From Bacteroidota bacterium (GTDB lineage: Bacteria; Bacteroidota; Bacteroidia; Chitinophagales; Saprospiraceae): a DNA stretch of 64,000 nt. A program made the position numbers and the translations under genes. Numbering within the stretch: the stretch's first letter is position 1; the number at the start of each line of letters is the position of its first letter. Location of the stretch: positions 1 through 64,000 of the forward strand of contig JASBVF010000043.1 of assembly GCA_030147525.1 (NCBI GenBank). Direction: 5' to 3'. The notes beneath the pieces were generated by a model. That model worked only from the letters and a program-made list of their open reading frames with translations, ran no database searches and had not been told where the DNA came from. Shown here piece by piece: positions 1 through 64,000 of the stretch.

Positions 1-64
1 AGTTAAGCCCTTCTGCGCCGATGGTACTGCCCCTAAAAGGTGGGAGAGTAGGTCACTGCCAGCT
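1..64 (+). rRNA. rrf: 5S ribosomal RNA, 3' end (partial)
   Basis: The first 64 bases match the conserved 3' portion of bacterial 5S rRNA, including the GATGGTACTGC segment, the GGTGGGAGAGTAGGTC segment and the closing TGCCAGC. The 5' half lies outside the window, so this is the end of an rRNA operon on the plus strand. A long T-rich run follows at once, then a hairpin. The 3' boundary is approximate because the pairing 5' strand is not visible. Confidence 0.9.
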
Positions 65-87
65 TTTTTTTTCTTTTTTTTAAGCCG

Positions 88-119
88 AACGGCCCTGAAG
101 TCTTCCTTCAGGGCCGTTT
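88..119 (+). terminator. Hairpin terminator of the rRNA operon
   Basis: A perfect 13-bp stem (AACGGCCCTGAAG at 88-100 with its complement at 106-118) closes a five-base loop. It sits 25 bases after the 5S end and is followed by TTTGTGTTT. The T-run at 64-81 may end transcription first, so this could be a back-up terminator. Confidence 0.7.
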
Positions 120-162
120 GTGTTTATGTCCGTTGGGAAAACTAAAAAAACGCGTTTTCAAC

Positions 163-202
163 AAAAAAAGCCTCCTGTTTTAACTCAAAACAAAAGGCTT
201 TT
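163..202 (-). terminator. Rho-independent terminator of the EF-G paralogue
   Basis: On the minus strand AAAAGCCT pairs with AGGCTTTT, with an inner GTTTT/AAAAC pairing, and a run of seven T follows. It lies 24 bases past the stop codon of the EF-G-like gene. Confidence 0.75.
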
Positions 203-226
203 CAGTTTCAGCTACTCAAGCACGGT

Positions 227-2356
227 TTAATCCTCCTCTTCCGTCTGCGCCTTATGTTCCGCAATCAAACGTTGCTGGATATCACCAGGCACAGCAGCGT
301 ATTCCGCAAATTTTCTGGAAAACTTCGCCTTGCCTTGTGAAATTGAGCGCAAGGTAGAAGAGTACTGATACATTTCTGCAAGCGGCACTCTCGCCATAAT
401 CTTCTGGTAGTGGCCTTCGGCATCCATTCCCATGATGATAGCCCGGCGGGTTTGAAGATCGCCCATCACATCACCCATCACATCACCTGCACAAAGGATT
501 TCCACGTCGTAAATAGGCTCCATCAATTGTGGACTGGCTTTCTCAAAATTCGCCTTGAATGCCTGAATACTTGCCGTCATAAACGCCATATCATTGGAAT
601 CCACCGGGTGCATTTTACCATCGTAAATACATACTCTGATGTCCTGGCAGTTGGAGCCGGTAAGTGGCCCCTCTTCCATTTTTTGTAAAACACCTTTTTT
701 GATGGCATTTGAAAAACGGGAGTCGATCGAACCTCCAACGATACACCAGTAAAATGCCAGTTTACCACCCCATGGTAATTCATCTATCTCCTTGTTACGC
801 ACAGTCAATCCGTGCGGATCAGGCATGTCTTCATAGTATGGTTCAATCCGCATGTGGACTTCTGCGAACTGCCCTGCCCCACCGCTCTGCTTCTTGTGGC
901 GGTACATCTCATTTGACTCTTTTGTGATGGTTTCCCGGTAGGGGATTCGTGGTCTCACAAACTCCATACTCACGCCATAATCCTGCTCTATCCGGTGTTT
1001 TACCAGATCAAGTTGAAGCTGACCCTGCCCGTAAAGCAGCGTTTGCTTCAAAGAGGCTGACTGCTCTACGATCAACGTCGGATCTTCCTCTTCCACGGCA
1101 AAAAGCGCCTTCATCAACTTTTCCATTTCATTCTTGCTGGGTGGCTGGACAGCAACTTCCAGGCGGGAATTCGGGAAATTAATTGGTAATATTTTCCGAT
1201 CAACTCCTTTTTTATTCAGGGTTTGATTGGTGTGTGAGTTCTTGAGTTTTACCGCACAACCCAAATCGCCGGCTTTCAGCTCCTGCACTGATTCCCTGTT
1301 CTTTCCATTGGCTATGTAAAGCTGGCCAAGACGCTCAGTTGTTCTGTTGTCAGCATTTACCAACTCATCGCCGGATTTAACGACACCGGCAAATACTTTG
1401 AAATAAGAGATATTTCCTACTCTCGGCTCATGGTGAGTTTTGAAAATAAAGATCGTGGCATCATCTTCCGGATCACATTTCAGCGTTCCCCCGTCTTCCA
1501 GTTTACCCGGGAACTTTTCAGCAGGAGAAGGACAAACGTCATTGATGAAGCCCATGATACGGCCGCTACCCATGTTTTGCGCAGCAGAACAACAGAACAA
1601 CGGGTAAAGGGCGCGCTGAGCAATGGCCATTCTCAAACCATACGCAAGATCCTCCTCCGAAAGAGTGCCTTGGTCAAAGTAACGCTCCATCAATTCCTCA
1701 TCGTTCTCGGCAGCAGCTTCAACGATGGCCTGGTGCATTGCAGCCACACGCTCTTTTTCACTGTCAGGAATGGGCTTTTTCTCCGGCTTTCCGCCCTCAG
1801 GCGGAAAAACATAAAGCGTCATGCGCAGTGCATCCACGATCGTGTTGAAGCCGCTACCCTGGTTGAGCGGATATTGAAACGGCAGAATTTTAGTCCCAAA
1901 CCGCTCCTTGGCTTGCTCCACTGTATTGTCAAAATCGGATTTCTCGTGATCTACCTGATTGACAACAAAAATGCAGGGCGTTTCAAACTCTTCAACATAC
2001 TCCCAAAGCAATTCGGTACCTACCTCTACCCCACTTTTCGCATTCAGTAACATCACCGCAGTTGCTGAAACTTTCATGGATGAAACAACTTCCCCGATGA
2101 AATCATCGAAGCCCGGTGTATCGAGTACGTTGATCTTGTTCCCTCTCCAATCATCGTGCATCAGTGTCGAAAAAATAGAGTTTCCCCGCTCATGCTCGAT
2201 GTCAGTGTAGTCAGACACAGTATTTTGCTCCTGAACAGTGCCTCGCCGGGTGATGGCGCCTGATTCAAAAAGCATCGTTTCTGCTAAAGTCGATTTGCCA
2301 CAGCCGGGATGCCCCAGCAAGACTACATTACGGATGTTACTGGTGTCGTAGGTCAT
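227..2356 (-). CDS. Elongation factor G-like GTPase (paralogue)
   Basis: A 709-residue protein with the full EF-G length and domain order. The G domain carries a P-loop GHPGCGKST (residues 15-23) and a DTPG switch II motif. Domain II, the domain III-IV region and a C-terminal domain V follow. It differs from canonical translocase FusA: switch I reads ERGNSIFS instead of ERGITI, and the base-specificity motif is NQVD instead of NKxD. Such divergence is typical of second EF-G copies in Bacteroidota, whose role (alternative translocation, recycling or stress) is not settled. It is therefore probably not the main fusA, which usually lies in the str operon with rpsL and rpsG. It is a single-gene unit ending at its own terminator. 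ATG start; no clear Shine-Dalgarno site. Confidence 0.85.
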   Translation of the reverse strand: MTYDTSNIRNVVLLGHPGCGKSTLAETMLFESGAITRRGTVQEQNTVSDYTDIEHERGNSIFSTLMHDDWRGNKINVLDTPGFDDFIGEVVSSMKVSATAVMLLNAKSGVEVGTELLWEYVEEFETPCIFVVNQVDHEKSDFDNTVEQAKERFGTKILPFQYPLNQGSGFNTIVDALRMTLYVFPPEGGKPEKKPIPDSEKERVAAMHQAIVEAAAENDEELMERYFDQGTLSEEDLAYGLRMAIAQRALYPLFCCSAAQNMGSGRIMGFINDVCPSPAEKFPGKLEDGGTLKCDPEDDATIFIFKTHHEPRVGNISYFKVFAGVVKSGDELVNADNRTTERLGQLYIANGKNRESVQELKAGDLGCAVKLKNSHTNQTLNKKGVDRKILPINFPNSRLEVAVQPPSKNEMEKLMKALFAVEEEDPTLIVEQSASLKQTLLYGQGQLQLDLVKHRIEQDYGVSMEFVRPRIPYRETITKESNEMYRHKKQSGGAGQFAEVHMRIEPYYEDMPDPHGLTVRNKEIDELPWGGKLAFYWCIVGGSIDSRFSNAIKKGVLQKMEEGPLTGSNCQDIRVCIYDGKMHPVDSNDMAFMTASIQAFKANFEKASPQLMEPIYDVEILCAGDVMGDVMGDLQTRRAIIMGMDAEGHYQKIMARVPLAEMYQYSSTLRSISQGKAKFSRKFAEYAAVPGDIQQRLIAEHKAQTEEED

Positions 2357-2693
2357 ATCGTTTATGCTTTAAATTAGGTTTTCGCTGATGCCTGCCCGGC
2401 AGTTATGCTGGTTTTTCTCAATGGTCTGATCTGGTCGGAAAATAGATACAGGCAACAAGCGGCAAAACATGGTTTTGTAAATTCAAGACGTGAACTTATT
2501 AAATTTTGGGAATTCCGGAAATATTTTTCTCTTCAAAAAACAGCGAAACAGAATTTACTTTTTTAACAATGACCTTTATTACCCTGTGTCATACTTTTGC
2601 TCATATTCAAAAACCAGTTCATTCTGAGATTCCTTTTAAATCCTTTTCACCTGCCCCGCTCACTGAATTAAAATTTATAAATCCAAGCGCAAC
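2357..2693. other. Divergent intergenic region, EF-G paralogue / adenylate cyclase
   Basis: This 337-bp spacer separates two outward-facing genes. A weak plus-strand promoter candidate is TTTG at 2474-2477 and TAAATTTTG at 2500-2508, separated by 22 bases. The -7 box has one base too many compared with TAnnTTTG. Nothing else is recognisable. Confidence 0.3.
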
Positions 2694-4334
2694 ATGAGAA
2701 TTAGCTTACTCTTGCTTTTTTTGCTCCTGACCAGAATTCTGCCGGGCCAGTCTGCCGATGACCTGGAAAAACAGCTCCGGGAAGCCAGCAGCAGCAAGGA
2801 AAAAATGATGCTCAACTACCAACTGGCCGAAACCTGGCTGAAAAACGACGCCCGAAAAGCCGTTGATTATGGTAAAACAGCTCACCAGCTGGCAGTTGAC
2901 CTCAGAAACAATGGCATGGCTGCCGAAGCTGCCTACCTTACCTCCAGAGGCTACGACCGCCAGAGAGATGACCGCAACGAGGACGTCTGGCTGCGCAGCG
3001 CCGTTAAGTTTGCCATGGAGGCCAACGACGCCGACCTCATCATCAAAACCGTAGACCAACGCAGCCGCCTCGCTGTCAAAAACCGGGACAACCGCAAAGC
3101 GCTTCAGGTCGTTCAGGAAGCTTTTGAATACTTCAGTAACAAAGGCGGCCAGGGCATCAGCCAGATGCAGGCACAGTACGAAATCCAGAAAAACCAACTC
3201 GAAAGGGAAAAACGCCAACTTGAAGAAGAAAAAAGAAGACTGGAAGCGGAAATCAGCGGCCTTTCCCGAGACAAACAGCGCATCGCCAGCGAACGGGACG
3301 ACCTACGGCAAGACAAAACCATCCTCACCGAGCGGCAGCAGGTCCTTGAACAGGAAAAGCAAATGGTGGAGGAAGAAATTTCAAAAAAGGAAGTCGAAAT
3401 CAAAAACATGTCCGCCGAAACAGCCCGGGCCAGGCTTTTCGTCTCGGAAAGCCGCCGCCTGATCGACTCTCTGGAAGCAAAAAAAGCCATCGACTCCCTG
3501 ACCATCGTGCAAAAAGAAATGGCTCTCCAAAACTCAGAACTGGAAAAAGAACAGGGCCGCTACCTCATCTACCTGCTGGGCGTAGCTTCCGTTTTCACCA
3601 TCCTGCTTGCCTTTATGTTTTACCTCCGGTTTTTATCGAAGAAAAAATCGACTACCCAGCTATCCAGGCAAAACAAAATCATCGAAGAAGAACGCCAGCG
3701 ATCTGACGAATTGCTTCATAACATCATGCCGCTCGAAGTGGCAAAAGAACTGAAGGAAAAAGGTGCTGCCACAGCCCGCCAGTTTCCGGAAGCCACGGTG
3801 CTGTTCACTGATTTTAAAAATTTCACCCAAATTGCAGAACGCCTCACCCCACAACAACTCGTAAACGAACTCAACGACTGCTTCCGGGCCTTCGATCACA
3901 TCATTTCACAATACCCCGATATCGAAAAAATCAAAACCATCGGAGATGCCTACCTCTGCGCCAGCGGACTGGTAAATCACAAAACCATCCCGAAAAATAT
4001 TGTTCAGGCGGCTCTGGAAATGCAGGAGTTTCTGGAAGATCACAAAAAAGAAAAAATTCGCCTCGGCCTGCCCTACTTCGAGGCTCGCATCGGTATTCAC
4101 ACCGGCCCCGTAGTCGCCGGGGTAGTAGGTTTTAAAAAATTTGCCTACGACATTTGGGGGGATACCGTGAACCTCGCCGCCCGCATGGAGGAACAATGCG
4201 AAGCCGGCCGGGTAAATATTTCTGAAACGACTTTTGGTTTGGTGAAATACAGTTTCGAGTGCCAGCCCCGCGGGCGATTGTCCGTAAAAAACAAGGGTAT
4301 GCTGGAGATGTACTACGTCCGGCAGGCGTTGTGA
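2694..4334 (+). CDS. Membrane-anchored class III adenylate cyclase with coiled coil
   Basis: A 546-residue protein predicted to make cyclic AMP. An N-terminal signal peptide is followed by a helical, TPR-like segment (about 20-150) and a long charged coiled coil (about 155-240). A single membrane span lies at about 290-313 and a cytoplasmic class III cyclase domain at about 360-540. Metal-binding aspartates are D373 (FTDF) and D418 (GDAYL). The purine-specifying pair is K414 and D486, the combination of adenylate rather than guanylate cyclases. Transition-state residues N493 and R497 (TVNLAAR) are present. The domain order suggests an extracytoplasmic sensor driving cAMP synthesis; the ligand is unknown. 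ATG start with an adjacent hydrophobic leader. Confidence 0.85.
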   Translation: MRISLLLLFLLLTRILPGQSADDLEKQLREASSSKEKMMLNYQLAETWLKNDARKAVDYGKTAHQLAVDLRNNGMAAEAAYLTSRGYDRQRDDRNEDVWLRSAVKFAMEANDADLIIKTVDQRSRLAVKNRDNRKALQVVQEAFEYFSNKGGQGISQMQAQYEIQKNQLEREKRQLEEEKRRLEAEISGLSRDKQRIASERDDLRQDKTILTERQQVLEQEKQMVEEEISKKEVEIKNMSAETARARLFVSESRRLIDSLEAKKAIDSLTIVQKEMALQNSELEKEQGRYLIYLLGVASVFTILLAFMFYLRFLSKKKSTTQLSRQNKIIEEERQRSDELLHNIMPLEVAKELKEKGAATARQFPEATVLFTDFKNFTQIAERLTPQQLVNELNDCFRAFDHIISQYPDIEKIKTIGDAYLCASGLVNHKTIPKNIVQAALEMQEFLEDHKKEKIRLGLPYFEARIGIHTGPVVAGVVGFKKFAYDIWGDTVNLAARMEEQCEAGRVNISETTFGLVKYSFECQPRGRLSVKNKGMLEMYYVRQAL

Positions 4335-4343
4335 TCGTTTTTA

Positions 4344-4374
4344 ATAAAAAAAGCCCCGCTGCAAACGCAACGGG
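4344..4374 (-). terminator. Terminator after the SprB-repeat gene
   Basis: The arms CCCGCTGC (4355-4362) and GCAACGGG (4367-4374) pair with one G-U. The A-run before them on the plus strand reads as a T-run after the hairpin on the minus strand. It lies between two convergent genes, 9 bases past the cyclase stop. Confidence 0.6.
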
Positions 4375-4409
4375 ACTCAATCAGATTCTAAACTTTTTAC
4401 CGTGTATTT

Positions 4410-7400
4410 TTATCTGGTAATCACCAGGCGGCGTACTGCAAAACTTCCTGCGGAACGCAGCTGTACCGAATAGATTCCAGTTTGTAATGCTGTTAAATCC
4501 AGCACCTTTCCATTTTCCCCTTTCGCAAGGATGAATTGACGGGCCAGTTTGCCGGTCGCATCGAAGAGTTGAACTTCCAGCGCTTCTGCCAGCGGATTGT
4601 CAACCGTCAGGCGCACCCAGTCAGCAGCAGGGTTTGGCGTCAGGCTCAGGCCTTCGCTCCATGCAGCTTCGTTCGTGCTCGTGATGTTCTCCACAACGAT
4701 GGTCATGCTGGAAAGGTCGCAACCATTCGCATCCGTTACCGCTACCGTGTACTGCCCTGCCTGAAGGTTGGTAATATCTTCAATCGTTGCAAAAGGCTGA
4801 CCGTTGCGGGTCCAAACGTAGCTGTACGGGGCCGTACCACCTGATACACTGATCTGGATTGAGCCAAGGCCCGCACCACCCAGGTCGTTGACCACCTGAT
4901 CAACCATGAGGTTCAGCACCGAAGGCGCCATGAGCGAAGTCGTGAACGATTGCAGACATCCTGCAGCGTCAGTGATGGTAGCGCTGTAAGTTCCTGCGCA
5001 AAGGCCGGTAGCTGTTGTGCCGGTTTGGCCGTTACTCCAGATCAGATTATAAGGAGCAGCGCCGCCGGTAAAGTTCAGCGCAATGGCGCCATCACACTCG
5101 TTGGCACAGGTGATGCTGGTTGTCGTCGCCTCGACGGTAGCAGCGCCAAACACAGAAACTGTGAAAGAGCAGGTTCCTGTATTGCCGGAGGCATCCGTGT
5201 AGCTGTAAGTCTGCATAGTTACACCGGCCGGGAAGATTGAACCGGAAGGCAATCCTGCCGTCAGTTGGAGGTTAGCTGGATTGATGCTGCAGTTGTCTTG
5301 TACCTGCGGCGCAACGAAAACGACCGTCGGATTGCAGAAACCTGCAACAATGTTGGCCGGGCAAGTCAATGACGGAGCAACGTTGTCAACGATGGTGACG
5401 GTTACTGTTGCTGAAACGGAGTTGCCGTTGTTGTCAGTAGCGGTCAGTGTAACCTGCTGGTCGCCGAGGTCGTTGCAGCCGAAGCTGGCCGGTGTAGCGG
5501 TCAAACTGGCAATGCCACAGTTGTCGGTACTACCTGCGTCGAAGAGTGCCGGGTCGAGCGTGACAGTGCCGTTAGCTCCGAGGCTGACCGTCAAATCCTG
5601 AAGCGCCAGAACGGGAGCTTCGCTATCCGTTGCTGCTACTTCGATAGTGAGTGTTTGTGAGCAACCGTTGGCGTCCGTACCGGTTAGTTCATACGTGCCC
5701 GCAGTGATGCTTGTAATGCTGTTACCGGTTTCACCATTTGACCAGGCGAAGCTGTAAGGGGCTGTACCTCCGGTCACTTCTGCCGTGATGGAACCAGCCA
5801 GGTCGCTTGCGCAAACTGGATTTTCAATGTTCAAAACAGTGACTGCGAGTTGTTCAGGTTCAGTGATTTCAACATCTACGGTCGTTTCACAACCGCCGGC
5901 ATCCGTGATGATGGCAGAATAAGTTCCTGCGCAGAGGCCGGTAACCGTCTCGCTCGTTTCACCATTGCTCCAGACAATGTTGTAAGGCTGTACGCCGCCG
6001 GCAAGTGTCAGGCTGATGCTGCCATCGCAAAGGCTTTCACAGCTTGAGTTGCTACGTGTGAACGAAGCATCGAGTTGTTCGACCAGGTTGATTTCAAAGC
6101 TGCACTCACCGGAGTTACCTGATGCATCTGTGTAAACGAAGGTTTGCACCGTAACGCCCAGCGGGAAAACTGAACCGGAAGGAAGGCCTGCCGTCAGTTC
6201 CAGTTGAGCCATATCGATGGAACAGTTGTCAGTAATTTCAGGCATCTCAAACGTCACACTTGCGTTGCAGGCACTCACCATGAGGTTGTCCGGACAAGTG
6301 AGCACGGGCGCCCGGTCGTCAGCTACGGTGACGGTTGCCGTCCCCGTGCTCTCGTTCCCATTCAAATCTGTTACTGTGATGGTCACGGTTTGATCGCCCA
6401 GTTGGGTACAGTCCAAAGTTTCGGTATCGATAGTTATCGAAGCGATACCGCAGTTGTCGGTGCTTCCAGCGTCGAACTGTTCAGCAGTGATGGTGGCAAT
6501 GCCATTTTCATCGAGGTAAACGATCGCTGGCTGAGTTTTCACCACCGGAAGAATCGCATCGTTGGTGATGATGTTGGTCGTGTAATTTTGAACGCAACCG
6601 GTGCCGTCCGTCACGGCCAGGTTGTATGCACCCACGCCAAGGCCGTTGGCAATGTTGGTAGCGCTGCCGGTCGACCAGTCAAACTGGTAAGGCTGCACAC
6701 CGCCATTCACACCTACGATGACAAATCCGATAGTCTCATCAGGGCAGGTAACATCGACGTGGTACAATTCTGAAACAGTAATTTCAACCGGTTGGCTGAT
6801 CACTACTGTCAGCGTGTTGGAGCAGTTGGTTCCGTCGGTAATGGTCACGTTGTAGATACCGGCAGCGAGTCCGGTTTCTGTACTCAAACTGCCACCATTC
6901 GACCAGGCAAAGCCAACAGGTTCAACTTCGTTTTGCAGAACCACTTCAGCAGCGCCTGTCAGCGTACCAAAACAGCTGGCATCCGTACCTTCAATTGAAG
7001 CCGTCAGCACGCAGGGGAATTCGTTGACGTTAGCGGTTTCAATCGCCGTACAACCGTTGATGTCGGTAACGGTCACAGTGTAGGCGCCGGGGGCAAGGTC
7101 GGTGAGTGTTTGTTCCGTACCTCCATTGCTCCATTCGTATGAAAAAGGAGCAGTACCTCCGGTTGGCGAAGCTGTCACAACGCCGTCTTCAACGCCGGCA
7201 AGGCTTTGGCCGGTGCCGGTTGCGTGAGCTTTCAACACTGTCGGTTGGCTCAGGGTAACGCTGCTCGTGGCTGTGCAACCCTGGCCGTCAGTCACCGTCA
7301 CAGTGTAATTTCCGGCAACGAGGCCGGTAGCTGTCGCCTGAAGGCTGCCGCTTGACCAGGCGTATGTAAAATTGCTATCGCCACCGCCGGGAATCACTGT

Positions 7401-9947
7401 TGCGGAGCCTGTAGCCGTGTTAAAACAAGCCACATTCTCGGAGCTGGCTGCAGCCGTTACGGGTGCTATTTGCGAAACAATCACTTCGCTCACAGTCTGG
7501 CAGCCGCTGACGGTGTTGCTTACCGTCAAGGTATAGGTGCCAGGCACATCCACGAACGGGGTGAGGGTGGTTTCGCCTTCGGCAATATTTCCGTCAACGG
7601 TAGTCCAGATGTAGGCGAAATTTGCGCCCTGCGAAGAAGCAGATCCGTCAAGGTACGCATTTGAAATATGGCAGTTGAAGCTCAAGCCCTGCCCGGCATC
7701 CGCCACCGGCGAGAGGGTGTCAATTTCAACCAAAACAGAGTCAATAGCGATGCAACCGAATACCGTATCGATGGCCAGCACGGTGTACATGCCCGGCTCA
7801 TTAACTTGGGGGTTTTGCTCCAGGGATTCAAATCCGTTGCTACCGGCCCACGACCATACGATGCCGCCAATCTGCGCTTCAACTGTCAGTTGAACAGTAG
7901 CGTTGTTGCAATTAATTGTACCGCCGGTGGTCGTCAGTTCCGGATCAATGCCGTCTTTTTCAAGGATCGCAATAGCCGAGCCGGTACAACCGGTAAGGGC
8001 ATCGGTCACGGTCAGATGGTATTCACCTGCTACTGTAACCATCGGGTTTTGTTCCGACGAGGCAAATCCGTTCGGGCCTGTCCAGCCAAATGTCACACCC
8101 AGCGTGTCGAATACACCGAGCAATTGGAGCTCCGGTTCGAAACAGGTAACAGTTCCGCCAAACGCCTCCACAGCCGGAGTAACGATATTGGAAACAACGA
8201 TAACTTCAGCCGTTGCGAAGCAACCGTTGAGTGTGTCGGTAACGGTAAGCGTGTAAGTACCGGCAGCATTAACTTCCGGTGTAAGCGTTTCCGCTCCGGC
8301 AAGAATGTTGCCGTTGGCAGTTGTCCATGCGTAAGTGAAATTTGCGCCCTGAGAAGAGCTGGTGGCGTCCAGCAAAATGGCAGGAGCAGCGCAGGTCAGT
8401 TCGCTGCCAGCACCTGCATCAGCAACCGGCACTGCAATATTTGACTCGACCAGTACGGTTGCGCTCGCTGAGCAGCCGGTCAGCGTATCCGTCAATACGA
8501 CGAGGTAATCGCCAGCCTCGGCGACTTCCGGATTTTGTTCGATGGAGGTAAAGCCGTTCGGCCCCGTCCAGTCAAAAATGGCATCGGGAGAAGAGGTCAT
8601 CGTTTCCAGACCAACCGTTTGCGCAGCACAAGTAATCGTGCCGCCGGTGACAGAAAGTGCAGGCTCTCCGGTGTTATCGAGGATTTCAGTATGGACATGG
8701 CTTACGCAGGTTGTCAGCGTATCCGTGATGGTAAAAATATATTCTCCATCCGAAGTAGCAAAGGGGTTCAACTCATCTGAGGCAAAACCGTTTGGTCCGG
8801 TCCAGTTAAAAACTTTATCCGTGGTGTCAGCCTCAGCTGTCAGTTGCACTTCGGAAATCAGGCAGGTGAGTGCGCCACCGGTTACTTGGGCAACGGGTGG
8901 TTCGCTGGTTCCAAAAACCTGGATGGTATCCGTCGCAACGCAACCGTTATCGAGGTTAGTAACTGTAAAAGTGAAAGTACCTGCGTGGTGTACCGTTGGC
9001 GTTGCAGTCGTTTCACCAGCAACAATATGGCCGCCATTGTCAGCCGTCCAGAGGAAGGTGAAATTGGCGCCGTTCGAAGCCGTTCCGTTTAAATCAGTTT
9101 CTGAATTCGTACAAGCCAATGTGACATCCTGGCCAGCATCTGCGGCCGGACTGAGCGTATCGACGATGATTTCAACCGTTGTTGTTGAAACACAGCCGTT
9201 CAGCAGGTCCGAAATTTCGAGTGTGTAGGTTCCTGAAGCATCCGCTGTTGTGATGAGCGAATCGGTAGAGGATGCAAAATTGCCGCCATTGTAAGCCGTC
9301 CAGAAAAAGGCGAAATTGTTTCCGAAGGCGGAGGCAGATCCATCCAGCACAACGAAGGATTGCACGCAAGTGATGTTACCACTGCTCGCAAGGGAAATTG
9401 CAGGCATTTGCGGATACAAAGGGATGGTCAATGCTTCAGAACACCCGTTGGCGTCAGTTACCGTCAGGTCATAATCCCCGGCAACAAGGTTTTCAATCGT
9501 ACTTTCCGTAGCACCTGTACCCCAGGCGTAAGCATAGCCCGGAGTTCCTCCGGACACTTCTACTGTCAGCGCACCGGGAAGGCCGTTACAATCCGGATAA
9601 ATAGCGGTGCTCATGGCAAGGTTCAATGCCTCAGGTTGCTTGATCTCAATTCCTTCCAGGGCAATTTGTGCTCCGGTGGAATCTTCAACCACAACATCGT
9701 AAATGCCAGCCTGGAGATTGGATAAATTCTGAGTGGTACCGCCGTTGCTCCACTGAAAAATAAATGGCGGAGTGCCCTGAACAGCGATGAGGATTTCACC
9801 GTCATTGCTTCCAAAACAAGTTGCATCCTTCACGCCGTCGACACTTACCGTTAAAGTGTCAGAGGTTACCGGACTGCCGTTCGAAAAGGCAACCAGCGGC
9901 ATCAAAGAAGCCATAGCCATTACAAAGCGTAGAATGGTTCTCTTCAT
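4410..9947 (-). CDS. Giant SprB/HYR-repeat surface protein with T9SS sorting domain
   Basis: A 1845-residue secreted protein. It has a signal peptide (about 1-22), then many repeats of about 75-90 residues. SprB-type repeats carry signatures such as CFGSNDGEI, WSNGGTTQNL and AGxYxVTVTDxxGC; PKD-like repeats carry GTYTLTVTDTLNGC. Two HYR-like modules (DNCGIAS, LTCPDN or LTCPAN) lie in the C-terminal half. The C-terminus is a type A T9SS sorting domain with SLTPNPAADWVRL and a terminal RRLVITR. SprB in Flavobacterium is a mobile gliding adhesin; this protein shares the repeat type but is much shorter, so adhesion or matrix binding is more likely than a proven motility role. It should be exported by Sec, then by T9SS. 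No T9SS core gene is adjacent. Confidence 0.85.
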   Translation of the reverse strand: MKRTILRFVMAMASLMPLVAFSNGSPVTSDTLTVSVDGVKDATCFGSNDGEILIAVQGTPPFIFQWSNGGTTQNLSNLQAGIYDVVVEDSTGAQIALEGIEIKQPEALNLAMSTAIYPDCNGLPGALTVEVSGGTPGYAYAWGTGATESTIENLVAGDYDLTVTDANGCSEALTIPLYPQMPAISLASSGNITCVQSFVVLDGSASAFGNNFAFFWTAYNGGNFASSTDSLITTADASGTYTLEISDLLNGCVSTTTVEIIVDTLSPAADAGQDVTLACTNSETDLNGTASNGANFTFLWTADNGGHIVAGETTATPTVHHAGTFTFTVTNLDNGCVATDTIQVFGTSEPPVAQVTGGALTCLISEVQLTAEADTTDKVFNWTGPNGFASDELNPFATSDGEYIFTITDTLTTCVSHVHTEILDNTGEPALSVTGGTITCAAQTVGLETMTSSPDAIFDWTGPNGFTSIEQNPEVAEAGDYLVVLTDTLTGCSASATVLVESNIAVPVADAGAGSELTCAAPAILLDATSSSQGANFTYAWTTANGNILAGAETLTPEVNAAGTYTLTVTDTLNGCFATAEVIVVSNIVTPAVEAFGGTVTCFEPELQLLGVFDTLGVTFGWTGPNGFASSEQNPMVTVAGEYHLTVTDALTGCTGSAIAILEKDGIDPELTTTGGTINCNNATVQLTVEAQIGGIVWSWAGSNGFESLEQNPQVNEPGMYTVLAIDTVFGCIAIDSVLVEIDTLSPVADAGQGLSFNCHISNAYLDGSASSQGANFAYIWTTVDGNIAEGETTLTPFVDVPGTYTLTVSNTVSGCQTVSEVIVSQIAPVTAAASSENVACFNTATGSATVIPGGGDSNFTYAWSSGSLQATATGLVAGNYTVTVTDGQGCTATSSVTLSQPTVLKAHATGTGQSLAGVEDGVVTASPTGGTAPFSYEWSNGGTEQTLTDLAPGAYTVTVTDINGCTAIETANVNEFPCVLTASIEGTDASCFGTLTGAAEVVLQNEVEPVGFAWSNGGSLSTETGLAAGIYNVTITDGTNCSNTLTVVISQPVEITVSELYHVDVTCPDETIGFVIVGVNGGVQPYQFDWSTGSATNIANGLGVGAYNLAVTDGTGCVQNYTTNIITNDAILPVVKTQPAIVYLDENGIATITAEQFDAGSTDNCGIASITIDTETLDCTQLGDQTVTITVTDLNGNESTGTATVTVADDRAPVLTCPDNLMVSACNASVTFEMPEITDNCSIDMAQLELTAGLPSGSVFPLGVTVQTFVYTDASGNSGECSFEINLVEQLDASFTRSNSSCESLCDGSISLTLAGGVQPYNIVWSNGETSETVTGLCAGTYSAIITDAGGCETTVDVEITEPEQLAVTVLNIENPVCASDLAGSITAEVTGGTAPYSFAWSNGETGNSITSITAGTYELTGTDANGCSQTLTIEVAATDSEAPVLALQDLTVSLGANGTVTLDPALFDAGSTDNCGIASLTATPASFGCNDLGDQQVTLTATDNNGNSVSATVTVTIVDNVAPSLTCPANIVAGFCNPTVVFVAPQVQDNCSINPANLQLTAGLPSGSIFPAGVTMQTYSYTDASGNTGTCSFTVSVFGAATVEATTTSITCANECDGAIALNFTGGAAPYNLIWSNGQTGTTATGLCAGTYSATITDAAGCLQSFTTSLMAPSVLNLMVDQVVNDLGGAGLGSIQISVSGGTAPYSYVWTRNGQPFATIEDITNLQAGQYTVAVTDANGCDLSSMTIVVENITSTNEAAWSEGLSLTPNPAADWVRLTVDNPLAEALEVQLFDATGKLARQFILAKGENGKVLDLTALQTGIYSVQLRSAGSFAVRRLVITR

Positions 9948-10023
9948 ACAAGTAAAAGGTTTTTGATAATGATGAATGGGAATCTATGTTCACGGGCGGC
10001 CTAACGTTCGCCCTCGCATGATT

Positions 10024-10057
10024 TAAAAAAAAACTGCCCCGCACTTTTGCGGGGCAG
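10024..10057 (-). terminator. Strong minus-strand terminator
   Basis: A perfect 10-bp stem CTGCCCCGCA / TGCGGGGCAG closes a four-base loop and is followed on the minus strand by nine T. It lies upstream of the SprB-repeat gene and insulates it from transcription arriving from the two-component operon. Confidence 0.8.
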
Positions 10058-10191
10058 ATACCCTGATATTTGCCGAACAAATTTGTACTTCTTTTATGCG
10101 ATATGATTCTTGAGCTATTTTCTATCTGGCGGGGAGTGCCTGGGAGGAGTTTTTGTTTTTCAATATGAAAATACTGTTGTGTTTTTAGCTG

Positions 10192-10244
10192 AAAAAAAGA
10201 GCAACTGCCTGCCCATACGGAGGGAGTAAAAAGCAGACAGTTGT
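10192..10244 (-). terminator. Probable terminator of the two-component operon
   Basis: On the minus strand CAACTGTCTGC (complement of 10233-10243) pairs with GCAGGCAGTTG (complement of 10203-10213) with one mismatch, followed by CTC and seven T. It is the first terminator-like structure reached after the histidine kinase stop, about 450 bases downstream. Confidence 0.5.
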
Positions 10245-10425
10245 TTGGTCTTAAAATCTTTAAACTGAAAGAGAGTATAGAAACAAACCGACTAATACTT
10301 TTATCATTAAAGCTGCTAAGCAGCTGCTGAATATTCATGGGAGTCATTCTCATCGTGTAATCAGTTCCTGAATTCAAACCTTCAATTGCAAATACCTTGG
10401 TTTATTCTGAGGTCTTTCGAGGTAG

Positions 10426-10513
10426 GGCTTTTTCATCTTTGGCACTCCTCAAGGGGAGCTTTTCATCCCTTCTTCCAGGAAACTACCCTTGAGGAGCGCA
10501 AAGACGAAAAACC
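10426..10513. repeat. Long imperfect inverted repeat, possible structured RNA
   Basis: The arms at 10426-10455 and 10486-10513 are complementary over about 28 bases with a few mismatches or bulges. Matching blocks include CTCCTCAAGGG with CCCTTGAGGAG. The loop is about 30 bases. No T-run follows on either strand, so it is not an ordinary terminator. It may be part of an untranslated RNA or a processing site. Confidence 0.5.
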
Positions 10514-10698
10514 AGGCTGAAGTCAATCGGTATCGGGAATACAAAAACATAAAATTCACTAACAAACTATCTATTGAAAACTGACGCTTTACAGGGGGTG
10601 ATTAATTTCTTGATGATACAAAGGTGGGGGTAAGGCATTTAAAGCCCGATTAAAGGTGAATTAAAAAGAAATTAAAAGAAATCATATCTCATCAAGCC

Positions 10699-12081
10699 TC
10701 ATTTCGAGAGGCTTTCGAGCGGCAGGACTACGTCAAACTGACTACCTTTTCCAAGCTGAGACTGGATGCTGATGGTGCCTCCGTGAAGCTCAATGATCTT
10801 CTTACAAAGTGATAGGCCGATGCCATGCCCTTTGGCGATGTTCTGGGCGTTGGCAGCACGGTAAAACGGTGAGAATATTTTTTTCAATTCGGCTTCCGGG
10901 ATGCCGGCACCCTTGTCATTGAACCGAATTTCAATACTTTTTTCTTTTGATGAAAGCGCAATGTGGACCGTGTGATCAGACGAAAACTTACAGGCATTAT
11001 CCATGAAGTTGGTGAAAGCAATGGCTAATAACTGGTCATTGCCTTTGATCATCAGCGCACTTTCATTTTCGGGCAGGGTATCGTAATCAAACTGAAAATG
11101 GTAATGAGGTTTTTGCCTCGCAAGTTCCTCCTGCGCCATGAACAATACCTCATCCACCCGCAACGCCGAAAAATGAAATCGTTGATTTTCGATGCCGGAC
11201 TGGGCCAGCGTCAGCAACCCATTCGTCAGTTCAGCAAATGAATTCGTATCGTCCAGCAGGGAAGCGAGCACTTGCCGGTATTCCTCTCCTGACCGCTCTT
11301 TCTCCAGAGTAACCTGAAGCTGGCTACGCATGACCGCCAGCGGAGTACGCAGCTCATGTGAAGCATTTGATACAAAGCTTTGCTGCATTTCAAAAGCCGT
11401 CTCCAGACGTTGCAGCATTCTGTTGAAATTCATTGCCAGCCGGGCAATCTCATCTTTTCGATTCCCTTCATCAATTCGCTGAGCAAGGTTGCCGGCGGTG
11501 ATTTTGGAAACCTGGGTATTCATTTTAGCCAGCGGCAACAGCACCTGCGCCGCAAACCAGCGACCGGTCAAAACAATAATGATAATACCGACCACCAGTC
11601 CTGAAATCAGGATGGTTCCGAGGTTACGGAGTTTGTTCCGCCCATAACGATCGTAAGCAGAAGCAATGGAGACAACCTCCTCATCCCCCTCGACATAAAG
11701 CACCGCCACCTGTTCAAAATCCCCGAAGGTTAACCTCACATTTTTCTCTGTCCGGACTCGTTCCAGCAAGCCGGGTGAATAGCTTTGGGTGGGCTGGTCC
11801 ACACTGCTGTAAGCGAGAATATCGTCCCTGTCAAAAACCAGAATTTCCTCCTGAGGCAGTGCCGGCATCGAGTTTTTATCGATAATCCGCAACAGGTATT
11901 TGTCTACTTCCTCCACCTTGAGCAACAGCCGGGCCGTTGTCAATGCCCTGTTTTCAAGACGGTCATAAAACTCTTCCTGCCGGTAAGTACTTGACAATGT
12001 GTAAACTGTAATGGAAAAAAGCACCAGGATTGATGCAACAATGACGGAAAACCGGAGGGTGAGTTTGGTAAGGATATTCAT
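10699..12081 (-). CDS. Sensor histidine kinase (HAMP, HisKA, HATPase_c)
   Basis: A 460-residue OmpR-type partner kinase. It has one membrane span at about 12-30, a periplasmic sensor of about 125 residues, a second span at about 156-176 and a HAMP linker to about 228. The HisKA box SNASHELRTPL has H242 as the phosphoacceptor. A HATPase_c domain follows with N (FTNFMDNACKFS) and G boxes (GAGIP, GHGIGLSL). I chose the ATG at 12081 because the upstream GTG at 12141 would add 20 residues that run through a perfect hairpin, and the first span follows this ATG directly. It is transcribed after the response regulator at 12169-12861. The stimulus is not deducible. Confidence 0.88.
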   Translation of the reverse strand: MNILTKLTLRFSVIVASILVLFSITVYTLSSTYRQEEFYDRLENRALTTARLLLKVEEVDKYLLRIIDKNSMPALPQEEILVFDRDDILAYSSVDQPTQSYSPGLLERVRTEKNVRLTFGDFEQVAVLYVEGDEEVVSIASAYDRYGRNKLRNLGTILISGLVVGIIIIVLTGRWFAAQVLLPLAKMNTQVSKITAGNLAQRIDEGNRKDEIARLAMNFNRMLQRLETAFEMQQSFVSNASHELRTPLAVMRSQLQVTLEKERSGEEYRQVLASLLDDTNSFAELTNGLLTLAQSGIENQRFHFSALRVDEVLFMAQEELARQKPHYHFQFDYDTLPENESALMIKGNDQLLAIAFTNFMDNACKFSSDHTVHIALSSKEKSIEIRFNDKGAGIPEAELKKIFSPFYRAANAQNIAKGHGIGLSLCKKIIELHGGTISIQSQLGKGSQFDVVLPLESLSK

Positions 12082-12101
12082 TGGAAACCGGTGACCAGAC
12101 A

Positions 12102-12146
12102 GCCGGGTGAATGAGAAATAGTCATGTTGCTTCTCATTCACCCGGC
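12102..12146. repeat. Perfect 16-bp inverted repeat between response regulator and kinase
   Basis: GCCGGGTGAATGAGAA (12102-12117) and its exact complement (12131-12146) close a 13-base loop. It lies in the 87-bp gap of the two-gene operon and has no T-run, so it is more likely an mRNA processing or stability hairpin than a terminator. The GAATGAGA core resembles the octamer repeats near 27.5 and 33.5 kb. Confidence 0.65.
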
Positions 12147-12168
12147 AGTTTGTTTGCTTCTTTTAAAA

Positions 12169-12861
12169 TCATAGTTCTTTTAAGTAATATCCTAACCCGG
12201 GCTTGGTGTGGATAAGCTTGGGCTCAAAATTCTTATCAATTTTTTTCCTCAAAAAATTGATATAAACATCCACGACGTTGGTGCCGGTGTCAAAATTTAC
12301 ATCCCAGACATGTTCGCTGATATCGGCCCGGCTGACGACCCGGCCTTTACGGTGCATCAAAAACTCCAGCAAGGCAAATTCCTTAGCGGTCAGGGTGATA
12401 GGCATACCCTGGCGGGTTACACTTTTTTCAGCAAGGTTCAACTCCAGATCGGCAACCCGGAGGATGACATCTTCCAGTTGTTCCCCGCCCCCAGTGCTTC
12501 TTTTTAAAAAAACCTTGACCCGTGCCAGCAGCTCCCTGAAATCGAAAGGCTTCACGATGTAATCATCAGCCCCGGCATCAAACCCGGAAATTTTATTCTC
12601 AATGGCTTGCATAGCCGTTAGCATGATCACAGGCACGGAAGGGTCTTTCGCCCGAATGCTGCGGCAAACCTCATAACCACTGACATGCGGAAGGTTGACA
12701 TCCAACAAAATAAGATCGTATTTTTTGCTGCTGGCCAGGTAGGACCCAACGGCTCCGTCAGGTGCAAGATCTACCTCAAAGCCATTTTCTTCGAGGCCTT
12801 GCTTTACGGAAGCGGCAACTTTCGGCTCATCTTCCACAAATAAAATCATGGGTGGCTTCAT
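12169..12861 (-). CDS. Response regulator, OmpR/PhoB family
   Basis: A 230-residue two-domain regulator. The receiver domain (1 to about 120) has the acidic pair E10-D11, the phosphoacceptor D54 (LLDVNLP) and the conserved lysine of the VKPF motif. The C-terminal winged-helix DNA-binding domain (about 130-228) has the LTAKEFALLEFL and VVDVYINFLRKK signatures of the OmpR family. It is first in an operon with the histidine kinase and is its obvious partner. The target genes are unknown; neighbouring genes include the ABC exporter upstream and the SprB-repeat protein downstream. Confidence 0.92.
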   Translation of the reverse strand: MKPPMILFVEDEPKVAASVKQGLEENGFEVDLAPDGAVGSYLASSKKYDLILLDVNLPHVSGYEVCRSIRAKDPSVPVIMLTAMQAIENKISGFDAGADDYIVKPFDFRELLARVKVFLKRSTGGGEQLEDVILRVADLELNLAEKSVTRQGMPITLTAKEFALLEFLMHRKGRVVSRADISEHVWDVNFDTGTNVVDVYINFLRKKIDKNFEPKLIHTKPGLGYYLKEL

Positions 12862-12909
12862 TGGAAATTTTTGCGAAAGGTAAGAATTTTCACAATATGT
12901 AGCCTTGAT

Positions 12910-14673
12910 TTAAGCCACTCCCACCTGCAGGAATTGCATTTCGTACAGTTCCCGGTACTTGCCGTCTTCAATCTGCAGCAGTTCCTCGTGGGTGCCGTAT
13001 TCTTTCACCAGACCTTTGTCCATCACCAATATTTTATCGGCATGGCGGATGGTGGACAGCCGGTGGGCGATGATGATGGAAGTTCGCTTCGCAATGAGCG
13101 TTTCGATGGCATGCTGGATGACGGATTCTGATTCGGGGTCAATGGAAGAAGTGGCCTCGTCCAGAATGAGGATGTCCGGATCAAAAACCAGCGCCCTGAC
13201 GAAGGAGATCAACTGCCGTTGCCCCATGCTCAGGGTCGCTCCCCGTTCCATCACCTGATAATCGTAGCCGCCGGGTAGTTTTTCAATAAACTCATGCGCC
13301 CCGATCATCTTCGATGCTTCGATGACCTGCTCTTTTGAAATATGATCGTTGCGCAGCGTAATATTTTCGAGTACCGTACCGGAAAACAGGAATACGTCCT
13401 GCAAGACCACCGCCATGCGACTGCGGTAAGCACTCAGTTCGTACTCTCTTACATCCACCCCATCGATTTCGATGGCGCCTTTCTGAATATCGTACAGGCG
13501 GTTGAGAATGCTGATAATGGAGGTTTTACCGGAACCGGTACTGCCGACGAGTGCCAGCGTTTCACCTTTTTCAATTTCAAAACTGATATCCTTCAGCACC
13601 CAGTCCAGGCCATTGTAAGCGAACCAGACGTTCTTGAAAGCCACCTCGCCATTAAATTTTTCCGGCGAAATTTCACCCTCGTTTTTGATGTGGTCCTGCC
13701 GGTCGATCAGGTTAAAAACCCGCTCGGCTGCCACGAGGCCCATTTGCAGAGTGTTGAACTTATCAGCCAGCATCCGGATGGGACGGAAAAGCATATTCAG
13801 GTACAGCGGGAAAGCGACCAATGCCCCCAGCGTCACCTCATTGCCAAGGCTTGCCCTGGCGCCGTACCAAACCATCAGGCCTAACGTAGCTGCGGAAATG
13901 ATTTCAACAACAGGATAAAAAATGGAGTATGCAAGGATGGAGTCGATATTAGCCTGGGTATACTCCCGGTTAATTTTTTTGAATTTCTTCATCTCCTGCT
14001 CTTCGGCATTGAAGATCTGCACGATACGCATGCCGGTGAGCCGCTCCTGGAGGAATGCGTTCATCTTCGCAATCTGCGCCCGCACCTGTTGGAACGAAGT
14101 TTTGATGCTCTCCTTAAAAATGTAAGTGGCAGCGATCAGAAATGGCATGGTGACAAGGCAAACCAGCGTCAGCTTCCAACTCACCCAAAACATGACGCCC
14201 AGCACCACAAATACCGTTAGAAAATCGGCAATGATGGTAATGATGCCCTGCGAAAAAACCTGGTTGATGTTTTCAATATCGCTGATGGTACGGGTGGTGG
14301 AGATGCCGATGGGCGTGCGGTCGAAGTACGACAACCTGAGCGAGGTGATATGGTTGAAAATTTTTACCCGCAAATCTCGCACGACAGCCTGCCCGACCCA
14401 GTTGGAAGAATACATGAAAAAATACCGCAGTACACTTTCCAAAACCAATGCTCCGATGAACAACAGCGCCATTGTTGTCAGCCCGGGAATGTCAAACTTG
14501 AAGATGTACTCATCCACCATTACCTGCACGAGATAGGGCCGAAAGATAGCTACCGGCGCCAGCACTACCGCCAGCACGGCTGCCAGTGACAGCACTGCAC
14601 TGTAAGGCTTTGCCTGAGCGATTACCCTGATGAGAATTTTATAGTCAACGTTTTGTTTAGCGGCTGAATTCAT
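12910..14673 (-). CDS. ABC exporter half-transporter (permease-ATPase fusion)
   Basis: A 587-residue type IV ABC exporter of the MsbA/LmrA kind. A six-span membrane domain (about 20-320) is fused to a nucleotide-binding domain (about 345-585) with Walker A GSTGSGKTS, signature LSMGQRQL, Walker B ILILDEATSSID and the switch histidine in IIAHRLST. Length and order are standard. It should act as a homodimer or pair with another half-transporter; lipid or drug export is possible but the substrate cannot be read from sequence. It is a single gene, 48 bases upstream of the response regulator on the same strand, so co-transcription is possible. A -7-like box (CAAAGGTA on the plus strand, 14695-14702) lies just upstream of the start. 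Confidence 0.9.
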   Translation of the reverse strand: MNSAAKQNVDYKILIRVIAQAKPYSAVLSLAAVLAVVLAPVAIFRPYLVQVMVDEYIFKFDIPGLTTMALLFIGALVLESVLRYFFMYSSNWVGQAVVRDLRVKIFNHITSLRLSYFDRTPIGISTTRTISDIENINQVFSQGIITIIADFLTVFVVLGVMFWVSWKLTLVCLVTMPFLIAATYIFKESIKTSFQQVRAQIAKMNAFLQERLTGMRIVQIFNAEEQEMKKFKKINREYTQANIDSILAYSIFYPVVEIISAATLGLMVWYGARASLGNEVTLGALVAFPLYLNMLFRPIRMLADKFNTLQMGLVAAERVFNLIDRQDHIKNEGEISPEKFNGEVAFKNVWFAYNGLDWVLKDISFEIEKGETLALVGSTGSGKTSIISILNRLYDIQKGAIEIDGVDVREYELSAYRSRMAVVLQDVFLFSGTVLENITLRNDHISKEQVIEASKMIGAHEFIEKLPGGYDYQVMERGATLSMGQRQLISFVRALVFDPDILILDEATSSIDPESESVIQHAIETLIAKRTSIIIAHRLSTIRHADKILVMDKGLVKEYGTHEELLQIEDGKYRELYEMQFLQVGVA

Positions 14674-14785
14674 GCGGTGAAATTAAAACAGGTGCAAAGG
14701 TAAAGCTTTGGTTTTACTAAAATGACTCAGTGAAAGACAGGTTAATTAACAGGTGGGGCGCTCTTGGGTTGGGAATGAGGGGGTT

Positions 14786-15550
14786 TTATTTCAAAAAACC
14801 CTGAATCAGCTTCAACAAATGCACCGGCGCATCCGCATGAACCCAGTGCCCGGCCTTTTCAATCGTCTCGATGGTGGCTGCGGGAAATAACTTTTTGATC
14901 AAAACCTCATCCCCGTCAACGATGTGCATCGAGCGGCCACCCCGGATGAACAGGGAAGGCCCTTCGAACGGATGCTCACCCTCCACCGCCGCAAGTACGT
15001 CGCCGTAATGCTTCCGCAACACCGGCAGGTTCATTTTGAACTCGTACCCGCCTTCTTTCCTGCGGGTTAGATTTTTCATCAAAAACAAGCGTACGTCCTC
15101 CTCTTCGATGCGTTGAGCGAGGAGTTCATCTGCCTCGGTGCGGCTTTCGATTTCACTCAGATTCATGGAGAGCAGGGCATCAAAAATTTCGTAGTGGTTT
15201 CCAGGGTAAGCTTTCGGTGCAATGTCTACCACCACCAGCTTTTTCACCAGATCGGGGTGCTCAAGGGCAAACTGCATGACCGTTTTCCCTCCCATCGAAT
15301 GGCCGATGATGTGGGCGCCATCGTACATCCAGTGACTTTCCATGAATTCACGGAGGTCTTCCGCCATGCTGTGATAGTCGTGAACGTCAGTGTGAGGCGA
15401 GCGGCCATGATTTCGCTGATCAAGGATGTACACCGAATATTCATCCGATAGTTGCCGGGCAATGGTCTGCCAATTATCGAGGGTGCCGAAAAGGCCGTGA
15501 AGAATGATGACGGGGTCGCCTTGTCCGAATTCTTTGTAGTTAAGTTCCAC
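14786..15550 (-). CDS. Alpha/beta hydrolase (YbfF-like esterase)
   Basis: About 254 residues. The alpha/beta-hydrolase fold shows the oxyanion segment LHGLFG, the nucleophile elbow GHSMGG (S85 with this start) and the C-terminal catalytic histidine in AGHWVHAD (about H235). The acid residue lies between them and I cannot assign it surely. I chose the GTG at 15550, giving MELNYKEFG, because family members usually begin with this strand; a TTG at 15592 would add 14 poorly conserved residues. YbfF-type enzymes hydrolyse short acyl esters and acyl-CoA; the physiological substrate is open. It is divergent from hutH across a short gap. Confidence 0.82.
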   Translation of the reverse strand: MELNYKEFGQGDPVIILHGLFGTLDNWQTIARQLSDEYSVYILDQRNHGRSPHTDVHDYHSMAEDLREFMESHWMYDGAHIIGHSMGGKTVMQFALEHPDLVKKLVVVDIAPKAYPGNHYEIFDALLSMNLSEIESRTEADELLAQRIEEEDVRLFLMKNLTRRKEGGYEFKMNLPVLRKHYGDVLAAVEGEHPFEGPSLFIRGGRSMHIVDGDEVLIKKLFPAATIETIEKAGHWVHADAPVHLLKLIQGFLK

Positions 15551-15622
15551 GTATGCGTTACTTTTAGCTGTTTGGCGTGAAGTATTGAGCAAATGTCAAT
15601 ATCTAACGGCCAAAAGCTTTTT

Positions 15623-15630
15623 TACCTTTG
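15623..15630 (+). promoter_or_regulatory. Possible -7 element upstream of hutH
   Basis: TACCTTTG fits the Bacteroidota -7 consensus TAnnTTTG exactly. No TTG or TTTG stands at the usual distance upstream, so the promoter is incomplete. It would leave a leader of about 85 bases before the hutH ATG. Confidence 0.35.
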
Positions 15631-15721
15631 CAGATTTTTCAAGCAAACGCAAATAAAACCATTTAGTTGAAACCAATGTCCGCCGAAAACGAACAAGTTT
15701 TAACGAAAAACATCTGACGAA

Positions 15722-17194
15722 ATGCATCATATCAGCCCTAACCTGCTCACCCTGGAACAAGTTGCCGGAGTGCTTCGTGATGGTAGTAAAATCAGCCTTT
15801 CCGACGAAAGCGCTCAACGCATCCGGCACTGCCGCCAATATCTGGAAGATAAAATCATCAACTCCGACGATACATTTTACGGCATTAACACCGGCTTCGG
15901 GTCGCTTTGCAACGTCCAGATCGGGAAACACGAACTGGAAGAACTTCAACTCAACCTCATCAAATCCCACGCCTGCGGCATGGGTGACGAGGTGCCTGCC
16001 GACGTAGTGCGCCTGATGCTTTTGTTAAAAATTCAGGGACTTTCACTCGGCTACTCCGGGGTACAACTGGCAACGATTCAGCGGCTGATTGATTTTTACA
16101 ACCACGATGTTTTGCCGGTCATATTTCAGCAGGGCTCGCTGGGAGCCTCCGGCGACCTTGCGCCATTGGCGCACCTGAGTCTGCCGCTCGAAGGGCTTGG
16201 AGAGGTACGCCTGAACGGCGAGCGAATGCCCGCCTCCGCTGCGCTCGAAAAATTCGGCTGGCAACCCATTCGCCTGAAAGCGAAGGAAGGACTGGCCCTG
16301 CTCAACGGCACCCAGTTTTGCCAGGCCTACGGCGTTTGGTGCCTGCTGGAAGCAAGGCGGCTTTTCGACCTCGCCAACCGCTGTGCCGCACTTTCACTCG
16401 ATGCGTTCGACTGCCGGCCGTCGCCTTTCAACGAACTTTTACATAAAATCAGGCCGCACGAAGGACAGTTGAAGGTAGCCGAAAAGATCCGTAACCTGTT
16501 GAAAAACAGCGAAATAGCAGTCCGTGAAAAAATAAGCGTGCAGGATCCCTACGCCTTCCGGTGCGTGCCGCAGGTGCACGGAGCCAGCTACGACGCCATC
16601 GCCCATGTTGAACGGATTTTTTTAACAGAAATCAATTCCGTCACAGACAACCCCACCATCTTCCCAGACGACGACGCCATCCTCTCCGGTGGGAATTTTC
16701 ATGCGCAGCCGTTGGCACTCCCGCTCGACTACCTCGCCATTGCGCTGGCCGAGTTAGGCAGTATTTCCGAACGGCGCACCTATCAGCTCATTTCCGGGCA
16801 GCGGGGCTTGCCAGCCTTCCTGACGAACCGGGGCGGGCTGCACTCCGGCCTGATGATTCCGCAGTACACAGCCGCCAGCATCGTTAGCCAAAACAAGCAA
16901 CTTTGTACGCCTGCCTCCGTGGACACCATCGTCTCTTCCAATGGGCAAGAAGACCACGTAAGCATGGGCGCCAATGCTGCCACGAAGGCTTACCGGGTCG
17001 TAGAAAATGTGGAGCGGGTGCTGGCCATCGAATGGATGACGGCAGCTCAGGCGATGGAATTCAGGAGGCCTGCCCGCACGTCGCCACAAATGGAAACCAT
17101 GCTCGAAGAGTACCGAAAAGCGGTGCCTGCGCTGGGGCCTGACCGGGTGTTGCATGACGATATGCAAAAAACACTGGCGTTTTTGAAAAAGTAA
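15722..17194 (+). CDS. hutH: Histidine ammonia-lyase
   Basis: A 490-residue aromatic amino-acid lyase that removes ammonia from L-histidine to give urocanate. The self-forming MIO cofactor comes from A142-S143-G144 in GSLGASGDLAP. The YGINTGFG motif, the SHACG segment typical of histidine lyases (a phenylalanine lyase has other residues there), the GNFHAQP motif and the NGQEDHVSM region are all present. Length is normal. Unusually, hutU, hutI and hutG/formiminotransferase are not adjacent, so either the rest of the pathway is elsewhere or urocanate or another cinnamate-like product is the end point. The next plus-strand gene starts 83 bases downstream. Confidence 0.88.
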   Translation: MHHISPNLLTLEQVAGVLRDGSKISLSDESAQRIRHCRQYLEDKIINSDDTFYGINTGFGSLCNVQIGKHELEELQLNLIKSHACGMGDEVPADVVRLMLLLKIQGLSLGYSGVQLATIQRLIDFYNHDVLPVIFQQGSLGASGDLAPLAHLSLPLEGLGEVRLNGERMPASAALEKFGWQPIRLKAKEGLALLNGTQFCQAYGVWCLLEARRLFDLANRCAALSLDAFDCRPSPFNELLHKIRPHEGQLKVAEKIRNLLKNSEIAVREKISVQDPYAFRCVPQVHGASYDAIAHVERIFLTEINSVTDNPTIFPDDDAILSGGNFHAQPLALPLDYLAIALAELGSISERRTYQLISGQRGLPAFLTNRGGLHSGLMIPQYTAASIVSQNKQLCTPASVDTIVSSNGQEDHVSMGANAATKAYRVVENVERVLAIEWMTAAQAMEFRRPARTSPQMETMLEEYRKAVPALGPDRVLHDDMQKTLAFLKK

Positions 17195-17277
17195 CGCACA
17201 TCTAAAACTGCTACTTTTGCGTTTCTTTTGGGTCGCCAAAATTTTTTGGCTGTTATTTTTGAAAAAATCATCCGGCA

Positions 17278-18039
17278 TTGAAGTACGCAACCATCTTTCT
17301 TTTTTTGACCATTCTCGCTGCACCGGCCTGCAAGAGTCTGCGCCGCACGGCGAGTGGAGAATTGAAACCCAAGAGCGAAAAAGTGCTCATGAAGCACCTG
17401 ATCGACAACCAGGTGAAAGCCGACTGGCTGGGCGCCAGGGCCAAAGTCGCCTACTCGGATGAATACGGGCGGGAAACTTTCACGACCGTCATCCGCATTC
17501 GCAAGGACAGCGCTATCTGGGTTGTTTTTAAAAAATTCAGCCTCGAAGGCGCCAGGGCACTCATCACTCCCGACTCCGTCTACATCCTCGACCGGCTCAA
17601 TCGGGAGTACTCGGTCAAGCCGTTTGCTGCTGTCCAACGGGAGTACAACCTGCCCGTCGGATTTCAGGGTTTGCAGGCATTACTGTTGGGCAACCCGGTT
17701 TTTTTCAGTAGTCAAACGGAAGCTGGTGTAGATTCGAATTACTACGTTTTGACACAAAAAAATGACCACCTGCTGGCAAAATACCGGCTGGACGGAGCAA
17801 AAATGCTGCTGCGGGAATTTTTTGTTGATGATTTCAGAAATCAGCGAAACATGTCAGTTGTTTCAACAAATTACCAGACTTTGGAGGGCAAGCAGAATTT
17901 TTCATATTTTCGTAGCCTTAATTTGAATAGCTCCGGCTTGGGGAAAATGAATGTTGAAATTGAATTTACCAAAGTTGAAATCAACATCCCGCAAAACCTG
18001 GACTTCGAAATACCGGACAGATATGAGCGAGTGGACTAA
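17278..18039 (+). CDS. DUF4292 family lipoprotein (LolA-like)
   Basis: A 253-residue protein. It begins with a short hydrophobic leader and a lipobox ending in cysteine (AAPAC), so it is a predicted lipoprotein. The body resembles DUF4292, a Bacteroidota family with a LolA/LolB-like beta-barrel fold that may handle lipids or lipoproteins in the periplasm. The start is TTG at 17278, chosen because it puts the signal sequence directly at the N-terminus and no nearby ATG is in frame. Its last 17 bases overlap the start of the next gene, indicating translational coupling with the EnvC-like protein. This pairing is seen in other Bacteroidota, from memory. Confidence 0.78.
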   Translation: MKYATIFLFLTILAAPACKSLRRTASGELKPKSEKVLMKHLIDNQVKADWLGARAKVAYSDEYGRETFTTVIRIRKDSAIWVVFKKFSLEGARALITPDSVYILDRLNREYSVKPFAAVQREYNLPVGFQGLQALLLGNPVFFSSQTEAGVDSNYYVLTQKNDHLLAKYRLDGAKMLLREFFVDDFRNQRNMSVVSTNYQTLEGKQNFSYFRSLNLNSSGLGKMNVEIEFTKVEINIPQNLDFEIPDRYERVD

Positions 18040-19282
18040 ATGGCAATTCTTCAAAGGCACAAGCTGTCTGCCAGCCGTTCTTGTATTGATTATTCTGGTT
18101 TGCAGCATTTCTGCTTTCGCGCAGCAAAGCAGAAAAGAACTCGAAGACAAGCGAAAAAAGCTGCTGAGGGAAATTGAAATGACCTCCAGCATGCTCAGAA
18201 AAACCACCGAAAACAAGGAAGCCACCCTCTCCCGCTACGTTACACTTCAAAAGCAAATCAACAAGCGCCAGCAGCTGATCGAAACCCTCAGGGCCGAAGT
18301 ACAGTATCTGCTGGAAAATATGCAGCGTACCACCGATGTCATCATTGCCCTGACGGATGATATCGACCGGCTGAAGAACGAGTACGCAAAAATGGCCCGG
18401 CACGCCTACCGCCAGCGACTGAGCCGTAGCGACTGGCTTTTTTTGTTTTCAGCAAAAAACTTCAATGACGCCTTCCGCCGCTGGCAGTATCTGCGCCAGT
18501 ACGATCGGTACCGCCAAAAACAGACCCGGCTGATTCTGGAAACACAACAAACGCTGCTCGACAAAATCAGAATGCTGGAAGATCGCAAAACCGAAAAGGA
18601 AAGATTACTCGATTCGGAAAGCCGCCAATCCGAAATGCTCGGCCTCGAAATGTCAGCAAAAAACAGATTGCTCGAAGAGCTCAAAGGCGATGAAGCCCGG
18701 CTGGCCCGTGACCTGGAGAAAAAGCGTACCGCTGCCGCCAAACTCAACTCCGCCATTGAAAATATTATCAAAGCAGAGATGGAACGTGTCAAACGGGAAG
18801 AGCGTTCAGCCGTGGCAGGTAAAACAAACGTCAGTCCTTCAGCAACACCGGACTTTGCCGTTTCATCAAAAGAATTTCAAAATAACCGTGGAAAACTACC
18901 CTGGCCGGTAAAAAACGGCGTCATCACCGGTTACTTTGGCCGTCAGCAGCATCCTACCATTCAATCGGTAGAAATCGTGAACAATGGCATCGATATTCGC
19001 ACGGATGAAGGGGCGCCCGTTCGGGCTGTTTTTGAAGGCACCGTGGTGGGGACACAGTTCATTCCCGGCTATGATTACATGGTCATCATCAAACACGGCG
19101 AGTACTACACGGTGTATTCCAACCTGGAAGAAGTCATCGTGAAAAATGGCGAGAAAGTAGCCGTTCGCCAAAGCATCGGCACCGTGAGCACCGACCGGAA
19201 AACCAATACTTCGGAGGTGCATTTTGAAATCTGGAAAGAAAAAACCAGGCTCAATCCGCAGGATTGGGTCGGAAGTAAGTAG
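18023..19282 (+). CDS. EnvC-like coiled-coil protein with degenerate LytM (M23) domain
   Basis: About 419 residues. A signal peptide (about 1-34) is followed by two long coiled-coil segments (about 35-285) and a C-terminal LytM/peptidase M23 domain (about 300-418). The zinc ligands are eroded: the usual HxGxD-type motif reads NNGIDI, and YSNL and VHFEIW replace the standard histidine motifs. This matches EnvC/NlpD-type activators, which do not cut peptidoglycan themselves but switch on amidases during cell separation. The ATG at 18023 overlaps the DUF4292 gene; a start further upstream would lie deep inside that gene. No amidase gene is adjacent. Confidence 0.8.
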   Translation: MSEWTKWQFFKGTSCLPAVLVLIILVCSISAFAQQSRKELEDKRKKLLREIEMTSSMLRKTTENKEATLSRYVTLQKQINKRQQLIETLRAEVQYLLENMQRTTDVIIALTDDIDRLKNEYAKMARHAYRQRLSRSDWLFLFSAKNFNDAFRRWQYLRQYDRYRQKQTRLILETQQTLLDKIRMLEDRKTEKERLLDSESRQSEMLGLEMSAKNRLLEELKGDEARLARDLEKKRTAAAKLNSAIENIIKAEMERVKREERSAVAGKTNVSPSATPDFAVSSKEFQNNRGKLPWPVKNGVITGYFGRQQHPTIQSVEIVNNGIDIRTDEGAPVRAVFEGTVVGTQFIPGYDYMVIIKHGEYYTVYSNLEEVIVKNGEKVAVRQSIGTVSTDRKTNTSEVHFEIWKEKTRLNPQDWVGSK

Positions 19283-19396
19283 GGTTTTTGAGGTTTTGAG
19301 GTTTAGGGTTTTTGAGGTTTTGAGGTTCTGGGCATTGCTCAAAAAACCAAATACCTCAAAAACCCTTAAACCTCAAAACCCTTAAACCTCCAAACC
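19283..19396. repeat. Octamer-repeat hairpin between envC-like gene and hflX
   Basis: The left arm (19283-19332) is a run of 8-bp units such as GGTTTTTG, AGGTTTTG and AGGTTTAG. The right arm (19340-19396) has complementary units such as CAAAAACC, CTTAAACC and TCAAAACC. The two arms can fold into one long stem. The whole gap between the two genes is made of this repeat. Confidence 0.8.
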
Positions 19397-19406
19397 ATCA
19401 AGAACT

Positions 19407-20618
19407 ATGAGTAAAGAGTGGAATTTAAGCACACAACAAAATAAAGGACTGAAGCGAGAGGAACACGCTGTTCTGGTGGGTGTCGTCTACGGCATGCAAA
19501 CAGAAGAACAGGTCAACGAATACCTCAACGAACTCGAATTTCTGGCCCTCACCGCCGGAGCGAAAACCGACCGCCGGTACATTCAGAAACTCCCCAATCC
19601 GCACCCCCGGACTTTCATCGGAAAAGGTAAACTGGAGGAAATCAAAAAATATGTTGATGACCACGAAGACGTCAACATGGTCATTTTTGACGATGACCTC
19701 TCCGGCAAGCAGGTTTCTGCTTTGGAAACAGAGCTGAAAGTCAAAATTGTGGACCGAAGCTCGCTCATCCTCGACATCTTCGCCCGCAGGGCGCAGACAG
19801 CACAGGCCAAAACGCAGGTCGAACTGGCGCAATTACAGTACCTCCTCCCCCGTCTCCGGGGTTTGTGGACGCACCTTGAGCGCCAACGAGGTGGTATCGG
19901 GATGCGGGGACCGGGTGAAAAGGAAATCGAGACGGATCGCCGGATCGTACGGGACAAAATCTCTTTGCTAAAAAAACAGCTTGAAAAAATAGATCGCCAA
20001 GCCGTAACGCAGCGAAAAAACCGGGGCGAACTCATCCGGGTAGCGCTCGTCGGCTACACCAACGTCGGCAAATCCACGCTGATGAACGTGCTCAGCAAAT
20101 CGGAAGTTTTTGCCGAAAACAAGCTCTTCGCCACACTCGACACGACCGTTCGGAAAGTCGTTTACGAAAATGTACCGTTCCTCCTCTCCGATACGGTAGG
20201 GTTCATTCGCAAATTGCCCCACCACCTCGTCGAAAGTTTTAAATCAACCCTCGACGAAGTCCGGGAGAGCGACATCCTGCTCCACGTGGTGGACATCGGC
20301 CATCCGCACTTCGAAGATCATGTGAACACCGTCAATGAAACGCTGGAAGAACTCGGCGCCCGCAACAAGCCTACACTCCTGGTTTTCAACAAAATAGATG
20401 CCTACCGGGAGCTGAATTTCGACAAGCTCCTCGACGCTGAAACCAAGCAGGAAATCGAGCGTGAGCTACAGCAAAATCTTAAAAATCAGTTCGAGTACGA
20501 CAATATTTTCATTTCAGCCCTCGAGCGGGAAAACCTGGAAGAGCTTCGGGAAAAAGTAATCACCATGGTGAAACGGGAGTACCAGATCCGGTACCCCTAC
20601 GAGGTAAAACCGTGGTGA
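19407..20618 (+). CDS. hflX: GTPase HflX
   Basis: A 403-residue ribosome-associated GTPase. The N-terminal HflX domain (about 1-170) contains NPHPRTFIGKGKLEEI and the glycine-rich loop RGGIGMRGPGEKEIETDRR. A coiled segment leads to the G domain with GYTNVGKST (near residue 215), DTVGF and NKID. HflX splits stalled 70S ribosomes, for example after heat shock. Length is normal. It stands alone, preceded by an octamer-repeat hairpin and convergent with the sulfatase 16 bases away. Confidence 0.93.
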   Translation: MSKEWNLSTQQNKGLKREEHAVLVGVVYGMQTEEQVNEYLNELEFLALTAGAKTDRRYIQKLPNPHPRTFIGKGKLEEIKKYVDDHEDVNMVIFDDDLSGKQVSALETELKVKIVDRSSLILDIFARRAQTAQAKTQVELAQLQYLLPRLRGLWTHLERQRGGIGMRGPGEKEIETDRRIVRDKISLLKKQLEKIDRQAVTQRKNRGELIRVALVGYTNVGKSTLMNVLSKSEVFAENKLFATLDTTVRKVVYENVPFLLSDTVGFIRKLPHHLVESFKSTLDEVRESDILLHVVDIGHPHFEDHVNTVNETLEELGARNKPTLLVFNKIDAYRELNFDKLLDAETKQEIERELQQNLKNQFEYDNIFISALERENLEELREKVITMVKREYQIRYPYEVKPW

Positions 20619-20634
20619 CGGACGGACTTGTTTT

Positions 20635-22113
20635 TTAAAAATTCCATTTCTCCACAGGCGATGCGGTTCTGCTCTCTGTCAAAATCTGTTGCATTTTGGC
20701 AACGACCTCAGGGTTCCTGGCTGCGACGTTTTTGCTTTCAGCCGGGTCATTTTCAAGATCGTACAGCTCGATGGGCGCATCAGGGTTTTCTCGCAAATTG
20801 AGCCGCAGCGCCTTCCATTTTCCCCAAATCGCCGCCTGCGACGAACCGCCACTGTGAAATTCCCAGTACAAATTTTCATGTTGCTGCTGCGTCCCTTCTC
20901 CCGTCAGCACCGGCAGCAGGGAAATGCCATCAATGTCAGCCTTTGCAGAAATGCCCGACACCTCGCAAATCGTAGGAAAGTAATCCCACATCGCCGTAAG
21001 ATGGTCACTCACGGTGCCTTCGGCAATTTTTCCCTTCCAACGGGCGATCGCAGGCACCCGGATACCGCCTTCGTAAAGATTTGTTTTACAACCTCTTAGC
21101 CCGCCGTGGCTATTAAAAAAATCCGTGTCAACGCCGCCAAGTCCCGGAATCGTTGCACCGTTGTCACTGGTGAAAATCACAAGCGTGTTTTCCTCCAGCC
21201 CTAATTCTTTCAGTAAATCCATGATCAAACCGACGTCGGAATCGAGGCGGGAAATCATCGCAGCGTAGGCCGCCCTCGGTTTTTGATGCGGAAGGTAGCC
21301 TCGACCACCAGGGTAAGGCACGGTATCGAGGTGGGCGTAAGGCGCCAGTTCTTCATCCGGCACCTGCAAGGCCAGGTGCGGGATGGGCGAAGCATAGTAC
21401 AGAAAAAATGGCCCGTCTTTTTTCTCCCGGATGAAGCTAATCACTTTTTGCCGCATACTTTCAGCGGCGTAGTCACTTCCTTTGAAAGGCAGATACGTCC
21501 TGGCACTCGCAGTGTCAGCCGCTTCCGGCAGCCGTTGGTGAGGCGAGAAATAGGCATTTGCAAGGGTGTCCCAACGGCCGTTTTCCCAGAGGTGAGTGGG
21601 GTAGTAGTTGTGCGCCTGCTTCTGGTCGAGGTAGCCGTAAAAATAATCGAAGCCGTGAAGGTTCGGATTGCCCGTGGAGTCCGCCATGCCAAGCCCCCAC
21701 TTGCCGATGCAGGCAGTGGCGTAACCCTGGCTCCGGAGCAGTTCGGCGATGGTCGTTTCGGCGGTGTCGAGCGGGAGTTGGCCGCCTTCCTCCTCGTCCG
21801 TCCAGCCACCCATTTCGTAGTTGTCCCGGACGTAAGCATGGCCCATGTGTTTGCCTGTTAAAAAAGCGCAACGGGACGGGGCGCAGACCGTGCTGCCGGA
21901 GTAGCTTCGGGTGAAACGCTTTCCCTCCGCCGCCATACGATCGAGGTTGGGTGTTTGAATAATTTGCTGACCGTAGCTGCCAAGTTCGCCATAGCCCAGG
22001 TCGTCGGCAAGGATAAAAATGACGTTGGGAGGCCGGGTGGAAGTAGTTTTTTTAGCTGATTCACAAGCTGTTAGAAAAAACAAGGCGAGCAGGCAATGAC
22101 AGAGGCTTTTCAT
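20635..22113 (-). CDS. Secreted sulfatase (arylsulfatase type)
   Basis: A 492-residue type I sulfatase with a lipoprotein signal peptide (LTAC, cysteine 17). The sulfatase signature C77-A-P-S-R81 supplies the cysteine matured to formylglycine, and metal ligands include D37 and D38 in ADDLGYGE. GKWGLG and the later TSDNGA motif are the other family hallmarks. It would remove sulfate esters from glycans or small molecules in the periplasm or at the surface. The maturing enzyme (anaerobic or FGE type) is not in this window. It is the last gene of a minus-strand run after the phosphotransferase. Confidence 0.9.
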   Translation of the reverse strand: MKSLCHCLLALFFLTACESAKKTTSTRPPNVIFILADDLGYGELGSYGQQIIQTPNLDRMAAEGKRFTRSYSGSTVCAPSRCAFLTGKHMGHAYVRDNYEMGGWTDEEEGGQLPLDTAETTIAELLRSQGYATACIGKWGLGMADSTGNPNLHGFDYFYGYLDQKQAHNYYPTHLWENGRWDTLANAYFSPHQRLPEAADTASARTYLPFKGSDYAAESMRQKVISFIREKKDGPFFLYYASPIPHLALQVPDEELAPYAHLDTVPYPGGRGYLPHQKPRAAYAAMISRLDSDVGLIMDLLKELGLEENTLVIFTSDNGATIPGLGGVDTDFFNSHGGLRGCKTNLYEGGIRVPAIARWKGKIAEGTVSDHLTAMWDYFPTICEVSGISAKADIDGISLLPVLTGEGTQQQHENLYWEFHSGGSSQAAIWGKWKALRLNLRENPDAPIELYDLENDPAESKNVAARNPEVVAKMQQILTESRTASPVEKWNF

Positions 22114-22143
22114 TTTGCGAAGGAAATTTTGTCGGTGAAAAAC

Positions 22144-23172
22144 TCAAATTTCACTCATTGCCTTCAATTTCCAGGCATAATTCCGGCACAAATTGGCCAG
22201 CGTCCGGACTTCTGCCTTAAGGGCTTCAATATCTGCCGTGGGTTCTGCGAGTTCCTCCCCCAGTTGCAGCCCGGCCACTTTCAGCCGCACGGTAGCCCGG
22301 TAGAGCAGAAAATACTGGAAAATCACCCTGTCCTCCGGGAGGCGGAAGCAGGGGTAGGTTTCGCTGTATTTTTTAATCAAAATTCCTTTGAAGTCCTTGC
22401 GGCCAAAGCGTTTGAGGTCCATGGCCAGGAAGGCCAGTTCGCTGAGCACATCGTTCACCCGGAAGCGCTCGTTGAACTCGATGCAGTCGAAGATGACTGG
22501 TTTTTCCAGTAAAAAAATATTGCGGGAGTGCAGGTCGCCGTGGCCGTCCCGGACAAAATCTTCCTGTACCCTTTCCTCAAACCTCCAGGCCAGTTTTTGC
22601 AAAACGGCACCCGCCAACTCAATCCAACCGTCGATCCAGGCTTCAAAATCTTCATCCACATTTTCGGTTAAAACTTTTGAAACCGAGGCCAGGTCAGCAA
22701 AATCCTCCATCGCTGCCGCTTCGTCGAACGGCTCATTCATCACCCTGGCATTTTGATGAAAAACAGCCAACTGTTCCGCAATCGCCTCGATGTCGGAGTC
22801 CTTGACGAGATCTTTTTCCAACAGCAAATCCATCTGGCGTTGATGGTCCACACGCTGCATTTGCACAGCAAAATCGACCGTTTCGCCCGGTATGCCGATG
22901 CCACAATTTTTACCGCCAAAAACAATGGGAACCGTACCAAGATAAATGTCCGTCAGGCGGCGGTTGAGGCGGACTTCCTCCTCACAGGCGTGCTGGCGCA
23001 AAGCCAGTGTGGAGAAGTCGAGAAAGCTGAATTTTACCGGTTTTTTGATTTTGAAAGCAAATTTTTCAGTCAAAATGACCCACGAAGCGTGTGTCTCGAT
23101 GAGCTCTTCGCAGATACTACCATCGGGAAAAATACCTTCGTTGGCTAATGTTTCAATTTGCTGTTGGGTCAT
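22144..23172 (-). CDS. Aminoglycoside-phosphotransferase-like kinase (COG2187 type)
   Basis: A 342-residue protein with the APH/choline-kinase fold. The catalytic loop region HGDLHSRNIFLLEKPVIFDC contains the conserved HGDLHxxN and a following D in VIFDCIEFN. This matches proteins usually called COG2187, which often carry a second, P-loop kinase domain. Here that second domain is the separate upstream gene, overlapping by four bases (ATGA), so the two are translationally coupled and probably work together. The phosphorylated substrate is unknown; resistance to aminoglycosides should not be assumed. Confidence 0.78.
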   Translation of the reverse strand: MTQQQIETLANEGIFPDGSICEELIETHASWVILTEKFAFKIKKPVKFSFLDFSTLALRQHACEEEVRLNRRLTDIYLGTVPIVFGGKNCGIGIPGETVDFAVQMQRVDHQRQMDLLLEKDLVKDSDIEAIAEQLAVFHQNARVMNEPFDEAAAMEDFADLASVSKVLTENVDEDFEAWIDGWIELAGAVLQKLAWRFEERVQEDFVRDGHGDLHSRNIFLLEKPVIFDCIEFNERFRVNDVLSELAFLAMDLKRFGRKDFKGILIKKYSETYPCFRLPEDRVIFQYFLLYRATVRLKVAGLQLGEELAEPTADIEALKAEVRTLANLCRNYAWKLKAMSEI

Positions 23173-23690
23173 GAATTTTCGGTTAAATATTTCACCGCCA
23201 GGCGCACCATTTCATCCAGTGAAAGTTCGTTCGAATCGAGTGTGAGGTGAGGTTTTTCGATGTTTTCCCACTCAGCTTTGAGCTTCAGATACACCTCCGT
23301 GGTGGCTTCGCTGTCTTCCCGTTTTTTTTGCAGGCGCCGGAAAGAGGCGGATTCCGGGATTTTCATTTCGATAAAATGGCAGGGCACGCCACATTTTTCT
23401 GCCAAATCTTCCCACGGTTGCCTGAGCGATTGTTTGAAAAAAGTTGAATCTACGATCACGAACGCTCCGTCTTCCAGGGCGGCTTTCGCCTGCCTCAGCA
23501 TGGCATCGTACACTCGTTGTTTGGATGCCGTGTCATACTCACCCCGAAGCCCCAGGTCCGTTCGGGTAGCATCGCTGTTGATGTGGCAGGCACCCAGTTT
23601 TTCCGACAGCGCACGAGCGAACCAAGTCTTACCTGAAGCCGGCAACCCTGCGACAAGCAGCAGTGCGGATTTCATTTTTTCAACTTTCAT
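23169..23690 (-). CDS. P-loop kinase, AAA_33 / COG0645 type
   Basis: A 173-residue P-loop kinase with Walker A GLPASGKT (residues 15-22). It has the arrangement seen in small-molecule and nucleic-acid kinases of the zeta-toxin/polynucleotide-kinase group: a DxT-type start of the substrate domain (NSDATRTDLG) and a VIVDSTF strand. In many bacteria this domain is the C-terminal half of a fusion with the APH-like domain encoded by the next gene. An alternative ATG five codons in is possible. A terminator of the preceding operon lies upstream, so this gene begins its own unit. Confidence 0.75.
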   Translation of the reverse strand: MKVEKMKSALLLVAGLPASGKTWFARALSEKLGACHINSDATRTDLGLRGEYDTASKQRVYDAMLRQAKAALEDGAFVIVDSTFFKQSLRQPWEDLAEKCGVPCHFIEMKIPESASFRRLQKKREDSEATTEVYLKLKAEWENIEKPHLTLDSNELSLDEMVRLAVKYLTENS

Positions 23691-23727
23691 ATATCAGGCA
23701 ATTTTGAGCTGAGCTTTATTTTGTAAA

Positions 23728-23756
23728 CAAAAAATGGCCACTCGAAGGCGGCCATC
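23728..23756 (-). terminator. Terminator of the bamD-rpoZ-coaBC-porD operon
   Basis: On the minus strand ATGGCC pairs with GGCCAT around a ten-base loop and is followed by a run of T and TTTG. It lies about 40 bases beyond the porD stop. Confidence 0.65.
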
Positions 23757-23797
23757 CGGATATTTTCTTGAAAATTTTAGGGTCTGGAGTTCTGATT

Positions 23798-24703
23798 TTA
23801 TTTCCCGATACCTGACCGGTATTCCGATGCTCTCGGCGGGTCCACTCTTTCCATGGTTTGCGTCACCGCAGTTTTTTCCTGCTGGCCTGCACCTTTGTAA
23901 ATTTCGATGATTTCATCTGATTTAGTATTGGCAAAGACCTGAAGAATCATGGAGTTCGGATAGCTTCGATTGACATCGCCCAGTTTTTCGACGGCCTGCG
24001 TCATCACAGCCCTGCCAACAGCCACATCCTGATACATCATGTCGAGCCCTTGACGGTGATAATCATAAACCGCCTGCCGGAACGGCCGTACCCTCGGAGA
24101 AAGTAAATTTTCAATCAACCAGTAACGGTTGCGATTATTTTCCACGGACCGCCAGCCAGGAACACTCGACGCCACATTCGGCGGTATCCGGTTTACAATA
24201 TCCTGTGCTGCCTGAAAGTAAGGCTCTCCACCAAATGGCGAAAAAGAATCGTAATCCATACCAATTACAATGTAGGCGTAGTAACCCAGCACCGAGGTCA
24301 AGTTGTTCAGGTAAGTGGTCTGGCTGAATTCGAGCGGCTGGAACTGTTCGTAAGTAAACACCACGCTTTTGTCCTGATGCTTGAACATCGGCGTTTCGTA
24401 GGTGCTGTTATATACAGGACGAATGGACTGAAAAGACAGCTCCGCCTCAAAAGTATTGGCAGAAAGTTCTTTCGAAATGGTGATAACGATGTCCATTTTG
24501 ATGCGTTCTTCCTGTTCGAAGACATCAGTCGTCCATTTCTGGTTATTCATAAATTCCTCAACTGAGGTTTTAAGGGTTTCAAAAACCTTGGGGTCAGCAG
24601 TTTGAAGTTTTGGAGTATTGATAGTCACATTTACCCGAAGCTCCTGCGCCTGGGTCGTTCCGATAAAAAAACATAGAATGGTAAGTACGAACCACTTTTT
24701 CAT
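23798..24703 (-). CDS. porD: DUF4835 protein, type IX secretion component PorD
   Basis: A 301-residue exported protein with a signal peptide (about 1-19, ending in TQAQE). The body matches the DUF4835 family, known as PorD in type IX secretion work. Supporting signatures are the opening beta strand LRVNVTINTPKLQTADPKVF, the FNRTDYF-like GYYAYIVIGMDYDSF region and the segment around RPFRQAVYDYHRQGLD. It lies 10 bases after coaBC in the order bamD-rpoZ-coaBC-porD, which is common in Bacteroidota, where recN usually follows; recN is absent here. PorD is periplasmic and needed for T9SS function in some species, though its exact place in the machine is unclear. Confidence 0.85.
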   Translation of the reverse strand: MKKWFVLTILCFFIGTTQAQELRVNVTINTPKLQTADPKVFETLKTSVEEFMNNQKWTTDVFEQEERIKMDIVITISKELSANTFEAELSFQSIRPVYNSTYETPMFKHQDKSVVFTYEQFQPLEFSQTTYLNNLTSVLGYYAYIVIGMDYDSFSPFGGEPYFQAAQDIVNRIPPNVASSVPGWRSVENNRNRYWLIENLLSPRVRPFRQAVYDYHRQGLDMMYQDVAVGRAVMTQAVEKLGDVNRSYPNSMILQVFANTKSDEIIEIYKGAGQQEKTAVTQTMERVDPPRASEYRSGIGK

Positions 24704-24713
24704 GCTAAAATTT

Positions 24714-25904
24714 TTATTGACAAATAGCCGAAATCTCGTTCACGATATCTTCCGCTACACCGGCCTTCGATTTTAACTCAAAATCCTTCCGCTTATTGCC
24801 CCGATGAAGGATCGTAATTTTATTCGTATCAAAATTAAACCCGGCTCCCTGGTCATTCAGGGAATTCAGAACGATAAAATCAAAATTTTTCTTTTTGAGT
24901 TTTTCCTGCGCATTCGAAACCTCGTTACTGGTTTCAAGTGCAAATCCGACAATGATTTGATCCGAACGTTTGACCTTGCCCAGCGAAGCAGCGATATCCG
25001 TTGTTCTGACCAGATCGAGGGTCATGCCTTCACCTGATTTTTTGATTTTTTGCTCCGCAATTTCGCCCGGCCGGTAGTCAGCAACTGCCGCCGCCAACAC
25101 GGCGATGTCTGATGTTTCAAACCGGCTGGCAGCCGCATCGTACATCTGCTGCGCCGTTTCCACCCGGATGGTTTCGATGCCCGGATGGTCAGTATTCAAC
25201 CTCGATGGGCCCAGAATCAAAGAAACCTGAGCACCACGTTCTGCAAAAACCTCAGCGATAGCAAGCCCCATTTTCCCCGACGAACGATTGCCAATGAAGC
25301 GAACCGGATCGATCGGCTCGTAGGTTGGCCCGGCCGTGATGAGGACTTTTTTTCCTGAAAAATCCTTTTTTTCCAGAAAAAACTGCTCCAGAAATGCGAC
25401 AATCTCCTCCGGTTCAGCCATGCGCCCTTCCCCTACGAGACCGCTTGCCAGTTCGCCATGACCGACGGGAATGAAATGATTTCCGAATGATTGCAGCCGT
25501 TTCACATTTTCTACAACTGCAGGATGGCGCCACATGTCAAGATCCATAGCCGGCGCAAAAAAAACGGGGCATCGAGCCGAAAGGTAAACGGCGGAAAGAA
25601 TGTTGTCACAAATTCCATTGGCCATTTTGGCCAACGTGTTTGCGGTTGCAGGGGCAACGATCATTGCATCGGCCCACAGGCCAAGGTGAACATGGTTATT
25701 CCACTCTTCTTCAGCAATAACTTTCGTAAAAACCGGCCTTTTTGATAACGTGGAAAGAGTGAGAGGTGTAATAAATTCTGTGGCTGCCCGGGTCATCAGC
25801 ACCTGTACCTCGGCGCCTGCTTTTACCAGCAGTCTGACCAGAAATGCAGCCTTGTAAGCTGCGATGCTGCCTGAAATGGCGAGTATAATTTTTTTGCCAA
25901 CCAT
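24714..25904 (-). CDS. coaBC: Phosphopantothenoylcysteine decarboxylase / synthetase
   Basis: A 396-residue bifunctional coenzyme A enzyme. The N-terminal flavoprotein half (CoaC, about 1-185) has the GSIAAYK motif, WNNHVHL with the catalytic histidine, and APAMDLDMW at the substrate-clamp position, where many bacteria have PAMN. The C-terminal half (CoaB, about 190-396) has ITAGPTYEPIDPVRFIGN, GKMG and AAVADYRP and joins cysteine to 4'-phosphopantothenate. Length is normal. It lies between rpoZ and porD. A perfect 26-bp palindrome occupies the short gap to rpoZ. Confidence 0.93.
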   Translation of the reverse strand: MVGKKIILAISGSIAAYKAAFLVRLLVKAGAEVQVLMTRAATEFITPLTLSTLSKRPVFTKVIAEEEWNNHVHLGLWADAMIVAPATANTLAKMANGICDNILSAVYLSARCPVFFAPAMDLDMWRHPAVVENVKRLQSFGNHFIPVGHGELASGLVGEGRMAEPEEIVAFLEQFFLEKKDFSGKKVLITAGPTYEPIDPVRFIGNRSSGKMGLAIAEVFAERGAQVSLILGPSRLNTDHPGIETIRVETAQQMYDAAASRFETSDIAVLAAAVADYRPGEIAEQKIKKSGEGMTLDLVRTTDIAASLGKVKRSDQIIVGFALETSNEVSNAQEKLKKKNFDFIVLNSLNDQGAGFNFDTNKITILHRGNKRKDFELKSKAGVAEDIVNEISAICQ

Positions 25905-25918
25905 TTACCATTTGGAGA

Positions 25919-25981
25919 GTAGGCAAGCAGGCCGGTAGGCGAGTGGCGATGGGCTACTCGCCTACCGGCCTGCTTGCCTAC
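25919..25981. repeat. Perfect 26-bp palindrome of octamer units
   Basis: The arms at 25919-25944 and 25956-25981 are exact complements around an 11-base loop. Each arm is made of 8-bp units (GTAGGCAA, GCAGGCCG, GTAGGCGA), and one more unit continues on the right. It fills the gap between rpoZ and coaBC within the operon. No T-run follows it on the minus strand. Confidence 0.85.
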
Positions 25982-25994
25982 CCGCCTACTTCTT

Positions 25995-26336
25995 TCACTG
26001 CCGCTTGCGGCGTTTGTCGTTGTAGTGGTAATGAACTTCACCGTTGAGAAATTCCTCCGTAGCGATCAGGGTCGGATTAGGAAGTCTTTCGTAAAACTTG
26101 GAGATTTCGATTTGCTCCTTATTTTCGGTAACTTCTTCGATGGTATCCGTATTGACAGCAAACTCTTCCAGTTTGTTGTGCAACTCGTGCTTCAGGTCTA
26201 TTGCCAACTGCTTGGAGCGTTTGGAAATGATAGCCAGCGTTTCGTAAATATTGCCGGTTGGACCCACCATTTGGGCAATGTCCCGGGCTTTTACGTTAGC
26301 GTCCAGCCCCTGCGCTTTGGTTTTGATATCTGCCAT
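25995..26336 (-). CDS. rpoZ: RNA polymerase omega subunit (Bacteroidota type)
   Basis: A 113-residue protein matching the Rpb6-like omega family of Bacteroidota. The helical core contains GNIYETLAIISKRSKQLAID followed by the acidic middle and the FYERLPNPTLIATEEFLNG motif near the C-terminus. Omega helps assemble and stabilise RNA polymerase. Its start overlaps the end of bamD by 41 bases in another frame, consistent with coupling. The charged tail KRRKRQ ends the protein. Confidence 0.88.
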   Translation of the reverse strand: MADIKTKAQGLDANVKARDIAQMVGPTGNIYETLAIISKRSKQLAIDLKHELHNKLEEFAVNTDTIEEVTENKEQIEISKFYERLPNPTLIATEEFLNGEVHYHYNDKRRKRQ

Positions 26337-27141
26337 TAGTCAATGATTTTAATTTCTTGATTGAATCTTTATGAATGGATTGCACCTCCTTGTAATTCGG
26401 GCTACCCTTGAATTTTTCTAAAAAATCTTCAGCGTACGTAACGGTTTGCCGGTAGCGTTCTTCCTGCTTGTCGAAAATACTGTTTTCCGCCATCAGGAAA
26501 GCCGCTTTGGCCATTTGGTAGCGTACCTGCTCAGCATTGCTGGTCTCCGGAAAATCCTTCAGCAGGTTTTCAAATGTCACCATTGCTGCCTGGTATTGAC
26601 GAAGATCGAAGTAGAGTTTTGCTTCTTCCAGTGTCTTCTTTTCCAGTTTTAATCGCATCTCATCAATGAGGCGATTGCATTCTTTAACTCTTTCACTGTT
26701 CGGATAAGTATTGACGAACGTCTGAAACTCCTCGATCGCCTTGTAGCTGTAAGTCTGTTCCAGCCTGAAAGTTGGAGACATTTGATAATTCGAATATGCC
26801 GCCATGAAATCGGCATCTTCCTTCAGATTACTGGTCGGGAAGGTGGATGAAAAGTTTTTGAAATAATAACTTGCCAGAATGTACTTCCCCAACTTGTAGT
26901 ACGTGTAGGAATAAGTGTAGTAAACCTTTTCCAGTTCCGGCTTGCCCCGGTATGCCGGAATGATCAACTCAAACAGCGTCTGAGCTCTCAAAAACTCTCC
27001 CTGCTCGTAGTATTCAAATGCCTTTTTGTAAATCAAATCTGTATTGCCACTGGCACGGATTTTTTCAAATTCCGACTTGCATCCAGTAGACAAAATGGCA
27101 AATACTGCCAGGAAATATGCAAAAACGAACCTTTTTTTCAT
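26296..27141 (-). CDS. bamD: Outer membrane assembly factor BamD
   Basis: A 281-residue lipoprotein with lipobox ending at cysteine 21 (ILSTGC) and a body of TPR-like helical pairs; segments such as YEQGEFLRAQTLFELI and YFDLRQYQAAMVTFENLL are typical. BamD is the essential lipoprotein of the beta-barrel assembly machine in the outer membrane. It leads the bamD-rpoZ-coaBC-porD operon. A perfect TAnnTTTG-type -7 element (complement of CAAAGATA, 27149-27156) lies only eight bases from the ATG, so the transcript may start at or near the start codon and be leaderless. Confidence 0.88.
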   Translation of the reverse strand: MKKRFVFAYFLAVFAILSTGCKSEFEKIRASGNTDLIYKKAFEYYEQGEFLRAQTLFELIIPAYRGKPELEKVYYTYSYTYYKLGKYILASYYFKNFSSTFPTSNLKEDADFMAAYSNYQMSPTFRLEQTYSYKAIEEFQTFVNTYPNSERVKECNRLIDEMRLKLEKKTLEEAKLYFDLRQYQAAMVTFENLLKDFPETSNAEQVRYQMAKAAFLMAENSIFDKQEERYRQTVTYAEDFLEKFKGSPNYKEVQSIHKDSIKKLKSLTNGRYQNQSAGAGR

Positions 27142-27148
27142 AGGGGCG

Positions 27149-27156
27149 CAAAGATA
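27149..27156 (-). promoter_or_regulatory. Possible -7 element of bamD
   Basis: The minus strand reads TATCTTTG, an exact TAnnTTTG. No TTG box is visible at the normal spacing upstream. The position would place the transcript start within a few bases of the bamD ATG. Confidence 0.35.
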
Positions 27157-27283
27157 AGAGTATTAATGAGAAACGAACACGGAAAAAACTGCCTTAAACT
27201 GTTCTTAAGTCAGTAAAATCAAATATTTACCCTTCAAAGGTGGGAGAAAAACACAAATTGGTTGGCTGAAGTTTAAAAGCAAT

Positions 27284-27320
27284 AAAAAAAGGCGCTACGG
27301 AATTCGGTCCGTGCGCCTTT
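27284..27320 (-). terminator. Terminator after the tRNA-like RNAs
   Basis: On the minus strand GGCGCACGGA pairs with TCCGTAGCGCC (one bulge) around a short loop, followed by seven T. It starts about seven bases after the 3' end of the distal tRNA-like RNA, which shows that the RNA pair is read from the minus strand. Confidence 0.8.
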
Positions 27321-27323
27321 TGC

Positions 27324-27518
27324 TGTGAGAGGAGGATTCGAACCTCCACGGGGCGGTTAGCCTCAGCACAAAGCCCGCCTGAACGATTCAGATCGGGCAG
27401 GATTAGTGGTCAACCCTGGTCGGCCTTACACATGGTATAGTCGGCTCTATGCTGCGTTTATCCCAGACTCCCCACCCCCGAGACAAGAGGGCATGGCTGC
27501 CTGTTTCATCATCTCACA
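27324..27518 (-). ncRNA. tRNA-like structured RNA, long-arm copy
   Basis: The minus strand folds as a class II tRNA frame. A 7-bp acceptor stem (TGTGAGA/TCTCACA) is followed by TG at positions 8-9 and a 3-bp D stem (ATG/CAT) with a GG-containing loop. A 5-bp anticodon stem with one G-U (CCCTC/GGGGG) encloses loop TTGTCTC. A 5-bp variable-arm base is TGGGG/CCCCG, and a 5-bp T stem (GGAGG/CCTCC) carries the canonical loop TTCGAAT. The variable arm is about 115 bases and contains a 12-bp stem (CAGCATAGAGCC with GGCTTTGTGCTG, two G-U). The 3' CCA is not encoded. The nominal anticodon GTC has a pyrimidine at position 37, odd for a decoding tRNA. Function unknown. Confidence 0.7.
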
Positions 27519-27523
27519 ATTTC

Positions 27524-27600
27524 AATGAATGAATGAGAGAATGTTAGAATGAGTGAATAGCGTTCATTCTCTCATTTAGAATTATATCATTCTCTCGTTG
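27524..27600. repeat. Octamer-repeat hairpin between the two tRNA-like RNAs
   Basis: The left arm (27524-27560) is built of 8-bp units GAATGANN (GAATGAGA, GAATGTTA, GAATGAGT). The right arm (27563-27600) carries the complementary family (TTCATTCT, TCTCATTT, TCATTCTC). The arms can pair imperfectly around a three-base turn. The unit is the same as that around the decayed four-helix-bundle gene at 33.5-34.0 kb. Confidence 0.7.
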
Positions 27601-27607
27601 CTTAGGC

Positions 27608-27730
27608 TGTGAGAGGAGGATTCGAACCTCCACGGGGCGGTTAGTTCTTTACCTTACAGTCAGGTGAATTTATTCCGCAATCCCCACCCCCGAGACAAGG
27701 GGGCATGGCTGCCTGTTTCATCATCTCACA
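27608..27730 (-). ncRNA. tRNA-like structured RNA, short-arm copy
   Basis: Its tRNA-shaped frame is identical to that of the copy at 27324-27518 except for one base in the anticodon stem, here fully paired (CCCCC/GGGGG). The variable arm is only about 45 bases between TGGGG and CCCCG. It has the same internal-loop bases near its base (GGAATAAA opposite CTAACCG; the other copy has GGGATAAA) and a distal stem ACCT/AGGT with loop GACTGTA. It is the promoter-proximal copy. A promoter-like pair of boxes lies at 27774-27806 and the shared terminator follows the second copy. Confidence 0.7.
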
Positions 27731-27773
27731 TTGTTGAAGAAATAATCTTTATTATTTCGTTTAATTGATGATG

Positions 27774-27806
27774 CAAATTTAAAGGCAATCAATCTTTTTA
27801 TGCAAA
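27774..27806 (-). promoter_or_regulatory. Probable promoter of the tRNA-like RNA pair
   Basis: On the minus strand TTTG (27806-27803) and TAAATTTG (27781-27774) are separated by 21 bases, fitting the Bacteroidota TTTG / TAnnTTTG pattern. It would start transcription near 27768, about 38 bases before the first tRNA-like RNA. Confidence 0.55.
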
Positions 27807-28106
27807 TTTTTTATTAAAAAAGATTTATTTTTATCAAAATATCAACAAAAAAGACTTTTTGGTAAATATATTTAAATTAAGATGTGAAATTTTATGCTGA
27901 ATTTTAAAATCTTCAAATACACACTGTCATTGGCAGAAAAACCATTTCAAAACCCACTTTTTTTTGATTATTTAATAAAATTAATGCCCCGATATTTAAA
28001 AAAAATTAACTTTAATATGCACATCCAGTACTTTCCTACTCTACCAACAAGGACACCTGAATACCAATACAACCGAAGGCTCTTTATTTTAATCTTTTCC
28101 TAAAAC
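27807..28106. other. AT-rich spacer, no gene seen
   Basis: This stretch is very rich in A and T, with several poly-A and poly-T runs. A 69-codon open frame (27894-28103) has no recognisable features and is unlikely to be real. The right end leads into the promoter of the Skp-like gene. Confidence 0.5.
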
Positions 28107-28138
28107 TTGGAAAACCAGAAGGCTAAGTCCTACTTTTG
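28107..28138 (+). promoter_or_regulatory. Promoter of the Skp/OmpH-like gene
   Basis: TTG at 28107-28109 and TACTTTTG at 28131-28138, an exact TAnnTTTG, are separated by 21 bases. The expected start near 28144 gives a leader of about 27 bases. Confidence 0.6.
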
Positions 28139-28170
28139 CCTCTGAAATTGAAAAAGAAATTATTGAATCA

Positions 28171-28689
28171 ATGAAGAAATTATTGAAAATCAGCATTTTA
28201 TCATCCTTCCTCCTGATCGCAGCTGTTTCCCTGAACGCACAGAAGTTTGGCCACCTGAACAGTGGCAACCTCCTGGTTCAAATGCCCGAAACGGCCGCTG
28301 CCGATGCCAAACTGAAAGTATTTCAGGACTCGCTGGTCGCAGTTGGAGAATCAAAAGCAAAAAAGCTGGAAGAGGAATTCAATGCATTTGTTCTTGAGTA
28401 CCGCCAGGGAAACATCCCTCCGGCAACAGCACAGAAAAAGCAGGCAGAGTTTCAGCAAAAGGAAACTGAACTCGCTGAGCTGGAAGAAGAAATCATGGAA
28501 AAAGTAGACTTGAAACGGGAAGAGTTGATCGGCCCCATACTTGAAAAGGTTCAGGTGGCTATTAACGAAGTCGGAAAAGAAGGTGGCTATACCATGATTT
28601 TTGATACAAGCATTTTTAACACAATCCTTTTTGCACAAGACTCCGATGACATCGAGCCACTTGTCAAAGCAAAACTTGGAATTGAATAA
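28171..28689 (+). CDS. Periplasmic chaperone, OmpH/Skp family
   Basis: A 172-residue protein with a signal peptide (about 1-23, ending in LNAQ). It has the FGHLNSGNLLVQMPE opening strand, a long central coiled-coil region (about 50-125) and a C-terminal return with YTMIFDTSIF, all typical of the OmpH/Skp family. Skp holds unfolded outer-membrane proteins in the periplasm for the BAM complex, which fits with bamD nearby. In Bacteroidota such genes often occur in pairs next to bamA; here it is alone, so it is probably an extra copy. Confidence 0.88.
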   Translation: MKKLLKISILSSFLLIAAVSLNAQKFGHLNSGNLLVQMPETAAADAKLKVFQDSLVAVGESKAKKLEEEFNAFVLEYRQGNIPPATAQKKQAEFQQKETELAELEEEIMEKVDLKREELIGPILEKVQVAINEVGKEGGYTMIFDTSIFNTILFAQDSDDIEPLVKAKLGIE

Positions 28690-28713
28690 AATGAAGTAAC
28701 CTCCTGCAAGGTT

Positions 28714-28754
28714 ATCAGGCCTGCGTGATGTTTCATGCAGGCCTGATTGTTTTT
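28714..28754 (+). terminator. Terminator of the Skp-like gene, overlapping a convergent gene
   Basis: ATCAGGCCTGC (28714-28724) and its exact complement (28737-28747) form an 11-bp stem followed by TGTTTTT. The stop codon of the convergent site-2 protease gene lies in the loop, and the right arm is inside that gene's last codons. Confidence 0.8.
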
Positions 28755-29854
28755 GAGGCGCTTCTATCCTTGAATTTTAAAAAATTTTCTACAGCCTCTC
28801 TGTCCACTACTCCCACCAGCACTTCGTTTTCAACCACCGGTAAAATTTCGCTTTGAGAGGTCCTCATTACCTCGTCGACCTCCTTCAATGAGTTGTCCAA
28901 AGTCAACGCCGCAATACCCGGCCGGTAATAGTCTCCAACTTCTCCTGATAGTCCGCTGCTTTCCGCAATCTGAGTAATTACTTCACCGGAAATCGTACCG
29001 CTCAATTGTTCCTGATTGTCAAAAACTAAAAAATGATGTTCCGGCCCCCTGCTCAACAGGTCGAAAGCTGTCTGAAGCGGATCAGACACATGCAAGACAG
29101 AGAAATTTCGCCTGACGACTTCCCATACACGATGCCGGGAAAGATCATGATCCAACTTCACCCACCGAAACTCCCGCAAGGCTGAAAAAAATATAAAGAG
29201 TCCGATGAGTATGTACAGATAATTGTAGCCCATAAACCCCAGGATTACCATCCCGACTGCAATCAGCTGCCCTACAATCATCGCTATGCGGGTAGCAGTC
29301 AACTTACCCAGCCATGATGCCAGCAAGGCTCGCAGAATACGACCGCCATCCATTGGAAATGCAGGAAGGAGGTTGAACACGCCGAGCCCGATGTTCATTG
29401 CAAATACGAACGGAATGAAGTAAAAATAGTCGCCGGCAATATCATTGGGCGTAGGCGCTTCCCGGCCTTCAATGCCCGGCGCCATAACAAAGTAAAGGTA
29501 AGGCAACAGCAAAATTGCTATCGCAAAGTTCACCAACGGACCGGCAATGGCCACAATAAACTCATGGATTGGCTTTTCGGGGAGCTTGCTCAACCTGGCC
29601 AATCCGCCAATGGGCAACAAAACAATATCTTTGGTTTGAACGCCGTAACGCCTCGCAGTAAGCGCATGACCAAATTCATGAAGCAGAATACTGAGAAACA
29701 GGGCCATCATCGCAAGGGTGACCCACAGCAATTCATTGAAATTCATGCTTTTACCAAAACCAAGGTATAGAATGAGGAGCGCAACGAACCCGAGCGACCA
29801 ATGCAGCAAAACCGGAATGCCGAAAACTTTTGCTATTTGAAACGAACCTGCCAA
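28733..29854 (-). CDS. Site-2 protease family (M50) with CBS pair
   Basis: A 373-residue intramembrane metalloprotease. Zinc motif HEFGH is at residues 59-63 and the distal ligand D169 in NLLPAFPMDGG. About six hydrophobic spans fill residues 10-215. Two CBS domains occupy about 240-365, the arrangement of group 3 site-2 proteases, in which the CBS pair senses adenylates or redox state. Substrates could be anti-sigma factors; none is encoded nearby. The start is a TTG at 29854, used because no in-frame ATG precedes the first span. Confidence 0.87.
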   Translation of the reverse strand: MAGSFQIAKVFGIPVLLHWSLGFVALLILYLGFGKSMNFNELLWVTLAMMALFLSILLHEFGHALTARRYGVQTKDIVLLPIGGLARLSKLPEKPIHEFIVAIAGPLVNFAIAILLLPYLYFVMAPGIEGREAPTPNDIAGDYFYFIPFVFAMNIGLGVFNLLPAFPMDGGRILRALLASWLGKLTATRIAMIVGQLIAVGMVILGFMGYNYLYILIGLFIFFSALREFRWVKLDHDLSRHRVWEVVRRNFSVLHVSDPLQTAFDLLSRGPEHHFLVFDNQEQLSGTISGEVITQIAESSGLSGEVGDYYRPGIAALTLDNSLKEVDEVMRTSQSEILPVVENEVLVGVVDREAVENFLKFKDRSASKTIRPA

Positions 29855-30001
29855 AGTATATTTTTAAGAAAGGTGGTAAACTGTTTTATAAAAAACCGAG
29901 CATTCAAATCTTTGCCTTCCAATATTTTAGAGCTAAAACCTAAATAAATTGAAGGCAAATAAAGCGCCTACCTAACACTATTCACCTCGCAAAGTTGAAT
30001 G

Positions 30002-30032
30002 AAAAAAGGCGACAACCCGAAAGCTGTCGCCT
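30002..30032 (-). terminator. Terminator of the acyl-CoA dehydrogenase gene
   Basis: AGGCGACA (30007-30014) pairs with TGTCGCCT (30025-30032). The A-run before it on the plus strand gives the T-run on the minus strand. It lies 36 bases past the stop. Confidence 0.75.
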
Positions 30033-30068
30033 GAAAACTATTTGTGCTAAATCTTTTTATTCAACTTT

Positions 30069-31256
30069 TTAAACAGCCATTGCAGGCTTCTCGGACCAGA
30101 TCGGAAGGTAAAGCTGCCCCTCCAGAATGTTCCTCGATATCACAATCCGCTGAATCTCAGAGGTTCCTTCGTAAATCTGCGTAATCTTCGCATCCCGCAT
30201 CAGCCGCTCTACGTGGTACTCTTTCACAAAACCATACCCACCGTGTACCTGAACCGCCTCTACCGTATGCCGCATGGCAACTTCAGATGCATATAACTTG
30301 GCCATAGCGCTGGCAGTGGAGTAATCCATGCCCTGATCTTTCAGCCAGGCAGCCCGGTAAACCATCAGCTTAGCTGCCTCAATCTCCGTAGCCATGTCAG
30401 CCAATTTGAAAGAAATAGCCTGGTGTTTTGAAATGGGCTTGCCGAAGGCCGTCCGCTCTTGCGAGTATGCCAAAGCCAATTCGTAAGCGCCTCCAGCGAT
30501 TCCCAATGCCTGCGCCGCAATCCCGATACGGCCACCATTCAGGGTTTTCATGGCAAACTTAAATCCGAAGCCGTCATCCCCAATCCGGTTGGCTTTAGGC
30601 ACTTTCACATCATTGTACATGATCGTGTGTGTATCGGAGGCCCGGATGCCAAGTTTATCTTCCTTGGCTCCGATGACCACGCCGGGCCAGTCCGTTTCGA
30701 CGATAAGACAGTTGATGCCCCGGTGACCTTTTTCTTTGTCTGTCTGAGCCATCACGAGGTGAACCTGCGAACTGCCGCCGTTGGTGATCCAGTTTTTCGT
30801 ACCGTTCAGGAGGTAGTAGTCACCCATATCAACGGCTGTGGTACGCTGACTGGTGGCATCGCTACCGGCTTCAGGCTCGGAAAGGCAGAAGGCTCCGATC
30901 CATTCTCCGCCGGCCAGTTTTGTCAGATATTTTTGTTTTTGCTCCTCGTTGCCAAAGGTTTCGAGGCCCCAGCACACTAGAGAGTTGTTTACTGACATGA
31001 TGACAGAACAGGAGGAATCAACTTTTGAAATTTCCTCCATCGCCAGCACGTAAGACAGTGTGTCCATGCCGCCGCCACCGTATTCCGGTGAAACCATCAT
31101 ACCCATGAAGCCCATTTCTTTCATTTGCTGGACTTCATTTTTCGGGTATTTCATGTCCCGGTCACGCTCGATGACGCCTGGCTTCAGTACGTTTTGAGCA
31201 AAATCACGAGCGGCCTGCTGTACCGCCTGCTGTTCTTCTGTTAGTTCAAAAAACAT
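30069..31256 (-). CDS. Acyl-CoA dehydrogenase
   Basis: A 395-residue FAD enzyme of the short- or medium-chain acyl-CoA dehydrogenase family. The three-part fold is visible: an N-terminal helical domain, a middle beta domain with CLSEPEAGSDA and NWITNGG, and a C-terminal helical domain ending in QIYEGTSEIQRIVISR, where the glutamate after Y is the usual catalytic base (about E369). It would oxidise a saturated acyl-CoA and pass electrons to ETF. Chain length is not readable; butyryl-CoA-type enzymes look most alike. It is a single gene with its own terminator and a possible -7 box (complement of CAAAGATA, 31316-31323). Confidence 0.92.
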   Translation of the reverse strand: MFFELTEEQQAVQQAARDFAQNVLKPGVIERDRDMKYPKNEVQQMKEMGFMGMMVSPEYGGGGMDTLSYVLAMEEISKVDSSCSVIMSVNNSLVCWGLETFGNEEQKQKYLTKLAGGEWIGAFCLSEPEAGSDATSQRTTAVDMGDYYLLNGTKNWITNGGSSQVHLVMAQTDKEKGHRGINCLIVETDWPGVVIGAKEDKLGIRASDTHTIMYNDVKVPKANRIGDDGFGFKFAMKTLNGGRIGIAAQALGIAGGAYELALAYSQERTAFGKPISKHQAISFKLADMATEIEAAKLMVYRAAWLKDQGMDYSTASAMAKLYASEVAMRHTVEAVQVHGGYGFVKEYHVERLMRDAKITQIYEGTSEIQRIVISRNILEGQLYLPIWSEKPAMAV

Positions 31257-31315
31257 ATTTGGTTAAGTTTGATTAGGCTTGAAAATCAATGATAACTTTT
31301 AAAATTTTTGATGCG

Positions 31316-31323
31316 CAAAGATA
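31316..31323 (-). promoter_or_regulatory. Possible -7 element of the acyl-CoA dehydrogenase gene
   Basis: The minus strand reads TATCTTTG, matching TAnnTTTG, 60 bases before the ATG. No TTG is present at the normal distance upstream, so the call is weak. Confidence 0.35.
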
Positions 31324-31533
31324 GCGAAAATCAGATTTAGCTTTTAAGAAAAAAGCAAGACTGGTAGGGGTTAGCAAATCCTGAAAACATCCTACTTCTA
31401 AACACCGTAAAAATATTTTGTTCAGGCTTTCGTCCATCCGTCAGGGAATTTTATCCAAAGTTTACCTTTATGTGAAAAAGAAAAAAGTAAATAGCCACTG
31501 TTTAAGATTGAATTTTCATCCTCACCCGGCCTT

Positions 31534-32193
31534 ATGATCGAACTCAGGAACATCCGCAAATCCTACCGAACCGAGTACACCAACCTGGAAGTGCTCAAAG
31601 GCATTGACCTTACCATCGAACAGGGCGAAATGGTATCCATCATTGGTTCCTCCGGCTCCGGCAAATCGACCCTGCTCAACATCCTCGGCATCCTTGACGA
31701 ATACGACGTTGGCGAGTACCGGCTTGACGGCCATTTAATCAAAAACATCAGCGAAACGCAGGCCGCCAAATACCGCAACAGCTTCCTCGGGTTTGTCTTT
31801 CAATCTTTCAATCTTTTGTCTTTTAAAAATGCAGCGGAAAACGTCGCTCTACCCCTCTACTACCAGAAAATGGATCGCAAAAAACGCATTGACCTTGCCA
31901 TCGACTACCTTGACCGGGTTGGGCTGAAGGACTGGGCCTACCACCTGCCCAACCAAATGTCCGGCGGACAGCAGCAGCGGGTGGCAATTGCCAGGGCGCT
32001 TGTCAGCCAGCCCAAAGTCATCCTCGCCGATGAACCCACCGGCGCCCTCGACTCCAAAACCTCTCACGAAGTGATGGAAATTTTCGAACAGGTGAACCGG
32101 GAAGGCATCACCGTCATCATCGTCACCCACGAAAACGACATTGCGGAACGCACCAAAAGAATTATCCATCTGAAAGATGGCCTCATTGAATAA
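31534..32193 (+). CDS. ABC transporter ATPase, MacB/LolD type
   Basis: A 219-residue nucleotide-binding subunit. Walker A is GSSGSGKST, the signature MSGGQQQR and Walker [14 protein letters not shown], with the switch histidine in VTHEND. The DEPTGALD variant and [11 protein letters not shown] are typical of MacB/LolD/FtsE-type ATPases that drive mechanotransmission exporters. It is first in a plus-strand cluster: ATPase, permease, decayed four-helix-bundle gene, permease, adaptor. The single ATPase presumably serves both permeases. Confidence 0.92.
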
Positions 32194-32220
32194 TTGGAAA
32201 TGGAGAATTAGCCGCAGGTT

Positions 32221-32261
32221 TAAATTCTCTCATTCAATCATTCCATCATTCACTCATTGTT
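32221..32261 (+). repeat. Octamer-like repeat before the first permease
   Basis: Units such as TTCTCTCA, TTCAATCA, TTCCATCA and TTCACTCA end directly at the permease ATG. The sequence closely matches the repeat before the second permease (33975-34010), so it may be part of the duplicated permease unit. Confidence 0.55.
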
Positions 32262-33506
32262 ATGCTTGACTTCGACAAATGGCAGGAAATCTTTGAGTCG
32301 CTGAAGAAGCACAAGATGCGCACGCTGCTCACGGCATTTGCGGTGTGGTGGGGCATTTTCATGCTCGTCATCCTGCTGGGGGCGGGCAACGGACTGCAAA
32401 ACAGTTTTGAAAAAAACTTCGGTGACGATGCCATCAACAGCATCTGGATGTACCCCGACCGCACGTCTGAACCTTACAAAGGACTGCCCGCCGGGCGTTG
32501 GATCCGTTTCAACAACAGCGATTTCGATGTTTTGAAAAACAGGGTGGAAGGCGTCGAGTACATCACCGGACGCTACTACCTGGGCGGCGAACTGGTCGTA
32601 GAGTACGAGGGCAAAACCCTTTCCTACGACGTGCGCAGCGTGCATCCCGATCACCTTTTTATTGAAAATACGCTGATGAAAAACGGGCGCTACATCAACG
32701 AAACGGACATCAGCGAGCGCCGGAAAGTGTGCACCATCGGCAAGCTGGTGAAGGAGAGTTTTTTCAAAGAAAATGACAACCCGGTCGGCCAGCGCCTGAA
32801 CATCAAAGGCACCGAATTCACCATCGTTGGCGTCTTCGAGGACAAGGGCGGTGAAAATGAAATGCGCAAAATTTACATCCCCATCACCACTGCCCAGCGC
32901 ATTTTCGACACGCAGGATCGCATCCACCAACTCATCATCACCGTCGGCGACGCTACGCTGGCCGAATCGAAAAAAATTGAAGACAACATTCGGCAGGAGT
33001 TTTCTGCCCGGCATAATTTTTCACCCACCGACAAGCAGGCGCTCTACATCAGCAATAACATCGAGGAGTACCAGCAATTTCAGTCGATTTTCACCGGCAT
33101 CAAATTTTTCATCTGGTTCGTCGGCATCGGCAGCATCATTGCCGGGGTCGTCGGCGTGAGCAATATCATGATCATCATCGTGAAAGACCGAACGAAGGAA
33201 ATCGGCATCCGCAAAGCCATGGGCGCCACACCGTGGAGCATCGTGAGTATGATCCTCCAGGAGGCGATTTTTCTGACGGGCGTGGCTGGATACCTCGGTC
33301 TGCTTTCGGGCTTTGGCGTCATCTACGCCCTTCAAACTTTCATGGAAAAAAATGAAATCGAAACGGAATATTTCTACAACCCTGAAGTGGATTTTGCAAG
33401 TGTTTTATCCGCCCTCATTTTTCTCGTCGTCTGCGGAACGCTGGCCGGCCTGATCCCGGCGATCCAGGCGGTGCGGGTGAACCCGGTGACGGCGATGCGA
33501 CAATGA
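32262..33506 (+). CDS. MacB/FtsX-like ABC permease, first copy
   Basis: A 414-residue permease with one N-terminal membrane span (TAFAVWWGIFMLVILLGAG), a large periplasmic MacB-PCD domain (about 45-275) and three C-terminal spans (FtsX domain, about 285-405). The motif VKDRTKEIGIRKAMGATPWS is the standard coupling segment. It is a clear paralogue of the permease at 34012-35256, with the same length, the same KWQEIF start and the same C-terminal motif. The two may form a heterodimer on the shared ATPase. The stop codon lies inside an octamer repeat. Confidence 0.9.
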   Translation: MLDFDKWQEIFESLKKHKMRTLLTAFAVWWGIFMLVILLGAGNGLQNSFEKNFGDDAINSIWMYPDRTSEPYKGLPAGRWIRFNNSDFDVLKNRVEGVEYITGRYYLGGELVVEYEGKTLSYDVRSVHPDHLFIENTLMKNGRYINETDISERRKVCTIGKLVKESFFKENDNPVGQRLNIKGTEFTIVGVFEDKGGENEMRKIYIPITTAQRIFDTQDRIHQLIITVGDATLAESKKIEDNIRQEFSARHNFSPTDKQALYISNNIEEYQQFQSIFTGIKFFIWFVGIGSIIAGVVGVSNIMIIIVKDRTKEIGIRKAMGATPWSIVSMILQEAIFLTGVAGYLGLLSGFGVIYALQTFMEKNEIETEYFYNPEVDFASVLSALIFLVVCGTLAGLIPAIQAVRVNPVTAMRQ

Positions 33507-33540
33507 GAGAATGAAGGAATGAGAGAATGATAGAATGGGG
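33503..33540 (+). repeat. Left octamer-repeat arm flanking the decayed gene
   Basis: Five 8-bp units (CAATGAGA, GAATGAAG, GAATGAGA, GAATGATA, GAATGGGG) start at the permease stop codon. The reverse complement of the arm at 33975-34010 matches it in about 30 of 36 positions. Confidence 0.7.
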
Positions 33541-33579
33541 TGGCTATTCAGTCAATTCAAAGCTTAAAATCAAAATACT

Positions 33580-33974
33580 ATGAGCTACTTTTCAAAGCAG
33601 GAGAAAGCAGATTTTATTGAAAAAATGAAGGCCCGGACGAAGAAGTTTGCCATTGATGTCATTCATTTTTGCGATACCCTTCCTCCGACTCAGGCATGCA
33701 GGACGATTTCGTTTTAACTAATAAAAGCAGCTACTTCGACCGGCGCAAACTACCGTGCTGCATGCCGGGACCGATCGAAGGCTGAATTTTTTCAAAAATT
33801 TCGATCACAGTAGAAGAATCAGACGAAAGCCAATACTGGCTGGAAGTCATCGAAGGCTCGAATATCAAATGCGACAAAACAGAATTGAAAAGATTATTGA
33901 GCGAAGCGGAAGAAATCGTAAAGATCGTCTCCACCGCCCGAAAAAACAGTAGCGAAGGAACTGCGCCCCAATAA
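33580..33974 (+). pseudogene. Decayed four-helix-bundle protein (S23/IVS family)
   Basis: Conceptual translation after two repairs gives about 131 residues with the family signature: SFQLIKAATSTGANYRAAC, SKAEFFSKISI and SDESQYWLEVIEG. The first 45 codons are open, then TAA (33715-33717) replaces the expected CAA (Q). A run of six T at 33787-33792 lacks one T, shifting the frame. So it is broken twice. The family (TIGR02436) was first found inside 23S rRNA intervening sequences and is common in Bacteroidota genomes. Here it sits between two permease genes and between inverted octamer-repeat arms, which suggests insertion of a unit that later decayed. Sequencing error could explain the T-run change but hardly both. 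Confidence 0.8.
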
Positions 33975-34010
33975 TTCTATCATTCGTTCATTCTACCATT
34001 CACTCATTGC
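33975..34010 (+). repeat. Right octamer-repeat arm flanking the decayed gene
   Basis: Units TTCTATCA, TTCGTTCA, TTCTACCA and TTCACTCA run into the next permease start. They are the inverted counterpart of the left arm at 33503-33540 and also resemble the repeat at 32221-32261. Confidence 0.7.
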
Positions 34011-34011
34011 T

Positions 34012-35256
34012 ATGTTCGACTACGACAAATGGCAGGAAATATTCGGCACCATCCGGAAAAATAAACTCCGGACCTTCCTGACGGCCCTGGGCGTCTGGTG
34101 GGGCATTTTCATGCTCATCGTGCTCATGGGTGCCGGTACCGGATTGGAGAACGGCGTGTTCAGCCTCTTCGGCAGCCATGCCCGCAATGCCCTGTATGTG
34201 TGGACGCAACGCACGACCCTGCCATACATGGGCCTGCCGCCGGGACGCAATGCCCGGCTGAACAACGACGACATTCAGGCATTGGTGATGCATTTTGAAA
34301 ATGAAATCGAGTACATGGCGCCCCGCCTTTGGGTGAACGGCGGCGAGATCATCCACAAAGACAAAAAAGCCGCTTTCGATGTGCGGGGCGAAAGTCCTGA
34401 CATCGTTCACATCGACGCCTTCCAACTGGCAGACGGGCGTTTCATCAACCCACTCGACATGAAAAACCGCCGCAAGGTCATCGTCATCGGAAAGCGGGTG
34501 GTGGAGACGTTTTTTGAAAAAAATGAAAACCCCATCGGCGAATACCTCAAAATTCAGGGCGTGGACTACCTCATCGTTGGCACGTTCAAGTCCGACCGTC
34601 GTGGCGAGGATGCCGAGGAAGATGAAAAAACCATTTTCATGCCCCTGACCACCGCCCAGCAAGTGACGAACAACCCCAATTTCATCGGCTGGTTCGTCTG
34701 TACGATTGATCAAAAATACAAGGTCAGCGACGTGCAGGACAAAATTACCGGCCTCCTGAAAGAACGCCACAAAATCCACCCTGACGACGAGCAGGGCGTC
34801 CGTTCCAACAGTACCGAACAGGAAGTGAAAGAACTCAACGGCCTTTTCACCGGCATCAAACTGCTGGTGTGGTTCGTGGGTATCGGCAGCCTGTTCGCCG
34901 GCGTCATCGGCGTGGGCAACATCATGCTCATCATCGTGAAAGACCGGACGAAGGAAATCGGCATTCGCAAAGCGATGGGCGCTACGCCCCGCTCCATCGT
35001 GAGCATGATTTTGCTGGAATCCATTTTCATTACCACTATCGCCGGGTACCTGGGCCTGCTTTCGAGCATTGGGCTGGTGTACCTGATGAGCGTGGCGGCG
35101 GGAACTGATGTGCCGTTTTTCCTCAATCCGCAAATCAAACTTGGCGTAGGTGTGGCGGCAGTGCTAATCCTTGTCATCGCCGGGGCGCTGACGGGGCTGG
35201 TGCCGGCGTTGCAGGCGTCGAGGATTAATCCGGTGGAGGCGCTGCGGGATGAGTAG
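34012..35256 (+). CDS. MacB/FtsX-like ABC permease, second copy
   Basis: A 414-residue permease with the same plan as the first copy: an N-terminal span, a periplasmic MacB-PCD domain and three C-terminal spans, with VKDRTKEIGIRKAMGATPRS near residue 320. The periplasmic domains have diverged far more than the membrane ends, consistent with an old tandem duplication and specialisation. The adaptor gene follows after 41 bases. Confidence 0.9.
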   Translation: MFDYDKWQEIFGTIRKNKLRTFLTALGVWWGIFMLIVLMGAGTGLENGVFSLFGSHARNALYVWTQRTTLPYMGLPPGRNARLNNDDIQALVMHFENEIEYMAPRLWVNGGEIIHKDKKAAFDVRGESPDIVHIDAFQLADGRFINPLDMKNRRKVIVIGKRVVETFFEKNENPIGEYLKIQGVDYLIVGTFKSDRRGEDAEEDEKTIFMPLTTAQQVTNNPNFIGWFVCTIDQKYKVSDVQDKITGLLKERHKIHPDDEQGVRSNSTEQEVKELNGLFTGIKLLVWFVGIGSLFAGVIGVGNIMLIIVKDRTKEIGIRKAMGATPRSIVSMILLESIFITTIAGYLGLLSSIGLVYLMSVAAGTDVPFFLNPQIKLGVGVAAVLILVIAGALTGLVPALQASRINPVEALRDE

Positions 35257-35297
35257 CACATGAAATTGTAAATTTTAAAAAAATCAAATCACCCAAC

Positions 35298-36536
35298 ATG
35301 AATAAAGGATGCGTCATCACCCTCGCCGCCGTTATCGGCATTTTGTCCGTAGCGCTCGGCATTTATTTTTACAAACAAAGTAAAAAAGACCCCGTCGTGT
35401 ACGAGACGGAGAAGCCCGTCATTGCTGACATTGTTAAAAAAACAGTCGCTACCGGCTCCATCAAACCCCGGCTGGAAGTCAACATCAAACCGCAGGTGTC
35501 CGGCGTGGTGGACGAACTGTTCGTGGAAGCCGGGCAGATGGTGAAAAAAGGCGAACGCATCGCCCGCATCAAACTCGTGCCCAGCCAGGTGAACATCAAC
35601 AACGCCCAGTCCAGCGTCGAACTGGCCCGCATCCGCTACGAGCAGGCCCGGCGGGATCTGGCCCGTCAGCAGGAGGTTTTTAGTAAAAAACTGGACGTAG
35701 AGACCGCCCGTGCCCGTTTTGAAAATGCCAAACAGGAGGACGAGCGCAACAAAAAACTTTTCGGCGAGGGTGTCATTTCCGAGCAGCAGTACCAGCAGAT
35801 CAAGCGGGATCTGGACATTGCGAAAGCGGAATTTGAAAATATGAAACTCGTCTCCGGCAACAATCTCAAACAGTTCGAGGCCGAGGTAGAAATCCGCCGC
35901 CAGGAACTCAACGCCGCCATCGACAACCTGCAACTGCTGCGGGAAGGCGCCACCAAAAACTCCCAGCAGGTCGCCAACATTGTCGTCTCCACGGTGGACG
36001 GCATGGTACTCGACGTACCGGTGGAGGAAGGCACCTCCGTCATAGAACGCAACAATTTCAACGAAGGCACCAGCATTGCTATCGTCGCCGACATGACTTC
36101 GCTGATTTTTGAAGGCAAAGTGGACGAGTCGGACGTCGGGAAACTGAGGGAAGGCATGCCGCTCGAACTCACCATCGGCGCCATCGAAGGTTCGAAATTC
36201 GGCGCCACGCTGGAATACATTGCCCCGAAAGGCAACCTGGAGGAAGGTACCGTGAAATTCCAGGTGCGGGCCGCCATCGAACCGGCGAAAGACGTTTTCC
36301 TCCGGGCCGGCTACAGCGCCAGCGGGGACATCATTTTAGACAAAAAAGAAAAAGTGCTGGCCGTGAAGGAGCGGGATATCATTTTTGAAAAAGACACGAC
36401 CTACGTGGAAGTGCAGACCGGCGAGCAGCAGTTTCAGAAAAAACAGGTGCAACTCGGCCTCTCCGACGGCATCCAGATCGAAGTCGTAAGCGGGCTGGAT
36501 TCGACGACGATGGTGAAAGTGCAGAAGAAGCTTTGA
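35298..36536 (+). CDS. Periplasmic adaptor, MacA/HlyD family
   Basis: A 412-residue membrane-fusion protein. It has an N-terminal anchor (about 6-24), a lipoyl/barrel-sandwich half motif (KPQVSGVVDELFVEAGQMVKKGE), a long alpha-helical hairpin (about 95-215), the second lipoyl half (VVSTVDGMVLDVPVEEG) and beta-barrel and membrane-proximal domains. It links the permease pair to an outer-membrane TolC-like channel, which is not encoded here. Together with the ATPase and two permeases it forms a MacAB-like tripartite exporter; the cargo is unknown. Confidence 0.9.
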   Translation: MNKGCVITLAAVIGILSVALGIYFYKQSKKDPVVYETEKPVIADIVKKTVATGSIKPRLEVNIKPQVSGVVDELFVEAGQMVKKGERIARIKLVPSQVNINNAQSSVELARIRYEQARRDLARQQEVFSKKLDVETARARFENAKQEDERNKKLFGEGVISEQQYQQIKRDLDIAKAEFENMKLVSGNNLKQFEAEVEIRRQELNAAIDNLQLLREGATKNSQQVANIVVSTVDGMVLDVPVEEGTSVIERNNFNEGTSIAIVADMTSLIFEGKVDESDVGKLREGMPLELTIGAIEGSKFGATLEYIAPKGNLEEGTVKFQVRAAIEPAKDVFLRAGYSASGDIILDKKEKVLAVKERDIIFEKDTTYVEVQTGEQQFQKKQVQLGLSDGIQIEVVSGLDSTTMVKVQKKL

Positions 36537-36633
36537 TTTGATTTAAGATTCTTCGATTACATGATTTTAGATTTTTGATTTTGCACCCCCAATCAAAAAT
36601 CAAGTATCAAAAATCGAAGAATCTTAAATCAAA
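36537..36633. repeat. Large intergenic palindrome after the exporter operon
   Basis: Outer arms of 21 bp (36537-36557 and 36613-36633) and inner arms of 11 bp (36570-36580 and 36591-36601) are exact complements. GATT recurs about every 7-8 bases in the left half and AATC in the right. It begins right after the adaptor stop and reaches the stop region of the convergent deacetylase gene, so it may also end transcription. Confidence 0.8.
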
Positions 36634-36638
36634 AAAAA

Positions 36639-39161
36639 TCACCGTTTGTCTCGCTTGCCCACCGAAATCAGGTTCGCAAACAACCGGAAGGCTCCCGGCA
36701 CACCGGACGGCAATTCCCGGAAAAACGACAGGCCCGTGTAGATGTAGTAGCCCTCGCCGTATTTCGCCACCAGCAAACTGCCATCTCGGGCAGGCTCGCC
36801 GGGGTCGTTGCTGGAAAAAATGGGCGTAAACTCCGGGCCCCATTCGCCGGGGAAATACAGCCCCCGCTCCTGCACCCAGCCGTCGAAATCCTTCGCCGTA
36901 ATTTTATTCGGATAGTTCAGCACCTCGTGGTCGGGGGCGAGGAAACGCATTTCAGCCTCCTCCACGGTCACCCGCTCACGGGAAATTTTAAGCTTGTAGG
37001 GAGCAATTTCTTCCGCCGGTAAAATCAGCGCATGGCCGGTGTTGTACTGCACGATCATGGTGCCGCCCTGCTTCACGTAGTCGAGTAGTTTGGGCTGGTG
37101 AAATTTCAGGCGCTCCACCGTGTTGTAAGCCCGGATGCCGAGGATGACGGCGTCGTATTTTTTCAAATTTTCAAGGTTGATGTCCCGGTCTTCGAGTACA
37201 TCCACGGTGTAGCCGGTCTGGCGGAGGGCTTCGGGCACTTTGTCGCCGGCGCCCATGATGTAGGCCACCCGGCTACCAGTTTTTTTCAGGTCGATGCGGG
37301 CGACTTTGGCCTCAGCATTCAGCAGCACAGTCTGGGTGGGGATGTGGTCGTACTCGATGAGTACGATTGACTTGGTGTACCCTTCTCCGTTGACAGTTGC
37401 GATGGGTGAAATTTTGCCCTCCGTAATCTCGTCCGGTGGGTAAAGTTGGAAAGTGACGGTCTGCTCCTCGCCCTTCAGTTTCAGGTTAAAATCGATGAAC
37501 TCCGGCTCGATGCGCCAGCCGTTCGGACGGGCCAGCGTGACTTTGCCGCTGGTGTTCGGAGCACCGGATTTCACCACCACATTCACCGGGAGGGCCTGGG
37601 AACTGGTGAACAGCAGCACCTCGTCCTGCAGGTTGACGAACACGGGCGGCGTCACTTCGAAGGGGCGGTAAACTTCACCCTTCACATCGTCATCTTTTTT
37701 GTAAACAACGTCCCGCTCGAACGTAACCGGCTGGTTTTCAATCAAAAAACTAAATTCCACTTTGAACTGCCGGGGCGTTTCAGGAAGTCCCCGCAGCGTC
37801 TGGTCTTCGACGGTGTACATGCCGAGTTCCCAGTTTTTATTTAACCAATAAGAATTGGTGAAAGGCAGACTGGCGGGCAGCGTCAGTTTTTTCTTCCAGT
37901 TAAAATCTTTGTTGCGCTCCAACCGGAGGTTCAGCGTCGAATCCTGGCCCATTGGCGTGTAGCGGACCGATTGGAGGACGCAGGCAACCTTCGAGCGGTT
38001 GATCGCTTCCAGGGTCAATTCCACCTCCTCGCCCGGCGTGGCGGAAAAGTCATCTGCCACGGCCTCGATGAACAGCCCCATGCAGGCAGCAATTACTTTT
38101 TTGATTTCGGCAGATTTCACCTGCTTCCAGTAGCCATCGGGCAGGGCTTCGATCATGGCGTATGCTTTCATGAGTTGAGGCACGCTGGCGGCGGGGTTGT
38201 CGTGGCGGTATTCTTTTCCCACCTTTTTGAGGATTTCGCCGATGGGAGCGCCACCTTTCACCCGCGTCCAGGTGGTATTGATGCCGTCAAAAAGGTCGGT
38301 CGGATCCTCTGGCATGTCGCCTTTCAACAGGTCGAGGTATTCGATTTGCTCGCCCCGGTTGCCTACGGAGCCGAAACCCTGCGACTTGTGCATGGAGCGG
38401 CTTTCAGCGGCGATTTCACCGTTGGATTTTCCTTTCAGTGGGAAATACGTCCCGGCATCCACCATCGCCATCCGGGATTTGTCGGCCTTGTCGAAAGCCT
38501 CCTGGCTGCCGTAAAACCACCAGGAAGTGTTGAAAAACAAGCGTTTCGGTTGCCAGGGCTGTACGTATTTCAGTTGCTCAGGGTATACATTTTTATCGTT
38601 GGCCATCTCGAACGCCTCGAACGAAAGCATGGCCGACGAAGTGTGGTGGCCGTGCGTTCTGCCCGCTGAGTTGTGGTCAAAACGATTGACGATCACGTCG
38701 GGCTGCCACTTGCGGATGGCCCAAACAACGTCGGAAAGCACCTCGTCCTTGTTCCAGATTTCGAGCGTTTCGTCGGGGTGTTTTGAAAAACCGAAATCAT
38801 TGGCCCGGCTGAACATTTGGCTGCCGCCATCGATGCGGCGGGCGGCCAGCAGTTCCTGCGTGCGGATGACGCCGAGCAGTTCTTCGATCTGGGTGCCGAT
38901 GAGGTTTTGGCCGCCGTCACCCCGGGTGAGGGAGAGGTAGGCCGTGTTCATGTGCTGGTCGTTGATGAGCCAGGAAATGAGGCGGGTATTTTCATCGTCG
39001 GGATGTGCGGCCACGTAGAGGGCCGAGCCGAGGACGTTGAGTTTTTCGATGGCCTGGTAGATTTCGGCGGAGTTCAGCCGTTCAGGGCGCTGCGAGAGCG
39101 CTGAGAAGACGGTGAAAATCGTGAAAAAACAGGCGAGGGCCAGGGTGTATCTATTTTTCAT
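36639..39161 (-). CDS. PIG-L family deacetylase with C-terminal ThuA-like region
   Basis: An 840-residue exported protein. After a signal peptide (about 1-23) comes a PIG-L/LmbE zinc-deacetylase domain with AHPDDE (H53-E57) and the distal HGHH (170-173). Family members remove N-acetyl groups from sugar conjugates. A middle region (about 350-600) looks like beta-sandwich domains. The last 200 residues contain GAGDKVPEALRQTGY and YDAVILGIRAYN, resembling ThuA or other class I amidotransferase-like folds. This long form is frequent in Bacteroidota and its substrate is not known. It is a single gene. Confidence 0.82.
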   Translation of the reverse strand: MKNRYTLALACFFTIFTVFSALSQRPERLNSAEIYQAIEKLNVLGSALYVAAHPDDENTRLISWLINDQHMNTAYLSLTRGDGGQNLIGTQIEELLGVIRTQELLAARRIDGGSQMFSRANDFGFSKHPDETLEIWNKDEVLSDVVWAIRKWQPDVIVNRFDHNSAGRTHGHHTSSAMLSFEAFEMANDKNVYPEQLKYVQPWQPKRLFFNTSWWFYGSQEAFDKADKSRMAMVDAGTYFPLKGKSNGEIAAESRSMHKSQGFGSVGNRGEQIEYLDLLKGDMPEDPTDLFDGINTTWTRVKGGAPIGEILKKVGKEYRHDNPAASVPQLMKAYAMIEALPDGYWKQVKSAEIKKVIAACMGLFIEAVADDFSATPGEEVELTLEAINRSKVACVLQSVRYTPMGQDSTLNLRLERNKDFNWKKKLTLPASLPFTNSYWLNKNWELGMYTVEDQTLRGLPETPRQFKVEFSFLIENQPVTFERDVVYKKDDDVKGEVYRPFEVTPPVFVNLQDEVLLFTSSQALPVNVVVKSGAPNTSGKVTLARPNGWRIEPEFIDFNLKLKGEEQTVTFQLYPPDEITEGKISPIATVNGEGYTKSIVLIEYDHIPTQTVLLNAEAKVARIDLKKTGSRVAYIMGAGDKVPEALRQTGYTVDVLEDRDINLENLKKYDAVILGIRAYNTVERLKFHQPKLLDYVKQGGTMIVQYNTGHALILPAEEIAPYKLKISRERVTVEEAEMRFLAPDHEVLNYPNKITAKDFDGWVQERGLYFPGEWGPEFTPIFSSNDPGEPARDGSLLVAKYGEGYYIYTGLSFFRELPSGVPGAFRLFANLISVGKRDKR

Positions 39162-39406
39162 GGAAAAAAATTTTTGATCAAAAGAAAACGGGTGGCAAAT
39201 ATCACGAAAACATGCCGGAATGCAGGAGGTTTACTGGCCATGCATAGTTTTAGTTTCGCTTTTGCCGCATTAACTTTGGCTCTTGTTGGCATTTTTAACG
39301 AATAATTAAAACATAAAACTCGTTGTTTCGCAGGTCTTAACTTTCAACTTTACGGCCGTGAACGCTTTGAACGTTCGACCGTTTAACTCAAAAAAAATTG
39401 ACAACT

Positions 39407-40207
39407 ATGCTATCAAAGAAAATCATGTTTATGCTCGCCATCACCGTTTCCCTGACTGCGTGGAACTGCGGTGGCCTGAAGGGTGGTGGGTTCAACCTGT
39501 TCACGGTACAGGATGACATTGCGCTTGGCAAACAATTCAGCCAACAAATTGAAAGCGACACAAAGCAATTTCCCATCTTGCCGGAGCAGGGAAATGAGGA
39601 GGTTTACAAATACATCCGGGGCTTAACACAGCAACTTTTGCGTACGGGTAAAGTCGCTCACGCCAACGAATTCGTCTGGCAGGTCAAAATCATCAACGAC
39701 AACGAAACACTGAATGCTTTTGCCGTGCCTGGCGGCTACCTTTACGTATACACGGGTTTGATTAAATTCCTTGACACGGAGGATCAACTGGCGGGAGTTA
39801 TGGGCCACGAAATCGCCCACGCAGCCCTGCGCCATTCCACGCAGCAGATGTCTAAAATTTATGGCCTCGATGCCCTCCGGCAAATCATCACCGGGAAGAC
39901 GGACCCTGGCCTGATGGAGCAGATTGCACTGGGCCTTGTATCGCTGAAATTCAGCCGGGCGCACGAATCTCAGGCTGACGAACATTCTGTCATCTACCTC
40001 TGCGGTACGAACCTGAACGCCAGCGGCGCTGCCGGTTTTTTTGAAAAAATCCAGGGCAAAGGCGGCACCCCCCCCGAGTTTTTGAGCACGCATCCCGATC
40101 CGGGCAACCGGGTAAAGGACATCAAGGCCAAAGCCCAATCGCTCAATTGTACAGGGAAAAACGTGAATAAAACAGAGTACGACCGCATCAAAAAGCTGTT
40201 GAAATGA
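39407..40207 (+). CDS. M48 family metalloprotease (BepA/YcaL-like)
   Basis: About 266 residues. The hydrophobic N-terminus ends near cysteine 21, so it is exported and may be a lipoprotein, though the lipobox (AWNC) is poor. The zinc site HEIAH is at 134-138 and the third ligand lies in HESQADEHS. The C-terminal STHPDPGNRVKDIKA motif is typical of M48 periplasmic proteases that survey outer-membrane protein folding. I chose the ATG at 39407 over the TTG nine bases upstream. A TAACTTTG sequence at 39271-39278 may be a -7 box. Confidence 0.88.
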   Translation: MLSKKIMFMLAITVSLTAWNCGGLKGGGFNLFTVQDDIALGKQFSQQIESDTKQFPILPEQGNEEVYKYIRGLTQQLLRTGKVAHANEFVWQVKIINDNETLNAFAVPGGYLYVYTGLIKFLDTEDQLAGVMGHEIAHAALRHSTQQMSKIYGLDALRQIITGKTDPGLMEQIALGLVSLKFSRAHESQADEHSVIYLCGTNLNASGAAGFFEKIQGKGGTPPEFLSTHPDPGNRVKDIKAKAQSLNCTGKNVNKTEYDRIKKLLK

Positions 40208-40295
40208 CCCTCCTACCCGGCGGCGGCGGCTTTGGATATCTCGCCGAAACAACTACCGCCGGGCCAATTTTTAACACCTACGAGTACCGAATCCA

Positions 40296-41363
40296 TTGAA
40301 AAAAAAGCTATACATTTCATTATTAAAAAAAATACAGCTTTACAGCATTCCATCGTCATTTCTGCGCAATGAACTCGCTATTGCATTGATTGTCGGCGAG
40401 TTTTTGATAGGAATTCTGGGTTTTGTGGAGTTGGAGGATTACACCCTGCGGGAAGCATTTTACATGACCGTTATCACGATCTCGACAGTAGGCTACACGG
40501 AGGTCAAACCGCTCAGCCCCAATGGTCAGCTTTTTACTTCCTTTCTGATCATTCTGAATTTCGGGATATTTGCCTATGCGCTATCTGTATTTTCTTATTA
40601 CGTCATCAACGGTGAAATCTTTAAAAATATGCACCTCAACCTGATCAACACAAAAATTGACAAACTGCAAAACCACGTCATCATCTGTGGCTACGGGCGT
40701 TACGGGCGGGAGATCACCCAAAATTTCACCCATCATAACACGCCGTTTGTGATCATTGAAAATGACCCTTCCGTCATTGATGAAATACAAAAAAGCGAGG
40801 ATAAAACGCTCTACATCGAGGACGATGCCACACATGACGAGACTTTACAACAGGCTGGTATCAAAAAAGCTCAAGCCCTGATTGCAGCACTCCCCGACGA
40901 CTCGGAGAATCTTTTCATCGTACTGACAGCCAGGCAGTTAAACCCCAAACTGAATATCATCAGCCGGGCTTCCAACCCCCGCTCCCAACGAAAACTTCAA
41001 CTCGCTGGCGCCAACCACGTCATTATGCCGGAGCAAATAGGCGGATTTTATATGGCAACGCTGGTCAGCAAACCGGGAGCCACAGAGTTTTTCTCTTACA
41101 TCACCCGGGAATCGGAGTCAGATATAGAATTTGAAGAAATCCGTTACAAAGACATGCCTGACTTTTGCAAGGGAAAATCGATTCGTGACCTGCACATCCG
41201 CCGGGAAACAGGCGCCAACATCATCGGTTTCAAACAACCGGACGGCGGCTACACGGTCAATCCGGGCCCGGAAACAATACTCGTGAAAGATTCCAGTTTT
41301 ATCGTGCTTGGTTCTCATGAGCAATTGGATAAATTGCGGAGGTACCTGAACGAGCTACACTAA
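40296..41363 (+). CDS. Potassium channel with TrkA-type RCK domain
   Basis: A 355-residue two-span channel. Membrane helices at about 27-45 and 78-103 flank the filter STVGYTE (64-69), a variant of TVGYG in which the last G is replaced by T. A RCK/TrkA-N domain begins with VIICGYGRYGRE (128-139) and a TrkA-C domain covers about 255-350. This layout is the MthK/Kch type, gated by ligand binding to the RCK ring. The start is TTG at 40296, since no suitable ATG precedes the first span. The next gene follows after 18 bases. Confidence 0.88.
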   Translation: MKKKLYISLLKKIQLYSIPSSFLRNELAIALIVGEFLIGILGFVELEDYTLREAFYMTVITISTVGYTEVKPLSPNGQLFTSFLIILNFGIFAYALSVFSYYVINGEIFKNMHLNLINTKIDKLQNHVIICGYGRYGREITQNFTHHNTPFVIIENDPSVIDEIQKSEDKTLYIEDDATHDETLQQAGIKKAQALIAALPDDSENLFIVLTARQLNPKLNIISRASNPRSQRKLQLAGANHVIMPEQIGGFYMATLVSKPGATEFFSYITRESESDIEFEEIRYKDMPDFCKGKSIRDLHIRRETGANIIGFKQPDGGYTVNPGPETILVKDSSFIVLGSHEQLDKLRRYLNELH

Positions 41364-41381
41364 TTTTTTTAGTAAAAATTT

Positions 41382-41825
41382 ATGCATAAATCGGCCAAAG
41401 ACAAGCATTTCATCAAACAGCCCTGGTATGAGGGCGGGCCGAAGGCATTAAAAAAATTTGTCAGCGAAAACCTGCGCTACCCGGTCGAAGCGCTTGAAAA
41501 CAGCATCGAAGGGACCGTTTTTGTAAAATACGACATCGACCATCAGGGAAATGTTGTGGACGCCAAAGTCATTACCGGATTGGGCTACGGCTGCGACGAG
41601 GAAGCCCTGCGGCTGACAAAAATGTTGAAATTTAAAGTCGAAAAACCGAGAGGACTCCGGGTGTTGTACCACAAAAGTATTCAAATCCACTTCCGTCTCC
41701 AGGAGGTGAAACAGCAGGCTGAAACTGCCCGGATACAGTACAATTTCGCACCCTCCCCGAAAAAAGAAAGCGAACCCGAACAAAAGCCTTCCGGCGGATA
41801 CATCATCACCATTCACACGCAGTGA
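41382..41825 (+). CDS. Soluble protein with TonB C-terminal domain
   Basis: A 147-residue protein. Residues about 20-105 resemble the TonB C-terminal domain: LRYPVEALENSIEGTVFVKY, DAKVITGLGYGCDEEALRL. The usual membrane anchor and proline-rich linker are missing, and no signal peptide is seen, so the domain appears cytoplasmic. A charged tail of about 40 residues follows. Small TonB-C proteins without anchors are common in this phylum and have no clear role. Adjacent to the K+ channel (18-bp gap), perhaps co-transcribed. Confidence 0.72.
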   Translation: MHKSAKDKHFIKQPWYEGGPKALKKFVSENLRYPVEALENSIEGTVFVKYDIDHQGNVVDAKVITGLGYGCDEEALRLTKMLKFKVEKPRGLRVLYHKSIQIHFRLQEVKQQAETARIQYNFAPSPKKESEPEQKPSGGYIITIHTQ

Positions 41826-42101
41826 AAAAAAACGGCTAAGTCAAAAACCTTCCTCTCCGGCAACACCTGAACGGAAGCCGTAGCGTTTGTGTCAACCAAA
41901 CCTTTACCTGCAGCCTAAAAGACCACCCGGGAATGTACAACTCCTGACAACCTGCCTGCAACATGTCCGGAAGAGCGATTTTATTTTGGCGATTAAACCT
42001 AAATTTACAACTTCGGTTAAAGGCCCGGCTAAACTTTTTTCAATCATCGAATACCAATGGCTTTTTCAATGTAAAAAACACAAAATCAAAATTTTAAGCA
42101 C

Positions 42102-42797
42102 ATGAATAAATTTCTCCTTACCACGTCACTCGCCTGTTTTTTCCTGATGAGCGATGCTGTTTGCCAGTTTCCGGAGCAATTGATGGTGCAGCAACAATTC
42201 TTTAATCACTACGGCAAAATTTACGCGAAAGGAACCAAGCCCACCGAGCTTTCCGGGCCTCAGTTTCTTTACGAGACATGGATGCCGGTGGAAATTAAAA
42301 CGAAGGAATTTGAAGCGTCTTTGAACGCCGCCAAACTGAATTTGTACACCGCCAACATCGAGGTGTTGTATGAAGGGGAAGAAAAACTGATCTACCCCAC
42401 TGACTATCAACAAGTAAAATTAAAAGAGGGTGGGCATACGAAAGTTTTTGTGCCGGCTCAACGCTACCGGATCGAAGGGAAAGTGCCCACCGGTTTCATG
42501 GAAGTAATCGGAGACGGGGAAGAAATGATTCTGGTGCAACATTACACCGGGATAAAAGAACCCGGCCCCAGTGCAAACATTGTCGGAGGACCAACGGGTA
42601 GCATCCTTATTAAAGGCTCGAAAACCTACATTTACAACCGGGGGAAATTCACTTTGGTGAAAAACAAAAAGCAGTTTTCGAAATATTTTAAAAGTAAAAG
42701 TAAAAAGGCAAAAAGCCTGATGAAGGAGAAAAAAACTGATTTTAAGGACCCCTACCAGCTGCATGAAATAATGCAACTGGTTTACAACAAGCAGTGA
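42102..42797 (+). CDS. Secreted protein of unknown function
   Basis: A 231-residue protein with a clear signal peptide (about 1-21, DAVCQ). I do not recognise the rest. It is predicted mostly beta-strand up to about residue 150, with a lysine-rich helical tail (KSKSKKAKSLMKEKKTDF). No membrane span or lipobox follows. Similar short exported proteins occur across Saprospiria, so it may be a lineage-specific periplasmic protein. Downstream gene starts 36 bases later. Confidence 0.65.
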   Translation: MNKFLLTTSLACFFLMSDAVCQFPEQLMVQQQFFNHYGKIYAKGTKPTELSGPQFLYETWMPVEIKTKEFEASLNAAKLNLYTANIEVLYEGEEKLIYPTDYQQVKLKEGGHTKVFVPAQRYRIEGKVPTGFMEVIGDGEEMILVQHYTGIKEPGPSANIVGGPTGSILIKGSKTYIYNRGKFTLVKNKKQFSKYFKSKSKKAKSLMKEKKTDFKDPYQLHEIMQLVYNKQ

Positions 42798-42833
42798 GCA
42801 CTGCTTTACCGTTATTTAAAAAAATTTATTTGT

Positions 42834-44603
42834 ATGAAAAAACTTGTACTGACATGCTGGGGATGCCTGGCATTCCTGCACTTCCACGCTCAAACTTTTT
42901 ACACCAACACTGCCGCCACAACCGGCATTAATCATACTTACATCGGCCCTTCCGGCGGCGGTGTTAGTTTTTGCGATTTTGACGGCGACGGGCTCGACGA
43001 CATCACCCTCGCCACCGGTCAGGGTGAAGCGATTCATTTTTACAAAAATATAGGTGAAAACTTTCAAAAACTCATCGCCCAGGTGCCGCACACTGAGCAA
43101 GCCAAACAGGTGCTCTGGGTGGATTACGACAACGATGGCGACAAGGACCTCTACGTGGCCACTTTTGGCGGCGTCAACCGGCTCTACCGAAATAACGGCA
43201 ATCTTAGTTTAATGGATGTGACCTTAACCTCCGGATTGCCCATGACCAGCCATATAACTTTCGGCGCCTGCTGGGGGGATTTTGACCGGGACGGTTGGCT
43301 TGACCTGTACTACGGCGAACGAATACTCGGCGGCGTGAATCAAAACCGCCTGTTTAAGAACAATGCAGACGGCACGTTCACCGAAGTAAGTCTCGCATCG
43401 GGTGCCAACGATGCAGGTAAAATTCCGTTTTGCTCTGCCTTTTTTGACTACAATAATGACAAATGGCCGGACATCTACACAGCCAACGACAAACTTTCCG
43501 GCAATACGCTGCTGCACAACAACGGTGATGGGACCTTCACTGACGTGAGTACTGCCGCCGGTGCTGATCTGGTCATGGATGCCATGTGTGTTGCCGTGGG
43601 CGACTACGACAATGATGGCTGGCAGGATGTTTATATCACGGATATTGAAAACGGCAATGAATTCCTGCACAACCTGGGAGCAGGCGCCGCCGGGGGGCAG
43701 GTCACCTTCGAGGAAGTGGCGGAAGAAACCGGCACGGGGTTTTACGGCATTGGCTGGGGCTCCAATTTTCTGGATGCTGACAATGACGGAGACCTGGACC
43801 TCTACGTCAGCGGAATGATGGTAGGCTCGGGCGTGATTTCCAGCGCATTTTACCAAAATGAGGGAGATGGTACTTTCTCAGAACCACCGGCCGGATTCGT
43901 GGGCGACACGGTCAGCAGTTTCAACAACGCCATCGGTGATTTCAACGGGGATGGCTTTCCGGACATCATGGTGATCAATACCATTCCTTTCAAATCACAG
44001 CTTTGGAGAAATGGCGGCGGAAATTCCCATTGGCTGAAAATTGACCTGGAGGGCGTACTGAGCAACAGGGATGCCATCGGTGCAAAAATTGAAGTGTATG
44101 CCGGCGGAACGTACCAGATGCGATACAAACATTGCGGCATTGGATTTATGGGGCAAAATTCCGGGACGGACATTGTCGGACTGGGAAGCTTGACGGCGGT
44201 TGACTCCGTTGTGGTGACCTGGCCGACCGGGCACATTGACCGGCTGTATCAATTGCCGGCCGATCAGAAAATTTTCATCCAGGAAGGCAGCACCACCAAC
44301 GGCGATATTTCAGTGGATGATGACGTGGTCGTTGTCGTCGTTACAGCTACGGCTGAGACAAAGCGCAACCTTGAAATAAAAGCAACGCCCAACCCCACAA
44401 CTTCAAGCTTACAAGTTCAACTTCCACCCAATACGTTCACGCATTTCGCAATTTTTAACCAGGCTGGGCTTACCTGTTTGACGGGTAAAATTGAAATGGC
44501 TGATTTTCAATTGAATGTCAGCAACCTGGCTGCAGGAAATTATTTCCTGAACGTTTGGAATGACGCAGGGGAGCGAATGACACTGAAGTGGATAAAAGAC
44601 TGA
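42834..44603 (+). CDS. CRTAC1-like FG-GAP/ASPIC-UnbV protein with T9SS sorting domain
   Basis: A 589-residue secreted protein. After a signal peptide (about 1-19) come about seven FG-GAP/VCBS repeats with Ca2+-type loops (DFDGDGLDD, DYDNDGDKD, DFDRDGWLD, DYDNDGWQD, DADNDGDLD, DFNGDGFPD), forming a beta propeller. An ASPIC/UnbV domain follows (GAKIEVYAGG, VVTWPTGHIDRL). The C-terminus is a T9SS sorting domain (ATPNPTTSSLQVQLP to LKWIKD). The role is not known; such proteins are often surface-attached and Ca2+-dependent. It ends at a bidirectional terminator. Confidence 0.87.
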   Translation: MKKLVLTCWGCLAFLHFHAQTFYTNTAATTGINHTYIGPSGGGVSFCDFDGDGLDDITLATGQGEAIHFYKNIGENFQKLIAQVPHTEQAKQVLWVDYDNDGDKDLYVATFGGVNRLYRNNGNLSLMDVTLTSGLPMTSHITFGACWGDFDRDGWLDLYYGERILGGVNQNRLFKNNADGTFTEVSLASGANDAGKIPFCSAFFDYNNDKWPDIYTANDKLSGNTLLHNNGDGTFTDVSTAAGADLVMDAMCVAVGDYDNDGWQDVYITDIENGNEFLHNLGAGAAGGQVTFEEVAEETGTGFYGIGWGSNFLDADNDGDLDLYVSGMMVGSGVISSAFYQNEGDGTFSEPPAGFVGDTVSSFNNAIGDFNGDGFPDIMVINTIPFKSQLWRNGGGNSHWLKIDLEGVLSNRDAIGAKIEVYAGGTYQMRYKHCGIGFMGQNSGTDIVGLGSLTAVDSVVVTWPTGHIDRLYQLPADQKIFIQEGSTTNGDISVDDDVVVVVVTATAETKRNLEIKATPNPTTSSLQVQLPPNTFTHFAIFNQAGLTCLTGKIEMADFQLNVSNLAAGNYFLNVWNDAGERMTLKWIKD

Positions 44604-44619
44604 GGTTTTTTTTAAACAG

Positions 44620-44657
44620 AAAAGCCGCACCAGAAAATTTCCGGTGCGGCTTTTTTA
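44620..44657. terminator. Bidirectional terminator between convergent genes
   Basis: AAAAGCCGCACC (44620-44631) and its complement (44643-44654) form a 12-bp stem with A/T runs on both sides. It serves the ASPIC protein gene and the SusCD operon. Confidence 0.85.
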
Positions 44658-44683
44658 TTGAAACAAACTATTCAGAAGAGGGA

Positions 44684-45667
44684 TTAGAATCCCAATGCTG
44701 GCCAGTTTTTACCATCAGTTCTCTTAAGCGTCGTAATAGCAGCTTCTCCGTAGTCGTTCTCCCAATCTATGGTGAGCGATTGGCCGTCTACTGTAAGGGC
44801 ATTGAATTTGTAAACCTCACCCCAGCGGCTTGTACCTGTGTATCTGAGCTTTCCACATGCGTCAGCAATGCGGAGATCACCACCAGGAAGTGTAGCGGTC
44901 AGACCGTAACAAACCCAGTAAGCACCCATTGAGAAGTCAACCTGGTCTACACCATTTGCATCTACAGCAATGATATTGTAAACGCCGTCTCCCAAGTTAA
45001 CCCACTTAACAGTACCTGTCCATTCACTGGTACATCCCCAAGGGCCAGTAGCAACAGTTGTGGCATCAAATGTTCCCTGCAGTTCGCTTGGGCAAATCAC
45101 AGCCACTCTGTAAAAGAATGGGGAAGCATAAAAGGCACCACCAGCTACGTCACCAGATTGGTTGCTATTGCTAAAAGTGCGGCCTTTCGTGTCGTGGAGT
45201 TCAAGTCTGAATTCAAAGAAATCTCCTCCGTTCACATCACCTTGCGTCATTCCCAGCTTTGACAGTGCTTCAGTCGCTGTCACAGTGATCTCAGTCCAGG
45301 GAAAGTCTCTTTCCGGAGCTGCCGGGAAGTTCCTGTTTGGATAAGGAGCCGGATTAAAATTAGCAGCAGTAATATTACGGATAGAAACCTCGTCTGAAAG
45401 CGTTTGGCCTCTGCGGTGGCGCACAAAGATGTCAACATCTCTGAGCAATGCGCCGCCCTCTTCATCGACTACTTCGACTACAATACTAAAAGATGCATTG
45501 CTGAGGTCGAAGAAATTAAAGGTGTTACTCTTTGTTTCAAGTGTACGCAGATACACACCCGTCTCAAAGTTATTGTATGGGATAGCAGGATCTACAAAGT
45601 CTGTACAAGACGATGCTGCAAATACCGCTACCAACATTGCGAGCAAATATTTTCTTATTTTGTTCAT
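44684..45667 (-). CDS. Unknown lipoprotein in SusE/F position of a SusCD operon
   Basis: A 327-residue predicted lipoprotein (SSCTDF, cysteine near 21). I do not recognise a family. The sequence is beta-rich, with an Ig-like N-terminal half and a cysteine-containing C-terminal half (ICPSELQG, GPWGCTSEW, YWVCYG, DACGKL). It is the third gene after susC and susD, spaced 18 bases, where surface glycan-binding SusE/F-type proteins usually lie. A carbohydrate or peptide-binding role is an inference from position. It ends at the bidirectional terminator. Confidence 0.68.
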   Translation of the reverse strand: MNKIRKYLLAMLVAVFAASSCTDFVDPAIPYNNFETGVYLRTLETKSNTFNFFDLSNASFSIVVEVVDEEGGALLRDVDIFVRHRRGQTLSDEVSIRNITAANFNPAPYPNRNFPAAPERDFPWTEITVTATEALSKLGMTQGDVNGGDFFEFRLELHDTKGRTFSNSNQSGDVAGGAFYASPFFYRVAVICPSELQGTFDATTVATGPWGCTSEWTGTVKWVNLGDGVYNIIAVDANGVDQVDFSMGAYWVCYGLTATLPGGDLRIADACGKLRYTGTSRWGEVYKFNALTVDGQSLTIDWENDYGEAAITTLKRTDGKNWPALGF

Positions 45668-45685
45668 TTTAAATGAATTTTATAG

Positions 45686-47314
45686 TTAATCAATGAAGCC
45701 CGGAGGGTTGTTGTCCCAGAATACCTGCACGTCGTGATTTGGTTTCTGGACAGCGTTGCTGTTCCGTTCAACGTGGTTGGATGGGTAGAAGAACGTCCTC
45801 GGGAACTTACCAAATTCAGGAATCTGGCCAGGCTGCATGCCATCAGGTTGTCCTGTTCTCCGGTAGAGGTTGTAAGACTCAGCACCGTTACCAAACAGAG
45901 AAATCCAGTATTCACGAGCAATGATTCGCATTTTGTTGGAGCTGTTATCATAGTCTTCTCCAACTTTATCCAGATACAGTGTACGAGCGGCAGCATGGTC
46001 GTCATCAGAGACATAAGCAAGTATTTTGCTAGCTTCCGCTGTTCCCAAAGACCATGATCTCACGTAGTTAATGTGCTTGGTAATACCGGACAGCATCAAA
46101 TCCTTTGCATTGCCGGGAGTTCCGAGTTCCAATGCTGCTTCAGCCAACATAAAGTCAACATAAGCGGCCAGCATGATAGGCTGGATACCAGCGCCACCAT
46201 TACCTACATTGCTTGAGCTCGTAGGCGTTGGGTTGTTATTATCGAAAGTTCCACCGGCAGGGAAAAGCCCCCACAAAGTACGCTTCAAACCATCTGGCGG
46301 AATACCTTGTGGATCGAGGTGATCTCTACCCCAATAGCCTCTGTCGCCGGGCATACACCAAACCATATCAACGGGATAATGGGCTGGTGGGAATTCGTTA
46401 ATACATCTTGCCTCAGTTTCAGAAGTTGGGTTTTCACCAACCTGGCGATAGAAATAGTAGGATGCACGAGGATCATCAAAACCTTTTGCCTCTGTGAGGT
46501 GCCACATGTAGAAAACTGACTGGTAGTCACCTCCACCACCCGGGAACTGACCTGCGTAGGCAGGATGACGAGTATCCGGATCAGCAAGGTTTTTAGAATA
46601 AGAAAACACAAAGTCGTCGCCAACGCCCAGCAAGTTGCCGTCATTGACCAGCTTAGTAATACCTGCCGTAGCTCCGGCTTTGTCAATCAACCTTCTGTTG
46701 AGATGATATCTCAGCTCCAGCGTATTGATCAGCTTGCGCCACTTCGTGTAATTGTTGCTATAAAACAAGTCTGTAGGTGTTCCAACAGATTCGGTAGCGT
46801 TAAAATCGTCTCTTGCAGAAATCAAAAGATTTAAAGCTGCATCATAAATCTCAGCACCACTTTGAACCTTGGGATTGAAGTTAGAATCATCCAAAGCTTC
46901 TGAATATGGAACATCACCAAAAATGTCAACCATCTGCATCCAGATATAGGCTTCGAGTGTTTTAGCGATGCCCAAGTGACGTCTCAGGTTACGTTCAGTT
47001 CCAATCGCCTTCAAGCTCTTGATATCCGTAAGAATGTTAGCATAAACATTACTCCAGACCCCATCCTGTTGTACAGGAGCATATGAAATTTCATATGTAT
47101 CGCTTGCCTGATGGAACATTCTGGTTACCCTGCCTCCCCGTGAGCTGTTGCTGTTAAAAAATGAAGCAAAGTCTGTTTGGATTCTGGTCAGGATAAAGTT
47201 TGGATCAGCACTCTGCAATGTAACATCGTTCGGGCTGTCCAACAGATCCAGATCGCAGGAGCTCACCATAAAGACTCCCATTACGATCAATATTTTATAA
47301 ATGAATCTATTCAT
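45686..47314 (-). CDS. SusD/RagB-like outer-membrane lipoprotein
   Basis: A 542-residue lipoprotein (SSCDLDLL, cysteine near 20) of the SusD-like type found with SusC proteins. Helical TPR-like segments surround a variable ligand region. It resembles the SusD_2-like group with RRHLGIAKTLEAYIWMQMVDIFGDVPYSEAL and an MLAEAALELG segment. It binds the substrate and closes over the TonB-dependent SusC channel. 18 bases downstream of susC. The substrate is unknown, since no enzymes are encoded in the operon. Confidence 0.9.
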   Translation of the reverse strand: MNRFIYKILIVMGVFMVSSCDLDLLDSPNDVTLQSADPNFILTRIQTDFASFFNSNSSRGGRVTRMFHQASDTYEISYAPVQQDGVWSNVYANILTDIKSLKAIGTERNLRRHLGIAKTLEAYIWMQMVDIFGDVPYSEALDDSNFNPKVQSGAEIYDAALNLLISARDDFNATESVGTPTDLFYSNNYTKWRKLINTLELRYHLNRRLIDKAGATAGITKLVNDGNLLGVGDDFVFSYSKNLADPDTRHPAYAGQFPGGGGDYQSVFYMWHLTEAKGFDDPRASYYFYRQVGENPTSETEARCINEFPPAHYPVDMVWCMPGDRGYWGRDHLDPQGIPPDGLKRTLWGLFPAGGTFDNNNPTPTSSSNVGNGGAGIQPIMLAAYVDFMLAEAALELGTPGNAKDLMLSGITKHINYVRSWSLGTAEASKILAYVSDDDHAAARTLYLDKVGEDYDNSSNKMRIIAREYWISLFGNGAESYNLYRRTGQPDGMQPGQIPEFGKFPRTFFYPSNHVERNSNAVQKPNHDVQVFWDNNPPGFID

Positions 47315-47332
47315 GATAGAAATATTTTTATG

Positions 47333-50300
47333 TTAGAAAGTTAAGTTCAAAGTTCCTCCTATCCTTCTGGCACTTGGGCCGGTCAGATAATCGAAACCCA
47401 ACGTATTGCCTACGCCTGTGCTAAGCACATCGGTATCAAAGTTGACGAACTTAGGCATATTCAACGCTCTGAAGTAAATGTTCGAAGCGCTTAAAGTCAA
47501 AGAAGCTGCTCTGAACGGAGATTTTTCTACTAAGCTCTTAGGAAGTGCATAAGACAGAGAAATCTCTCTCAGACGGAAAGTACTTGCGTCGAAAGTAATG
47601 GCCTCATCTGTGAAGAAGTAGTTGTCGAAGAAATAGTTAGCAGCAGTCACCTGAACGTTGTTTGGCGTTCCGTCGGCCTGTACACCAGGCAGAATGAGCG
47701 TCAGTTCACGATCCAACTGATCCGTATCTTTAGACAGACCTCTTGCGAGTACACCCTTCACTGTGTTACTTACGATCACACCCTTATGGCGGTATTCTAA
47801 CATGAATGAAAGGTTGAAGCCTTTGTAGCTAACGCTGTTGATAAGCGAAGAAGTGAACGCAGGGTTCGGATCGCCCAACTCAACGTTGCCTGAAGCCTCA
47901 AGGTAACGACCATTAGATGTCACGATTTTATTACCGTTTTCATCTCTTTCGATACCAACACCTTTGATAAGACCGAATGGCTTGCCAGGAATAGCAAAGT
48001 TACCAAGGTTGGTAAAACCACCAATCAATACCTCATCCAATCCGGCACTCAATTCCTGAACGATAGACCGGTAGCGGCCAAAGTTTGCAGTAGCATCCCA
48101 GGTGATACCGGAAGCTGTACGAACAGGTGTGATAGTTGCCTGAACATCAATACCACGAGTCCTCATCTTACCGATGTTGATGTTGGTATTGGTAAAGCCA
48201 GTAGCCGGATCAATCGGTGCATTCGTGATAAGGTCTTCTGTATTTCTTTGGTAAACAGAAACGTCGAGCTTGAAGCGATTGTCAAACATGACTGACTCAA
48301 GACCAAACTCAACTTCTTTCTGCAACTCAGGCTTCAGGTTTGGATTACCCAAATTGTTGGCAATTGACTGGTTTGGTAAAACAGTACCGCCCCCGGTGAT
48401 CCAACCCCGTGCATTCTGGCTCAGAATGTTACGAGTGTTGTAGGGTGAAGGGAAACCTGCAGAAGTACCATAACCCAATCTCGCCTTCAAGTACTGAAGC
48501 GTTGCGCCTCTGATATCAAAAGCAGTCGTTGGGATGAATGAGATACTTGCACCAGGATACAGAATACGTCTGTTGTTCTCCTCAACAGTAGAAGTCCAGT
48601 CGTTACGTGCCAATAAGTTCACGAACAGGTAATCATTGTAGTCTAAAGTCACCTGTGAGTAAATACCTGCTCTTCTTTCTTCCTGAACGTAGTTAATCCG
48701 GCCGCCAGTCAGAGGATCTCTGGATGCGGTCGACTTGAAGTTAGAGTGGTTAAACAATCCGAAAGCCAACTGTTCGCTACTTGCCAAACCGAACTGGTCG
48801 TAACGGTCATTACGGAAGTTGCTACCAACCATGGCGCTCAGTTTGAACTGATCTGTCAGGTACTTATTGAAGTTGATGTTTACGTCGTGGTTCCAGATCG
48901 TATTCCGGATGGTTGTACTCTTGTAATAGCCACTGTTAACAAGTGTGCTTGTACTGGCTCCACCTCCTTTGTTCAATTTAATCTCTTGCTCCTCCGTGTA
49001 AGTGTCCAAACCTGCACGGTAAGTGATGCCAAAGTTCTCATTGATAGCGTAAGAAAGTTGAGTTGAGTTGAAAATCCTGTTTACAAGGCTGGTATTCGAG
49101 TAGTAACGTACCAACCAGTTCGGGTTGGTAATGTCGTTTCCACCCCTGTAATAAACTGAACTCCGGTCAGCCGGGTGTTCAAAAGGCAGGTTGCCAAGAT
49201 CCAGGTTACGAGGCGTATAAAGTACGTTTGCAAAAGCAGAAGGAATACCTCCTGCAGAGTTACTTCCGAAGCCTGCGTTAAGAGGCGGTGTAGTCATGTC
49301 TGTATTGGCATACTGGAAAGATGAACTGATCGTCAGTTTGTCTGTAACCGCTGTGTTGAAGTTCAAACCGAGGTTCAACTTTTTCAGGTTGTTTCCTGGC
49401 GTAAAGCCTTCTTCATCCTGGTAACCAACACTTACGTTGTAACCGGTTCTGTCAGTAGCTCCATTGATTTGGACAGAGGTGTTCAACACCTGGCCAGTTC
49501 TGAAGAAAGATTCACCGATGGTAGGATAAGCCTTATTATCATAACGAACGATGTTAGCTCTGGCAGCTGCAGAAGAAGGACCCCATGGTTGAGTTGGATC
49601 CACCGCAAATTGAGGGAAAGCCTCTCTGATGCTTGCCAAACCTGACATACCAACCGGGTGAGGTACCTGCTTAATATCCTTGAAGTTAGCTCCCCAGTTA
49701 CTGAAGAACCAAGCATCACCGGTCAATTGCTGGAATCCACCACCGTAGTTGTTTTGATACTCTGGCAATGAAGCAATTGTGTTTTGGAAATAAGACTGCG
49801 TCACACTGATTTGTGCGGCCTTCTTACCACCTCTACCACCCTTGGTAGTTACCAGGATTACCCCGTTACGACCCTGGTCGCCATAGAGTACCGTTGCGGA
49901 AAGACCTTTCAACACGCTCACCGACTCGATGTTATTCGGGTCGAGGTCCAACATACGGCTAGAAGTCGTCTGACCTCCTGATGTAAAACCGGTCTGCTGG
50001 TTTGTGTTTGAGTTGAATGGTACACCATCCACAATAAACAACGGCTGGTTGCTACCTGTGATGGATGAATAACCCCGGATGATGATGTTTGTACCGGTTC
50101 CCGATACACCACCTGTAGACGTAATGTTTACACCAGGAACCTTACCCTGAAGAATCCGGCTTACGTCTGCTTCAGGCCGTTTTTCTATCAACCCCTGATC
50201 GATAGTGGTTACGGCATAACCAAGCGCTCGCTTCTCTTTTTTGATACCGAGGCTGGTTACAACCACTTCGGTAAGTTGCTCAGCCGCTTCCCTCATCGTG

Positions 50301-50572
50301 AGATCAATCACGTTGGTAGCGCCTAATGTAACTTCCTGGGTGGCAAAACCTGTGTAGCTGAAAACTAACGTGTTGGCACCTTCCGGAACTGCAAGTGAAT
50401 AAGTTCCGTCAATGTCGGTAACTGTACCGACACTGGTGCCTCTTGCAAAGATACTGACGCCGATTAAGGGAACACCCTTTTCATCAACAACAGTTCCTGT
50501 AATGGTACGCTGTGCGAGCATCGTAGAAATGCTAACCAGCGCTAGTACGAGGACTAGTGAGAGTTTTTTCAT
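47333..50572 (-). CDS. SusC/RagA TonB-linked outer-membrane channel
   Basis: A 1079-residue protein. A signal peptide (about 1-20) is followed by a carboxypeptidase-regulatory-like domain (TITGTVVDEKGVPLIGV, about 22-105). A SusC-type TonB plug has LGIKKEKRALGYAV, LQGKVPGVNI and LFIVDGVPFN, and a 22-strand barrel ends in LNLTF. It imports a ligand across the outer membrane with energy from TonB. First in the SusCD operon, no regulator (anti-sigma, HTCS) nearby. A -7 box (TATTTTTG, 50628-50621 on the minus strand) lies 49 bases before the ATG. Confidence 0.95.
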   Translation of the reverse strand: MKKLSLVLVLALVSISTMLAQRTITGTVVDEKGVPLIGVSIFARGTSVGTVTDIDGTYSLAVPEGANTLVFSYTGFATQEVTLGATNVIDLTMREAAEQLTEVVVTSLGIKKEKRALGYAVTTIDQGLIEKRPEADVSRILQGKVPGVNITSTGGVSGTGTNIIIRGYSSITGSNQPLFIVDGVPFNSNTNQQTGFTSGGQTTSSRMLDLDPNNIESVSVLKGLSATVLYGDQGRNGVILVTTKGGRGGKKAAQISVTQSYFQNTIASLPEYQNNYGGGFQQLTGDAWFFSNWGANFKDIKQVPHPVGMSGLASIREAFPQFAVDPTQPWGPSSAAARANIVRYDNKAYPTIGESFFRTGQVLNTSVQINGATDRTGYNVSVGYQDEEGFTPGNNLKKLNLGLNFNTAVTDKLTISSSFQYANTDMTTPPLNAGFGSNSAGGIPSAFANVLYTPRNLDLGNLPFEHPADRSSVYYRGGNDITNPNWLVRYYSNTSLVNRIFNSTQLSYAINENFGITYRAGLDTYTEEQEIKLNKGGGASTSTLVNSGYYKSTTIRNTIWNHDVNINFNKYLTDQFKLSAMVGSNFRNDRYDQFGLASSEQLAFGLFNHSNFKSTASRDPLTGGRINYVQEERRAGIYSQVTLDYNDYLFVNLLARNDWTSTVEENNRRILYPGASISFIPTTAFDIRGATLQYLKARLGYGTSAGFPSPYNTRNILSQNARGWITGGGTVLPNQSIANNLGNPNLKPELQKEVEFGLESVMFDNRFKLDVSVYQRNTEDLITNAPIDPATGFTNTNINIGKMRTRGIDVQATITPVRTASGITWDATANFGRYRSIVQELSAGLDEVLIGGFTNLGNFAIPGKPFGLIKGVGIERDENGNKIVTSNGRYLEASGNVELGDPNPAFTSSLINSVSYKGFNLSFMLEYRHKGVIVSNTVKGVLARGLSKDTDQLDRELTLILPGVQADGTPNNVQVTAANYFFDNYFFTDEAITFDASTFRLREISLSYALPKSLVEKSPFRAASLTLSASNIYFRALNMPKFVNFDTDVLSTGVGNTLGFDYLTGPSARRIGGTLNLTF

Positions 50573-50620
50573 ACTAATTCAATTTTGATTGAAAAAATGG
50601 TTGTGAACAATTAGATTCGG

Positions 50621-50628
50621 CAAAAATA
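50621..50628 (-). promoter_or_regulatory. Probable -7 element of the SusCD operon
   Basis: The minus strand reads TATTTTTG, matching TAnnTTTG. The closest TTG upstream (complement of CAA, 50655-50657) is 26 bases away, longer than usual. Confidence 0.45.
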
Positions 50629-50776
50629 GAATTTTTCGTAACTATTGTTCATGTCAACTTTTAACTTTTAGTTAACACGCATTCTTAAAAACGATTAACG
50701 GAATAAAATGCGGCGTCAATCGGAAAAATCATTCATTTTATCTAAATAAAAGTACCTTCCAACCCTAACATAATGA

Positions 50777-51490
50777 CTACGAAAGCTGCCTTAAATACAT
50801 TTGGATCGTGTTGTTGAGCCCGTAATACAGCGCATCGCAGATGAGTGCATGCCCGATAGAAACTTCCAGCAGACCTGGTACATTTTCTTTGTAAAACCGC
50901 AAATTATCCAGATTTAGGTCGTGCCCCGCATTAATACCCAGGCCTATCTCGTTGGCCAGGATGGCACAGCGATGGTGAGATTCCACCGCCTCTTCCTTGT
51001 TTTTATAAAATTGATGGGCGTAATGACCGGTATAAAACTCGATTCGGTCAGCTCCAACATTTTTTGCGCCTTCCACAAATTTCTCCTCCGCATCCACAAA
51101 AATAGATACCCGGATACCAGCTGACTTGAATTCCGCTATTACTTTTTTTAAAAAAGAAGCCTGCCCGATGGTATCCCAGCCCTGATCTGAGGTTAAAACG
51201 CCGGGCGCATCCGGTACCAGCGTTACCTGGTGTGGCTTATTTTCCAAAACAAGTCGGATGAAATCAGGTGTCGGATTTCCTTCAATGTTGAATTCAGTTT
51301 TTACCACCGTTTTCAACTGAGGAATATCTGCATAGCGAATGTGCCGCTCGTCAGGTCTTGGGTGTACGGTAATTCCCTGCCCGCCAAACTCTTCACAATC
51401 CATGGCTACTTGTACAAGGTCAGGAAGGTTACCGCCCCTGGCATTGCGAATGAGGGCTACTTTGTTGATGTTTACACTGAGTTTTGTCAT
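50777..51490 (-). CDS. pdxJ: Pyridoxine 5'-phosphate synthase
   Basis: A 237-residue TIM-barrel enzyme that joins 1-deoxyxylulose 5-phosphate and 3-amino-2-oxopropyl phosphate to form pyridoxine phosphate. The N-terminal KLSVNINKVALIRNARGG, the GITVHPRPDERHI and the GLGINAGHDLNLDNL segments are family marks. I chose ATG at 51490 because the longer TTG-started form adds 23 residues unlike PdxJ. It is transcribed alone on the minus strand, upstream of susC but separated by about 200 bases. Confidence 0.93.
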   Translation of the reverse strand: MTKLSVNINKVALIRNARGGNLPDLVQVAMDCEEFGGQGITVHPRPDERHIRYADIPQLKTVVKTEFNIEGNPTPDFIRLVLENKPHQVTLVPDAPGVLTSDQGWDTIGQASFLKKVIAEFKSAGIRVSIFVDAEEKFVEGAKNVGADRIEFYTGHYAHQFYKNKEEAVESHHRCAILANEIGLGINAGHDLNLDNLRFYKENVPGLLEVSIGHALICDALYYGLNNTIQMYLRQLS

Positions 51491-51674
51491 ATCTGTTGAC
51501 CGTTTGTAATGCTCAATTGTCTGTACCTCAGTTCCTGATCTTTTTTTAACAGGAGACAAACAACCATCATAATTCAGCCATTTTTCAACCCTGAAGGTTG
51601 ACCGCCTGTCGGCCGGGACCTGCGAACTGCCAACTGAGCACTATATTTGGCGCAAAATTAAAAACACTGATAAC

Positions 51675-52640
51675 ATGAACGACCTTACACCTGAGACCGA
51701 AGACGATGCCGGAATGATTTTAGAGCCGCCCCCCAAGATGGCGCTTTTCACCCTTGGCGGGCTGGTTTTCCTGTGTATGATGCTTGGCAGCGGCATCATT
51801 GCACTTACATGTCAGGTTCAAGGAATTGATATTCAGGAGGTTTTCTCCAGTTTCGGAAAAGAAAGTGCGCCGGATGAGCGAAATTTCATGCGAGGCACCT
51901 TACTGCTGAACCACATGATGACCTTTCTCGTGCCGGCTATTATTGCCGGTTTGGTTTTTTATAAAAAAAGGTGGCCTGAAGCTGTTCTGCTCGATCAAAA
52001 GCCAAACCCCGGTCCCCTTGCTCTTGGTGTTTTGTTCGTCACTTTTGCTTTCCCGCTTGCTCAGGTTGCTTTCAGTGCAAACCGATGGGTGGTGAAACAA
52101 ATCCCTTTTCTCAACGATCTGGTAAATACCGAAGCTGCTACGGAAGGCCTAGTTGAAGGACTACTCGTCATGCAGTCTCCGTGGGAGTTGATGTTCAGTT
52201 TATTGGTCATGTCAGTTGTTCCTGCCATTGGTGAAGAAATGGTTTTCAGGGGTTTCGTACAGCGCCACCTCATCCGGCTAAGCAGCAGGCCTGCACTCGG
52301 TATTGGTTTGACTGCCCTGCTCTTCAGTCTGGCTCATTTTCAAATTCAGCGCTTCCTTGCCATTTTTATTTTGGGTTTAGTTTTAGGACTGCTTTTTTAC
52401 TGGACTAAAAATCTATGGATTCCCATTGCTGCCCACTTCCTGAACAACGGCGCCCAGGTGGTAATCGCTTATTTTAACCAGGACAAACTAAGTGAGTTGA
52501 ACACAGGCTCAGGCGAGGACATGCCTCTTCCATTTATTATTGTCTCGGCCGTTCTCTTCGCAGTGGTTGGGTTCCAGCTTTGGAGAAAATCGCAAAATCA
52601 CCCCTCGCCCAATGAGGAACCTGATACAAGCAGGCAATAA
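51675..52640 (+). CDS. CPBP family intramembrane metalloprotease
   Basis: A 321-residue membrane protein with about eight hydrophobic spans. The CPBP/Abi motifs are complete: E187-E188 and R192 (GEEMVFR), H221 (SLAHF) and H254 with N257 or N258 (AAHFLNNGA). These residues form the active site of type II CAAX-processing-like proteases. The substrate is unknown; in bacteria relatives process peptides or confer bacteriocin immunity. Thirty-seven bases before the symporter on the same strand. Confidence 0.88.
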   Translation: MNDLTPETEDDAGMILEPPPKMALFTLGGLVFLCMMLGSGIIALTCQVQGIDIQEVFSSFGKESAPDERNFMRGTLLLNHMMTFLVPAIIAGLVFYKKRWPEAVLLDQKPNPGPLALGVLFVTFAFPLAQVAFSANRWVVKQIPFLNDLVNTEAATEGLVEGLLVMQSPWELMFSLLVMSVVPAIGEEMVFRGFVQRHLIRLSSRPALGIGLTALLFSLAHFQIQRFLAIFILGLVLGLLFYWTKNLWIPIAAHFLNNGAQVVIAYFNQDKLSELNTGSGEDMPLPFIIVSAVLFAVVGFQLWRKSQNHPSPNEEPDTSRQ

Positions 52641-52677
52641 AAAACTACCTTCACCTCCCTTAATTTAACATTGAAAT

Positions 52678-54165
52678 ATGCAAGGCAATCTCACACCCGT
52701 CGCTATCATCATTACCATTCTGCTTTACTTTTTAATGCTCATCGGCATTTCCTATTTGACAAGCAAGAAGGCTGACAGTAAAGATTTTTTCATTGCAGGA
52801 AAAAAAGCCCCCTGGTGGCTGGTAGCTGTCGGCATGGTGGGCGCTTCGATGTCCGGGGTGACGTTTATCTCCATCCCCGGGGCCATTGGCGCCGGCGGGT
52901 TAAACAAAGATTTCTCTTACCTTCAGGTAGTGCTGGGCTACATGCTGGGTTATCTTTTTATCGCCACCGTGCTCATGCCACTTTACTATCGCCTGAACCT
53001 CACTTCCATTTACAGTTACCTGGGACAGCGCTTCGGCTTTTACTCCAATAAAACAGGCGCAGCATTTTTCCTACTGTCGAGGGTCATTGGCTCTTCCTTC
53101 CGGCTTTTTCTGGTGGCGATGGTTCTCGATCAGTTTGTCTTGGGCGTTCCTCCTTTCAATGTGCCGTTTTGGGTCACCGTTTTTGTCACCATTTTCCTCA
53201 TCTGGGTTTACACTTTTAAAGGTGGCCTCAAGACAATCATCTGGACGGATGCCATTCAGACCCTGTTATTCGTCACCGCCGTCATTGCTACCATATATTA
53301 TATAGGTGAAGCAATCGGTCAAAACACAGGCGGATTGCTGTCCCTTGTCCGGGAAAGCGACTACTCCAAGGTTTTCTTTTTTGAAGGAGGGTGGGGCGAT
53401 CCGAATAATTTTTTCAAACAATTTTTCAGCGGAGCGCTGATCACCATCGTTATGACAGGCCTCGACCAGGACATGATGCAAAAAAACCTGGCCTGCCCAA
53501 ACATCCGGGATGCACAGAAAAATATGTTCAGTTTTTCCATTATCCTGTTTCTCACGAACCTTGTCTTCCTTACGCTGGGGGCGCTGCTCTACCTCTACGT
53601 TGCTCACACAGGCATGGAGTTGCCGGCAAAATCCGACTACCTCTACCCTGAAATTGCCCTCCATCATCTATCGCCCGCCGTTGGCCTTGTCTTTATGGTC
53701 GGGCTTATCGCTGCAGCATACTCCAGTGCCGACTCAGCCCTTACAGCTCTTACCACCTCTTTTTGCGTGGATTTTTTAAATATGGAAAGCGATGAAAAAA
53801 CAGAGGATCAAAAACGCCGTGCCCGCCGCTGGGTGCATGTCGGATTCTCGCTTGTGCTGATGGTCACCATCATGATTTTTAAAGCCCTGAACAACGACGC
53901 CGTCATCAATGAGCTTTTCAAAGCAGCCGGTTACACTTACGGGCCGCTCCTGGGGCTTTTCACCTTCGGCATGATCACCAATCTTAAAATCAGGGACAAG
54001 TGGGTCATTTTCGTCTGTCTCGCAGCACCCGTCCTCACGTGGATAGCCGTAGATCTTTCATCAAAATACCTCGGCTTTGAATTTGGCTTCCTCAACCTGG
54101 CGCTGAACGGAATCCTTACTTTCATCGGCCTGTTGCTCATCTCCGAACGAAAAACCATAGCATAA
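52678..54165 (+). CDS. Sodium/solute symporter (SSS family)
   Basis: A 495-residue transporter with about thirteen membrane spans. Early segments read SKKADSKDFFIAGKKAPWWLVAVGMVGASMSGVTFISIPG, the family start, and GLDQDMMQKNLACP and AAAYSSADSALTALTTSFCVDF are the later signatures. It uses the sodium gradient; the solute could be a sugar, sialic acid or an amino acid. No catabolic genes lie next to it. It ends at a bidirectional terminator. Confidence 0.9.
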   Translation: MQGNLTPVAIIITILLYFLMLIGISYLTSKKADSKDFFIAGKKAPWWLVAVGMVGASMSGVTFISIPGAIGAGGLNKDFSYLQVVLGYMLGYLFIATVLMPLYYRLNLTSIYSYLGQRFGFYSNKTGAAFFLLSRVIGSSFRLFLVAMVLDQFVLGVPPFNVPFWVTVFVTIFLIWVYTFKGGLKTIIWTDAIQTLLFVTAVIATIYYIGEAIGQNTGGLLSLVRESDYSKVFFFEGGWGDPNNFFKQFFSGALITIVMTGLDQDMMQKNLACPNIRDAQKNMFSFSIILFLTNLVFLTLGALLYLYVAHTGMELPAKSDYLYPEIALHHLSPAVGLVFMVGLIAAAYSSADSALTALTTSFCVDFLNMESDEKTEDQKRRARRWVHVGFSLVLMVTIMIFKALNNDAVINELFKAAGYTYGPLLGLFTFGMITNLKIRDKWVIFVCLAAPVLTWIAVDLSSKYLGFEFGFLNLALNGILTFIGLLLISERKTIA

Positions 54166-54181
54166 TCAACTTGGTTTTCAC

Positions 54182-54219
54182 AAAAAAAAGCCGCCTTGAA
54201 CTCCGGGCGGCTTTTTTTT
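54182..54219. terminator. Bidirectional terminator
   Basis: AAGCCGCC and GGCGGCTT form the stem core, with eight A before and eight T after. It sits between the convergent symporter and YdjM-like genes. Confidence 0.88.
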
Positions 54220-54226
54220 GTGAAAT

Positions 54227-55489
54227 TTATTGACTGTTCGCCGGCTCATTTCCTCCAGAATTATCCTCAGTGGAAGAAACTCCTCTTACCCGATCGAAAA
54301 ACTTTTTCAGCGCCCCGCTATTGACTTCACGCCCCTCTCTCGACTGAGTAGCTGTCAGTACTCCATTCTCTTCCTCCAGTATAAATTTAAAAATGTAGTC
54401 ATTTTCATCCTTGAAACCTTCCTCGAAGGAGCCATAGCGCAAGTCGTTGAATTGCAGACGGCCATCCTTTCTTTCAATCACATTGAAATAGCCTTTTGAA
54501 AACCATTTCAAAATTCTGATGACCCGACTGTCTTCAAATCTTTCAATACGCTCGTGCTCTTTAGGAATTACATTAAATTTTTCCACCCTCGGTTCATCGT
54601 CAAAAAAAGAGTAGTAACCATGGTAGTACGCTGTGTCACTCTCAGCTACTCCGAGCCAAAGGAAGTTGTTAAGTATGGTCGGCCCAGACATAAATCGCTG
54701 ATATTCAATTTCTTCAGCAGCCAATGATTTTTTAAAAATCTCATTAAATTCCGTTTTATGATAAAACGTAAATACCATGTAAGCCGAGCTAAGGACAATA
54801 CCCGTCCAGTTAGCTATCTGGCGAATTTTTCTTTTTCGTGAAATAAGTGAAGCGACCAGCACGCCCAACATCAGCGGTAAAGTATAAGCCGGGTCGGCCA
54901 CGGAAATATTATCGAACGACACCCGGTAATCAGAAAATGGTTGAAAAAGCTGAGTGCCGTACACCGTAAAACAATCCAGCACCGGGTGCGTAAAAATGGA
55001 AATAAAAAACAGCCCGGTCCAGTCCTGCCTGCTTGCTGCCACTGGTTGCAGCTCCTTCCGAATATACCCCGACCAAAGAAACCACCCCAAACCGACGCCC
55101 ACCAGTAGCGCCAAAATAAGCCAGCTCCAGGTTTCCACTGCTGATCGGAAAATCATCCGGATGCCCAACATCAGAAGTACGTAAAAGGCAAGGACAAAAA
55201 TTGAAACCCCTGCCTTGTACCGTCGTCGCTGGTAGAAGCCAGTCTGGTAAAGCCGCTCCGTCAGCCAGCCCAAACCCAATGCTGCCAACACAGCAAACAG
55301 GATCGAATGCATGAATCCCCGATGAAAAGCCAGTGCTGAAATTTCATCCGTAAAAAACATGGCAAGCACATCAAAATCGGGCAACAGGCCGCCGAAGGCT
55401 CCCCAGAGCATGGCTCGGTTTCCGATTTTTTTACCAAGCACGGCTTCGCCGCAAGCGGCGCCAAGGGTGAGTTGAGTAAGAGTATCCAT
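54227..55489 (-). CDS. YdjM-like membrane-bound metal-dependent hydrolase
   Basis: A 420-residue membrane protein of the YdjM/DUF457 type. The opening MDTLTQLTLGAACGEAVLGKK and GGLLPDFDVLAMFF contain the conserved acidic residues, and HRGFMHSI and FTHPVLDCFTVYGTQLF supply the histidines thought to bind metal. About eight spans precede a C-terminal soluble region (about 260-420) not seen in E. coli YdjM. Proteins of this type are linked with membrane or SOS stress, but the activity is unproven. Confidence 0.82.
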   Translation of the reverse strand: MDTLTQLTLGAACGEAVLGKKIGNRAMLWGAFGGLLPDFDVLAMFFTDEISALAFHRGFMHSILFAVLAALGLGWLTERLYQTGFYQRRRYKAGVSIFVLAFYVLLMLGIRMIFRSAVETWSWLILALLVGVGLGWFLWSGYIRKELQPVAASRQDWTGLFFISIFTHPVLDCFTVYGTQLFQPFSDYRVSFDNISVADPAYTLPLMLGVLVASLISRKRKIRQIANWTGIVLSSAYMVFTFYHKTEFNEIFKKSLAAEEIEYQRFMSGPTILNNFLWLGVAESDTAYYHGYYSFFDDEPRVEKFNVIPKEHERIERFEDSRVIRILKWFSKGYFNVIERKDGRLQFNDLRYGSFEEGFKDENDYIFKFILEEENGVLTATQSREGREVNSGALKKFFDRVRGVSSTEDNSGGNEPANSQ

Positions 55490-55786
55490 TGATCGTTTTT
55501 AATCAAATTACGGGTTGGAAACGCTGAATTTTGGTTAAGTTTTTTTTTGGAATTTTTAATATCTCAACTTTTGAAACATCTATAAATTGTACAATTTTTT
55601 TTCTGCAAAATTTTAAAATGATTTTCAATTGCTTTCTCAAAATTTTTCCCAAATTTGCTAAATGACTTAAAAGGTTCTTTTAAAAGAACATTGTCCGCCT
55701 TTAACAGCATCACCTGCCTCCATTTAACCTCTCATTCACGACCAAATTTTCAGCCATTTATAGAAAACTTTGAACACACCATCTGC

Positions 55787-58700
55787 ATGAAGAACGCTTT
55801 ATCTGATCGTTTCTACCTGAAAAAAATCAAATCAGGTGTGACTACCGGCCTGCTGACAACTGTGCTTTTAATTCTGTGCGTCTACACTGCCTCAGGCCAA
55901 TCTACACAAGTCAAGAAAGTTGTCTTCCAAGGTTTCTGGTGGGATTACAAGAACAATAACTTTCCTGATAATTGGGCAGCCTATCTAACTGAACTTGCTC
56001 CAAGGTTGAAAGATATGGGCGTTGACGCCATTTGGATACCACCTTCGGTAAAAAATCAAAAATTTGGTGAAAAAGGAGTTGGCTATGCACCCTTCGACCA
56101 CTACGACCTGGGAGATAAATTTCAGAAAACCGATGCATCTACCCGAGTAGGAACCAAGGATGAATTACTTAGAATGGTTGCAGTTATGCATGCTAACGGT
56201 ATTGAAGTCATCCAGGACATCGTTCCTAATCATGTTATTGGCGCAGGTAGTGATAATGGAGGAGGAGGACAGGACCCCGCAGCCCCTCAAGCATCCTGTA
56301 CAGACAATTGGAAAAACTTCCGCTACACCTGCTACGAAACACCCGCAACTGATCAATCAGCTTCTGACTATCTGGCCAGAAAAGGCCGCTTCCCTAAAAA
56401 TCATCAAAACTTTCATCCAAATCCCGGCCACGGTTGCTCCAATGGGCTTTGCGACCCAAACACCGACCCAATCTGCTGGCAAGGATTTGGGCCGGATGTC
56501 TGTTATTGGGACGGTGCATACGGACTGAGTAGTAATGCAACCTACAACCCTAACCAAAGTACTTATTCGCCGTACGGTACTGGAGGAATTGGGGTCAACA
56601 ACGGCTACATGAGAAAACACACAAGGGAATGGCTGATTTGGTACAAAAAACAAATGGGGTTCGATGGCGTCAGAATTGATGCGGTGAAGCATTTCCCAAA
56701 CTTTGCTTCAGAAGACTTTCTTTATAATTTACAAAATACAGCCGGCTGGGCAAACGGAGGTGACGAAATGTTCGCAGTCGGCGAATGGGTAGGAGACGCC
56801 GGAGCATTGGATGCCTGGGTTGCCGCAGTCAATAACCGCTCAGGAACTTTCGATTTTAGCCTGAGGGCTTTTCACAGCTCCGGTGGATTAAGAGGGATGA
56901 TTTATGGAAATGGTGCTTTCAGCATGGGAAACCTCCCCGGCGCACAACAAAACATGCGCTACATTGACATCGCTGGAGTCAGAATACACAGAACAGTCCC
57001 ATTCGTTAATAATCATGACACCTATCGCCCACAAACTGACGCCTCCGGCAATATTGTCGGATGGAATACCGGAGATGAACTCTCACCTCACGTAGAAATC
57101 ACAGAACCACGATTGGGAGCAGCCTATGCAGTTATGTGCGCCATGGATGGAAACCCACAGGTTTTCTTCGAAGACCTGCTCAACATTGCCAATACTGGTA
57201 AGCGGTGGACGCACCTGCCAACAAGTACGGCCGACCTGCCTGCAAATCAGGATATCGTCAATATTATGCAGGCTCACAGAGCCTTAAACTTTAAAGGAGG
57301 TGTTTATAAAGTTCCAAGTAATATACCTTCCTTTTGGAATGTAAAAACCAATAGTAATAATAATAGCGACATTCTGGTGATTGAGCGTAGTGGAAAGGCC
57401 ATCATTGCAGCCACTGATAGCTGGAACGTAGACCAGGACGTCTGGATTGATACTGATTTTCCCATTGGAACGGTCTTGAAGGATTACTCTGGAGGCTACA
57501 CAACAACTACCACCGTTCTGGGTCCTTCGGGTGGAGGCACATCTAACAGAGTAAATATAAAAACTAGGGCCGTTGGCTATCCAGACTTTACTTATTCCAC
57601 AACTTATGCCGATCACGGTGCCCACTATCATGGATACTCAATTTGGGGCCCGGAAGGACTGAGCCTGACCACGGCTAATCCTCCAATCCTCACTACCCAG
57701 GAATGGGAGATGGAAAACGATTTGGGTGACAGCCACTGCGAATCACTGGGCCAAGGCGGCAGGACGCCTGACAACTCCCCCAACGACCGGGTCGTCGGGA
57801 AAATATATGTCAATGCAAATACTTCCGTTTCTTATACGGTAACGTTGGGTACGCCAGGTAACAGCCTGACTTTTGACTTGTATGATCTAAATGGCAACCT
57901 GCTTCATACAAATGCCGGTACTGCCAGTTTTAACAGCTCGTATCTAAATCCTTCTACCCGCTGGATTACAATGAAAGTCAGAAATACCACTGCCTCAACT
58001 CTCGGTCAAAAATGCTTAGTGAAAGTCACTTATTCGGCACCAGCAACAGTCAGTACAGCCAGCTCCCCCTCCGCTACTACTGTCTCAATTTGGACCAGTA
58101 ATGGCGGATCATCAGACTGGTCAGATTGCAGAAACTGGGAAGAAGGAAAAACACCTACCTGCAATGGTACTGTTATCATCCCTCACGCCGTAAAATACAT
58201 GCCCGAAGTTGACCCCTGTTTTACCGGTACATTTATCAACCACGCAGGTTTGTCATTAAGATCAAAAGCATTTTTGCAAGGCCCCTACAACACAGCCACC
58301 GGTTTGATGTCGGATGGTCTGCGCTCTGGTAACTACCTCCCAACAACAACACCATACGGAGGGACTGAGATAGTTTCTTCTTCCGTCCTTACCGTCACTG
58401 GCAATAATGCCATTGTTGACTGGGTTAAAATTGAGCTTCGTGACAAAACCGCACCGGAAAGCATTCTTCACACCCGTAGCGCACTGCTTCAAAGAGACGG
58501 TGACATTGTAGAAACAGATGGCGTTTCCCCGGTTTTCTTTAACGGAATTGCCAGCGACAACTACTACATCGCAATCCGTCATAGAAACCACCTCGGAGCC
58601 ATGACGGCAAATACGTTAAATCTGGGAAATGCTATTACAGTAGCTGATTTCAGTACCATTGCCACCTGGGGAACAAATGCTCAGAAGGATTTGGGGAGTG

Positions 58701-58906
58701 GAGTCATGGGGATGTGGGGGGGAGATGCAAGTGAGGATGGGGTAATTAATGCTATTGACCAAAACCTGCATTGGCGTCTGCAAAATGGCCAGCCTTATTC
58801 ATATCAGGGGGCAACTGCTGATTTCAATTTGGATGGGACTGTCAATGCAATTGATAGAAATTTATACTGGCGAATAAATAATTCCATTGTTGCTCAGTTA
58901 CCTTGA
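55787..58906 (+). CDS. Secreted GH13 alpha-amylase with dockerin-like C-terminus
   Basis: About 1039 residues. Signal peptide about 1-37. The GH13 catalytic barrel (about 43-500) has nucleophile D298 (GVRIDAVKHF), acid/base E333 (AVGEW) and D411 (NNHD). A pre-peptidase-like beta domain and further beta domains follow (about 640-960). The end carries two EF-hand loops, DASEDGVINAID and DFNLDGTVNAID, each followed by a helix, as in dockerin type I pairs. There is no T9SS sorting domain, unlike the next two genes. The ATG at 55787 is chosen because the signal peptide follows it; an upstream TTG would add 44 residues. The 297 bases before it are AT-rich without a clear promoter. Confidence 0.88.
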   Translation: MKNALSDRFYLKKIKSGVTTGLLTTVLLILCVYTASGQSTQVKKVVFQGFWWDYKNNNFPDNWAAYLTELAPRLKDMGVDAIWIPPSVKNQKFGEKGVGYAPFDHYDLGDKFQKTDASTRVGTKDELLRMVAVMHANGIEVIQDIVPNHVIGAGSDNGGGGQDPAAPQASCTDNWKNFRYTCYETPATDQSASDYLARKGRFPKNHQNFHPNPGHGCSNGLCDPNTDPICWQGFGPDVCYWDGAYGLSSNATYNPNQSTYSPYGTGGIGVNNGYMRKHTREWLIWYKKQMGFDGVRIDAVKHFPNFASEDFLYNLQNTAGWANGGDEMFAVGEWVGDAGALDAWVAAVNNRSGTFDFSLRAFHSSGGLRGMIYGNGAFSMGNLPGAQQNMRYIDIAGVRIHRTVPFVNNHDTYRPQTDASGNIVGWNTGDELSPHVEITEPRLGAAYAVMCAMDGNPQVFFEDLLNIANTGKRWTHLPTSTADLPANQDIVNIMQAHRALNFKGGVYKVPSNIPSFWNVKTNSNNNSDILVIERSGKAIIAATDSWNVDQDVWIDTDFPIGTVLKDYSGGYTTTTTVLGPSGGGTSNRVNIKTRAVGYPDFTYSTTYADHGAHYHGYSIWGPEGLSLTTANPPILTTQEWEMENDLGDSHCESLGQGGRTPDNSPNDRVVGKIYVNANTSVSYTVTLGTPGNSLTFDLYDLNGNLLHTNAGTASFNSSYLNPSTRWITMKVRNTTASTLGQKCLVKVTYSAPATVSTASSPSATTVSIWTSNGGSSDWSDCRNWEEGKTPTCNGTVIIPHAVKYMPEVDPCFTGTFINHAGLSLRSKAFLQGPYNTATGLMSDGLRSGNYLPTTTPYGGTEIVSSSVLTVTGNNAIVDWVKIELRDKTAPESILHTRSALLQRDGDIVETDGVSPVFFNGIASDNYYIAIRHRNHLGAMTANTLNLGNAITVADFSTIATWGTNAQKDLGSGVMGMWGGDASEDGVINAIDQNLHWRLQNGQPYSYQGATADFNLDGTVNAIDRNLYWRINNSIVAQLP

Positions 58907-58938
58907 AGACACCTACTTTAAACAATGATCCTAATTAT

Positions 58939-60003
58939 ATGATAACAGCTTATAGAAACATATTTATCTTGTCCTTTTCCTTGCTACAAATTTGCTCTCT
59001 TTTTGGTCAAGCATCTCAGTATAATTTAAGATTTAATTTAGTAAGCTCTGGAGGAGGAAATTACATCGTAGATATCTTTATGTCCTTCGATCAAACCGGT
59101 GGATTGGGTAGCAGCAACCTTGTTTTTACTTATAGCCCAGATATTTCATCTCCCACACTTATCTCGCATGGGCTTTCTGGAAGTTACAGTAATCCAACAT
59201 TAACAACACCAGCATCGAATACAGCCTCATTTAATGTAGTATTAAACAATATTGGAAACGGAATCGGTATAGCTTCTTCACCTTCAGAAACTTTTATTGC
59301 CCGGGTCAATTTTTCTATCGGGAATCCTAATGGGAATTCAAATCTACAATGGAAGACCACCGGAACCCCTTCAACAGTGGTTTTCTTAGATGATGAAACT
59401 ACTTTATTAAATCCCAATAACCTTCAAAATTTAAATACTAGTCCCCTCCCCCTCGAACTCCTCTCCTTCACAACCACCCCCAAATCCAAAACCATCCAAC
59501 TCGATTGGACCTCCAACAACGAAATCAACTTCGCCGGCTACGAGCTCCAACGCTCCACTGATGGAAAAAACTTTGATAAAATAGCATGGATCGAATCAAA
59601 AGCCAACCCTCTTTCGACTGAATCTTACATTTACATAGACCAGACAGTTAGGTCCGGCATCGTTTACTACTACCGTTTAAAGATGATAGATACCGATGGC
59701 AGCTTCGTTTACTCGCCCACTCGGAGTGCAAGATTAGAAGAAGTATGGGGTAACCCGTTTTTGTATCCTAATCCAACGGATCAAAGCAGTACGCTTATTT
59801 TCAATGCTCCGGTAGAAGGTAATGGCAACCTAACTATTTTTGATTCAACAGGAAGGTTAGTCTTGATACAAGAAATCAATTTTTCAAGAGGCCCGAATTC
59901 CTATGAAGTTAACCTTGGTTATTTGGCTAAGGGAAGCTACTTCATGAAGTTTTCAGAAGGGCCGAAAGTTAAATGGAGTATAATGATAACAAAGACAAAT
60001 TAA
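58939..60003 (+). CDS. T9SS-sorted protein with possible cohesin-like domain
   Basis: A 354-residue secreted protein, 32 bases after the amylase gene. After the signal peptide (about 1-24) a beta-sandwich domain (about 25-165) shows segments such as VDIFMSFDQTGGLGSSNLVF and SPSETFIARVNFSIG that recall cohesins, though by eye only. A fibronectin-like domain (about 175-270, LDWTSNNEINFAGYELQRS) and a T9SS sorting domain (LYPNPTDQSS to WSIMITKTN) follow. The start is the ATG at 58939; an earlier TTG overlaps the amylase stop. The N-terminal part is more AT-rich than the segment near 59450. Confidence 0.7.
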   Translation: MITAYRNIFILSFSLLQICSLFGQASQYNLRFNLVSSGGGNYIVDIFMSFDQTGGLGSSNLVFTYSPDISSPTLISHGLSGSYSNPTLTTPASNTASFNVVLNNIGNGIGIASSPSETFIARVNFSIGNPNGNSNLQWKTTGTPSTVVFLDDETTLLNPNNLQNLNTSPLPLELLSFTTTPKSKTIQLDWTSNNEINFAGYELQRSTDGKNFDKIAWIESKANPLSTESYIYIDQTVRSGIVYYYRLKMIDTDGSFVYSPTRSARLEEVWGNPFLYPNPTDQSSTLIFNAPVEGNGNLTIFDSTGRLVLIQEINFSRGPNSYEVNLGYLAKGSYFMKFSEGPKVKWSIMITKTN

Positions 60004-60039
60004 TTCACATAAATTGACAATAATTAAAAACTTGAAACC

Positions 60040-61125
60040 ATGAAGAAACTAAATGTATCGAAAAAAACTTGCCTTGTATTATTACTCTTTTCTTATATCA
60101 ATTCATTTGCCTCATTTGGCATTTTCGAATCATATGTAATATTAAACGGAACTTATTACGATCTATTTGCAACAACTGTAAACCCAGACTTTAATGGCGC
60201 AAACCTGGGAACTTTTAACACGTCTGGCACCCTAACTTTTAATGGCGGTGAGATTAAAACTTTTAAAGAGAGTAGAAATTCATGTCAGAGTAATGTTTGT
60301 GGGGGTACAATTTTTTATGTTATTAGGTTGGGCGGATCACCAATTGGAAATGGAAGTGTTAATCTAAATTACAATAATGGATATGGTAATCAAAACAATG
60401 GAGCCTGTAGTGTAAATCAACAATGGGATAATTCCTCAGGTATGACAAATCTAATTTCAGGCCTTTCATCCGGTAATTATACATTAGAAGTACATTGTGA
60501 AGCTACAGGTAGTAATTCAAGCAATTCAGGATGTGGCGAAACAGTCTCACAAGGAGTTCTGACTGCTTCTTTTACTGTTGAATCTGCAATGCCAGTTGAG
60601 CTATCAACATTTGACCTTCGAAAATACCAATACAAAACACACCTCACCTGGTCCACCGCCTCCGAACTCAACAACTCCCACTTCGACATCCAGCGATCCG
60701 CCGATTCCCGAAATTGGGAAACCATCGGTACGGTGCAAGGCAATGGCACCACCCTCGAGCCGCAGGAATATGACTTCACCGACCGGGAGCCGCTGCCCGG
60801 CATGAACTACTACCGCCTCTGGCAAGTGGACTACGACGGTAATTTCGAATATTCGAAAGTCATCTCCATGGATTTTAATAATGGGGGAAGACCTCCCGAA
60901 ATCTACCCCAACCCTGCCAGCAAGGAACTATTCCTGAGGCTTCCAGAAGCCGGTGAAAACAGTCTTTCTGCCACTATCTTCGATCTGAACGGACGGGCAT
61001 GGATTCAACAAACTTTAAGCAATAATGCCGTGAATGTCAGTACACTGCCGGAAGGCGTTTATTTCATAAAAGTCGAAACCGAGTCGAGACGAGTACTCCT
61101 GCGAGAGCGCTTCATCAAAAATTAA
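60040..61125 (+). CDS. T9SS-sorted secreted protein, N-terminal domain unknown
   Basis: A 361-residue secreted protein. A signal peptide (about 1-23) precedes a glycine- and asparagine-rich, cysteine-containing domain (about 25-185: SRNSCQSNVCGG, NGACSVNQQ, SGCGETVSQ) I do not recognise. A fibronectin-like domain (LTWSTASELNNSHFDIQRS) and a T9SS sorting domain (IYPNPASKELFLRLP to RERFIKN) complete it. The DNA changes from AT-rich to GC-rich at about 60600, where the fibronectin-like part begins. It is 36 bases after the previous gene and ends at a terminator. Confidence 0.75.
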   Translation: MKKLNVSKKTCLVLLLFSYINSFASFGIFESYVILNGTYYDLFATTVNPDFNGANLGTFNTSGTLTFNGGEIKTFKESRNSCQSNVCGGTIFYVIRLGGSPIGNGSVNLNYNNGYGNQNNGACSVNQQWDNSSGMTNLISGLSSGNYTLEVHCEATGSNSSNSGCGETVSQGVLTASFTVESAMPVELSTFDLRKYQYKTHLTWSTASELNNSHFDIQRSADSRNWETIGTVQGNGTTLEPQEYDFTDREPLPGMNYYRLWQVDYDGNFEYSKVISMDFNNGGRPPEIYPNPASKELFLRLPEAGENSLSATIFDLNGRAWIQQTLSNNAVNVSTLPEGVYFIKVETESRRVLLRERFIKN

Positions 61126-61126
61126 T

Positions 61127-61158
61127 AAAAGCCCGGGGCGAGTGCCCCGGGCTTTTTT
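61127..61158. terminator. Terminator after the amylase cluster
   Basis: GCCCGGGGC (61131-61139) and GCCCCGGGC (61144-61152) form a perfect stem with loop GAGT, followed by six T. The A-run before it may let it work for the convergent gene too. Confidence 0.88.
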
Positions 61159-61179
61159 ATTTCACTCACTCGAAAACGC

Positions 61180-62205
61180 TCACTTCCTCACCACCGTATC
61201 ATCCAGCCTGCTGGCCATTCGCTGAATGGCGTCAATAATGTTATCAAGTGCAGGCGGATAGTCAACGTACTGAATGCCCAAGTCATCTTTGCCCCAAACC
61301 GCCAGGGTGATCACTTTTTTTTGCTGCCCGTAGGCAATGGACAGGCGAAGCGGCACCGGTATTGGTTTTTCACCCTTCCGTTTCATACATACCGGATCCG
61401 TGCAGTCGTAGGTGCGGTTAAAATTGAAAAAACCTTGTTTCACAACGTAATCGGCAAACATTTCGAGTTCATCCCGGGATATGTTCTTCTTTGTAACATG
61501 CAAACCCTGATTAACACTTTGAAATTCTTTGATCAAACGTCCATCCGTTTTGATGTGAATAAAATCTTTCAGCACCGGATCAATACCGCCGTAGTACCCT
61601 CCGCCGATTAGTTCAATATTGATGTAAACTGGCTTTGGCGCTTCGGCTTCGCCTTTTTTCCGCTTCAGTTTTTTCTTTCCAAACGACAACCAGCCACCTT
61701 TGTCGCTCTTCGATTTTTCATTTTCCACCTCCACAATTACTTCGGGAAGCTCGTTTGCAGGTTTCACAAATGGAGCGTCTTTGCTCTCCACCCGTACGAA
61801 GTGATACTGGTAAGTCCCCTTGCTATTTTTTTGATTAAACTCCAGCACCAGAATTGACTTGTTGAGTTGTACAATCTCAAACTTGTTCACATGCTGAAAG
61901 CTGTAGAACAAAGTTCGTCCGTTCAGACTCCAGTTCCCACGGGTCATTTTACCATTCAAAAATTCCTGGTAGGTATAATCGTAACGGAAGTAGAGGAAAA
62001 AATCGTAGTTCTCGTCAGCCCGGTGGATGATGGTATTGGACTCAGCGTGGAGAGTATAGGTATAACGCCATTTGGACTCGATGAAAAGCCGTTCGTCCGG
62101 CGGATTCCATACGCCCCCCGTTTCCTGAGCTGCGAGAAAACCGGATAAAAGTAAGCCTGCCCCAAAAAATAGCAACCGCAAGGTTGGTGTAAATACAGTC
62201 AACAT
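61180..62205 (-). CDS. Exported protein of unknown function
   Basis: A 341-residue protein with a signal peptide (about 1-26, FLAAQ). I do not recognise a family. The N-terminal half (about 30-145) looks like a lipocalin-type beta sheet (WRYTYTLHAESNTIIHRAD, GNWSLNGRTLFYSF). A lysine-rich linker (about 170-190) leads to a C-terminal half with YDCTDPVCMKRKGEKPIPVP and a short helix at the end. Similar exported proteins are common in Saprospiria. It is a single gene. Confidence 0.65.
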   Translation of the reverse strand: MLTVFTPTLRLLFFGAGLLLSGFLAAQETGGVWNPPDERLFIESKWRYTYTLHAESNTIIHRADENYDFFLYFRYDYTYQEFLNGKMTRGNWSLNGRTLFYSFQHVNKFEIVQLNKSILVLEFNQKNSKGTYQYHFVRVESKDAPFVKPANELPEVIVEVENEKSKSDKGGWLSFGKKKLKRKKGEAEAPKPVYINIELIGGGYYGGIDPVLKDFIHIKTDGRLIKEFQSVNQGLHVTKKNISRDELEMFADYVVKQGFFNFNRTYDCTDPVCMKRKGEKPIPVPLRLSIAYGQQKKVITLAVWGKDDLGIQYVDYPPALDNIIDAIQRMASRLDDTVVRK

Positions 62206-62363
62206 GGGATGAGATTTCGTGTAATTTCCTGAAAATGAAGACTAAATTATATGAGAATTTTCGGTAAAGCAAGTTTCTGCCGTTCTCAATAATTTAATGA
62301 CTTTAGTCACCTGCCTGCTGGCCGGTGACTAAAGTAAATGTGTGGGGGGAGGTAAAATTCTTT

Positions 62364-63839
62364 TTAAAACTTAAATCCAGCCGTCAGCATGAATTTATTT
62401 CTGAAAGCTTCCCGCATGACGGAAGACTCAGGTGCAAAATTTGTCAGATAAGGAGCGAATTGACTCTGGCTGACTTGCCGTTGATAAGCAAAATCAAGGA
62501 AAGTACTCTCGCCTCTGATTCCTGCACCTACACTGAAAGCACTTACCGGATCTGCGTTTTCTGCATACGGCGCAGCGCTTACCAGGTATCCGCCTCTGAA
62601 CCTCAAACTCTCATATACAAATTCCCCGCCAAGCCTGAGATTAAGGGCTGAAGTCAGTTCATTTCCGATCTGAGTATTCAACTCTTGCTCGTATTCAATG
62701 TCAGCAGCGTTGCTTGTGTTGTTGAAATTAAATTTTGCATTGGTGTAATCCACCCACTCCACTTCGGCACTCAGAAAGCCACTTTTACCAAAAATAAAGC
62801 CAGCACTGCCGATGAAACGCCAGGGCGTACGTATCCGGTACTCGAAGGAACCATCCGGAGAAGTGGCCTCGCCATTTTGTACAATTCCATTCAGAAAATA
62901 ATTGTACTGAACCTGGGTTGAAAAGCTTTCGCTCAGCCCATACGAAGTTGGTGTGTGAACAGCACCGCCCAGCCTGACCATCTGGCTGAGCCGGTAAATC
63001 AAGCCCAGCTTCAAGTTGATCCCCGACCCGGTAGCTCGAAGTCGCTCCGTGTAAGCAAGGTCTTCGAAAAAGTCGATGTTATCATTTTCATCGGTCTCAC
63101 GATAGGTTTTGGTTTCTTCAAAGCTCAAAATCGGCACACCCAAAGTCGCACCGACCATGAGCCGTTCCCTGTAATTCCCGGCAAAAGAAAACACCAGCTC
63201 GTTGATGGAGCCTTGACGGCGAATGAGCTGTGATTTATCAACATCGGCATTCAAAGGAAAATCGCTGACATAGTCTGAAGGAAAATTATCGGGGTCAGGC
63301 CGGTAAATAGCCTCCGCATCGTAGGCAACTCCTGCCTCCAGCGCATCCAAATTGCCGGGAGTGAGACCTTGAGCCAACTCCAGCCACCGGTCAGTGATAG
63401 AGCCGGGTGTAGTGCCTTCGAAGTAGGTCGTTTGGTGAAAGTTTGCGGTCCGGTTCAGTCCGATCCCAAAAGCCGATACTGTCCAATCAGCACTTAGCGG
63501 CCGTGTGGAAAAAACGAGTCCGATGTTGTTAAAATTGAAATTGGACCTCGCCCTGTCCTGTGTAAAATTGCCGGGAGCATCCAGCTTTTCTTCCACCGTG
63601 GAGCGGACAAAAGTCGGGGTGAAAGTAAATTCAGAGCGCCGGAAAGCTGCCAAGCCCGCAGGGTTTGTACTCAATACTGAAAAATCAGCGCCCAAGGCTC
63701 CGGTTGCTCCGCCAACACCCACAGTGCGGGCAGTCCCGCCCACTTCGAGAAAAGAATAGCGTACAGCATCTTTCAGTGTTTGGGCAGATATTTCAAAAGA
63801 AAAAAAGATGATGGTCAGGATGATGCTACAATATTTCAT
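62364..63839 (-). CDS. Outer-membrane beta-barrel, FadL/PorV-like
   Basis: A 491-residue protein with a signal peptide (about 1-19). The start of the mature part, DAVRYSFLEVGGTARTVGVGGATGALGAD, followed by LSTNPAGLA, is the hallmark of the OmpP1/FadL/PorV group of outer-membrane barrels. The last strand ends in F. FadL members move hydrophobic molecules; PorV shuttles T9SS cargo. Which one applies is open, since no T9SS gene is adjacent, but several cargo proteins lie just upstream in this window. Confidence 0.83.
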   Translation of the reverse strand: MKYCSIILTIIFFSFEISAQTLKDAVRYSFLEVGGTARTVGVGGATGALGADFSVLSTNPAGLAAFRRSEFTFTPTFVRSTVEEKLDAPGNFTQDRARSNFNFNNIGLVFSTRPLSADWTVSAFGIGLNRTANFHQTTYFEGTTPGSITDRWLELAQGLTPGNLDALEAGVAYDAEAIYRPDPDNFPSDYVSDFPLNADVDKSQLIRRQGSINELVFSFAGNYRERLMVGATLGVPILSFEETKTYRETDENDNIDFFEDLAYTERLRATGSGINLKLGLIYRLSQMVRLGGAVHTPTSYGLSESFSTQVQYNYFLNGIVQNGEATSPDGSFEYRIRTPWRFIGSAGFIFGKSGFLSAEVEWVDYTNAKFNFNNTSNAADIEYEQELNTQIGNELTSALNLRLGGEFVYESLRFRGGYLVSAAPYAENADPVSAFSVGAGIRGESTFLDFAYQRQVSQSQFAPYLTNFAPESSVMREAFRNKFMLTAGFKF

Positions 63840-63918
63840 GGTTTTCGAAAGCTTTATTTTTAAATGATTGGGTTCAAATTTTAGGTGAAATTTTCAAAGG
63901 TCGCCAAATTTCAGGCAA

Positions 63919-63957
63919 TAAAAAAGTGGGTAGATTTCATCATCAATCCACCCACTT
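63919..63957 (-). terminator. Terminator of a gene beyond the right edge
   Basis: AAGTGGGT (63924-63931) and ACCCACTT (63950-63957) pair, with GATT/AATC continuing the stem inside. A run of A before it on the plus strand becomes the T-run on the minus strand. It must serve a minus-strand gene located past the window end. Confidence 0.6.
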
Positions 63958-64000
63958 CCTTATATAGTTTAAAGCGTCTGAGTTCAGACATTCTTTGCTT

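Follow-up and report, generated by a model that had tools for sequence, protein, structure and literature searches.

A family of tRNA-shaped RNAs with very long variable arms in Bacteroidota, probably linked to GatCAB and possibly a carrier of asparagine synthesis

Two tandem tRNA-shaped RNAs in a 64,000-nt stretch of DNA from a Saprospiraceae genome (contig JASBVF010000043.1; the whole stretch is here called the window) belong to a well-supported family of structured RNAs, 111-219 nt in length, whose occurrence is very probably linked to that of GatCAB. The reading that we prefer, and to which we give an even chance of being right, is that the RNA is a non-decoding derivative of a class II tRNA on which asparagine is made in a tRNA-dependent way, being charged by AspRS and amidated by GatCAB with the asparagine kept off the ribosome.

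Both copies lie on the minus strand. Copy 1, the short form, extends from U1 to the encoded C74 at 27606-27730 and matched the covariance model of the family with 122.6 bits; copy 2, the long form, covers the same part of the molecule at 27322-27518 and matched with 147.5 bits, being itself one of the 47 sequences behind the model that scores it. Every class II helix named in the original prediction was present in both RNAs (a 7-bp acceptor, a 3-bp D stem with GG, a 5-bp anticodon stem and a T arm with TTCGAAT), as were the anticodon loop TTGTCTC and the GGGG/CCCC base of the variable arm. The frames of the copies are one base apart, the differing base lying in the anticodon stem, and the A15-T48 pair, the GTC within a class II frame and the pyrimidine in position 37 had all been read correctly. 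In copy 1 the 5′ strand of the acceptor (27724-27730) starts with the U1 G2 U3 that is constant in 129 copies, its 3′ strand with G73 and C74 is found at 27606-27614, and the loop UUGUCUC (G34 U35 C36 U37 C38) at 27692-27698; the same loop of copy 2 is at 27480-27486. The variable region (positions 44-48) takes up 55 nt in copy 1 (27632-27686), with a 4-bp base, an internal loop AUAAA/CUAAC and an inner stem, and 127 nt in copy 2 (27348-27474), with a 4-bp base, an internal loop GGGAUAAAC/GCUAAC, a second helix and the hairpin AGGGUUGACCACU. The arms are long and unequal as predicted, although the 45 and 115 bases originally given for them omit the flanks.

The spacer between the copies (27531-27603, minus strand) is a dispersed palindrome-like repeat outside the RNA, and the genome contains 22 additional partial matches to the locus that map to that repeat. 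Further family members were searched for within the window genome and none was found. The genes flanking both copies are unrelated, one upstream and divergent encoding an OmpH-like protein (28171-28689) and one downstream a BamD/YfiO lipoprotein (26296-27141). Elsewhere in the window three consecutive ORFs (32262-36536) encode two MacB/FtsX permeases and an HlyD-type protein, and a viral-contig scan gave 0 matches.

The extent of the family was investigated with a search pattern for the anticodon arm allowing up to 3 mismatches, which matched in 82 of 198 related genomes, with tandem copies in several; the reversed pattern employed as control matched in 0 of 198, and the pattern matches are therefore not due to chance. 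A covariance model built from 47 long copies found the RNA in 95 of 196 relatives. Applied to 345 genomes sampled across the phylum, it gave matches at E < 1e-20 in 34, and one of the families concerned lies outside the class. Members of the family score 85-168 bits with this model and stand apart from a group of lower-scoring matches 77-88 nt in length, with at most 63.5 bits among the matches listed, that is read as ordinary class II tRNAs. With a broader model, the best matches in genomes without the RNA were tRNA-Leu genes in 29 of the 30 loci fetched. One named record with the RNA is a Lewinella MAG. For counts per position, identical sequences were skipped, 6 of 119 matches were then dropped as incomplete (contig end, N, no T arm) and one match spanning two copies was also dropped, and the resulting 112 copies together with 17 from alignment A3 gave 129 copies (127 distinct); alignments A1, A2 and A3 contain 80, 47 and 45 sequences, respectively. 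A tandem copy at positions 1606-1802 of locus L024 is possibly decaying: its loop reads GUCAC, and the inner motif that arms usually have is missing.

No Rfam family explains the RNA, a good match to a known family being one point on which the original prediction could have failed. Rfam 15 gave 0 matches in the window at gathering cut-offs, and the 8 matches obtained at a permissive threshold were all below cut-off and were read as chance, two of them being the T arm matched on the opposite strand to a plastid 3′UTR family. ARAGORN reported 0 tRNAs in the window and 0 in locus L009, and just one, a tRNA-Met, over 55 RNA-bearing loci, showing that the RNA is not part of tRNA operons there. Searching the window genome with RF00005 returned 38 ordinary tRNAs, neither RNA copy among them. 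In the open-access literature, including passages of PMC7609411 and PMC8007984, no description of the family was found; the RNA is an undescribed new family, and the chemistry it would serve is already known.

The structure rests on covariation since the folding of single copies is weak evidence. In 47 long copies, the 36-pair structure had 98.5% of cells paired, against 48-60% with the partners slid, and 16 pairs were changed on both sides, spread over all seven modelled helices (the acceptor, D, anticodon and T stems, the base and second helix of the variable arm, and the hairpin). Homologues with compensatory changes in the predicted helices, another point on which the original prediction could have failed, were thus found for all seven. 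In 45 diverse copies, 94.7% of cells were paired, and the three inner pairs as drawn align poorly there (57.9%). The arm begins with a 4-bp helix, followed by an internal loop, AYAAA facing CUAA, and by an inner helix. In long forms the model has a second helix of 8 pairs, and their hairpin carries GGGUUGACCAC, a strongly conserved motif, and short forms are without the hairpin; over the 129 copies the variable region measures 39-149 nt with a median of 82. Minimum-energy folds of six sequences, one of which was folded only from base 22 onwards, gave the whole cloverleaf in L171 alone; the window copies folded with the acceptor and T arm correct and the middle helices different. Fold z-scores were -1.8 for copy 1, -2.7 for copy 2 and between -1.5 and +0.9 for the other sequences. 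Two further ideas about the arm were judged by eye and set aside. A pseudoknot of GUCUC with the arm's GGGAU fits L166, with its CUC loop and GGGAG arm, but is unsupported because many arm variants are uncompensated, and the UAA/UAG of a presumed tag reading frame stem from a conserved helix position and are missing in short forms.

The positions conserved between copies are those expected for charging with aspartate and amidation by GatCAB. None of the 129 copies departs from U1-A72, G2-C71, U3-A70, G73, C74, U35, C36 or C38, the loop having been located by U35 C36 C38 with no copy failing, and G34 is present in 127. Both exceptions carry glutamate anticodons, UUC in L171 (3150-3260) and CUC in L166 (3071-3186). 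According to the review PMC9976931, aspartate identity has five strong and conserved determinants, G73, G34, U35, C36 and C38, and a minor one, G2-C71; it is U1-A72 that makes Asp-tRNA a substrate for amidation by GatCAB, and G1-C72 and U20a block this. All five aspartate determinants occur together in 127 of 129 copies, and U1-A72 in all 129, with the tRNA-Asp antideterminants G1-C72 and U20a absent (position 20a is A in 128 and G in 1). Part of the loop's conservation is due to ascertainment, as the first pattern used for searching included the loop; the acceptor end lay outside this pattern. The positions that vary across the 129 copies are within 4-7 and at 10, 32, 33 and 37. Position 33 is T in 119, G in 5 and A in 5, with C in some further copies, and position 37 is T in 122, C in 4, G in 2 and A in 1, hence a purine in 3 of 129. 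That these two vary although they lay inside the pattern is the reverse of what a decoding tRNA would show, and with 33 variable and 37 rarely a purine decoding is unlikely. The window genome also has an ordinary tRNA-Asp(GTC), and together with the Leu-like body these observations favour the tRNA-derived RNA with a non-decoding role that was first proposed from the window.

The flanking sequence contains putative transcription signals. The element TAAATTTG at 27781-27774 (minus strand), 51 nt upstream of U1 of copy 1, presumably fits the Bacteroidota -7 consensus, and a hairpin followed by T7 at 27317-27284 (minus strand) is by eye a probable intrinsic terminator. The promoter-like element and terminator said to bound the pair were thereby recognised, but neither was listed by a simple scan for sigma-70 promoters and terminators, of which the sigma-70 part does not cover a Bacteroidota-type -7 element. 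TAnnTTTG, which we take to be a Bacteroidota-type promoter element, occurs within 110 nt upstream in 71 of 112 copies, a raw count without shuffled control. Of 80 loci, 6 have a boxA-like GTTCTTT in the 45 nt preceding the first copy, where shuffles gave 0.2; with one mismatch allowed the numbers are 15 and 4.3. C74 is encoded in every one of the 129 RNA copies and likewise in all 38 ordinary tRNAs that the window genome has, in which the rest of the CCA is mostly not encoded, and this points to the same 3′ maturation. In 99 of 112 copies U1 is preceded by C or T, a base that could extend the acceptor stem to 8 bp by pairing with G73.

Since U1-A72 is constant in the RNA, 196 relatives were searched for GatB (PF02934), by which the presence of GatCAB was judged, and GatB was found in 133 of them: in 90 of the 95 genomes with the RNA (the exceptions being G012, G013, G032, G052 and G107) and in 43 of the 101 without it. 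GlnRS was also searched, because GatCAB is expected where GlnRS is missing; a GlnRS match above E 1e-40 was counted as absent, and the presence lists and genome sizes were transcribed by hand from the search results. Of the 154 genomes with GlnRS, 86 have the RNA and 81 of these have GatB as well, against 15 of the 68 that lack the RNA (p 1e-21). Restricted to the window's family (f1) and one genome per genus, those with GlnRS had GatB in 53 of 56 against 12 of 49, and outside that family in 19 of 19 against 3 of 18. Where GlnRS was absent outside the family the link vanished, as expected, with GatB in 8 of 8 genomes with the RNA and 28 of 32 without. Genome size did not account for the association, which held with size as covariate and in the 68 genomes of 3.0-5.5 Mb (28 of 30 against 8 of 38). 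On a GlnRS tree of 80 of the 117 f1 genomes with GlnRS, a gene tree that serves as species-tree proxy and on which RNA status was set by model or pattern, dependent evolution of RNA and GatB was favoured over independence (LR 52.5, p 1e-10). Parsimony gave 24 changes of the RNA and 20 of GatB on this tree, and the fitted rate of RNA loss was high only where GatB was absent.

Fifteen genomes have GatB and GlnRS but no RNA, 13 of them without even a pattern match. The expectation that such genomes hide a divergent RNA failed among the matches listed, the more sensitive search of these 13 giving only tRNA-sized matches among them. In that search the genome G099, which lacks GatB, gave one match of 160 nt and 38 bits.

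The window genome has GlnRS, and its tRNA-Asn (L136) has G1-C72 and not the usual U1-A72, for which reason it should not be a substrate of GatCAB; no ordinary need for GatCAB is therefore evident in this genome. In Table 2 of the survey PMC4206432, all 67 genera with AsnRS, GlnRS and GatCAB had tRNA-Asn with U1-A72, a rule from which the window genome, the one genome in which tRNA-Asn was inspected, departs. Asparagine synthesis was compared in a panel of 80 genomes picked by the analyst for completeness and balance, and thus non-random (44 with the RNA, 36 without). AsnRS was above cut-off in 80 of 80. TIGR01536 proved uninformative as a marker of AsnB because long-form AsnB paralogues match it widely (the general AsnB family gave 7 matches in the window genome), and likeness to one genuine AsnB query protein was used instead. 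Judged in this way, genuine AsnB was found in 0 of 44 genomes with the RNA against 10 of 36 without. For AsnA alone there was no difference between the groups (3 of 44 and 5 of 36; p 0.46), and either of the two was present in 3 of 44 against 15 of 36 (p 3e-4); on the 46 tree tips available from the 60 f1 panel genomes the association of RNA and synthetase was weak (p 0.026). The long-form paralogues might be a source of asparagine. None of RNA, GatB, AsnA and genuine AsnB was found in 15 of the 80 panel genomes, and lack of a synthetase is accordingly not specific to genomes with the RNA. Ten relatives (G020, G025, G038, G053, G054, G057, G065, G070, G081 and G117) have AsnRS with GatB, RNA, AsnA and genuine AsnB not found, and such relatives would be either asparagine auxotrophs or users of another route.

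The reading as an asparagine carrier builds on what was observed, namely the family and its structure, the constant determinants, the joint evolution with GatB, AsnRS in the whole panel and few asparagine synthetases; transcription, charging, amidation, exclusion from the ribosome and release are the steps that we infer. AspRS would recognise G34, U35, C36, C38 and G73 and charge the RNA with aspartate, and GatCAB would recognise U1-A72 and amidate the Asp-RNA to Asn-RNA. Inside the ribosome, Asn-RNA would put asparagine at aspartate codons, and the altered positions 33 and 37 together with the giant structured variable arm would keep it out. Asparagine would then be released for AsnRS or used otherwise. 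Taken further, the RNA may be a widespread and recyclable cofactor with a solely metabolic role, on which Bacteroidota turn aspartate into free asparagine; its anticodon loop and giant variable arm would isolate it from the ribosome, and it would replace protein asparagine synthetases. This wider claim we regard as somewhat more doubtful than the carrier role itself. In favour of an asparagine carrier, but no more than suggestive, is locus L078, 1 of 95, in which the start of a bacterial-type AspRS gene (aspS, GAD domain included) lies about 160 bp downstream of the RNA. Against an asparagine carrier stand the two copies without G34, the failure to keep G10 and the replacement of G1-C72, a pair that helps E. 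coli AspRS according to excerpts of PMC9976931. The genomes described above that have GatB and GlnRS but no RNA, the RNA but no GatB, or none of the four routes also speak against it. AspRS binds tRNA from the side of the variable loop, and a long variable arm could clash with it.

The identity elements and the co-occurrence with GatB are also consistent with a dedicated donor of aspartate or asparagine, charged by AspRS and amidated or not, from which an aminoacyl transferase would pass the amino acid to a lipid, peptide or cell-wall precursor outside the ribosome. Dedicated non-translational tRNAs are known, such as the staphylococcal tRNA-Gly for peptidoglycan. We consider such a donor unlikely, however, as it does not predict the tendency to lack AsnA and AsnB, and no transferase-like neighbour recurs among the neighbour clusters, which were named by eye. 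Conserved protein partners beside the RNA were searched for, and contexts recur within clades only, except for an Lrp/AsnC regulator gene: of the 27 loci outside f1, 18, in several families and two classes, have it in divergent orientation 97-214 bp upstream of the RNA. This gene, which also counts in favour of the asparagine carrier, together with a large structured arm and the strongly conserved hairpin motif of long forms, would suit a regulatory or sensor RNA that binds AspRS or GatCAB or reports the charging with aspartate or asparagine with no net flux, perhaps in concert with Lrp/AsnC. The gene adjoined the RNA in 0 of 68 f1-group loci, some of them fetched with only 1.5 kb per side. 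A regulator would moreover not need the GatCAB determinant in every copy, nor does it explain why the RNA is quickly lost in the absence of GatB, and we grant this role the same low probability as the donor.

Less probable again is a small RNA on a tRNA scaffold, the body serving for processing and stability only and the variable arm being the working part. The arm is indeed structured and covarying, and the ends look matured like those of a tRNA, but the arm is also the most variable part (39-149 nt) and lacks the hairpin in short forms, while the identity positions are constant and the link to GatB is left unexplained. The constant G73 and the long arm could also indicate a serylated class II tRNA, as SerRS recognises both according to excerpts of PMC7609411. 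Such a tRNA has no link to GatCAB or to the conservation of GUC and C38, and the spacing between V arm and T stem is two bases and Leu-like in the RNA. That spacing matters for recognition by SerRS, and we regard serylation as very improbable. Scarcely credible, finally, is an extra decoding tRNA-Asp with an odd arm, for which the GUC of 127 among the 129 copies would speak. Against it, 10 of the 129 have G or A in position 33 and some further copies have C there, position 37 holds a pyrimidine in 126, the window genome contains an ordinary tRNA-Asp(GTC), and the RNA was not found in 101 of 196 relatives.

Compared with ordinary tRNAs, the RNA resembles tRNA-Leu in its D loop GGYAG, A15-U48 and the two bases between V arm and T stem, but has G73 (129 of 129) and not A73, GUC (127 of 129), U37 and a variable region of 39-149 nt. 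With the tRNA-Asp(GUC) of the window genome it shares G34, U35, C36, C38, G73, G2-C71 and U3-A70, from which it differs in its class II body, U1-A72, the lack of G10, U37 and a U33 that is not always kept. tmRNA has similar tRNA-like ends, whereas the RNA has a full anticodon arm, no G3-U70 and a length of 111-219 nt; RF00023 gave only a match of 17 nt and 8.6 bits against a cut-off of 47, no consistent frame was seen by eye, and identity with tmRNA was rejected. YrlA bacterial Y RNAs are circularly permuted tRNA mimics bound by Ro60; tRNA mimicry is thus in common, but the canonical termini of the RNA argue against a Y RNA. Allo-tRNAs and selC-like tRNA-Cys, as described in excerpts of PMC7609411, likewise have a long arm and stand outside the standard set, but their acceptor and anticodon stems are longer, while the RNA has the canonical 7/5 and an arm that is far longer.

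The closest parallel to the proposed asparagine carrier is the synthesis of asparagine on tRNA-Asn by AspRS and GatCAB, reported for Bdellovibrio, Deinococcus and Thermus in PMC4206432. Shared with that route are GatCAB beside AsnRS and GlnRS, few asparagine synthetases and an acceptor with U1-A72. There, however, the acceptor is the decoding tRNA-Asn and AspRS must be non-discriminating, whereas here it would be a separate non-decoding RNA with the aspartate anticodon, the tRNA-Asn of the window genome being without U1-A72.

A structured RNA family present in 95 of 196 relatives and in distant families has thus been invisible to Rfam models and ARAGORN. If its role as asparagine carrier is true, a tRNA has been withdrawn from translation and is now a carrier in an amino-acid pathway. 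This would explain the retention of GatCAB beside GlnRS and AsnRS in many of these bacteria, and also the supply of asparagine in genomes that have AsnRS but no asparagine synthetase.
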